Assembly (NCBI GenBank): GCA_002699025.1
Contig: PABA01000062.1
Coordinates: 1-36,199 of the forward strand
DNA: 36,199 bases
Source of the DNA: Sandaracinus sp.
Lineage (GTDB): Bacteria; Myxococcota_A; Polyangia; Polyangiales; Houyiibacteriaceae
Direction of reading: 5' to 3'
Under the pieces are notes generated by a model. The model was not told where the DNA came from. It saw nothing but the letters and a program-made list of their open reading frames with translations, and did not search any database. Shown piece by piece: positions 1-36,199 of the stretch; the stretch's first letter is position 1, and each line of letters opens with the position of its first letter. The translations under genes and the position numbers were made by a program.

Positions 1-330
1 AGCGCTCCCATCCCACCGCTCCCCCCGCGCCGCCGCCCCGCCCCCCCCTCCGCCCCAACGCCCGGGCCCAGCGCCAGCCACCAATCCCAGCCTCCACTCC
101 TCCCGACCCCGAACCCCGCCCATCTCCCCGCCTCCCCACAGCGCTCCCAACCCACCGGTCCCCCCACGCCGACGCCCCGTCCCCAACCTCCGCCCCCGAC
201 GCCCGGGCCCAGCGCCAGCCACCATCCCCAGCCTCCACTCCTCCCGACCCCCGACCCCCATCCGCCGCCGCCCCCCGAAGCGCCCCCGCCGCGCCGATCC
301 CCCCCGCGCCACGCCGCTCCCCGACCGCCC
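1..330. repeat. C-rich duplicated segment (about 139-141 bp, two copies)
   Basis: The top strand here is nearly G-free over long runs and dominated by C. AGCGCTCCCA occurs at 1 and again at 140, and CCCGGGCCCAGCGCCAGCCA occurs at 61 and again at 202, so a unit of about 139-141 bp is present twice with small indels. One frame is open from base 1 to a TGA at 358-360 and would encode a Pro-rich tail with a repeated PTPGPSASH segment. The two copies begin out of frame with each other, and stops are rare in any frame of such C-rich DNA. I therefore treat it as repeat DNA, with a small chance that it is the 3' end of a Pro-rich gene. Confidence 0.7.
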
Positions 331-334
331 CCCC

Positions 335-362
335 TTTCAGCGCGCCCCCCGGCGCGCTGAAA
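335..362. terminator. Perfect 12-bp hairpin, CCCC loop
   Basis: TTTCAGCGCGCC at 335-346 pairs perfectly with GGCGCGCTGAAA at 351-362 around a 4-nt loop. It lies 37 bp before the ATG of the DUF2723 gene. There is no clear U-tract on either side, although the stem ends in AAA/TTT. It could end transcription entering from the left, or be an operator for the gene on its right. The sequence does not decide between these. Confidence 0.5.
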
Positions 363-399
363 CTGGCCTCGACCCGCCGGAATCGCGATAGTCGCGGGG

Positions 400-2307
400 A
401 TGGCTGAGGTACGCCGCGAGGGGGGTCCGGGGCCCGCCGCGCTGGCGGTGGCCGTGCCCTTTGCCGCCTACCTCGCGACCGCCTCCGGCCACGGCTACTG
501 GCTCGACGGCGGCGAGCTCGTCGCCCAGGGCGTCGACTTCGGCATCGCCCACCCGCCGGGCCACCCGCTCGCCGGCGTGATCTCCACCGCCTTCGCCTGG
601 CTCGTCCCCCTCGGCACCATCGCCTTCCGCGTCGCCCTCGCCAGCGCGACCCTCGGCGCCCTCGCCGCCTTCTTCACCTTCCGCGCCGCCCGCCGCACCT
701 TCGAGGTCCTCGGCGCCGGCGCCGCCCCCGCGGCCCTCCTCGCCGTGGCCGCCGCCTGGCTCGCCGCCGGCTCGCACGCCTGGTGGCTCCAGGGCGTCCG
801 CCCCGAGGTCTACGCCCTCCAGGCCGCCCTCGTGATGTACGCCCTCGACCGCCTCGTCGCCCTCGAGGCCGCCTGGCCCGCGGCGGACCTCCGCCCACTC
901 TACGCCGCCAGCTTCGCCCTCGGCCTCGCCCTGGCGAACCACCACTTCCTCGCCTTCCTCCTCCTCCCCGCGGGCGCCGCCACCCTCGCCCGCCGCGTCC
1001 GCGCCCGCGGCCCGCGCCCCCTCGCCCTCGCGAGCGGCTTCGTCTTCGCCGGCCTCGCCGCCTACGTCTACCTCCCGCTCCGCGCCGCCCGCGCGACCCT
1101 CGCCCTCGGCACCCCCGACACCGCCGCGCGCTTCTGGTGGGTCGTCAGCGCCGAGGCCTTCCAGAAGAACCAGGGCGCCGCCGTCCCCCAGCCCGCCGGC
1201 GAGCGCGTCATGGACGTCGTCGTGCAGCTCGTCGAGGGCCTCGGCATGCCCGTGCTCGGCCTCGCCCTCGTCGGCACCTGGGCCATGCTCCGCCGCCCGG
1301 CGGGACGGCGCCTCGGCGTGCTCTGGCTGCTCGTCGCCCTCGTCTTCGTCGCCGCCCGCGCCTGGCTCGGCTTCGTGCGCCGCAACCCCGACGCCCTCGG
1401 CTACCTGATGCCCGCGGTGGCCGCCCTCGCCATCCTCGCCGGGGCCGCCCTCGCGAGCGTCGCCCAGCTCCTCGGCCCGCGCCGACGCCTCGCCGAAGCC
1501 CTCGCCGTGCTCGCCCTGATCGGCGCCGGCTCCCAGCTCCCGCAGCATGCCGAGACGGCGTCGCTCGCCGGCTTCCGCGACACCGAGCTCCTCGACGATC
1601 CGCTCCGCCGCGAGGTGCCCACGGACGCCGTCGTGCTCGCCCACGACCCGCAGACCGTCTTCCGCTGGTGGGGCGGCGAGGCGCAGGAGCACCTCCGCCC
1701 GGACGTGACCCTCGTGCCCGTGCCCTTCCTCGGGTACCCGGGCATGGTCGAGCGCCTCGCCGAGCGCGACCCCGACCTGCGGCCGATGCTGCGCGGCGCG
1801 CTCCTCGCGGGGGAGCTTCGCCAGCCCGACCTGCAGACCCTCGCCGGCGGCCGCCCCGTGCTCGTGGAGAACGACCTGCGCGTGCCGACCGCGCTCTACG
1901 ACACACTCGTGCCCGAGGGCTTCTACTTCCGCGCGCTCGCCGACGGCGCGACCGACGCCGACCAGGCCGAGGGGGCCGAGCGGCAGGCGCGGCGCTGGCG
2001 CGAGGTGATGCGCCTGCTCGGCGACCCGAAGGACCCGGAGACCCGCCACCGGCTGCTCTGGCACCACTACGTCGACGCGCTCTACTTCGCCGAGACCGGC
2101 CACCGCCGCTTCGCCCGCAACTCCGTCGCCATGGGCCGCAAGATCGCCCGCCAGGAGCGCCTGCTCATCGCCCTCGAGGAGGCCCTCCAGCAAGGCGACG
2201 CCGAAGAAGGCGACGCCGAAGACGACGAGCCCCTCGACACGACGCCCTTCCGCGTCGGCGAAGGCAGCGACGCCGAGACCGGAGACGAGCCCGAGCCCGA
2301 GGGGTGA
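400..2307 (+). CDS. DUF2723 / GT117-type polytopic membrane protein
   Basis: This 635-aa protein begins with a hydrophobic segment and the motif region YWLDGGELV (33-41), followed by HPPGHP at 51-56. Both are typical of DUF2723 proteins, which are multi-spanning membrane proteins related to dolichyl-phosphate-mannose protein mannosyltransferases. About ten hydrophobic segments fill residues 10-370. After these comes a soluble domain of roughly 230 residues, probably on the outer face of the inner membrane. Likely role, by family: transfer of a sugar from a lipid-linked donor to protein or lipid. The last 40 residues are acidic and repetitive (GDAEEGDAEDDEP). The ATG at 400 fits the domain start, but no strong ribosome binding site is seen. 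The next gene starts 20 bp downstream, so co-transcription is likely. Confidence 0.85.
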   Translation: MAEVRREGGPGPAALAVAVPFAAYLATASGHGYWLDGGELVAQGVDFGIAHPPGHPLAGVISTAFAWLVPLGTIAFRVALASATLGALAAFFTFRAARRTFEVLGAGAAPAALLAVAAAWLAAGSHAWWLQGVRPEVYALQAALVMYALDRLVALEAAWPAADLRPLYAASFALGLALANHHFLAFLLLPAGAATLARRVRARGPRPLALASGFVFAGLAAYVYLPLRAARATLALGTPDTAARFWWVVSAEAFQKNQGAAVPQPAGERVMDVVVQLVEGLGMPVLGLALVGTWAMLRRPAGRRLGVLWLLVALVFVAARAWLGFVRRNPDALGYLMPAVAALAILAGAALASVAQLLGPRRRLAEALAVLALIGAGSQLPQHAETASLAGFRDTELLDDPLRREVPTDAVVLAHDPQTVFRWWGGEAQEHLRPDVTLVPVPFLGYPGMVERLAERDPDLRPMLRGALLAGELRQPDLQTLAGGRPVLVENDLRVPTALYDTLVPEGFYFRALADGATDADQAEGAERQARRWREVMRLLGDPKDPETRHRLLWHHYVDALYFAETGHRRFARNSVAMGRKIARQERLLIALEEALQQGDAEEGDAEDDEPLDTTPFRVGEGSDAETGDEPEPEG

Positions 2308-2327
2308 CGTCGCGGGCCCGAGGCCCC

Positions 2328-2768
2328 ATGATCCTCGCCGTGAGTGACGCCGAGACCACGCCCGCGCGGCTCGTTCTCTACGACGGGGTGTGCGGGCTCT
2401 GCGACAAGTCCGTGCAGTGGCTGCTCGACAAGGACGAGGCGGGGGCGCTCCGCTTCGCGCCGCTCCAGGGCGAGACGGCCCAGGCGATCCTGGCGCGCCA
2501 CCCGGAGGTCCCCGAGGGGCTCGACAGCGTGCTCTTCGTGGAGCGCGAGGGCGGCGAGGAGCGCGTGCGCTGGCGTTCGCGCGCCATCTTCCACATCTGC
2601 CGGCATCTGACCGGCGGCTGGCGCGCGCTCTCCTGGTTCCGCTTCCTGCCGGCCTTCCTCACGGACCTCGGCTACCGGCTGATCGCGAAGATCCGCTACC
2701 GCATCTGGGGCAAGCTCGACCAGTGCCGCGTGCCCACGCCGGACGAACGCGCGCGCTTTCTGCCCTGA
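2328..2768 (+). CDS. DCC-family (DUF393) thiol-disulfide oxidoreductase-like protein
   Basis: A 146-aa protein with the family signature YDGVCGLCDKSV: Asp19, then Cys22 and Cys25 in a CxxC arrangement at the end of a short beta strand. The C-terminal half carries the usual aromatic-rich stretch (WRALSWFRFLPAF) and ends in the basic IRYRIWGK segment common in the family. DCC proteins have a thioredoxin-like fold and are predicted to act on protein thiols; their substrates are mostly unknown. The start is the ATG at 2328. A GTG at 2340 is an in-frame alternative, since the conserved domain only begins near residue 14. It follows the DUF2723 gene by 20 bp, a probable two-gene unit. Confidence 0.85.
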   Translation: MILAVSDAETTPARLVLYDGVCGLCDKSVQWLLDKDEAGALRFAPLQGETAQAILARHPEVPEGLDSVLFVEREGGEERVRWRSRAIFHICRHLTGGWRALSWFRFLPAFLTDLGYRLIAKIRYRIWGKLDQCRVPTPDERARFLP

Positions 2769-3099
2769 AGCGACAACGGGGCGAAGGCGCCCTGCCGACC
2801 CCTGCCCGGTCGGGCCGAACGCGCACCTCGAGTCCTCCGCTCGACCTCCGTGGGAAGTGCCCGTGCCCGTGCTCCCGTCCGTTCCGGGAAGCCGTTTCTC
2901 TCGAGCCGCTCGTCGACCTGCGGGCATGGGCAGGGGCACGGGTGAGAGCGACGCGTCTCTGGCCGCGTCCATGCCCGTCTCGGCTCTCGTCGACCTGCGG
3001 GCAGGGGCAGGGGCACGGGCAGGGGCATGGGGGCGCGACGGAGTCGCGCCGGCGATCGCTCCCCTGGTCATTCGCGCGCGGGGCGGGCATCGTCGGGGT
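2769..3099. repeat. Intergenic hexamer-array region A
   Basis: No gene fills this gap. It holds three array pieces: GTGCCC-type hexamers at 2858-2874, then G-rich inverse arrays at 2922-2942 and 2998-3031. A degenerate copy of the dispersed core (ends CCGCTCGACCTCCGTGG) is at about 2800-2852. Both G-rich arrays are preceded by CTCGTCGACCTGCGGGCA, so the right half is a tandem duplication. The C-rich array can pair with either G-rich array. The region separates two same-strand genes, so termination after the DCC gene is plausible. Confidence 0.8.
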
Positions 3100-3939
3100 A
3101 TGAAGCTGCGGCGCTTCGCCGACCCGGAGGCGTTCCTGAAAGCGGGGCGCGCGCACCTGCTCGCGGAGGAGGCGCGCACGGGCCTGCTCCACGGGATCGT
3201 CCAGCAGCTCGCGCGCGGCGCGCATCGGCGCGAGGAGGCCTACCTCGCGCTCCTCGAGGACGGCGGCGAGGTGGTCGGCGCGGCCGTGCGCACACCGCCC
3301 TGGAAGCTGGTGCTCGGGCCGATGAGCGACGCCGGGATCGAGAAGGTCGTCGCGGACCTGCTCGAGGCAGACCCGACGCTCCCGGAGGCGATGGCGCCAG
3401 CGAGCACCTTCGCGCCCTTCCTCGCGCGCTGGACGGCGGCCACGGGAGCGCGGGCGACGGCGGGCATGGCGCAGAAGCTCTACCGGCTCGACGCCGTGAC
3501 GCCGACGGAGGCGCCCGGGCGCATGCGCCACCCCCGGGACGCGGAGCGGGGCCTCCTCGTCGAGTGGGCGAACGGCTTCCATCGCGACATCGGCCTGCGG
3601 CTCCACGGCTCGCTCGACACGATCATCGACGCGCACCTGCGGGAGCAGACCCTCCGCGTCTGGGAGGACGAGAGCGGCGCGCCCGTGAGCATGGCCGTCG
3701 GGGCGCAGCGCGGACCGACGAGCGCCCGCATCGCCTTCGTCTACACGCCCCCCGAGCAGCGCCGCCGCGGCTACGCGGGCGCCCTCGTCGCCGCCATCGC
3801 CGAAGAGCAGCTCGCCAAGGGCCGGAGCTTCGTGACCCTCTTCACCGAGCGCGAGAACCCGACCTCGAACCACATCTACCAGCAGGTCGGCTTCCGCTTC
3901 GTCGAGGACTTCGAAGAGGCGCGCTTCTCGTACGGGTGA
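3100..3939 (+). CDS. GNAT-family N-acetyltransferase (two-domain)
   Basis: A 279-aa protein whose last 70 residues are a clear GNAT domain. The acetyl-CoA pyrophosphate loop is QRRRGYAG at 220-227, preceded by the beta-4 strand RIAFVYT and followed by NPTSNHIYQQVGF, the usual motif B. The first 140 residues look like a degenerate GNAT-like half, as in many bacterial two-domain acetyltransferases. By family it transfers an acetyl group from acetyl-CoA to an amine; the substrate cannot be read from sequence. The ATG at 3100 is the start that avoids the upstream repeat array; a longer frame runs back to 2857 but is made of array DNA. Confidence 0.85.
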   Translation: MKLRRFADPEAFLKAGRAHLLAEEARTGLLHGIVQQLARGAHRREEAYLALLEDGGEVVGAAVRTPPWKLVLGPMSDAGIEKVVADLLEADPTLPEAMAPASTFAPFLARWTAATGARATAGMAQKLYRLDAVTPTEAPGRMRHPRDAERGLLVEWANGFHRDIGLRLHGSLDTIIDAHLREQTLRVWEDESGAPVSMAVGAQRGPTSARIAFVYTPPEQRRRGYAGALVAAIAEEQLAKGRSFVTLFTERENPTSNHIYQQVGFRFVEDFEEARFSYG

Positions 3940-4034
3940 GGGGCGCTCGAGGCGCGGGGCACAGGTGGCACTCTCGGAGGGCGGGCTACTCGAGCCGGCT
4001 GGTACGCCCAGCCGACGTGTTCACGGTACTGGGC

Positions 4035-4112
4035 ACGGGGATGGCCCCGGAGATCGAGCGAAGGACTCGTCCGGCCCGTTTCCCAACCGGGCAGGGAAAA
4101 GGGCACGGGTGT
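4035..4112 (-). repeat. Dispersed core plus hexamer unit, reverse orientation
   Basis: Read on the minus strand, this segment is hexamer-like DNA (CCCGTGCCC...TTCCCTGCCC), then a CGGTTGGGAAACGG core, then a CGCTCGATCTCCGGGG end. It is a diverged copy of the units at 5200-5385 on the other strand, from which it differs at scattered positions. It lies between the GNAT gene and the lipid kinase gene, both on the plus strand. Confidence 0.75.
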
Positions 4113-4185
4113 TTCGGCCGCGTGATGCGCGCTCGACCCTGCCGGCGGGCTCATGAGCCCTTCGCGGCGTAGACTCCCGCTCGCC

Positions 4186-5190
4186 ATGGGCCGGGTGGGC
4201 ATCATCATCAACGCCAACGCGCGGAAGAACCGGAAGTCGCCGGGGCTCGACGCGCGCCTTCGGGCCTCGCTCGGGAGCGAGGGCGAGGTCGTCCTCACGC
4301 GCTCGCTGGACGAGCTGGGGCCCGCGCTCCGTCGTCTCCTCGACCGGGGCGCGGAGGTGCTGGTCGCCTCCGGCGGCGACGGCGCGCTCCACCGTATGGC
4401 CAACGAGCTGCTCGCCATGCAGGAGGCCGGCGAGCTCGCCGAGCTGCCGCCGCTGGTGCCGACGAACGGGGGCACCATCGACTTCGTCGCCAAGAAGGTC
4501 GGCGTCGGCGGGGACGCGGAGGCGATCGTCGCGCGCCTCGTCGCGGCGCTGCGCGGCGGGGCCCTGCCCGTGCGCGAGGTCGAGAGCCTCGAGCTCCGCG
4601 GCGTGGAGCGCGTGGGTGGCGAGGAGCGCACCTTCCGACGCGTGGGCTTCGCGCTGGCCGCCGGGGGCGTGGGGCAGCGCTTCTTCGAGCAGTACTACGC
4701 GCTCGAGGATCCGGGCCCGGCGGCGATCGTCGGCGTGGTCGCGCGGGCGGCGGCGGCCCACGCGGCGCTCACGCTGCGGCTCCCGGCGCCGGCGGGGCTC
4801 CGGCGGGCCGAGCAGATCTTCGCGAAGACGCCGGCGCGCGTGCGCGTCGACGGGCGGGAGGTGCCGGCGGCGGCGCACGGGGCGCTCCACGCCGGGGCCT
4901 TCGACGTGGACCTCGGCGGCGTCTTCCGCGTCTTCCCGCTGGCCGCGGCGCCGGGTCGGCTGCACTTTCACGCGGGCGACGTCGGGCCCTGGGGCATCAT
5001 CCGCAGCCTGCCGCGCATGGTCGCCGGCAAGACGCTCCGGGCCGAGGGCCTGGTGGAGAAGGCGGGCGAGGAGATGCTCATCGAGGCGACCGAGGGCCCG
5101 CTGAGCCCGGTCGTCGACGGCGAGTGTTACGAGGGCGTGCTGCGGCTCGAGGTGCGACCGGGGCCGCGGATCGCGATCGGCGCCCCGTAG
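4186..5190 (+). CDS. Diacylglycerol kinase catalytic-domain (lipid kinase) protein
   Basis: A 334-aa protein with the DAGK catalytic fold. It opens with VGIIINANARKN (4-15), the nucleotide-binding strand and loop, then VASGGDGALH around 60-69 with the GGDG motif at 63-66, then PTNGGTIDFVAKK near 92-104. Members phosphorylate lipids such as diacylglycerol or sphingoid bases with ATP. The C-terminal half is the beta-sandwich lobe. The canonical proline/glycine loop (GTxNDFA) reads GGTIDFVA here, a modest variation. I chose the ATG at 4186 because the domain begins three residues later; an ATG at 4153 is in frame but adds only a basic extension. Confidence 0.85.
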   Translation: MGRVGIIINANARKNRKSPGLDARLRASLGSEGEVVLTRSLDELGPALRRLLDRGAEVLVASGGDGALHRMANELLAMQEAGELAELPPLVPTNGGTIDFVAKKVGVGGDAEAIVARLVAALRGGALPVREVESLELRGVERVGGEERTFRRVGFALAAGGVGQRFFEQYYALEDPGPAAIVGVVARAAAAHAALTLRLPAPAGLRRAEQIFAKTPARVRVDGREVPAAAHGALHAGAFDVDLGGVFRVFPLAAAPGRLHFHAGDVGPWGIIRSLPRMVAGKTLRAEGLVEKAGEEMLIEATEGPLSPVVDGECYEGVLRLEVRPGPRIAIGAP

Positions 5191-5195
5191 GCCCG

Positions 5196-5445
5196 ACGAC
5201 CCCGTGCCCGTACCCGTGCCCCTGCCCTTGCCCGGTTGGGACACGGCCCGGGCGAATCATCCGCTCGACCTCCGGGGCCACACCCGTGCCCCTGCCCCTG
5301 CCCGGTTGGGACACGGCCCGGACGAATCATCCGCTCGACCTCCGGGGCGACCCACCCGTGCCCGGTGGGGAAACGGCCCGGACGAGCCCTCTCGAACCGC
5401 TCGTCGACCTGCGGGCACGGGCATGGGCAGGGGCACGGGCACGGG
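5196..5445. repeat. Hexamer-array region B: three tandem units plus inverse array
   Basis: Between two convergent genes. A run of C-rich hexamers is followed by a core containing CGGTTGGGACACGG, repeated at 5233 and 5303 (period 70), with a third, shorter copy at 5363 (period 60). The core ends CATCCGCTCGACCTCCGGGG in the first two copies. The region closes with a pure G-rich array at 5413-5445 (six GGG runs spaced by CAC, CAT or CA), preceded by CTCGTCGACCTGC as in region A. The C-rich and G-rich parts are complementary, so a large stem-loop could form in either transcript and act as a bidirectional terminator. Confidence 0.85.
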
Positions 5446-5471
5446 AGGAGCGGTCGCTTCGCTTCCCGCTC

Positions 5472-6173
5472 CTAGGACCCCCCGTACACCGGCACGATCG
5501 CCCCCCGCGTCGTCGCGTTCCGCGGCGACGCCAGGAAGACGATCGTCTCCGCCACGCCCTCCACCTTGGGCCAGGCGTCGAAGTCCGCGTCGGGCATGGC
5601 CTCGCGGTTCGCCGGCGTGTCCATGATCGACGGCGCCACGGCGTTCACCCACACGCCCGCGTCGCGGAGCTCCTCCGCCAGCCCGAGCGTCAGCCCGGCC
5701 ACCGCGGCCTTCGTCGGCGCGTAGGCCGCCACGTTCGGCGCCGGCACGAGCGCGGGCTTCGCGGAGACGTTCACGATCCGCCCCCCCTCGCCCGCCTCCT
5801 TCATGCGCCGCGCCGCCGCCCGGCAGCAGAGCCAGCAGCTCGCCACGTTCATCCGCCACATGCGCTCGAGGTCCTCGAAGCCGGCGTCCACGATCGGGCC
5901 CCAGACGAACCCCCCGGCGACGTGCACGCTCGCCCAGGGCGCCGCGCCGATCCCCTCGTAGAACGCCTCGACCTGCGCCTCGTCGGCGAGGTCCACGCCC
6001 TCCTTCACGTGCAGCCGCTCGTCCTTCAGGTCGGCCAGCCGCTTCGCGTCCTTCTCCCCGAAGGCCGGCACGTGCACCTCGGCGTTGCGCGCGAGCAAGA
6101 GCTCCACGACGGCGTGCCCGAGGAAGCCGCCGCCTCCCGTGACGACGACGTGGCGTTCGGCGAAGTCCTTCAT
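5472..6173 (-). CDS. Short-chain dehydrogenase/reductase (SDR)
   Basis: A 233-aa NAD(P)-binding protein. The Rossmann glycine motif is TGGGGFLG at 12-19, and the catalytic set is visible as Asn109, Ser137, Tyr151 and Lys155 (YAPTK). The order and spacing match classical SDRs of about 250 residues. The C-terminal TRGAIVPVYGG resembles the usual SDR end. Substrate unknown. The ATG at 6171-6173 overlaps the TGA of the upstream gene (TGATG), so translational coupling is likely. A GTG one codon upstream is the only nearby alternative. Confidence 0.88.
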   Translation of the reverse strand: MKDFAERHVVVTGGGGFLGHAVVELLLARNAEVHVPAFGEKDAKRLADLKDERLHVKEGVDLADEAQVEAFYEGIGAAPWASVHVAGGFVWGPIVDAGFEDLERMWRMNVASCWLCCRAAARRMKEAGEGGRIVNVSAKPALVPAPNVAAYAPTKAAVAGLTLGLAEELRDAGVWVNAVAPSIMDTPANREAMPDADFDAWPKVEGVAETIVFLASPRNATTRGAIVPVYGGS

Positions 6174-6886
6174 CACGCTCCTCCGTAGACCTTCCGGAGC
6201 GTCGCCCGCAAGGCCTGCTTGGCCGAGTCGCGCCCGGGCGGGCCGTGCGCGCTGATCAGGTGGCGCCAGTCCTCCGCGAGGAGGCGCTCGAAGTCGGCCT
6301 CGAGCGTCGGCCCGTTCCGGTCCTCCATGGCCTTGCGCCAGGGCTTGCCCACGCCGGAGGGGCGCTTGAGCCCGAGGAAGGGCACGGCGATCTTCGCCAT
6401 GAGCGAGGCGCCCTCGGACTTCACGATGTTCTGCACCGCGTCGCAGGTGAGCAGGAGCTCCTGCGCAGGGAGCACGACGGCCGCCTCCGGGTGGCGCGTG
6501 TCCTGGAACTCGAAGACGCTCGCGCCCTCGCCGAAGGGGTGCGCCCCGCCCGAGAGCAGCTCGTCCGGGCTCGGCCCCCGCTGCCCGTCCTGCGCCCAGT
6601 AGGTCGCGCCGTAGCGGTGCCGGTACCAGGGGTCGTCGACGCCGTGGAAGGCCCCGATGCGCACGACGTGCTTCACCTCGCCGAGCGCCTCGAGCGCCTC
6701 CTCGCCCTCCGGCGTCAGCCGCACCGAGTTCACGATCGTGAGCTCGCCGCCGCGACGGAGCACGATCATGTTCCGACCGATGCGCACCAGCGGCGCCATG
6801 TCGAAGCTGCCGCGGACGACGAAGACGTCCGGGAAGGGCTCGGTGATCGGCCCGTGGGGGAGGGCCGGCGCGAAGTCGTCGCTCAT
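6173..6886 (-). CDS. Metallo-beta-lactamase-fold-like protein with degenerate metal site
   Basis: A 237-aa protein with the alternating strand pattern of a beta-lactamase-fold hydrolase (VFVVRGSF, MIVLRRGGELTIVNSVRL, VKHVVRIGAFHGVDD). The usual HxHxDH motif is absent. In its place is FHGVDDPWY with His81 and Asp84/Asp85; a later TCDAVQN (Asp149) and SAHGPP (His214) sit where the other metal ligands normally fall. It may still bind one metal, or be non-enzymatic. I cannot name a substrate. It overlaps the SDR gene by one base and probably forms a two-gene operon with it, divergent from the SRPBCC gene 67 bp away. Confidence 0.6.
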   Translation of the reverse strand: MSDDFAPALPHGPITEPFPDVFVVRGSFDMAPLVRIGRNMIVLRRGGELTIVNSVRLTPEGEEALEALGEVKHVVRIGAFHGVDDPWYRHRYGATYWAQDGQRGPSPDELLSGGAHPFGEGASVFEFQDTRHPEAAVVLPAQELLLTCDAVQNIVKSEGASLMAKIAVPFLGLKRPSGVGKPWRKAMEDRNGPTLEADFERLLAEDWRHLISAHGPPGRDSAKQALRATLRKVYGGA

Positions 6887-6953
6887 GGCCGCGAGCCTAC
6901 ACCGGCGCGCCGGGCCTTGCGCGCGGGACCCGCGAGCGCGTACTGACGGGGTC

Positions 6954-7400
6954 ATGCCCACCGTGCGCACGGAGATCGAGATCGACGCCTCGCCCGAGGT
7001 CGTCTGGCAGGTCCTCACGGACCTCGGGACCTACGCCGACTGGAACCCGGTCGTCATGGCGCCGCGCTGCCGGGGGCCGCTCGGGCCCGGCGCCGACTTC
7101 GACTTCCGCCTGAAGCTCGGCTTCCTCGAGGCACCGATCGAAGCGGTGATCGTGCGCGCCGACGGGAGCGAGCTCCGCTGGGAGGGGCCGCGGCGGAAGC
7201 TGCAGAAGCCCCTCGCCCGCGGCTCGCACTACTTCCGCCTCGAGCCGATCGGCGAGGGCCGCACCCGCGTCGTGCACGGCGAGGAGTTCGGGGGGCCCCT
7301 CTTCGCGCTGCCCTGGCGCGTGCTCGGCCCGCGCATCGGCCGCGCCTACGACCAGCTCAACGCCGCCCTGAAGCGCCGCGCCGAGAGCGTCGAGGGGTAG
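6954..7400 (+). CDS. SRPBCC-family (START/polyketide cyclase-like) protein
   Basis: A 148-aa protein beginning VRTEIEIDASPEVVWQVLTD, followed by YADWNPVV: the first strand, helix and W-N-P signature of the SRPBCC fold. The C-terminal long helix is RAYDQLNAALKRRAES. These proteins form a hydrophobic cavity that binds lipids or other nonpolar ligands; some are enzymes, most are uncharacterised. Length is typical. The start ATG at 6954 lies 4 residues before the first strand. It is divergent from the MBL-like/SDR pair, so a shared 67-bp promoter region is expected at 6887-6953. Confidence 0.85.
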   Translation: MPTVRTEIEIDASPEVVWQVLTDLGTYADWNPVVMAPRCRGPLGPGADFDFRLKLGFLEAPIEAVIVRADGSELRWEGPRRKLQKPLARGSHYFRLEPIGEGRTRVVHGEEFGGPLFALPWRVLGPRIGRAYDQLNAALKRRAESVEG

Positions 7401-7430
7401 GTCGGAGCGCTCGAGCCGGCGGTCTTCGAA

Positions 7431-7447
7431 GCCCGGCAAAGCCGGGC
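7431..7447 (+). terminator. Short GC hairpin after the SRPBCC gene
   Basis: GCCCGGC at 7431-7437 and GCCGGGC at 7441-7447 form a perfect 7-bp stem with an AAA loop, 30 bp after the stop codon. There is no U-tract after it on the plus strand, so efficient intrinsic termination is not certain. Confidence 0.45.
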
Positions 7448-7483
7448 AGGCTGCACGGCGACGTCGTGCTCCTCGCTCGTCCT

Positions 7484-7910
7484 CGTAGACGTGCTCGTGC
7501 TCGTGCTCGGCTGCCCGGAGAGCATCGAGACGGAGTGCACGGGGGGAGCTCCTCGCCCAGCGCGCACGAGATCGACGGGGGGGGCCGATTCGAACACCCG
7601 GAGCGGCGAGCTCTCTGCCTCCGGAGTTGCTCCAGACGAATCGAGCACGAGCACGAGCACGAGCACGAGCCGAGCACGAGCACGATTCGTCTGAAGCAAC
7701 TCGACCTTCGTCAGAATCGCTCTCCGCGGATCGACGTTCCGCACGCCCAGCGCTCACGAGATCGACGAGAGGGGCCGATTCGAATACCCGGAGCGGCGAG
7801 CTCTCTGCCTCCGGAGTTGCTCCAGACGAATCGAGCACGAGCACGGACGAGCACGGACGAGCACGGACGAGCACGGACGAGCACGGACGAGCACGGGCAC
7901 GGGCGGAGAG
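7484..7910. repeat. GAGCAC-type array region with 190-bp-spaced duplication
   Basis: Between convergent genes. GTGCTC hexamers at 7488-7509 are complementary to (GAGCAC) runs at 7642-7685. A block of about 98 bp at 7558-7655 is repeated with few changes at 7748-7845 (offset 190). The first block is closed by a 20-bp inverted repeat, 7624-7643 against 7683-7702 with one mismatch, which encloses a hexamer run. The second block runs into a perfect decamer array, GCACGGACGA five times at 7841-7890, then GCACGGGCACGGGC. Only non-coding structure is seen; the long frames here are products of the repeats. Confidence 0.85.
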
Positions 7911-7914
7911 CGAA

Positions 7915-8832
7915 CTAGAAGTGGTGGTGCGGCCTGGGCGCGTCGACCGTGCGCATCTCGAGCGTCGCGTGATCGACCTCGAAGCGGTCGTGGAGCAGCT
8001 CGCGGAGCCGGTCGGCGAGCGCGTTCGCCTCCGCCAGCGTGCCCGCCGTGCAGCAGACGACCGCGCTGAGCACGGTCTGGCCCGAGTCGAGCTGCCAGAA
8101 GTGCAGGTCGCGCACCTCGGTGACGGCGTCGTCTTCCCGGAGCGCGGACTCGATGGCGTCGACGTCGGCCCCGGCCGGCGCCCGCTGGAGCAGGATGAGC
8201 GTCGCCTCGCGGAGGAGGGGCAGGCTCGCGGCGAGGATGAGCAGCGCGATGAGCACCGACGCGATGACGTCGATGAGCGTCCAGCCGGTCAGCACGATGA
8301 CGACGGCCGAGGCGACCGCCGCGACGCTGCCCAGCGCGTCGGCGATCACGTGGAGGAACGCGCCCCGCACGTTGATGGAGCGGTCGTCGCTCCGGTGCAG
8401 GAGCCACGCGCCGACGAGGTTCACGATCAGGCCGATCACGCCGGCCGCGAGCACCGGCCAGCCGGCGACCTCGGGGGGCGTGTCCATGCGCTCGAAGGCC
8501 TCGACGAGGATGAGCACGACGATGACCACGAGGCTCAGGCCGTTGGCCAGGCCGCCGATCACGGGCAGGCGGCGGAGCCCGAAGGTGTAGGCGCTCGCGG
8601 GGACGCGCGTGCGGAGGCGCTGGGCGAACCAGGCGAGCAGGAGCGAGCCGACGTCGGAGAGCATGTGGCCGGCGTCCGAGAGGAGCGCGAGCGAGCCGCT
8701 CCACCAGCCCACGACGGCCTCGACCACCATGAAGATGGCGTGCAGCACGAGGCTCACGCCGAGGGCGCGGGTCGCCGCGTCCACGGTGTGCCCATGTCCG
8801 TGCCCGTGCCCGTGGCCCATGGGGGAGGACAT
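7915..8832 (-). CDS. Cation diffusion facilitator (CDF) metal efflux protein
   Basis: A 305-aa member of the CzcD/ZitB-like CDF family: six hydrophobic segments, then a cytoplasmic domain of about 90 residues. The metal-site motifs are complete, HMLSD at 56-60 in the second membrane helix and HVIAD at 161-165 in the fifth. A His-Gly run (GHGHGHGHGH, 6-15) at the N-terminus and HHH at the C-terminus are typical extra metal-binding tails. Expected role: proton-coupled export of Zn2+ or a similar ion from the cytoplasm. The His-Gly run is encoded by the same hexamer that forms the intergenic arrays. The start ATG at 8830-8832 is 45 bp from a divergent gene. Confidence 0.93.
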   Translation of the reverse strand: MSSPMGHGHGHGHGHTVDAATRALGVSLVLHAIFMVVEAVVGWWSGSLALLSDAGHMLSDVGSLLLAWFAQRLRTRVPASAYTFGLRRLPVIGGLANGLSLVVIVVLILVEAFERMDTPPEVAGWPVLAAGVIGLIVNLVGAWLLHRSDDRSINVRGAFLHVIADALGSVAAVASAVVIVLTGWTLIDVIASVLIALLILAASLPLLREATLILLQRAPAGADVDAIESALREDDAVTEVRDLHFWQLDSGQTVLSAVVCCTAGTLAEANALADRLRELLHDRFEVDHATLEMRTVDAPRPHHHF

Positions 8833-8877
8833 AGCAGGCGCGGAGCCGGGGCGCCGGGCCCGTGATACGCTGAGGGA

Positions 8878-9657
8878 GTGCTGCCGAGCGACGGCGTGAT
8901 CCGCTGGCTCTTCGAGGCGTGGGCCTGGCTCCAGCGTCGGCGCGGCGGGCCCGACGAGTTCCGCCGCGCCGCGCTGATCACGCCGACCGGTGAGGACTTC
9001 CCCGTCGACGCGGCGCTCGAGGGGGAGGAGCTCGCCGAGGACTACTTCCTCTTCGTGCACGAGCACGCGCGCCTGCCCGACTGGCCCCTGGTACCGGTGC
9101 CCGAGCGGCTCGCGCCGGACGAGGGCGAAGGCGCGGAGGCGGAGACGGAGACGGAGCCCGACGAGGCCGAGGTGCTGGTCGACGAGGACGAGCTGCCCGT
9201 CCCCTACGACCTGCGCCTGCTCGAGGATCCGCGGCTGCTCGTCGCCGCCCAGGCGCGGGGCGTGGGCCACTGGTTCGCCTACGCGGAGCCCGACCCGGCG
9301 CCGGCCGCGCCGCCCGATCCGGAGGCCGAGCTGCTCGCGGACCTGGCGAGCGTCTTCCTCGGCTTCGGCCTCTTCGCCGCGCACGCGGCGCGTCCGCGCG
9401 TCCGGGCCGGGCTGCTCCCCGGAGCCTGGCTCGACCCCGCGCTCCGCGTGGTGACGATGAACGAGCACGAGGTCGCCTTCGCGCTGGCGCTCTTCGGCAT
9501 CCTCCGGGAGGTGCCGGACGGAGACATCGAGCCCTGGCTCACGCCGAACGCGCGGGTCTTCCACCGGAAGGCGACGAAGCACATCCTGCGCTTCCACGGC
9601 CGGGACCTGGCGAGGCTCCGCGGAGAGCGACCGAGGCTCCACGGCCCCTACCGCTGA
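8878..9657 (+). CDS. Uncharacterised 259-aa protein
   Basis: I do not recognise a family. The protein starts at a GTG (8878) preceded by GAGGGA, a reasonable ribosome binding site. Residues 1-70 contain a Trp-rich helix (VIRWLFEAWAWLQRRR) and an aspartate/glutamate-rich stretch. Residues 80-105 are a low-complexity acidic linker (EGAEAETETEPDEAEV). The C-terminal half has alternating hydrophobic strands and helices and the segment MNEHEVAFALALFGILREV. No signal peptide and no membrane segment is evident, so it should be cytoplasmic. Divergent from the CDF exporter by 45 bp; I see no further evidence that they work together. Confidence 0.75.
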   Translation: MLPSDGVIRWLFEAWAWLQRRRGGPDEFRRAALITPTGEDFPVDAALEGEELAEDYFLFVHEHARLPDWPLVPVPERLAPDEGEGAEAETETEPDEAEVLVDEDELPVPYDLRLLEDPRLLVAAQARGVGHWFAYAEPDPAPAAPPDPEAELLADLASVFLGFGLFAAHAARPRVRAGLLPGAWLDPALRVVTMNEHEVAFALALFGILREVPDGDIEPWLTPNARVFHRKATKHILRFHGRDLARLRGERPRLHGPYR

Positions 9658-9660
9658 GAG

Positions 9661-10046
9661 GGCCCCGTGCCCGTGGCCGCGGGGGGGGCATGAGGTGCGC
9701 GACAACCCGTGCCCGTGCCCTTGCCCTTGCCCGTGCCCTTGCCCGTGCCCGCGGAGGGACGGGCATGAGGCGCGCTGCCGCGCGACAACCCGTGCCCGTG
9801 CCCGTGCCCTTGCCCGTGCCCGCGGAGGAACGGGCATGAGGCGCGCTGCCGCGCGACAACCCGTGCCCGTGCCCTTGCCCTTGCCCGTGCCCGCGGAGGG
9901 ACGGGCATGAGGCGCGCTTCCGCGCGGTCATCATCGTCTCCGGGCACGGGCACGGACGGGCGCGGGTGGGTCCGGCGCGTGGGGGTCGCTCCCGCCTCTT
10001 CGACCCCACGGGCACGGGCAGGGGCACGGGCACGGGCACGGGTGGG
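9661..10046. repeat. Hexamer-array region C: 71-bp tandem units before the helicase gene
   Basis: A unit made of CCCGTGCCC/TTGCCC hexamers plus a core reading GCGGAGGGACGGGCATGAGG and then GCGCGCTGCCGCGCGACAA is repeated at 9751, 9822 and 9893 (period 71), with a diverged first copy near 9679. Hexamer composition differs slightly between units. The region ends in an opposite array of six or more GGG runs at 10010-10046, which stops 21 bp before the GTG start of the helicase gene. The C-rich units can pair with the G-rich end. No gene fits here. Confidence 0.88.
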
Positions 10047-10067
10047 CTCTTGTACTAAGGTCTGGCC

Positions 10068-12035
10068 GTGCGCGCGTCCGATCTCCTCGGCCCCCTCGGG
10101 CCGCTCGCGAAGGCCATCGAGGGCTACGAGCACCGGCCGAGCCAGATGCAGATGGCCGACGCCGTCGAGGACGCGCTCCGCCACCAGGGCGTCCTCCTCG
10201 TCGAGGCCGGCACGGGCACCGGCAAGACCTGGGCCTACCTCCTCCCGGCGCTCCTCAGCGATCGCAAGGTCGTCGTCTCCACGGCCACCCGGAACCTCCA
10301 GGACCAGATCGTCGAGCACGACCTCCCGCTCCTCCGCGAGCACCTCGGCCTCGACGTCGACGTCGCGGTCATGAAGGGCCTCTCGAACTACCTCTGCCTC
10401 CGCCGCTTCGACGACTTCCGCAAGAGCGCCGCCGCCCACGAGCCCGCCCTCGGCCGCGAGCTGAAGGTCGTCGAGAGCTGGCGCGAGCTCACCCCGAGCG
10501 GCGACCGCGCCGAGCTCCCCCTCCCCGAAGACGCCGCCGTCTGGCCCTCCATCGCCTCCGGGCCGGACACGCGCATCGGCGCCCGCTGCTCGCGCCACGA
10601 GGACTGCTTCGTCACCGCCATGCGCCGCGCCGCCGAGAAGGCGCAGCTCGTCGTCGTCAACCACCACCTCTTCTTCGCCGACCTCGCCATGCGCGGCCCC
10701 CACGGCGGCGCCGTCCTCCCGGACTACGACGCCGTGATCTTCGACGAGGCCCACCGCATCGAGGACGTCGCCACCCTCTTCTTCGGCACCAGCCTCAGCA
10801 CCGGCCAGCTCGAGCGCCTCGCCAAGGACGCCGCCCGCGCCATCCTCCTCGGCGGCGGCAAGAAGGGGGGCCTGCTCCCCGAGAACCTCCGCGGCGCCAC
10901 CGACGCCTTCTTCTTCGCCCTCCCGCGCCCCAAGGGAGGCAGCGCGTCCGCCGGCGCCGGCCGCACCCCCGTCCCGCCCGGCGCCTTCACCGGCGAGCTC
11001 GAGAAGCGCTTCTTCGCCCTCGACGACGCCCTCGAGGCCCTCGGCGCCCACTGCCGCCAGCGCCGAGCCGAGCACGAGACCTTCGGCCAGCTCGCCCGCC
11101 GCTGTGGCCAGGCCCGCGACGCGCTCGGCCGCATCACGGAGGGCGCCTCGGGCCGCGCCGTCGCCTGGGTCGCCGAGCGCGGCCACGGCGTCGCGCTCGG
11201 CGTCAGCCCCGTCGACGTCAGCAGCGAGCTCCGCGCCGAGCTCTTCGGCCGCGCCGAGAGCGTCGTCCTCACGAGCGCCACCCTCACCACGGGCGGCGAC
11301 TTCACCTTCATCGAGAAGCGCCTCGGTCTCGACTTCGAGGTCGACGCGCTGAAGCTGGACTCGCCCTTCGACTGGCCCACCCAGGCCGGGCTCTACGTGC
11401 CCGAGCGCATGCCGGACCCGCGCGACCCGCGCTGGCTCGAGAAGGCCGCCGCCGAGATCCTCGGGCTCGCGGCCATCACCGACGGAGGCGCCTTCGTCCT
11501 CTGCACGAGCTTCCGGAACATGCGCGCGCTGGCCGGCGAGCTCCGGGCGACGCTCCGGGACCGCGGCTACCCCGTGCTGGTGCAGGGCGAGGCGCCGAAG
11601 GCCGCGCTCCTCGAGCGCTTCCGCGAGGCCGGCGACGCCGTGCTCTTCGCGACCATGAGCTTCTGGGAGGGCGTCGACGTGCCCGGCGAGGCGCTGCGGC
11701 TCGTCGTGCTCGACAAGCTCCCCTTCGCCGTGCCCACGGACCCGCTCGTGCGCGCCCGCTGCGAGCGGCTCGAGGAGGAGGGCGGCAAGCCCTTCATGGA
11801 GCTCCTCGTGCCGAGCGCGGCGCTCACGCTCAAGCAGGGCTTCGGCCGCCTCGTCCGCACCCGCCGCGATCGGGGCGTCGTCGCCATCCTCGACCCGCGC
11901 CTCGTGAAGAAGGGCTACGGCAAGCACTTCCTCCGCTCGCTCCCGGACGCGAGCCGGCTCTACTCGCTCGGCGAGGCGCAGGCCTTCTGGGAGCTCGGCG
12001 ACCGGCTCGGGAAGACCGCGGCGCCCGGCGCGTAG
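10068..12035 (+). CDS. dinG: DinG/XPD-type ATP-dependent DNA helicase
   Basis: A 655-aa superfamily 2 helicase of the DinG/YoaA type. Walker A is EAGTGTGKT near 46-54, motif Ia is VVVSTATRNLQDQ, and the DEAH box is FDEAH near 225-229. The C-terminal motifs include VLTSATL, FVLCTSFRNM, FWEGVDVPG and QGFGRLVRTRRDRG. In the Fe-S insert I see Cys110 (NYLC), Cys174 and Cys180, with the family's second cysteine replaced by Arg169 at otherwise exact spacing. Role by family: 5'-3' unwinding of damaged or unusual DNA structures such as R-loops or G-quadruplexes. The start is a GTG. The next gene begins 8 bp after the stop. Confidence 0.92.
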   Translation: MRASDLLGPLGPLAKAIEGYEHRPSQMQMADAVEDALRHQGVLLVEAGTGTGKTWAYLLPALLSDRKVVVSTATRNLQDQIVEHDLPLLREHLGLDVDVAVMKGLSNYLCLRRFDDFRKSAAAHEPALGRELKVVESWRELTPSGDRAELPLPEDAAVWPSIASGPDTRIGARCSRHEDCFVTAMRRAAEKAQLVVVNHHLFFADLAMRGPHGGAVLPDYDAVIFDEAHRIEDVATLFFGTSLSTGQLERLAKDAARAILLGGGKKGGLLPENLRGATDAFFFALPRPKGGSASAGAGRTPVPPGAFTGELEKRFFALDDALEALGAHCRQRRAEHETFGQLARRCGQARDALGRITEGASGRAVAWVAERGHGVALGVSPVDVSSELRAELFGRAESVVLTSATLTTGGDFTFIEKRLGLDFEVDALKLDSPFDWPTQAGLYVPERMPDPRDPRWLEKAAAEILGLAAITDGGAFVLCTSFRNMRALAGELRATLRDRGYPVLVQGEAPKAALLERFREAGDAVLFATMSFWEGVDVPGEALRLVVLDKLPFAVPTDPLVRARCERLEEEGGKPFMELLVPSAALTLKQGFGRLVRTRRDRGVVAILDPRLVKKGYGKHFLRSLPDASRLYSLGEAQAFWELGDRLGKTAAPGA

Positions 12036-12043
12036 GACGCTGC

Positions 12044-12931
12044 GTGCGGGCCGCGCTCATCCTCTCGCTCTTCGCAGGGTGCGCCGCCGGAGCCGGCGAC
12101 GAGACGCCGGAGCCCATCCCGGTCGGGCCGAGCGTCGGCGGAGAGGCTCCCGAGCCGGCCGAGGCCTGCGTGCCGCTGGCCGGGGAGAGCGCCCACCTGG
12201 CGCGGGGCGTCCAGCCGGACTGGCCGGTGACGGAGCACCCCGGGCCCTGTGCGATCGTCTTCGACGCCGGGAACCCGGCCAACGACGAGACGCGGCGCTT
12301 TCGGTGGAACGGCCGCACGCTCGTCGGGCGACGCACGGAGGGGGCGGCTGGCGTCTTCATCTCGGAGTTCGACCTCGACACCGAGGGGCGCCTCACGGCG
12401 ATCCGGACCCGTCGTGAGGGGGAGAGCGAGCTCCTCGCGGAGCAACGCTTCGAGCGCGACGCCTGCGGCAAGACGATGGTCTGGCGCTACGGCGAGAGCC
12501 GGATCGAGTACGGCTACGACGCGGCGGGTCGGCTCATCGAGGAGCGGCGCTTCCAGGGCGAGGATCTCCGCACGCTCGCGACCCACGAGTACGCGCCCTT
12601 CCACGTGCGCTCCCGGTACGCGCACGTCGGCGGGTCCGACGTGGAGATGCGCTGGGGCCGCGACGCGCGGGGCCGGCGGCGCGTTCGCGAGACCTGGGTG
12701 AATGGGGAGCTGAAGGCGCGCTCGAGCTTCGTCTCGGACGCGCAGGGGCGGGAGGTCGCGGAGCACCGCTGGGATGGGTCGGGGAAGCTCCTGTTGCGGA
12801 CGCGTTGGGACGGCTCGAACCAGATCGAGGAGCGGGCCCGGCGCGGTGAGCGCCTTCTCTGGACGCGGCGCTTCGACTACGGCTGCTGGGAGGCGGCGCG
12901 GGCCGGCGCCGAGCGCGACGGGTCCCGGTGA
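12044..12931 (+). CDS. Putative lipoprotein with YD/RHS-type repeats
   Basis: A 295-aa protein with a short signal peptide ending LFAGC, giving a probable lipidated Cys near residue 13. After a Pro/Glu-rich linker come repeats of the YD type: FDLDTEGRLTAIRT, YGYDAAGRLIEERR, WGRDARGRRRVRE, FVSDAQGREVAEHRW. In RHS proteins these build beta-rich shells; here there are only about five or six, so it is a short member and no toxin domain is seen. Probably attached to the outer or inner membrane. The GTG start at 12044 is 8 bp downstream of the helicase stop, suggesting co-transcription although a functional link is not obvious. Confidence 0.75.
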   Translation: MRAALILSLFAGCAAGAGDETPEPIPVGPSVGGEAPEPAEACVPLAGESAHLARGVQPDWPVTEHPGPCAIVFDAGNPANDETRRFRWNGRTLVGRRTEGAAGVFISEFDLDTEGRLTAIRTRREGESELLAEQRFERDACGKTMVWRYGESRIEYGYDAAGRLIEERRFQGEDLRTLATHEYAPFHVRSRYAHVGGSDVEMRWGRDARGRRRVRETWVNGELKARSSFVSDAQGREVAEHRWDGSGKLLLRTRWDGSNQIEERARRGERLLWTRRFDYGCWEAARAGAERDGSR

Positions 12932-12961
12932 AGGGTGTCGCACGCGGCGCCGGCTCGGCGC

Positions 12962-13324
12962 TCAGTTCTCGCAGAAGCCCCAGATGCAGAAGCCGTCGTC
13001 GTCGCGGGTGACGCACTCGAAGTTGTTGCCGTTCGAGGCGCAGGCGAGGTGGGTCGCGGCGCAGTTGCCGATCCCGAGGCAGTCCTCGTTCGTCGTCTCG
13101 CCGGGATCGGGGGCCGCGAGGTCCGTCGGCGAGGGGCGCGTGGTCACGGGCCGCGCCGCGATCGTGCCGCGCTCCAGCGTGCGCGCGGGCTCCGTGCCGG
13201 CGTCCGACACGTAGGTGGCGCGGCGGAAGCTCAGCTCGGACTCGGCCGAGCCGGCCGGAGCGGGCTCGCCGGCGCAGGCGACGCCGAGGGTCAGAACGAT
13301 CAGGGCCATGAGGGGGCGAAGCAT
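12962..13324 (-). CDS. Small cysteine-containing lipoprotein
   Basis: A 120-aa protein with a clear lipoprotein signal: hydrophobic LMALIVLTLG, then GVAC (Cys17). The middle is a disordered Thr/Pro-rich linker. The C-terminal 45 residues contain six cysteines (EDCLGIGNC, HLACAS, FECVTRDDDGFCIWGFC), likely forming three disulphides outside the cytoplasm. I do not recognise a named family; small secreted Cys-rich domains of this kind are common in myxobacteria. It is convergent with the YD-repeat lipoprotein (30 bp gap). Start ATG at 13322-13324. Confidence 0.7.
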   Translation of the reverse strand: MLRPLMALIVLTLGVACAGEPAPAGSAESELSFRRATYVSDAGTEPARTLERGTIAARPVTTRPSPTDLAAPDPGETTNEDCLGIGNCAATHLACASNGNNFECVTRDDDGFCIWGFCEN

Positions 13325-13526
13325 GTCTCTCTCTCCTTTTCGCTCGCTCGTCGAGCGTTCGGAGAGGCCTTGGACGCGCCCCCACCCAGGCTGACACGGT
13401 GATCGCGTTTTTCTCGCGGGCTCGGATCGGCGGGCGCCTTCGCCCCGCGCTCGGCCGGCGCGCCCTTCGCCGTCCGCTCGGGTCGTGACCCCTCGCGACG
13501 CGGCGCCCGAGCGAGGACCGCGCCCT

Positions 13527-14573
13527 TCAGCGCGCCGGCGCGAGCCAACGGCGCGCCGCGAGGCCGAAGCGCCAGGCCCAGGCGTCCTCGTCGTGCCCGC
13601 CGAGCGGGTCGACGACGACCTCGAGCTCCTCCTCGCCGTAGGCGAAGTCGCGCTCGAGCAGCTCGACCATCTCCGCGCCCCGGTGCGCGGCCAGGCGCTC
13701 GATCGTCTCGTTGTGGAAGCCCCCGTCCCGGCGCTCGCCCCAGTCGATCCACAGGCGCGGCCGGCGCGCCCGATCGGCGAGCAGCCCCTCGACCGGCGCG
13801 ACCAGGGCGCTCCGCCGGAGCGACGCCGAGGAGGGCGGCAGGAAGGGCACGAGCGAGTCGAGGCCGACCCAGTAGGAGGGGCTCATGGAGATCGCCGCGC
13901 CGAAGCTCTCCGGGTGGCGCGTGGCGATCCAGAAGGCCGCGAGCCCGCCGTGCGACGAGCCCATGATCAGCGTGTCGTCGGCGCCGGGCCGCGTGCGGTA
14001 GTGGAGGTCGACGAAGGGCTTGATGCAGTCCGCGATCTCGGCGGCATGCGCCCCGAGCCCACCCCAGGCCCGGGTCGGCGCCCAGCTCGCGTGCGTGTAC
14101 TCGCGCTCGCGCTCCAGCGGGTGGATCGCCACCACCAGCGTGGGCTCGACGGCGCCCTCGGCGAGGAGCGCGCTCAGGGTCTCGGCGACGCGCCAGGACT
14201 TCCCGGCGGCGCCGCCGGGGAAGAAGGTCGTGTCCCCGTCGAGGGCGTAGAGGACCCGGTAGCGCGCCCCGGACTCGCCGTAGTCGCGGGGCACGAAGAC
14301 GTGCAGCTTCCGCGGCACGCCGCAGGCATCGAAGGCGTCGTAGGTGTGGAAGACGCCGGCGCCGTGGCCCTCGTCGTGGAACCAGGCGCGCTGGCCGCCC
14401 AGCGTGAAGGGGTGGGGCGCCGGGCTGCCCGGGCCCAGATCGGCCGTGGCCTCGGCGACCGGGTCGACGGTGGGGGCGCAGGCGGCGACGAGGTGCGCGG
14501 CGAGCGCGAGCGCGGCGAGGGTCGGGCCGCCCGGGAGGCGGCGAGGATGGTGACTCTCCACGGAGTGACGCAT
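13527..14573 (-). CDS. Esterase-like alpha/beta-hydrolase lipoprotein (Esterase D type)
   Basis: A 348-aa protein with a signal peptide ending LVAAC (Cys32 as lipidation site) and then an alpha/beta-hydrolase of the putative esterase family. This family includes enterochelin esterase-like and esterase D-like proteins. Seen in order: an early strand pair (KLHVFVPRDY, YRVLYALDGD), LVVAIHP, and the nucleophile elbow MGSSHGG (GxSxG, Ser207). A late GGHDEDAW presumably supplies the catalytic His. It would act outside the cytoplasm on an ester substrate I cannot name. It lies 3' of the debranching enzyme gene on the same strand, with 125 bp between them. Confidence 0.83.
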   Translation of the reverse strand: MRHSVESHHPRRLPGGPTLAALALAAHLVAACAPTVDPVAEATADLGPGSPAPHPFTLGGQRAWFHDEGHGAGVFHTYDAFDACGVPRKLHVFVPRDYGESGARYRVLYALDGDTTFFPGGAAGKSWRVAETLSALLAEGAVEPTLVVAIHPLEREREYTHASWAPTRAWGGLGAHAAEIADCIKPFVDLHYRTRPGADDTLIMGSSHGGLAAFWIATRHPESFGAAISMSPSYWVGLDSLVPFLPPSSASLRRSALVAPVEGLLADRARRPRLWIDWGERRDGGFHNETIERLAAHRGAEMVELLERDFAYGEEELEVVVDPLGGHDEDAWAWRFGLAARRWLAPAR

Positions 14574-14698
14574 GCCGCGAATCTGGCACGGGGTGCCTTC
14601 TCCGACCACCTCGGTCGGGGCCTCCCCGGACGACCGTCGCCCAGCGAGCCCGCTTCGCGGCCCCTTCGACGGCGCGGGCCAGCGGAGAGGGTGCCGGC

Positions 14699-16780
14699 TC
14701 AGCGGGGCATGCGGAACGCGAAGAGGGCGACGACCGAGCGCGGCGCGGCCCGGTAGGTGTCCTCCTCCACGCGCGGCGCCTCCCGCGGCGGCAGGATGTC
14801 CTCGGGGCTCGGGCGCGCCGTGTCCATCGCGCGCCGCCAGCCGTCGAAGCCCTCGGGCAGCGCGGGCAGCTCGAACTCGAGCGGCTCGGTCCAGGCGTTC
14901 AGCGCGAAGTGCATGCGCAGGTCGCCGCTCAGGCTCGTCGCCCCGAGCGCCAGGCTGCGCGACTCCCAGCCGAAGTCGGGCTCGCCGAGGCGCACGCCGT
15001 GGAGCTCGATGTGCGCCTGCTCCTGCAGCTCCTCGCGCGTCAGGTTCAGGCCGGCGCGCACGTGGTCGCGGAGCCCCCGGATGCGGATCGCCTCGCGCAC
15101 GAAGCGGCGGAGCCCCGCGAAGCGTTCGAGGAGCGTCCAGTCCATCCAGGAGAGCTCGTTGTCCTGGCAGTAGGCGTTGTTGTTTCCGCGCTGCGTCCGC
15201 CCGATCTCGTCGCCCATCCCGAGCATCGGCGTGCCGAGCGAGAGGAGCGTGATCGCGAGCAGGTTCTTCATCTGCCTCTCGCGGAGCGCCTCGATCGCCG
15301 GGTCGGCCGTCGGGCCCTCGACGCCGTGGTTGCAGCTCCGGTTGTCGTCGTCCCCGTCGCGGTTCTCCTCGCCGTTCGCCTCGTTGTGCTTGCGCTCGTA
15401 GCTGACGAGGTCGCGCAGCGTGAAGCCGTCGTGGCAGGTGACGAAGTTGATGCTCTGCTCCGGCTCGCGCGCGTCCACCTCTTCCTTCGCGAAGAGCTCG
15501 GGGCTGCCGAGGAGCCGATCGGCCAGCGCCGGCACCATCCCCGGGTCGCCGCGGACGAAGCTCCGCACGTCGTCGCGGAACTTCCCGTTCCACTCTTTCC
15601 AGAAGTCGCCGACGAAGCTGCCCACCTGGTAGAGGCCCGCCGCGTCCCAGGCCTCGGCGATGAGCTTGGTGCCCGCGAGCACCGGGTCCGTGTCGATGTC
15701 GAAGAGGATCGGCGAGTGGGCCTGCGGCCGCCCCTCGCGGTCGCGCGCGAAGATGGAGGCGAGGTCGAAGCGGAACCCGTCGACGTGCATCTCCTGGACC
15801 CAGTAGCGGAGGCTGTCGAGGACCAGGCGGCGCACGTGCGGATCGCTGCCGTCGAGCGTGTTCCCCGTGCCCGAGTAGTTCCGGTAGCGAGCGCGGTCGT
15901 CGGGATCGAGGTGGTAGTAGACGTCGTTGGCGAGGCCCTTGAAGCAGAAGGTGGGCCCGTGCTCGTCGCCCTCGGCCGTGTGGTTGTAGACGACGTCGAG
16001 GATCACCTCGAGGCCGGCCCGGTGGAGCGCCTTGACCATGTCGCGGAACTCGTCGAGGGCCGCGAGGCCGCCGCCGCGCGCGGAGTAGAAGCCGTGGGGC
16101 GCGAAGAAGGAGACGGGCGCGTAGCCCCAGTAGTTGGTCCGCCCGGTCGGCGCGTCCTCGGGGTCGAAGTGGAAGACCGGGAGGAGCTCGACGGCGGTGA
16201 CGCCGAGGTCGAGGAGGTAGGGGATCTTCTCGACGAGGCCGGCGTAGGTGCCGCGGCGCTCGGGGGCGACGCCGGAGCTCGGGTGGCGCGTGAAGCCCTT
16301 CACGTGGGCCTCGTAGATGACCGTCTGCGCGTAGGGGCGGCGGAGCGGGCGGTCGCCCTCCCAGTCGTAGGCGCGGACGTCCGCGACGATGCTCTTCATG
16401 GCGGTCGCGTCGCGGCGGCCGGGGCCGATGCCGGCGGTGCGGCGGTGGCCTTCGGGGACGACGAGGGCGCGGCCGTAGGGGTCGAGGAGGACCTTGTCGC
16501 CGTCGAAGCGGAGGCCGCGTTCGGGGTCGAAGGGGCCGTGGGCGCGGTAGCCGTAGACCTGGCCGGGCTCGAGGCCCGGGACGAAGACGTGCCAGTAGTG
16601 GTGTGTGTGGTGGCGGCGCTGGTCGAGCTGGATGACCCGGGCGGGAGAGGGATCGTCGGCGCGATCGTAGAGGAGGAGCTCGACGCGATCGGCGCCGCGG
16701 CTGAAGACGGAGAAGGAGACGCCGCCCTCGCGCGGGCGGGCGCCGAGGGGGTGAGGGTGACCGGGCTCGACCGCTTCCAC
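14699..16780 (-). CDS. glgX: Glycogen debranching enzyme (GlgX/isoamylase type)
   Basis: A 693-aa GH13 enzyme that hydrolyses alpha-1,6 branches in glycogen or maltodextrin. The N-terminal carbohydrate-binding module 48 (HPLGARPREGGVSFSVFS) is followed by the GH13 barrel. Its four conserved regions are DVVYNH at 262-267, DGFRFDL with nucleophile Asp339 at 334-340, IAEAWD with acid/base Glu376, and FVTCHDGF. The YWGYAPVSFF and GRTQRGNNN segments are diagnostic of GlgX/TreX. Length matches the family. No signal peptide, so cytoplasmic. The start ATG at 16780 is 127 bp from a divergent gene. Confidence 0.95.
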   Translation of the reverse strand: MEAVEPGHPHPLGARPREGGVSFSVFSRGADRVELLLYDRADDPSPARVIQLDQRRHHTHHYWHVFVPGLEPGQVYGYRAHGPFDPERGLRFDGDKVLLDPYGRALVVPEGHRRTAGIGPGRRDATAMKSIVADVRAYDWEGDRPLRRPYAQTVIYEAHVKGFTRHPSSGVAPERRGTYAGLVEKIPYLLDLGVTAVELLPVFHFDPEDAPTGRTNYWGYAPVSFFAPHGFYSARGGGLAALDEFRDMVKALHRAGLEVILDVVYNHTAEGDEHGPTFCFKGLANDVYYHLDPDDRARYRNYSGTGNTLDGSDPHVRRLVLDSLRYWVQEMHVDGFRFDLASIFARDREGRPQAHSPILFDIDTDPVLAGTKLIAEAWDAAGLYQVGSFVGDFWKEWNGKFRDDVRSFVRGDPGMVPALADRLLGSPELFAKEEVDAREPEQSINFVTCHDGFTLRDLVSYERKHNEANGEENRDGDDDNRSCNHGVEGPTADPAIEALRERQMKNLLAITLLSLGTPMLGMGDEIGRTQRGNNNAYCQDNELSWMDWTLLERFAGLRRFVREAIRIRGLRDHVRAGLNLTREELQEQAHIELHGVRLGEPDFGWESRSLALGATSLSGDLRMHFALNAWTEPLEFELPALPEGFDGWRRAMDTARPSPEDILPPREAPRVEEDTYRAAPRSVVALFAFRMPR

Positions 16781-16907
16781 GGGGGAAGCCTACGCGCTCG
16801 GGTCGGGTGGGGGCGTGACGAAGCCAACGCCCCGCGTGACGGCAGCCGGGGGGTGGACGCCGAGATGGGGGCCGGCCACTGGCACTGCAATCGGCTATTC
16901 TCAGCGT

Positions 16908-17657
16908 ATGAGGAAGAACCCGCCGCGGCCCGGCGTAGGCCATCCCGTGAACCGCGCCCTCCCCGGCCTCGTCGCCGCGCTGGCGCTCGGCTGCTTCACC
17001 GCCGAGCCCGCTCCCATGGACACCACCGTCGTCGTGGAGCACACGCAGACGCCCTCGCAGCCGCCGCCCCAGCAGCCGCAGCAGGTGGTGATCGAGCAGG
17101 CCGAGCCGCAGCCGCAGCAGGTCTTCGTCGACCCCGCGCCGGCGCCGCAGCAGCCCGTGGTGGTGCAGGCGCAGCCCCAGCCCCAACCGCAGCAGCCGCG
17201 GATCGTCCAGAACACCCCGACTGGCCCGCGCGTCATCCAGGCCAACACGGGCGGCGGCGCCCAGTGCACGAACACCTGCCGCTACGCCAACGACGGCGAG
17301 TGCGACGACGGACGCCCCGGCTCCCACACCAGCCTCTGCTCCTACGGCAGCGACTGCAACGACTGCGGCGTGGGCGGCGCCCCGATGACCGGCGGCGCCT
17401 GCATGAACACCTGCCGCTACGCCAACGACGGCGAGTGCGACGACGGACGCCCCGGCTCCCACACCAGCCTCTGCTCGGCCGGCTCGGACTGCGGCGATTG
17501 CGGCCCCGTGGGCGTGGCCTACCGCCGCCCGGGTCAGGGCGGCCAGTGCACGAACACCTGCCGCTACGCCAACGACGGCGAGTGCGACGACGGACGCCCC
17601 GGCTCCCACACCAGCCTCTGCGCCTACGGCAGCGACTGCAACGACTGCGGCGTCTGA
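16908..17657 (+). CDS. Lipoprotein with three near-identical cysteine-rich repeats
   Basis: A 249-aa protein. The signal peptide ends in LALGCFTAEP (lipobox LALGC). Residues 45-115 are Gln/Pro-rich and probably extended. Three copies of a domain follow, each with the pattern NTCRYANDGECDD...C...GSDC.DCG and seven or so cysteines. In all three, 23 consecutive residues are identical and so are their 69 bases (17271-17339, 17406-17474, 17553-17621). The DG/DD-rich pattern suggests calcium and disulphide stabilisation, as in Notch-repeat-like modules; this is inference. Surface location is likely. Start ATG at 16908. Confidence 0.82.
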   Translation: MRKNPPRPGVGHPVNRALPGLVAALALGCFTAEPAPMDTTVVVEHTQTPSQPPPQQPQQVVIEQAEPQPQQVFVDPAPAPQQPVVVQAQPQPQPQQPRIVQNTPTGPRVIQANTGGGAQCTNTCRYANDGECDDGRPGSHTSLCSYGSDCNDCGVGGAPMTGGACMNTCRYANDGECDDGRPGSHTSLCSAGSDCGDCGPVGVAYRRPGQGGQCTNTCRYANDGECDDGRPGSHTSLCAYGSDCNDCGV

Positions 17658-17679
17658 CGCGCTGACGTGCTGGCGCGCC

Positions 17680-18216
17680 CTACGGCGGGGGCACGAGGAG
17701 GGCCGCGCTGCGCTCGCGCGGGCGGCGCGTCGGATCCTCGTCGGGGACGTCGGGGGCGACGGTCACGACGACGCGGGTGATCGAGGGCCCCATCGCGGGC
17801 CCTTCGCCGACGCAGCGCCGCCCCTCGATGCGCAGAGCGCGCAGACGCTCCCGGTAGGCGGGGAGCGTCGCCGCGTGGTGGCGCCGCGCCGCGGGGCCCG
17901 CGCGGGCGACACGGCGGCGCCGGTGGTCGACCTGGCGGAGCACGGCATGCACCTGCGAGAGGGCGCGGTCGAGGCAGGCGGCCCGGTCGGCGCGGCGCTC
18001 CACGCGGGCGCGGTCGAGCTCGCGGACGAGCCGCCGGCTGATGGCGCGGGCGTCCTGCGCCACGGACTCGAGCTCGCTCCGGAGGGGGTCGCTGGAGGGC
18101 GGCGCGGAGGATGTGGTCGCGGTGGATGCGGAGGATGCGGTGGTCGGGCCCTGGGCCGCCGCCGGGACGGAGAGGGCCAAGATCCCGCACACGAGGAGGT
18201 GTCGGGGGAGGGGCAT
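17680..18216 (-). CDS. Small secreted/periplasmic helical protein, unknown
   Basis: A 178-aa protein with a Sec-type signal peptide (HLLVCGILALSVPAAAQG, cleavage probably after AAA). The Thr/Ser-rich stretch after it looks like a linker. Residues 45-125 are Arg/Glu/Ala-rich and predicted to be helical, perhaps a coiled coil (SELESVAQDARAISRRL). The C-terminal part has strands (SITRVVVTVAP) and ends in Pro residues. No family recognised. It is convergent with the triple-repeat lipoprotein (22 bp gap) and divergent from the MYG1-like gene. Confidence 0.65.
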   Translation of the reverse strand: MPLPRHLLVCGILALSVPAAAQGPTTASSASTATTSSAPPSSDPLRSELESVAQDARAISRRLVRELDRARVERRADRAACLDRALSQVHAVLRQVDHRRRRVARAGPAARRHHAATLPAYRERLRALRIEGRRCVGEGPAMGPSITRVVVTVAPDVPDEDPTRRPRERSAALLVPPP

Positions 18217-18379
18217 GAAGAGGCTCCGATCGCGGAGCGGGGCTCCGCATCGTGGGGCCGGGGGGCACGCCGTGGCCGCCCGGTCTGCTCTTCTCGTTGC
18301 GTTGCGATGCCGGCGCGTTCAACGCCGCGATCCGCCCGCGAGGGCGAGCGCTCCTCGCGCGGGCTGCTATGGCGTGGCC

Positions 18380-19261
18380 ATGGCCCTACGGCTCGCGACC
18401 CACGACGGCCCCTTCCATGCCGATGACGTCCTCGCCTGCGCCCTGGTGCGCGTCTTCCGCGATCCGGAGGTCGAGGTCGTCCGCACGCGCGACCCGGAGC
18501 GCCTCGCTGAGGCCGACGTGGTCGTCGACGTGGGCGGCGAGCACGACCCGGCCGCCGGGCGCTTCGACCACCACCAGAAGAGCTACGAGGGCCCGCGGAG
18601 CTCGGCGGGCATGGTGCTCGATTGGCTCGAGGCCGAGGGCCACCTCCCGGCGGCGCTCGCCCAGCGGCTCCGCGAGGAGGTCGTGGACTACGTGGACGCC
18701 GTGGACAACGGGCGGCGGCGCCCGGAGGAGGGCGTCCCCTGCCTGAGCACCGTGCTCGGCACGTTGAACGAGCTCGCGGAGGGTGAGTTCGACCGCTGGT
18801 ACTTGCGCGCGGTGGACCTGGCGAGCGACTACCTGCGCGCGTTCCGGGCCGGCGTGCGGCGCGCGGAGGAGGCGGCCGAGACCGTGCGGGCAGCCATGCG
18901 CGAGGCGGTGGCGGAGGAGCGGAACGTGCTCTTCTTCGACCGCTACGTGAAGTGGAAGCCGACCTACTTCGCCGAGGGGGGTCAGACGCACCCGACGCAG
19001 TACGCCCTCTTCCCCGGGCCGAAGGGGAAGGACTGGCGGGTCGTGACGATCCCGGTGGAGCTCGGGAGCCGCGAGGACAAGCGCAAGCTGCCGGAGAGCT
19101 GGGGAGGCCTCGAGGGGGCGGCGCTCGAGGAGGTCACGGGCGTGCCCGGGAGCGTCTTCTGCCACCGCAACCGCTTCATCGCGAGCTTCACCTCGCGTGA
19201 GGCGGCGCTGAAGGCCCTCGAGCGCTGGGACCGCCTCGCCGCGCCGACCCCGGACGCCTGA
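18380..19261 (+). CDS. MYG1/GAMM1-family DHH-type hydrolase
   Basis: A 293-aa protein with both hallmarks of the MYG1 (UPF0160) family: THDGPFHADDVLA at 7-19 and DVGGEHDPAAGRFDHHQ near 50-66, whose DHH supplies metal ligands. Later conserved parts are present too (FDRYVKW, QYALFP, LPESWGGL). The eukaryotic MYG1 is a DHH-superfamily 3'-5' RNA exonuclease of nucleus and mitochondria; the bacterial role is not established. Length is close to the family core. The ATG at 18380 is directly before the first strand; a GTG two codons earlier is possible. Confidence 0.92.
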   Translation: MALRLATHDGPFHADDVLACALVRVFRDPEVEVVRTRDPERLAEADVVVDVGGEHDPAAGRFDHHQKSYEGPRSSAGMVLDWLEAEGHLPAALAQRLREEVVDYVDAVDNGRRRPEEGVPCLSTVLGTLNELAEGEFDRWYLRAVDLASDYLRAFRAGVRRAEEAAETVRAAMREAVAEERNVLFFDRYVKWKPTYFAEGGQTHPTQYALFPGPKGKDWRVVTIPVELGSREDKRKLPESWGGLEGAALEEVTGVPGSVFCHRNRFIASFTSREAALKALERWDRLAAPTPDA

Positions 19262-19392
19262 GGTCCCGCGCCCGTGCCCGCGCCGGCACGTCGGGTGAGC
19301 GACGAAGCCCCGAAGCGTCGGTCCACTCCGCCCCGCTGCCCGCGCCGGCTCGTCGGATGAGCGCCCTGCCCGCAGGCTCGGGGGTCTTCGCT

Positions 19393-20250
19393 CTACGCGC
19401 CCGCGTCGTCGTCGCCGTCCGAGTCGTCGCCGTCGCCCTCTTCGTCCTCGTCGTCGTCCGAGTCGGCCCGCTGCAGCTGGATGCCGAGCGTCGTGAAGAG
19501 GTTCACGTCGAGCCGCGCGAGCGCCTGCGGCGGGTCGCTGTCGAAGCGCATGCGCAGGCCGAAGCTGAGCGCGAGGCCGCTCTCGTGGCTGAGCGTGAGG
19601 GCCGCCTCCTCGGCGACCCGGTAGTCGGAGAACTCGTCGAAGCGCGGCTGCACGTAGACCGTGTTCGTGAACGAGAGCATCTCGTCGGCGCGCACGGTGA
19701 ACGTGAAGTAGCTCGTCCAGCGGTGGTTCGTGGAGGCCTGCGGGTGCGGCTCGCCCTCGGGGATCGCGCTGTCCTGGAAGACCTCGCGCTCGAGCATGTA
19801 GCCCGTCGCCGCGTGGGCGGAGAAGACGTCCGGATCGTCGTGGAGCGTGAGGCGCGCGCCGGCGCCGCCGAGGGCGCGAACGCGGAGGAAGAGGAAGGAG
19901 TCGTACTGGGCCTGCGCGAAGACCTCGGAGGCGACGCGCTCGTGCCAGGCGGCGGTCCAGCGCATGTGGGCGAAGGCGCGGCTCAGGTAGGGTGACTTCG
20001 ACGCCTCGGCGTAGCTGGCCGAGTAGTTGGTGAGGAAGTGGTGCTTGCCGCGGTTGACGCCGGTGAAGATGTTCGCGCTCGCCGAGAGGAAGTCGATGTT
20101 GCCGCGCATCCAAGTGAGCGCGCCGTCGAGGCGGAGGTAGGGGCCCTCGTCGGTCGCGCTGGCGCGAAGGCGCTCGGCGTTCACCTGCGCGCGGCCGGAC
20201 GCGGGCGCGAGGAGGGCGAGGACGAGGGCGGCGAGAACGAGACGAGCCAT
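19393..20250 (-). CDS. DUF481-like outer-membrane protein with acidic tail
   Basis: A 285-aa protein. A signal peptide (LVLAALVLALLAPASGRAQ) is followed by alternating amphipathic strands with aromatic residues, as in DUF481 beta-barrel proteins (TWMRGNIDFLSASANIF, HHFLTNYSASYAE, RWTSYFTFTVRADEMLSFTN). The barrel pattern ends near residue 262. It is followed by about 25 residues that are almost entirely Asp, Glu, Ser and Gly. This is unusual, because outer-membrane barrels normally end in an aromatic residue needed for assembly. The start ATG is at 20248-20250. A longer frame to 21570 exists but is antisense to the MpaB gene. Confidence 0.72.
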   Translation of the reverse strand: MARLVLAALVLALLAPASGRAQVNAERLRASATDEGPYLRLDGALTWMRGNIDFLSASANIFTGVNRGKHHFLTNYSASYAEASKSPYLSRAFAHMRWTAAWHERVASEVFAQAQYDSFLFLRVRALGGAGARLTLHDDPDVFSAHAATGYMLEREVFQDSAIPEGEPHPQASTNHRWTSYFTFTVRADEMLSFTNTVYVQPRFDEFSDYRVAEEAALTLSHESGLALSFGLRMRFDSDPPQALARLDVNLFTTLGIQLQRADSDDDEDEEGDGDDSDGDDDAGA

Positions 20251-20376
20251 CGCGCCCGATGGTAGGGGCGAGGGTGGGCTGAGCCGAAGTTCGCCGCGCC
20301 GGGAGGGGGTGGCTCCCCCGGTCCCGCGGGCACGGGCAAGGGCAGGGGGTTCGGTCCCGGTGGTAGGGTGCGGACC

Positions 20377-21621
20377 ATGGGGTTGGCGACGCGGGTGCCG
20401 GACGAGTTCCTCTACTGGGAGAACCGGGACCGGCCGGTGGTGAAGGCGATCCGGGCGGCGTGGAAGGCCGCCCTCGGCTACGACCCGGCGCCCCCGGACG
20501 AGGTCGTGCGCACGCTCGCGTCCATGTACTACGACGCCGACCCGCTCGCGGAGGCCTTCGTCGACGAGGTCTGGCTGCCGCAGGGCATGGAGGCCGGGCG
20601 CGCGCTCCTCGACCAGGCCCTCGAAGGCGGCGTGGCCTCCATCGACGACCCGCCCGCCAGCCTCGCCCGGCTCTTCGAGGACATCGACGAGGACCCGCCC
20701 TGGGTCGACCGCGCCCTCGTCGACCTCGGCGCCAAGGTCTTCCGCCGGTACGGCACGGCCGTCTTCCGCTTCGCCGGCACCATCCCCCTCGCCGCCTACG
20801 CCGAGAGCTCGGTCGCCAAGCCCCTCGCGCTCACGGGCGCCTACGCGGGCGCCAGCACGCGCCACCGCTTCCTCGAGACGGCCTCCTTCTGGATCGACGT
20901 CTCCGAGCCGGGCGGCCTCGAGCGCGCCGGCGCCGGGCGGAAGGCCGCGCTCCGCGTGCGCCTCATGCACGTCTTCGTGCGCCGCCGCTTGATGGATCAC
21001 CCGGAGTGGGACCTCGACGGATGGGGCGTGCCGATCAGCCAGGGCGACGCGCTGCTCACGCTCATGGGCGGGAGCGTGGCGCCGGGCCTCGCCATGAAGG
21101 CCATGGGCTACCGGCCGACGCGCCGCGAGATCGAGGCGATGATGCACTTCTGGCGCTACGTCGGGCACCTGCTCGGGGTGCGCCCGCGCTGGTACCCGGC
21201 GAGCGTGAAGGAGGCGCTCCAGCTCGCCTTCGTCGCGCTCGTGAAGGGCGCGGACACGGCCGGCGAGGACGGAAAGCGGCTCTGCCAGTCCTACGCGGAC
21301 GCCTTCGCGCCGGACGAGGACGCCGCCCTGCCCGACCGGCTCCGCGCCGCGCTCGAGCACCGCGTGCACCTCGGCTACACGCGCTTCTTCCTGCCGCCCT
21401 GGCTGCACGCGAAGTTCGAGCTCCCGCCGGCCGGCCCCTGGGCCCTGGCGCCGCTCGCGCGCTTCCCCTTCCTCTTCACGGCCGAGACCCTGCGCCGGCG
21501 CCTGCCCGCCCTCGACGCCGTCGCCGACCGGGTCGCCCGCGCCGAGCGCCGCCGCTGGCTCGAGCGGCACTTGGGCGACGAGCGCGCGGCCTTCCGCCCG
21601 GTGACCCGCTTCACGCGTTAG
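20377..21621 (+). CDS. MpaB/DUF2236-type oxygenase-like protein
   Basis: A 414-aa protein of the ER-bound oxygenase MpaB / latex-clearing-protein (DUF2236) family. It carries the usual GTAVFRFAG segment near 126-134, the STRHRFLETASFW region near 160-172, and RVRLMHVFVR with His198 as the probable proximal haem ligand. PISQGDALLT and GYRPTRREIEAMMHFWRYVGHLLGV match later conserved parts. Family members are b-type haem enzymes acting on poly(isoprene) or peptide substrates, but most bacterial ones are uncharacterised. I prefer the ATG at 20377; a GTG at 20368 is in frame. Mostly helical, with no signal peptide seen. Confidence 0.87.
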   Translation: MGLATRVPDEFLYWENRDRPVVKAIRAAWKAALGYDPAPPDEVVRTLASMYYDADPLAEAFVDEVWLPQGMEAGRALLDQALEGGVASIDDPPASLARLFEDIDEDPPWVDRALVDLGAKVFRRYGTAVFRFAGTIPLAAYAESSVAKPLALTGAYAGASTRHRFLETASFWIDVSEPGGLERAGAGRKAALRVRLMHVFVRRRLMDHPEWDLDGWGVPISQGDALLTLMGGSVAPGLAMKAMGYRPTRREIEAMMHFWRYVGHLLGVRPRWYPASVKEALQLAFVALVKGADTAGEDGKRLCQSYADAFAPDEDAALPDRLRAALEHRVHLGYTRFFLPPWLHAKFELPPAGPWALAPLARFPFLFTAETLRRRLPALDAVADRVARAERRRWLERHLGDERAAFRPVTRFTR

Positions 21622-21644
21622 CGACCGACCTCGGGCCGGTCGCT
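21620..21644 (+). terminator. Hairpin overlapping the stop codon of the MpaB gene
   Basis: AGCGACCG at 21620-21627 and CGGTCGCT at 21637-21644 form an 8-bp stem with a 9-nt loop. The left arm includes the last two bases of the TAG stop. No U-tract follows, so it may block 3' exonucleases rather than terminate. Confidence 0.35.
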
Positions 21645-21835
21645 CGAGCGGAACCCGGAGGATCCCGCGGCGGGGAGAACGGTCGGGCTCGGCCGGGGGG
21701 CGATCTGCTCTCCGCGTTCCGCTTTCCGCCGCTGGCGCTCGGCTTCGCGGCCGTGGCCGCTTCGCGGAGCGAGCGGGTCGTTTCGTCGACGACGCAGACG
21801 TGATCGAGAGCCGTGCCTTGGCGCCGGCTCCCCCG

Positions 21836-21875
21836 AAAAGAAGCGAGCCCCGAGGTCCAGGACCCCGGGGCTCGC
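21836..21875 (-). terminator. Rho-independent terminator of the RRM gene
   Basis: GCGAGCCCCG at 21843-21852 pairs perfectly with CGGGGCTCGC at 21866-21875. On the minus strand the stem is followed directly by a T-rich run (TTCTTTT, 21842-21836). It lies 42 bp after the stop of the RNA-binding protein gene. Confidence 0.82.
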
Positions 21876-21916
21876 CTCACGGGTCGGGCGTCATGCCCGA
21901 CCGCTGCACGGAACGC

Positions 21917-22192
21917 TCAGTAGCGACCGCCACCGCCACCGCGGCGCTTGTCCTGCGCCTCGCTGACGCGGAGGCTGCGGCCGTCGAGGCTCGCGCCGTC
22001 CATCTGGGAGATGGCGTCGCGGGCCTCGTCGGCGCTGCCCATGGTCACGAAGCCGAAGCCCCGGCTGCGGCCGGTGTCGCGGTCCGTGATGATCTTGGCC
22101 TCGATGACGTCACCGAAGGGCTCGAAGGCCTGCGCGAGGCCCTGGTCCGAGGTGTTCCAGCTGATGCCGCCAACGAAAAGCTTGTTGCTCAT
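21917..22192 (-). CDS. RRM RNA-binding protein, glycine-rich tail
   Basis: A 91-aa protein formed by one RNA recognition motif and a Gly/Arg tail ending GGGGGRY. RNP2 is LFVGGI at 5-10 and RNP1 is RGFGFVTM at 44-51, with the aromatic residues that stack on RNA bases in place. Such small bacterial RRM proteins are often cold-induced and bind single-stranded RNA. I chose the ATG at 22190-22192 because MSNKLFVGG is the usual start; an ATG at 22204 is in frame and adds four residues. The mRNA leader contains a 27-bp direct repeat, and an intrinsic terminator follows the gene. Confidence 0.93.
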   Translation of the reverse strand: MSNKLFVGGISWNTSDQGLAQAFEPFGDVIEAKIITDRDTGRSRGFGFVTMGSADEARDAISQMDGASLDGRSLRVSEAQDKRRGGGGGRY

Positions 22193-22498
22193 GGTTCTCT
22201 TCACTCTCTGTGGGGACGCCGGGGCGCCCCCTTCGCGTGGAGACGCCGGAGCGCCCCCTTCTCGTGAGCCGCGGACTCTGCCGCGCCTCTTCTACACCCT
22301 CGACCACCGCGGCCGGGGGCTGAGAGGGCCGAAGCCCTCGTCATCTGTGTGGTGCCGCGCGCTTCGCGCCGCTTCGTTCGGGTCTCGCCTCTTTCGCTCG
22401 CTGGCCGCCTGCTCGAACCGTGTTTTCTCTCTCACGGTGCGGGGTCGGCAACGTGTCTGGGCGGGGCCCAGCACCCGCGCTCGGCGGGTGAAGTGCAG
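22193..22498. promoter_or_regulatory. Leader/promoter region of the RRM gene, with 27-bp direct repeat
   Basis: No gene fits in this 306-bp gap. Next to the RRM start are two copies of a 27-bp block, GACGCCGG(G/A)GCGCCCCCTTC at 22215-22241 and 22242-22268, so the mRNA leader would have repeated GC-rich elements. The far end carries the terminator-like hairpin of the upstream gene. I see no convincing -10/-35 pair. Confidence 0.5.
22472..22490 (-). terminator. Hairpin after the PAQR/hemolysin III gene
   Basis: CACCCGC at 22472-22478 and GCGGGTG at 22484-22490 form a 7-bp stem with a 5-nt loop, 8 bp after the stop on the minus strand. No U-tract follows. Confidence 0.4.
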
Positions 22499-23260
22499 CT
22501 AAGCTAGCACGGCTTCTCCGGCGCGCGAGCCGAAGGGCGAAGAAAGATCGCCCGGGCCGTCCTCCGGGCCGCTTCCGACCCGCGCCGGCTCCGGCGGGAG
22601 CGCCCGCGCGAGCGCCACGATGCCGCGGGCGTGGAGCGCGGCCCCGCCGATCACGGCGACGTGGAAGAGCTCGTGCGGGCCGATCACGCCGGCGACGGGC
22701 GTCGGCCAGGCGGCGAGCTCGACCAGCGCGCCCGCCGTGTAGACGAGGCCGCCCTGCAGCACCGGCCGCGCGAGCGCCCGCCCGTGGAGCCGCCGCAGCC
22801 GCGCGAAGGCGACCATCCCCATCCAGCCGAGCAGGAGGTAGAGGCCGAGGCCGAGCGCGAAGGGGATGCTCTCGAAGAAGACCGTCTTCAGCACCAGCCC
22901 GGTGATCGCGAGGGTCCAGACGAGCGCCGTCATGCCCCAGCGCCAGAAGCCGCGGAAGGCGATCACGTGGATGGCCGTGATGGTGCCGGCGATCATCGTC
23001 CAGATGGCCGCGTGATCGAGGCGCTGGAGCACGTCCCGCGCGACCGTGCCCCGGTCGATCAGGTGGTAGGTGCCGCTGAGGGCGAAGAGCGTCACGGCGC
23101 CGAAGAGGAAGACGCCGAGGCCCGCGCGCGCCCGGCCTCCGCGGACGGCGCGCAGCAGCCAGGGGGCCATGAGGAAGGCCGCGCCCGCCGCGAGCAGGTG
23201 CGTCCAGGAGGCGACCGGGTCGCAGAAGCCCGGACAGGGGATCGGGTGGGCGGGGTGCAT
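22499..23260 (-). CDS. PAQR/hemolysin III family membrane protein
   Basis: A 253-aa protein with seven hydrophobic segments. It has the zinc-site pattern of the hemolysin III/PAQR family: SGTYHL in the second segment, LDHAAIW in the third, and PHELFHVAVIGGAALH near the C-terminus (HxxxH). Metal-dependent hydrolase (ceramidase-like) activity is proposed for the superfamily; the bacterial role is unclear and the 'hemolysin' name is historical. The C-terminal 30 residues are a hydrophilic tail. Start ATG at 23258-23260. Divergent from the first kinase gene. Confidence 0.88.
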   Translation of the reverse strand: MHPAHPIPCPGFCDPVASWTHLLAAGAAFLMAPWLLRAVRGGRARAGLGVFLFGAVTLFALSGTYHLIDRGTVARDVLQRLDHAAIWTMIAGTITAIHVIAFRGFWRWGMTALVWTLAITGLVLKTVFFESIPFALGLGLYLLLGWMGMVAFARLRRLHGRALARPVLQGGLVYTAGALVELAAWPTPVAGVIGPHELFHVAVIGGAALHARGIVALARALPPEPARVGSGPEDGPGDLSSPFGSRAGEAVLA

Positions 23261-23390
23261 GGGACCCCCAGCATGACCGAGCGCGGCGGCGCACGCGTCC
23301 GGGGCCGGTCATGGTCGCGTCATCGTTCTGCGGGCGCCGTGTCACGGCTCGACCACCGGCCGCCCGCAGGCGGGGTATACTCGCGGGCGG

Positions 23391-25400
23391 ATGGGCGACG
23401 AAGAGGTCGAGGACACCTCGCTGAAGGCCACCGTCGCCGCGACGCTGGCGGCGGTCGGCCTCTCGAGCGACGCCGACCCCCATCACCGGCTCGGCAGCAC
23501 GCGCGCCGTCGCCCAGAGCCAGCTCGAGTCGATGCTCGACGCGCTCCGGCCCCTCCCCGTCTCGCGCGCGGACCAAGGCGAGGCCGAGGAGGCCCCGGAG
23601 ACGGTGGGCGACCTGGTCGTGCGCGGGCGCCTCGGCGAGGGCGGCATGGGCATCGTCGAGCTCGCCTACCAGCGCACGCTCGATCGGGAGGTCGCCCTCA
23701 AGCGCCTCCGCACCTCCCCGGCCCCCGGCTCGGCGCCGCAGCTCTACGGGCTCCTCGACGAGGCGCGCGTCAGCGGCCGCCTCGAGCACCCGAACATCGT
23801 CCCGGTGCACGCCATCGGCCGCGACGAGGCGCTCGGCCCCATCGTGCTCTTCAAGCGCGTGCAGGGCGAGACCTGGGCCGAGGCGCTGAAGAAGGACGCC
23901 GCGCGCCTCCCGCACGACGCGCCGACCCTCGAGCGCCACCTCCGCGTGCTCCTCCAGGTCGGCCACGCGCTCCGCTACGCCCACAGCCGCGGCGTCCTCC
24001 ACCGCGACGTGAAGCCGGAGAACGTGATGCTCGGCGCCTTCGGCGAGGTCTACCTGCTCGACTGGGGCCTCGCCTTCCCCCTCGACGGATCGCGGCCCGG
24101 CGTCGCCGCCGTCGCCGGCACGGCCACGCACATGGCGCCGGAGATGGCGCGCGGCGATCTCGCGGCGCTCTCCCCCGCGACCGACGTCTTCCTCCTCGGC
24201 GCGACGCTCCACGAGCTCCTCACGGGCGAGCCGCGGCACCGGGGCGAGGGGCTCGCCGCCACGCTCCTGGCGGCGATGGTCGCCGAGCCCGCCGAGTACG
24301 CGCCGGCCGTCCCCCCGGAGCTCGGCGCCATCGCGAACCGCGCCTGCGCCGCCGACCCGGCGCACCGCTTCGAGGACGTCGAGGCCTTCCAGCAGGCCAT
24401 CGAGGACTACCTCGACCAGCGCGAGGCGCGCCTGCTCGTCGAGTCCGCGCGGGAGCTCGTCGCGCCCATCGACGCCGAGGACGCGATCGGGCGGAGCACG
24501 GAGCACGCGGTGCGCGATCAGGCCGAGACGCTTCGCCGCTTCCAGGAGGCCCGCTTCGCGCTCGACCAGGCGCTCCGGCTCCGGCCGAGCTTCGCCCTCG
24601 CGCGGCGCGAGCGGCGGCGGACGCTGCTCCTGATGCTCCGCTGGGCCCTCGCCCGGGAGGACGTCGGTCAGGCGCTCGCGGCCGTGGAGGAGCTCGACGA
24701 GCCGCCGCCGCCGGACCTGCGGACCCTCCTCGAGGCGCTCCGCTCGGCGCAGCGCGAGAAGCGCGCGCGGATGAAGGCGCTCGAGCGGGACGTCGACCTC
24801 TCGGTGGCTCAGCCCGAGCGCCTCCGCGCCATGCTCGCGGCGCTCCTCGGGCTGACCGCGGCGCACGTCATCGGCTGGCTGCGTCATCCGGGCGCGGGGC
24901 TCGACCTCCCGCCCGTCGCCGTGCTCCAGGAGGGGGCCCTGGTCGCCGGCGCCATCCTCGCGGCGCTCTTCGTCGCGCGCCGCCGGCTCACGAGCACGGC
25001 GCTCAACCGGCAGTTCCTCCGCGGCGCCGCGGCCGTCGCGCTCGGCATGCTCGCCAACCGCGCCATCGGCGTCCTCGCCGGCTCGAGCGCGCCGGTGATC
25101 TTCACGGCGGAGCTGGTGCTCATCGCGGGGCTCTTCATCGCCGTCCAGACGCCGGTCCGGCCCCTGCCCTTCGTCGGGCTCGCCGGCCTCGCCACGGCGC
25201 TCCTCGGCGGGTGGAAGCCATCGCTCGCGCGCGCGCTCTACATGGGCTTCACGGAGCTCACGGTGCTCGGCCTCGCCGTCGGCCTGGTCCTCGAGGGGCG
25301 GCAGACGGCGCCGGAGGGCGGAGCCGAGGCAGACGCCGGTGACGATGCGGACGCCGACGCGGACGCCGACGATCCGCGCGCCCGCGATCAGAGCGCGTAG
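23391..25400 (+). CDS. Ser/Thr protein kinase with C-terminal membrane domain
   Basis: A 669-aa protein. Kinase domain about 75-340: glycine loop RLGEGGMGIVEL (80-91), catalytic Lys104 (VALK), HRDVKPEN with Asp206, and activation segment starting LDWGLA with Asp224. The DFG is therefore DWG, a known variant in myxobacterial and planctomycete kinases. HMAPEMA near 247 is the APE motif. Residues 345-470 are helical and tetratricopeptide-like (EARFALDQALRLRPSFALAR). From 478 to 635 there are about six hydrophobic segments, so the kinase sits on the inner membrane facing the cytoplasm. The tail is Asp-Ala rich. Its stop overlaps the next, convergent gene by 13 bp. Confidence 0.92.
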   Translation: MGDEEVEDTSLKATVAATLAAVGLSSDADPHHRLGSTRAVAQSQLESMLDALRPLPVSRADQGEAEEAPETVGDLVVRGRLGEGGMGIVELAYQRTLDREVALKRLRTSPAPGSAPQLYGLLDEARVSGRLEHPNIVPVHAIGRDEALGPIVLFKRVQGETWAEALKKDAARLPHDAPTLERHLRVLLQVGHALRYAHSRGVLHRDVKPENVMLGAFGEVYLLDWGLAFPLDGSRPGVAAVAGTATHMAPEMARGDLAALSPATDVFLLGATLHELLTGEPRHRGEGLAATLLAAMVAEPAEYAPAVPPELGAIANRACAADPAHRFEDVEAFQQAIEDYLDQREARLLVESARELVAPIDAEDAIGRSTEHAVRDQAETLRRFQEARFALDQALRLRPSFALARRERRRTLLLMLRWALAREDVGQALAAVEELDEPPPPDLRTLLEALRSAQREKRARMKALERDVDLSVAQPERLRAMLAALLGLTAAHVIGWLRHPGAGLDLPPVAVLQEGALVAGAILAALFVARRRLTSTALNRQFLRGAAAVALGMLANRAIGVLAGSSAPVIFTAELVLIAGLFIAVQTPVRPLPFVGLAGLATALLGGWKPSLARALYMGFTELTVLGLAVGLVLEGRQTAPEGGAEADAGDDADADADADDPRARDQSA

Positions 25401-26137
25401 GTGCTCTCGAGGTAGGCGTCGATGGCGCGCGACTCGAGGAGGGTCGTGCCCGTGTTCGGGTCTTCGAGGTAGGGGACCTGGAGGCGCCCGGCGCGGCGCT
25501 CGAGCTCGCGGCGGCTCGGCGTGGAGGGCTCGGGGGCCCAGCGGAGCGGGCGGCGGAGCTGGAGCGGGACGTTGTCGACCCAGCGGCCGCGGCCGACGTT
25601 GTGGAGCACGTAGGGGAGCTCGAGCTCGCAGAGGCGCTCGCGGACGAGGCGGCAGAAGGGGCTCTCCTCGAAGGACCAGAGGTGGAGCGGCTCGTCGGGG
25701 CGCTTGGAGGCGCGGGCGCGGAAGCCGGCGGGGCGCGCGGCGGAGGCGAGGGCGGAGCTGAGGGTGTCGAGGGGCGTGCGCCGGAAGAGGGGGACGGGGC
25801 GGCGGCCGTAGGTGGCGTAGAGGTGCGCGAGGATGGCGTCCGACTCGTAGAGGGAGAGGTCCTCGTTCGGGTCCTCGAGGTAGGGGAACTGGGCCTTGCC
25901 GCCCCGCTCGAGGACCTCCTGCCGGTAGAACTGGCCGCCCTTCGGGCAGGGGAGGATCAGCGCTTCGAGGTCGAGCTCCGTCAGCGCGTCGCGGACGCGG
26001 CGACAGAAGGGGCAGCCCTCGAACTCGTAGAGGCGGAGGTGCTCGGCCGGCCGCCGCGCCGGCGCCTCGGTCATCACCCCGGTGCCGAGCCGGGCGAAGG
26101 AGGCAGCGAAGGACGAGGCCACATCGAGCGCGTACAT
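25388..26137 (-). CDS. Tandem glutaredoxin/GST-N domain protein
   Basis: A 249-aa protein made of two thioredoxin-fold domains of the glutathione S-transferase N-terminal type. Domain 1 has CPFC at 42-45, and domain 2 has SPFC at 159-162, so only the first keeps both cysteines. Each domain has the cis-proline strand (FPYLEDPN and VPYLEDPNT) followed by a SDAILAHLY / SRAIDAYLE helix that contacts glutathione. Cytoplasmic; probably a glutathione-dependent reductase. I chose the ATG at 26137 because the frame upstream runs into repeat DNA. Convergent with, and overlapping, the kinase gene. Confidence 0.87.
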   Translation of the reverse strand: MYALDVASSFAASFARLGTGVMTEAPARRPAEHLRLYEFEGCPFCRRVRDALTELDLEALILPCPKGGQFYRQEVLERGGKAQFPYLEDPNEDLSLYESDAILAHLYATYGRRPVPLFRRTPLDTLSSALASAARPAGFRARASKRPDEPLHLWSFEESPFCRLVRERLCELELPYVLHNVGRGRWVDNVPLQLRRPLRWAPEPSTPSRRELERRAGRLQVPYLEDPNTGTTLLESRAIDAYLESTYAL

Positions 26138-26159
26138 GCCCCGAGAGGATACAAGAAGA

Positions 26160-26440
26160 AGACCCCTGCCCGTGCCCGTGCCCCTGCCCGTGCCCGTCCG
26201 GATCACGGGCCCCGCGCGCAGCACACACGCTTCGAAGCACACCCGTGCCCGTGCCCCTGCCCGTTCGGATCACGGGCCCCGCGCGCAGCACACCCGCTTC
26301 GAAGCACGCCCCTGCCCCAGCTCGGTCACGCGCCAGACGCTCCGCCACACGTGGCTCCAACGCGCCAGACCTCCCGACGATCACGAACGGGTCTTGGCCC
26401 GAGCGGGCACGGGCAGGGGCACGGGCATGGGCACGGGGAG
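26160..26440. repeat. Hexamer-array region D: 77-bp tandem units plus inverse array
   Basis: C-rich hexamers at 26163-26195 lead into a core starting CGGATCACGGGCCCCGCGCG, which recurs at 26199 and 26276 (period 77) and continues through GCACAC(A/C)CGCTTCGAAGCAC. A third partial hexamer run starts near 26309. An opposite array of GGG runs closes the region at 26405-26438. It lies between the end of the second kinase gene and the start of the glutaredoxin-like gene, both on the minus strand. A terminator-like role after the kinase gene is plausible. Confidence 0.87.
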
Positions 26441-26477
26441 CCTTCGGCGCCCTGGCGCCTCGGCTCGGCGCCTCGGC

Positions 26478-27941
26478 TCAGCGGCCCATCAGGAAGTACG
26501 CCGCCGCGCCCGCGCCGGCGAGCAGCAGCACCACCAGCGCGATCACCACGCCGGCCCCGCCGCCCTTCTTCTCCACGGGCGCCGGCGTCGCCTCGGCCGG
26601 GGCCGGCGGCGCCCCCAGCGGCCCGCTCGTCGGCGGCACGCTCGCGGGCGCCTTCGGCGCGGGCTTCGGGGGCGGGGGCGCGGCCTCGGCGGGCTTCGCC
26701 GGCTCCGCCTCCACGGCGATCTCTTCCTCGAGCTCCCCGGCCAGCCCCTCGAGCCCGGACTCGCGCCACCCGGGCTCCGAGTCCTTCACCTGCCCGGCCG
26801 CCGCGTCCAGCGCCGAGGCCACGTCCTCGTCGTCGCTGAACCAATCCTGCGGGTTCTCGAAGAGCCCCGCGTCCAGCGGCTGCGCCCCCTCGGCGGTCGT
26901 CTCGGGCTGCATCACCTGCCCGCCCGCCTTCGTGAGCGCGTCCTCCATGTCGTCGAGCGACGTGAAGCGGAGCAGCTCCTCCTGGATGAGCTTGTCGATG
27001 ATCGACTGGCTCGTGCTCCCCTCGGGCTTCTCCTGCGAGAGCGCCAGCTTCACCAGCGTCGCCACGTCCCGATGCGTGACCTTGAGCTGGTTCCCGAAGA
27101 GGTAGCCCGCCAGCGCGTCGCCGAAGTCCGCCGCCGTCGGGTAGCGCTCCTTCGGGTCGCGCGTGAGCGCCTTCATCAGCACGCCCTCGAACTCCGCGTC
27201 CACCTCCGGGTTCAGCCGCTGCAGGCTCGGCACCTCGGCCTGCTGCACCAGCTTCACCGTCTGGTAGTCGGTCTCACCGAGGAAGAGCCGCCGCCCCGAG
27301 AGCATCTCCCAGAGCACGATCCCGAGCGCGAAGATGTCCGCCCGCTCGTCGACCGGCTCCCCGAGCGCGGCCTCCGGCGAGAGGTAGCTGAACTTGCCCT
27401 TCACGACGCCCGGGTCGGTCTTCTCGAGCTGCGTCGTCGCCTTCGCGAGGCCGAAGTCCGTGACCTTCACCTCGCCACGCTTCGACAGGAGGATGTTCGG
27501 CGGCGAGACGTCCCGGTGGACGATGTCCAGCTCGCTCCCGTCGTCGTCGAGGAGGTCGTGCGCGTAGGAGAGGCCGCGGGCCGCCTCCATGCAGATGAAG
27601 ATCGCCTCCTTGAGCGGGAAGGGGCGCCCCTGCTTGCGGAGCACCTCGATGATCTTCTTCAGATTGCAGCCATCGACGTACTCCATGACGATGAAGTACG
27701 TCCCGTCGGCGGCGCCGATATCGAAGACGGAGACGACGTTCGCGTGGTTGAGGCGGGCTCCGAGCCGCGCCTCGTCCAGGAACATCCCCATGAAGTTCTC
27801 GTTCTGCGCGAGGTGCGGGAGCACTCGCTTGATCGCCACGCGCTTCTTGAAGCCCTGGACGCTCACCGCTTCGCCGATGAACACCTCGGCCATGCCGCCC
27901 GCTTCGAGGCGCTTCGTGACGCGGTATCGCTGTTCTGACAT
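26478..27941 (-). CDS. Ser/Thr protein kinase with C-terminal tail anchor
   Basis: A 487-aa protein. Kinase domain 5-290: glycine-loop [10 protein letters not shown], Lys38 (VAIK), HRDVSPPN with Asp144 (the form common in myxobacteria), DFG with Asp162, and LSPEAALGE as the APE region. Residues 300-340 hold a helical stretch, 360-460 a Pro/Ala/Glu-rich disordered linker, and 465-484 one hydrophobic segment ([21 protein letters not shown]) placing the kinase on the membrane. It is divergent from the epimerase gene. The ATG at 27939-27941 follows GGAGACG, a good ribosome binding site. A frame continuing past it to 29732 is antisense to two other genes. Confidence 0.93.
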
Positions 27942-28043
27942 CGTCTCCAGGGCGGACGCACGGGGGGTGCGACCGGCCCGAGGATTGTCTTCCCGGGGTC
28001 GGAGCACGTCAAGGAAAGGCGGGCCCGCAAGGGATCGCGACCA

Positions 28044-28072
28044 TTGACACTTTTCGTCCCCGACGCTTTCCT
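28044..28072 (+). promoter_or_regulatory. Possible promoter before the epimerase gene
   Basis: TTGACA at 28044-28049 is a perfect -35 hexamer, unusual in this GC-rich DNA. At 17-bp spacing the -10 position (28067-28072) reads TTTCCT, matching only three of six consensus bases. It lies in the 138-bp gap between divergent genes and just before the GTG start at 28080, so transcripts would have almost no leader. Weak evidence only. Confidence 0.25.
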
Positions 28073-28079
28073 GACGCCC

Positions 28080-28808
28080 GTGTCCGCCGTCCGCATCGCT
28101 CCGTCGATCCTCTCGGCGGATTTCGGCCGCCTCGCCGAAGAGATCCACGCCATCGAGGAGGCCGGCGCCGACTGGATCCACGTCGACGTGATGGACGGTC
28201 GCTTCGTGCCGAACATCACGATCGGGCCCCCGATCGTGAAGGCGCTGAAGAAGGTCGCGACGAAGCCCCTCGACTGCCACTTGATGGTCGTCGAGCCCGA
28301 GCGCTACGTGGACGCCTTCGCCGACGCCGGCGCCGACGTGATCACCGTGCACCTCGAGGCCTCCACGCACCTGCAGCGCACGCTCCAGCAGATCCGCGAC
28401 CGGGGCTGCAAGGCCGGCGTCTCGCTGAACCCGCACACGCCCGAGGACGGGCTCCGCTACGTGCTGCCCTACCTGGACCTGGTGCTCGTGATGAGCGTGA
28501 ACCCGGGCTTCGGCGGTCAGGCCTTCCTCCCGGACGTGCTCCCGAAGATCGCCGGCCTCCGGCGCATGCGCGACGCGGGCGGCTTCGACTTCGAGATCGA
28601 GGTCGACGGGGGCGTAGCGCCGGGCACGGCGCGGCAGGTGGCCGAGGCCGGCGCGACCATGCTCGTCGCCGGGAGCGCGGTCTTCGGCGCGGCGAAGGAT
28701 GCGCCCGAGGGCGAGCCGGCCCCGGAGAGCTACGCGCGGGCCATCCGCGCCATCCGCGAGGACGCCGCCCGGGGGGGCGAGGCGGCGCCCAGCGAGGCCC
28801 GCGCGTGA
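28080..28808 (+). CDS. rpe: Ribulose-phosphate 3-epimerase
   Basis: A 242-aa TIM barrel that interconverts ribulose 5-phosphate and xylulose 5-phosphate in the pentose phosphate pathway. The conserved set is visible: APSILSADF at 7-15, [12 protein letters not shown] (His34, Asp36), [16 protein letters not shown], and VDGGV with the second catalytic Asp, then VAGSAVFG for the phosphate. The C-terminal 25 residues are a longer-than-usual acidic tail. I chose the GTG at 28080, which begins MSAVRIAPS; a TTG at 28044 is in frame but adds unconserved residues and coincides with a possible -35 box. Confidence 0.95.
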
Positions 28809-28884
28809 GCCGGGTCGAGGCAGCGGCCCGGAACGCGACCCGTTTCGCGGCGCCCGAGGGCGCCGGAGCAGCAAAGGGAGAGGC

Positions 28885-30282
28885 GTGAGCGACAACCCCG
28901 GCCTGACCACGATCTTCGTCGACAAGAAGGCCACCAAGCGCCGCCTGAAGAAGGCGAAGCTGCGCGTCGAGGAGGGCCCGGACGCGGGCAAGGAGCTCGT
29001 GATGGATCGCGAGCGCGTGACCCTCGGGCGCTCGGTGATCTGCGACCTGGTCCTCGCGGACAAGGCCGTGAGCGGCACGCACGCGGAGGTCATCGCGACC
29101 GAGCGCGGCTTCCTGCTCAAGGACCTCGAGTCGACCAACGGCACGCGCGTCGGCGACCTCCGGATCCGCGAGGTCTGGATCAAGCCGGGCACGGTCATCG
29201 CGATCGGCCAGACGCGCATCCGCTTCCAGCCCGAGCAGGGCGAGGTGGAGATCGAGCTCAGCGGCGAGGACCGCTTCTTCGACCTCGTCGGCAAGAGCGT
29301 GCGCATGCGCGAGATCTTCGCCGTGCTCGAGAAGGTCGCGGCGGCGGACCTGACCGTGCTCATCCGCGGCGAGACCGGCACGGGCAAGGAGCTCGTCGCG
29401 CGGGCCATCCACCAGGCCTCGCCGCGGGCCGAGCACCCGCTGGTGGTGCAGGACTGCTCGGCGATCCCCAAGGACCTGATCGAGTCGACGCTCTTCGGGC
29501 ACGAGCGGGGCGCCTTCACGGGCGCGACCGATCGGCACAAGGGGAGCTTCGAGCAGGCCGAGGCGGGGACCATCTTCCTCGACGAGATCGGCGAGCTCGA
29601 CCTGGCGCTCCAGCCGAAGCTCCTCCGCGTGCTCGAGAACCGCGAGGTGAAGCGGGTCGGCGGCGACAAGGTGATCCCCGTGCACTGCCGGGTGGTCGCG
29701 GCGACGAACCGGGACCTCCGGCAGATGGTCAACGAGGGGACCTTCCGCGAGGACCTCTACTACCGGCTCAGCGTGGTGCAGGTGGAGCTGCCGGCTCTCC
29801 GCGAGCGGCCCGAGGACGTGCCGCTCCTCGTCGACTCCTTCCTCGCCGACTTCGCGCGGCGCCTCTTCCCCGACGAGCCGGACAAGCAGTTCAGCGTGAC
29901 GCCCGAGGCCATGACGCGGCTCAAGGGCTACCCCTGGCCCGGCAACGTGCGCGAGCTGAAGAACACCATCGAGCGCGCCGCGGCGATGTCCGACGGGATG
30001 GAGCTCGGCGTGCGCGACCTGATGCCGAGCTCGCAGAAGACGCCGGCGCAGCCGCTCCCGGGGGGCACGGCCGAGCAGTTCGTGGAGGAGGACGTGCCCT
30101 TCAAGGAGGCCAAGCAGAAGGTGCTGGACACCTTCGAGGCCGCCTACCTGAAGGCGCTCCTCGACAAGCACGGCGGCAACATCACGCGGAGCGCGCAGGC
30201 GGCGGGGCTGACCCGCTACCACCTCCGCGAGCTGGCCAAGCGCTACGGCGTCCGCGACAGCGGCGGCGGCAGCTCGTCGTGA
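28885..30282 (+). CDS. FHA-domain sigma54-dependent transcriptional activator
   Basis: A 465-aa regulator. The FHA domain (about 25-118) keeps LGRSVICDLVL, SGTH (63-66) and STNGT (83-87), the residues that bind phosphothreonine. The AAA+ domain (about 135-370) has Walker A GETGTGKE (162-169), the sigma54-contacting GAFTGA loop (209-214) and Walker B FLDEIG (231-236). The end is a Fis-type helix-turn-helix (NITRSAQAAGLTRYHLRELAKR). Expected role: activates sigma54 promoters when FHA binds a phosphorylated partner, plausibly made by a Ser/Thr kinase such as those nearby. The GTG start at 28885 is preceded by AAGGGAGAGG. The stop overlaps the next start. Confidence 0.93.
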   Translation: MSDNPGLTTIFVDKKATKRRLKKAKLRVEEGPDAGKELVMDRERVTLGRSVICDLVLADKAVSGTHAEVIATERGFLLKDLESTNGTRVGDLRIREVWIKPGTVIAIGQTRIRFQPEQGEVEIELSGEDRFFDLVGKSVRMREIFAVLEKVAAADLTVLIRGETGTGKELVARAIHQASPRAEHPLVVQDCSAIPKDLIESTLFGHERGAFTGATDRHKGSFEQAEAGTIFLDEIGELDLALQPKLLRVLENREVKRVGGDKVIPVHCRVVAATNRDLRQMVNEGTFREDLYYRLSVVQVELPALRERPEDVPLLVDSFLADFARRLFPDEPDKQFSVTPEAMTRLKGYPWPGNVRELKNTIERAAAMSDGMELGVRDLMPSSQKTPAQPLPGGTAEQFVEEDVPFKEAKQKVLDTFEAAYLKALLDKHGGNITRSAQAAGLTRYHLRELAKRYGVRDSGGGSSS

Positions 30283-31286
30283 AGGGGATCGACCAGAAGG
30301 GGCGGAGCTCGGCGCCGGCGCCGCGGGTGCTGGTGGTGGGCGCCGGGGCCGTGGGGCAGGTCTACGCGCTGCACATGCAGCGGGGCGGCGCGAAGGTCGA
30401 CGTCTTCGTGAAGCCGAAGTACGCGGCCGAGGCGAAGGGCGGCTACCGGCTGTACCGAATGTGCGGCAAGAAGAAGCGCGAGCAGCACATCTTCGAGCCG
30501 GAGGCGGTGCTCTGCGATCCGGCCGAGGTGGCCGCGAAGAGCTACGAGCAGATCTGGATCTGCGTGAGCACGACGGCGCTCGAGGCCGGGCTCGCGGAGG
30601 GCGGGACGATCGCGGCCGTGCTGGCGAACGCCGGCGAGGCGACGGTGGTGCCGCTCCAGCCGGGGCTGCACGTGCCGGAGCGGCTCGCGGAGCACGTGCC
30701 GCCGCATCAGATGGTCGACGGCGGCATCGCGATGGTGGCCTACCAGGCGCCGCTCGTGGAGGGCGAGGTCGAGGAGCCGGGGGTCGCCTACTTCCTGCCG
30801 AGCCCCTCGCCCTTCAGCGGGCCGGACGCGGCGGGCGTGGTGAAGCTCCTGACGGCGGGCGGCTGCCCGGCGGAGGGGCACGCGAACACGCGGGCGCTGA
30901 TGGCGTACGGGTCGGCGACGCTGATGCCGACGATGACGGCGCTCGAGGGGGCCGGCTGGAAGCTCGCGGGCATGCGCAAGGGGCCCTGGGCGAAGCGGGC
31001 GGCGCGGGCGTCGGCGGAGGCGCGCGAGGTGACCGAGGCGCAGGTGGGCGAGGCGCCGCCGTGGGCGCTCTCGCTGATCACCGGGCCGACCATGAAGCTG
31101 GCGACCTGGGTGGCGCCGGTGGCCGCGCCCTTCGAGCTCGAGGTCTACCTCCGCTACCACTTCACGAAGGTGCGCGAGCAGACGAAGCGGCTGATGGCGC
31201 AGTACATCGCCGACGCGGAGCGCCTCGACCTGCCCCACGAGGCGCTGAGCGAGCTGAGCGACGCGGTCTTCGGCGCGTCCGACTGA
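30279..31286 (+). CDS. Ketopantoate reductase-like (PanE/ApbA family) protein
   Basis: A 335-aa protein that starts with a Rossmann motif RVLVVGAGAVGQVYALHM (GAGAVG at 21-26) and a ketopantoate-reductase-like N-terminal domain. The C-terminal helical domain (about 185-330) is of the right size but too diverged for me to confirm the catalytic Lys. It may reduce ketopantoate or another 2-oxo acid with NADPH. The GTG start overlaps the activator's TGA (GTGA), indicating translational coupling. That link to a sigma54 activator is unexplained. Confidence 0.78.
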   Translation: MKGIDQKGRSSAPAPRVLVVGAGAVGQVYALHMQRGGAKVDVFVKPKYAAEAKGGYRLYRMCGKKKREQHIFEPEAVLCDPAEVAAKSYEQIWICVSTTALEAGLAEGGTIAAVLANAGEATVVPLQPGLHVPERLAEHVPPHQMVDGGIAMVAYQAPLVEGEVEEPGVAYFLPSPSPFSGPDAAGVVKLLTAGGCPAEGHANTRALMAYGSATLMPTMTALEGAGWKLAGMRKGPWAKRAARASAEAREVTEAQVGEAPPWALSLITGPTMKLATWVAPVAAPFELEVYLRYHFTKVREQTKRLMAQYIADAERLDLPHEALSELSDAVFGASD

Positions 31287-31300
31287 CGCCGGCCGCGGAG

Positions 31301-31321
31301 GCGGGATTCGGGGAATCCCGC
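31301..31321 (+). terminator. 9-bp hairpin after the ketopantoate reductase-like gene
   Basis: GCGGGATTC at 31301-31309 and GAATCCCGC at 31313-31321 pair perfectly with a 3-nt loop, 15 bp after the stop. There is no U-tract. The rest of the gap (to 31476) contains a GCCGAC-type trinucleotide run near 31370 and no gene. Confidence 0.5.
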
Positions 31322-31476
31322 GGGGGTTCGCGCCCCTCCCGCTCCTGGACACGGCCGCCCATCGTGCACGCCGACGCCGACGCCGACGTGAACGTGCACG
31401 AGGACGGTGCGCGAGTGCCGGGCGGATGGTCCGCGGTCCCCGGCGGGCTTCCTCGTTCCGCCACGCGCCGAGCGAC

Positions 31477-31977
31477 TCAGCGCCCCAGCGGGAGGCGCTG
31501 CTCGTGCTCGCGGAGGGCGGGCATGTGCTCGTGGGGGAGCACGCGGCCGGTGGGGCGGAAGCCGGCGCGGTGGTAGAGGGCGCTGGCCCCGGCGTTGCCC
31601 TCCGTGACCCAGAGCTCGACGGAGGCGCGGCCCCTCTCGCGGGCCCAGCGAACGACGGCGTCGACGAGCGCGGCGCCGAAGCCGAGGCCGCGGGCCTCGG
31701 GGGCCACCCAGAGGGCGTTGAGCGCGACGGCGTCGCGGTCGGGGGCGTCGACCCCGACGACCAGACCGACCACCGCGCCCGCGCGCTCGGCGAAGAAGCC
31801 CGCCGTCTCCGAGCCGGCGGCGTTGGACGCGACGCGCTTCTCCCAGACGGCGTCCTCGAAGGCGGCCTCCTCGGCGAAGGGGCGCCCGAAGAACGCCGGG
31901 CTGTCCCGGAGCGCGGCGAGCCGGACGCGCTTCAGCGTGGCGGCCTCGCTCGCGCGCATGGGTCGGACGTCGGGCAT
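31477..31977 (-). CDS. GNAT-family N-acetyltransferase
   Basis: A 166-aa single-domain acetyltransferase. Beta-4 and the acetyl-CoA loop read VALNALWVAPEARGLGFGAALV, with the loop ARGLGFG; motif B is WVTEGNAGASALYHRAGFRPTGR. Start VRPMRASEAATLKRVRLAAL is the usual first strand and helix. Substrate not readable from sequence. Start ATG at 31975-31977. It is convergent with the ketopantoate reductase-like gene. Confidence 0.88.
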   Translation of the reverse strand: MPDVRPMRASEAATLKRVRLAALRDSPAFFGRPFAEEAAFEDAVWEKRVASNAAGSETAGFFAERAGAVVGLVVGVDAPDRDAVALNALWVAPEARGLGFGAALVDAVVRWARERGRASVELWVTEGNAGASALYHRAGFRPTGRVLPHEHMPALREHEQRLPLGR

Positions 31978-32088
31978 GCGCGGCAGGGTGGGCCTGCGCG
32001 GCGCGATGTCGAGGGGAGCAGCGGAGACCGCTTCGAACGGGGCCGGATCGGCGTGAGGGCTGCGTAGGTGGTGGGAGCGTCGACGGAA

Positions 32089-32122
32089 CGAAGAAGCCCG
32101 CCGGGGTGGGCGGGCTTCTTCG
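32089..32122 (-). terminator. Strong hairpin terminator after the P-domain lipoprotein gene
   Basis: CGAAGAAGCCCGCC at 32089-32102 pairs perfectly (14 bp) with GGCGGGCTTCTTCG at 32109-32122 around a 6-nt loop. On the minus strand it lies 15 bp after the stop, and the stem end plus the following bases are T-rich (CTTCTTCGTTCC). Confidence 0.75.
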
Positions 32123-32137
32123 TCGTCTCGCGTTCGC

Positions 32138-33100
32138 TCAGATGAGCGGGGAGGAGCAGTCCTCGACGTTGCGCGAGTTGAAGGTGATGGACCACTCGAA
32201 GATGTAGCCGTTGTCCGCGCCCCAGAGGTCGGTGACGGAGAGGGTCCAGGTGCCGTTCATGGGCGTGCCGACGAGGTTCGTCCACGGGTCCGAGGTGCCG
32301 TAGTCGCCGGGCGGGAGGGAGTCGGCGGTCCCGCCGGAGCAGTCGGGGACGCTGTCGACGGCGCCGCCGGCGTTCGCGTAGTCGAACATCGCGTCGCGGG
32401 TCGCGGTGGGCGTCCAGCAGTAGGTCGCGCCCGTGCCGGGCTCGGGGCTGCTCGCGCTGTCGCAGTCGTCGGCCTCGCCGAGGTAGAGCTCGCCGCCCTC
32501 GCGCCCGAGGAAGGCCTGCAGCCGCACGAACTGGCCGTTCGGCGCCTCGAGGCGCATCTCGAGGTCGCGCACCCAGGAGTGCTCCATCGTCACGCAGACC
32601 GAGACGATGTCGCTGGGATCGGCGAAGACCGCGTCGGCGCTGAAGCCGATGAAGTCGAGGCTGGAGCGGTAGGACTCGCGGCACTCCTGCGTGGTGCCGC
32701 CGAAGATCGGGTCCTCGCCCAGGTTGAAGCAGCTCTGCGCCGCGGAGCAGTCCGCGTCGCTGGTGCAGGTGCCGCTGCCGACGCCGTCCGGGAGCGCCAG
32801 CGGCGCGCCGAGCATGGTGTCGACGCTGCCGCAGACCGGGCAGGAGCCGACGCCGGAGCAGGTCTCGTCGGAGCAGTCCCAGCGGCCGTCGCAGTCGTTG
32901 TCGACGCCGTCGGAGCAGGTCTCGGGCGTGTTCTCCTCGGTCGGCGTGCACGGGCCCGTGTCGGGGCGGGACACCAGGCCGCCGTCGCTCATCGTCGACG
33001 TGCCGCCGTCCTCTCCGGTTCCGCGGGTCGGGCGACGATCGTCCGAGCCACACGCGGGCAGGAGCCCCACCATCACCACCATCATCACCAGCTGCTTCAC
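32138..33100 (-). CDS. Lipoprotein with MopE-like motif and proprotein-convertase P-domain
   Basis: A 320-aa protein with lipoprotein signal MVVMVGLLPACGSDD (lipobox LPAC). Residues 58-80 hold the MopE-like pattern CSDGVDNDCDGRWDCSD, a disulphide and probably calcium/metal site seen in many myxobacterial surface proteins. The C-terminal 150 residues form a P-domain-like beta-jelly roll: VCVTMEHSWVRDLEMRLEAPNG, then MNGTWTLSVTDLWGADNGYIFEWSITF. P-domains usually accompany subtilisin proteases; here no protease domain is present, so it may be a binding module. Surface location likely. Start ATG at 33098-33100. Confidence 0.87.
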   Translation of the reverse strand: MKQLVMMVVMVGLLPACGSDDRRPTRGTGEDGGTSTMSDGGLVSRPDTGPCTPTEENTPETCSDGVDNDCDGRWDCSDETCSGVGSCPVCGSVDTMLGAPLALPDGVGSGTCTSDADCSAAQSCFNLGEDPIFGGTTQECRESYRSSLDFIGFSADAVFADPSDIVSVCVTMEHSWVRDLEMRLEAPNGQFVRLQAFLGREGGELYLGEADDCDSASSPEPGTGATYCWTPTATRDAMFDYANAGGAVDSVPDCSGGTADSLPPGDYGTSDPWTNLVGTPMNGTWTLSVTDLWGADNGYIFEWSITFNSRNVEDCSSPLI

Positions 33101-33441
33101 GACGCGACCTCTCCACTCGAAGGCTCGAGACGACCTCGGGGACCCCCCACGCGGTACGCACGAGCCAAGCTATCGGCGCGGAGAGTACGGCATTCACGCG
33201 CGAAGTGCTCGCCGGAGCGTCGGGGGCGTCGCGCGTGGGCGCAGGAGGCGGGGCGCGCCGGCGGCTGGATGCGGCCCCGCTCGCCAGGCCGGGTCTCTTC
33301 GGGGCCTCCGAGCACGGGTGATCCCTCCCTTTGGTCGGGATGCTCTCCGCTCTCCGCTCTCCGTGCTGTCGCAGGCGTCGGCGGTCCATGCCGCGTTCGC
33401 GGAGAGGCCGGCCAGGTGATGCCCACGCGCTCTCGACGCGC
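33101..33441. promoter_or_regulatory. Upstream region of the P-domain lipoprotein gene
   Basis: This gap has no credible gene. A heptamer CTCTCCG is repeated three times at 33343-33363. I see no convincing promoter hexamers. It should contain the promoter of the P-domain gene on the minus strand. Confidence 0.4.
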
Positions 33442-33478
33442 GACGGCCCCTTCCTCTCCGGGAGAGGAAGGGGCCGTC
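33442..33478 (-). terminator. 18-bp inverted repeat after the Cys-rich repeat lipoprotein gene
   Basis: GACGGCCCCTTCCTCTCC at 33442-33459 is the exact reverse complement of 33461-33478, with one base between them. In RNA this would be a stem of about 17 bp with a tiny loop. It lies about 74 bp after the stop of the minus-strand gene. No U-tract follows. Confidence 0.65.
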
Positions 33479-33551
33479 TCGCGTTGTCAGTGCCCCGTTC
33501 GTGGACCGGGTCCTCTTCAGGCCGGCAGGGGCAGGGGGTCGGGGCGTCGGC

Positions 33552-35102
<1,551 letters not shown>

Positions 35103-35338
35103 GCAAAGACCTCCGAAGCGGCCGCAGCCTAACGAAGGCCGGGCGCGCCGGAAAGGCGTGCGCTCACAACTGGTTCGCGCTTTTCGAGGGCTCGCGCGGC
35201 GAGGGCGGAAAGATCCGCTGGGTACGTGTCGGAGGGCGCCGAGCAGGCCCGTTTCACCGGCTCCTGCTCCCGTGTCGTCGCTCCGCTTCGTCCCGGGTTT
35301 TCGGTGACCCCGGCGGGGGGCCGCGGTAGATCAGGCGC

Positions 35339-35782
35339 ATGAGCGACGCGCTGCCCGTCTACTGGACCCCTGGCTTCACCGACGTCTTCATCGACGCGCT
35401 CTCGAAGGACCCGGCCTTTCAGAAGGCGTCGCGGAGCCTCGAGCAGACGATCGTGCTCCGCTGCCTGGACACGCCGCGCGGGACGGACGTGCTCGTCGCC
35501 TACCAGATCGATCGCGGCCGCGTGAGCTGCGCGGAGTTCGCCGAGGAGCCCGCGCCCTCGTCGCTCCGCGACCGGCCCTTCGACAAGGCGACGACGCTCG
35601 GCCGGAGCACGGCGCCCTTCGACTTCTGGGTGAAGCTCGACAAGGGCGAGGTCGGCGTGATCGACGTGATCACGTCGCCGGACTACCAGCTCGAGGGGTC
35701 GAAGCTGAAGATCCTCCGGTACATCAAGGCGTTCACGCGTATGGGCGATGTCGCGAAGGAGCTGCCCAAGCGCTACGCCTGA
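35339..35782 (+). CDS. Small SCP2-like protein, unknown function
   Basis: A 147-aa protein beginning MSDALPVYWTPGFTDVFIDAL. The second half (FDFWVKLDKGEVGVIDVITSPDYQLEGSKLKILRYIKAF) resembles the strand-helix end of SCP2 sterol-binding-like domains, with DYQLEGSKLKIL in the position of the family's conserved turn and helix. If correct it would bind a lipid in the cytoplasm. The match is by pattern only. No signal peptide. The last codons, including the TGA stop, form the left arm of a strong inverted repeat. Confidence 0.68.
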   Translation: MSDALPVYWTPGFTDVFIDALSKDPAFQKASRSLEQTIVLRCLDTPRGTDVLVAYQIDRGRVSCAEFAEEPAPSSLRDRPFDKATTLGRSTAPFDFWVKLDKGEVGVIDVITSPDYQLEGSKLKILRYIKAFTRMGDVAKELPKRYA

Positions 35783-35817
35783 AGGGGGTCCGCGGAGCGA
35801 CCCCTTCAGGCGTAGCG
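35771..35817 (+). terminator. 19-bp inverted repeat that contains the stop codon
   Basis: CGCTACGCCTGAAGGGGGTC at 35771-35790 pairs with GACCCCTTCAGGCGTAGCG at 35799-35817, with one bulged G and an 8-nt loop. The left arm is the last codons of the CDS plus its TGA (35780-35782). It is strong enough to act as a terminator or an RNA-stabilising hairpin; no U-tract follows. Confidence 0.7.
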
Positions 35818-35961
35818 CCCCGTGCCCCTGCCCCTGCCCGTGCCCGCAGGTCACCCAGTTCGTCGAGCTGTCCGAGCACGTTCGGCCTCGTACGCCCCGT
35901 GCCCCTGCCCGTGCCCCTGCCCCTGCCCGCAGGTCACCAAGCTCGTCGAGTTGTCCGAGTG
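35818..35961. repeat. Hexamer-array region E: 83-bp direct units
   Basis: C-rich hexamer runs at 35818-35845 and 35895-35928 are each followed by GCAGGTCACC(C/A)A...TCGTCGAG(C/T)TGTCCGAG, with CAGGTCACC recurring at a period of 83 bp. Read on the minus strand the core reads GACCTGCGGGCA then the G-rich array, the same link as in regions A and B. Confidence 0.85.
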
Positions 35962-35971
35962 CGGCACGTCC

Positions 35972-36045
35972 GCCTGCTGCTCGTCTACCCCAGTCGCTCG
36001 TCTGCCTGCTGCTCGCCGCCTACTGCTCGTCCACCCCAGTCGCTC
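35972..36045. repeat. 28-bp direct repeat, two copies
   Basis: A 28-bp block beginning GCCTGCTGCTCG at 35972-35999 recurs at 36018-36045 with two differences (26/28 identical), 46 bp apart. It shares CCCCAGTCGCTC at its end. No function suggested by sequence. Confidence 0.75.
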
Positions 36046-36063
36046 TTCCGCCACGGGGGGAGG

Positions 36064-36199
36064 GGACGGGGCCCGCGGGACCCCGCTCCGGCTCACACTC
36101 GGCTGGCGCCGAGCGTTCCGCCTGCGCTCCGAAGCTCGCCCAGGACGTCGGCTGAAGCCGCCGCCCTGGACGACTTCTATGGTCCCGCGGGCCCCGTCC
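36064..36199. repeat. Perfect 19-bp inverted repeat at the window edge
   Basis: GGACGGGGCCCGCGGGACC at 36064-36082 is the exact reverse complement of 36181-36199. The right arm ends at the last base of the window, so the repeat may be longer. The 98 bp between the arms hold no recognised gene; an ATG at 36179-36181 exists, but too little sequence follows to judge. Confidence 0.75.

Follow-up and report, generated by a model that had tools for sequence, protein, structure and literature searches.

Several of the gaps between predicted genes in this stretch of Sandaracinus DNA hold short GC-rich words in tandem, and the question raised by the locus is what kind of repeat they belong to: simple sequence tolerated between genes, the remains of a mobile element, or a signal kept in place at gene borders. 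The window, by which the whole stretch of 36,199 nucleotides is meant, is a contig (C73) of a fragmented 9.24-Mb assembly of 238 contigs (GC 74%). In the first-pass annotation, a dispersed intergenic family was proposed, built from a core of about 45 bp joined to a variable array of hexamers. The repeats are real and genome-wide, and their structure is well supported; their function, together with copy movement, protein binding and the blocking of transcription, we infer. Taken together, the fixed length, the fixed direction and the spread make a so far unnamed border element seem likelier than random simple repeats.

The repeat unit

The dispersed unit is about 47 bp long and consists of CCC-(NTGCCC)5 followed by the linker GCAGGYCGAMGRG, the consensus derived from aligned units being RAA-CCC-GTGCCC-STGCCC-STGCCC-CTGCCC-STGCCC-GCAGGYCGAMGRG, with the dispersed linker reading GCAGGYCGA. 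From a 1.57-Mb sample of the Sandaracinus genome, 152 arrays of at least three hexamers were collected, with five hexamers in 107, four in 20, three in 21 and more than five in 4. The base N depends on the position of the word, being mostly G in the first and second, G or C in the third and fifth, and mostly C in the fourth; 46 distinct sequences were encountered among 106 five-word arrays, their differences confined to N. All 27 fixed positions are perfect in 93 of the 115 units that were collected with up to four mismatches. The outer flank is A-rich (AA within 5 bases in 53 of 93 units), and no common outer end was found among the aligned units.

Within the window, matches to STGCCCSTGCCC with at most one mismatch number 69, as against 2.8 ± 2.0 in shuffled sequence. 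The window unit has 136 matches in the genome, the copy at 5400-5445 recurs at 90-98% identity at more than 20 other genomic places, and exact full five-word units amount to 182. Density figures refer to the 1.57-Mb sample, which was chosen partly around arrays, a choice of which the orientation and conservation results are independent. Several contigs of the assembly end in arrays and Ns are present in one cluster; an array is found no more than about 250 bp from an end of contigs C5, C15, C28, C157 and C167. It is thus likely that arrays interrupt the assembly and that their number is underestimated.

The relation between core and array, as first described, has to be inverted: the five-hexamer array is the constant part, its hexamer number does not vary freely, and the core is a local and variable spacer. 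The core is present at the places first given for it, in degenerate form at about 2800-2853, in reverse at 4035-4112 and three times in tandem within 5228-5390; pairwise identities are 84-91%, and three neighbouring gaps of C73 have it in common. When core and linker were searched separately, as the first-pass annotation had advised, the linker with its array proved to be dispersed in the genome, whereas the exact core strings CGGTTGGGACACGG and CGCTCGACCTCCGG were confined to the window contig within the 1.57-Mb sample; a diverged copy of two spacer units lies at C166:72440-72551 (76% identity). The core is a local spacer with slight dispersal and is no marker of the family. The linker preceding the G-rich arrays was recovered as CTCGTCGACCTGCGGGCA, starting at 2909, 2986 and 5400 (previously given as 2903, 2980 and 5399), and, on the minus strand, the related GACCTGCGGGCA comes after the arrays at about 35846 and about 35929. 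Beyond these, strict inward orientation and further array-bearing gaps of the window (9565-10067, 26138-26426, 20328-20348 and 35820-35929) were recognised, and all features are collected in Table 1.

Table 1. Arrays, linkers and spacer copies along the window (contig C73)
Position	Strand	Feature	Gap and context
2800-2853	+	Degenerate copy of the local spacer	Gap 2769-3099; resembles the copy at C166:72440
2909-2942	-	Linker (2909-2924) and three-hexamer minus array (2922-2942)	
2986-3031	-	Linker and five-hexamer minus array	Directed into the gap; next gene 68 bp further on
4035-4112	-	Reversed, mostly degenerate spacer copy with hexamer remnants	Gap 3940-4185; 84-89% to 5212-5390
5202-5234	+	Plus array with one hexamer substituted	By the stop of the left gene, convergent gap 5191-5471
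5228-5390	+	Three tandem spacer units in steps of 70 bp and 60 bp (TRF)	Plus hexamers at 5283-5304 and 5354-5363
5400-5445	-	Minus array of five hexamers with its linker, the clearest instance of the unit	By the stop of the right gene
9706-9893	+	Three tandem plus arrays (7, 5 and 5 hexamers), period 71-83 bp	Left part of gap 9565-10067
9941-10042	-	Minus hexamers (9941-9953) and five-hexamer array (10010-10042)	Right edge of gap 9565-10067
20328-20348	-	Solo three-hexamer minus array	Right edge of gap 19996-20367
26163-26263	+	Pair of plus arrays in tandem, of 5 and 3 hexamers	Left edge of gap 26138-26426
26405-26437	-	Five-hexamer minus array	Right edge of gap 26138-26426
35820-35940	+	Two tandem plus arrays with GCAGGTCACC linkers	3' of the gene ending at 35782

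Other tandem sequence is also present in the window. The gap that separates gene 6954-7400 from gene 7915-9564 holds further short words (7642-7685 and 7837-7896), namely CGAGCA and six perfect copies of ACGAGCACGG; a very C-rich tandem repeat of 139-141 bp with 82-89% matches occupies the contig end (1-334); and tandem repeats of 135 bp (17256-17653) and 96 bp (34650-34915) lie inside predicted genes, the latter in a gene matching DUF4215.

Placement and orientation in the gaps

Though about 85% of the DNA is coding, predicted coding sequence (genes having been called with a simple home-made codon model) holds only 8 of the 152 arrays. The outermost array lies at a median of 23 bp from the gene, and arrays point inwards into the gap. 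In all 41 single-orientation gaps scored, plus arrays were nearer the left edge or minus arrays nearer the right, and all 16 two-orientation gaps were ordered +..-, such that the rule holds in 57 of 57 scored gaps (p ~1e-17); plus always precedes minus across the 72 array-bearing gaps. This inward pointing is irrespective of gene strand and is seen in convergent, tandem and divergent gaps alike, which carry arrays in 28 of 137, 40 of 424 and 4 of 168 cases, respectively (convergent versus divergent, p = 2e-7).

A number of simpler explanations were discarded. An early impression that arrays follow stop codons on the sense strand had suggested a terminator restricted to the 3'-UTR; this was abandoned since, in tandem gaps, the 5' side of the downstream gene is used as often as the 3' side of the upstream gene, by which a simple 3'-end terminator is disfavoured. 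A general C/G skew of gap edges is out, as array-free gaps displayed no clear base skew at their edges, and so is a replication-strand bias, given that a single gap may carry opposite orientations at its two edges. A coding (Pro-Cys) reading was rejected because the periods are not multiples of three, the frame relative to the upstream stop is distributed 25/18/15, and no TGT was seen in place of TGC. Canonical terminators composed of a hairpin and a T-tract were detected at merely 3 of 531 gene ends in a strict scan of the 1.57-Mb sample, and at none in 2700-5600; with T-tract terminators nearly absent, other signals must do that job.

Constraint on the hexamer

In order to avoid picking intact arrays, copies of duplicated spacers were located first and the 18 bp preceding them were then read. 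Differences beside such spacers amounted to 31 of 1080 positions (2.9%) in TGCCC, a maximum, since arrays that stop early are counted in, 147 of 2160 (6.8%) in the spacer, and 96 of 216 (44%) at N, a figure perhaps inflated by hexamer gain and loss; the contrasts of TGCCC and of N with the spacer are both highly significant. TGCCC is thus held, with fewer differences than the adjoining duplicated spacers, while the wobble base N turns over faster than the spacer. The fast N can be explained by slippage and word exchange, by which alone the steadiness of TGCCC cannot, and the conservation of TGCCC points to purifying selection.

Gain and tandem amplification

Neighbouring arrays within a gap recur with periods of 34-161 bp, mostly 60-130 bp, and the spacers between them are often near-copies, with the hexamer number unequal in 14 of 24 tandem pairs. 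A spacer is sometimes common to gaps separated by a few kb (C73, C28), while a seed-and-extend comparison revealed the interiors of different gaps to be mostly non-homologous. Comparison by descent was made for two gaps of this genome against family relatives. The 250-bp gap C4:52092-52341, bearing both arms, corresponds to an array-free gap of about 41 bp in G066 (L266) and is short in G080; the gap 3' of dnaN holds three arrays here and none in the other family members inspected. Gain in this lineage is the best reading of both. The earlier proposal of a family with spread followed by local expansion is borne out by dispersed units, tandem copies, neighbouring gaps with a common spacer, and array-free orthologous gaps in relatives. 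As for the target duplication sought at empty sites, none could be made out at either locus, the comparison of C4:52092-52341 with its counterparts in G066 and G080 included.

The arrays at C162:13568-13899 and C52:13862-15066 are flanked by an inverted repeat, TTGCTTCAGACGA / TCGTCTGAAGCAA, which is common to these two distant gaps and partly present at C1:13748, possibly a second repeat family around arrays.

Arrays in related genomes

Confinement to this one strain had been named as an outcome that would speak against a spreading family, and the result is divided. The linker version is indeed found in this genome only, the linker TGCCCSTGCCCGCNGGYNGA having 65 copies here and 0 in the 144 other genomes of the order, none of which belongs to its genus, whereas the hexamer array itself occurs in 34 of the 145, with a patchy distribution and with longer pure hexamer arrays in some relatives. 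A stricter form of the linker, searched against wider genome contigs, gave scattered single matches in unrelated taxa that were judged to be due to chance. The full five-word unit was present in 17 of 284 genomes of a phylum sample, this genome being the richest. The inward rule extends to relatives: in G041, G054, G090, G007, G127, G136 and G040 pooled, a count that leaves out G125, it holds in all 11 two-orientation gaps and in 20 of 25 with a single orientation.

G125, a member of another family, has the opposite polarity, with GGGCAC..GTGCCC pointing outwards in 9 of 9 two-orientation gaps. There, the (GTGCCC)5 arrays form the subterminal inverted arms of a dispersed element measuring some 250-370 bp. 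Its long copies match the query at 76-88% identity, interior included, and its ends read CTAGAGCGCGCCACCC and, on the other strand, CTAGGGGGCGTCCCTA, in imperfect inversion. At most sites CTAG borders the element on either side, and it frequently provides the TAG stop of the adjoining gene; in the congeners G146 and G130, these genes are present and the element is absent. By these features, it is a MITE-like mobile element. Some copies also carry a (CTCGT)n expansion.

Proposed function and alternative explanations

The reading that we tentatively place first, at slightly less than an even chance, is that of a lineage-specific, oriented intergenic repeat which has spread non-autonomously and whose array is maintained for polar recognition, most likely as a directional transcription boundary. 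The unit would reach the edge of a gap by non-autonomous copying, and tandem amplification would then take along part of its spacer. The array would be retained as a polar, sequence-specific site, bound by a putative protein, in which TGCCC recurs five times at intervals of 6 bp and the wobble base is free. Transcription leaving a gene across the border would yield a C-rich RNA, (NUGCCC)5, and transcription approaching a gene a G-rich RNA with G-quadruplex potential, so that the boundary may act by Rho-type loading or by a roadblock of the bound protein. What chiefly argues against a simple terminator is that polarity is reversed in G125 and that arrays in tandem gaps also occupy the 5' side. 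A single array of 33 nt is short for a Rho site, which counts against the boundary reading, and so does, for the spread of the unit, a route of copying that is not displayed in this genome by a TIR, a TSD or a shared interior.

A wider claim, which we regard as a minority possibility, is that the arrays represent a separate class of gene-border element: (NTGCCC)5 with a dedicated protein, strict polarity at gap edges, occurrence in several genera with varied linkers, at times borne by a MITE, and wobble bases that are rewritten far faster than the adjoining DNA.

The arrays could alternatively be the remains of a two-armed MITE-like transposon, with solo arrays having lost one arm, their orientation reflecting the polarity of the element and TGCCC being a repeat bound by the transposase. 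Exactly such a two-armed element exists in G125 and is absent from orthologous gaps of G146 and G130, and both arms occur as +..- in 16 gaps of the present genome. The arms of one gap are, however, no more alike than those of different gaps, be it in or outside the array (outer 6.75 vs 7.33, inner 7.44 vs 8.25), for which reason a MITE with pair-specific ends was rejected for this genome and the repeat is not filed as one. Interiors are mostly non-homologous and a common outer end is absent; no TIR beyond array and linker and no homologous interior across copies were found here, both being present in G125. Ongoing constraint on TGCCC in every resident copy would also be unexpected for dead element ends, and we consider this explanation unlikely.

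Selection might instead act on the folding of one strand, (GGGCAN)5GGG, into a G-quadruplex that would pose a polar block to polymerases. All arrays with three hexamers or more fit G3N3G3N3G3N3G3, a G4 is included in the fold of 53 of 60 units once such structures are permitted, and the A-rich outer flank (53 of 93) places T residues after the G-rich strand. Yet the loop bases C and A (the T and G of TGCCC) are nearly as conserved as the G tracts and the third loop base alone is free, whereas pure G4 selection would free all loop bases; this is improbable as the basis of the constraint. A BIME-like site for DNA gyrase or a nucleoid protein where supercoiling is positive would accord with the ranking of convergent over tandem over divergent gaps, as for REP families (PMC3733652), and with units of opposite orientation within one gap, but the unit is non-palindromic and the genome has no RAYT (Y1_Tnp), and we deem it very unlikely. 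Neutral microsatellites, that is, slippage-made repeats tolerated in the gaps of a very GC-rich genome, would suit the unequal tandem pairs, the other hexamers in gaps (CGAGCA, GGGCTC) and the longer pure arrays of relatives, but the broad copy number and free orientation of a VNTR or simple sequence repeat were not found (five in 107 of 152; 57 of 57 oriented), and the sharp mode at five, the fixed linker and a TGCCC more conserved than the spacer while N is free leave this already disfavoured reading very unlikely.

Very GC-rich bacteria of this group seemingly lack ordinary T-tract terminators, and a common polar border element would be a concrete candidate for transcription insulation. The arrays also offer a natural case of intergenic repeats that are gained, amplified and, as their conservation suggests, kept under selection, with the same array employed in unrelated lineages (G125 and the family of this genome).

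Comparison with known repeats

The findings do not support assigning the repeat to MITE, REP/BIME or CRISPR. Neighbouring spacers are near-copies of one another and not unique as in a CRISPR. The arrays gave no match in Rfam, and the literature on myxobacterial hexamer repeats, GTGCCC arrays and MITEs yielded no description of such a design; within the searches made, the statement of the first-pass annotation that no named repeat of this kind is known therefore stands.

The STRR heptanucleotide repeats of heterocystous cyanobacteria are intergenic, species-specific, 7-nt words in variable number, and the repeat described here resembles them in its short tandem words, intergenic location and species specificity; we know of no orientation rule or fixed linker in STRR.

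REP/BIME sequences are GTAG- or CGTC-tagged palindromes found mostly between convergent or tandem genes (PMC3733652), and the likeness to them extends to short length, high copy number, the same preference for convergent and tandem gaps, opposite orientations within a gap and tandem amplification. The identity was nevertheless rejected for lack of a 20-40-bp palindromic unit, a tag and a RAYT: the conserved part of array and linker is a direct hexamer repeat; CGTC (GACG inward) lies within 18 nt in merely 44 of 151 units, with neither GTAG nor CGTC consistent; and a search for the RAYT that goes with GTAG REPs (Y1_Tnp, PF01797) gave no match in this genome (G000), as compared with two above the cut-off in G054 and one in G066. 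What the present repeat has in their place is the five-hexamer array, the free wobble base and the inward rule.

BrickBuilt, a minisatellite-containing MITE of Porphyromonas gingivalis (PMC4596501), likewise carries a tandem repeat in a dispersed intergenic element with leader and tail, and consists of 23-nt repeats without spacers in 19 copies with inverted ends (PMC4596501). The repeat described here differs in being built from 6-nt words fixed at five and in doing without inverted ends, the MITE-like carrier being found in G125.
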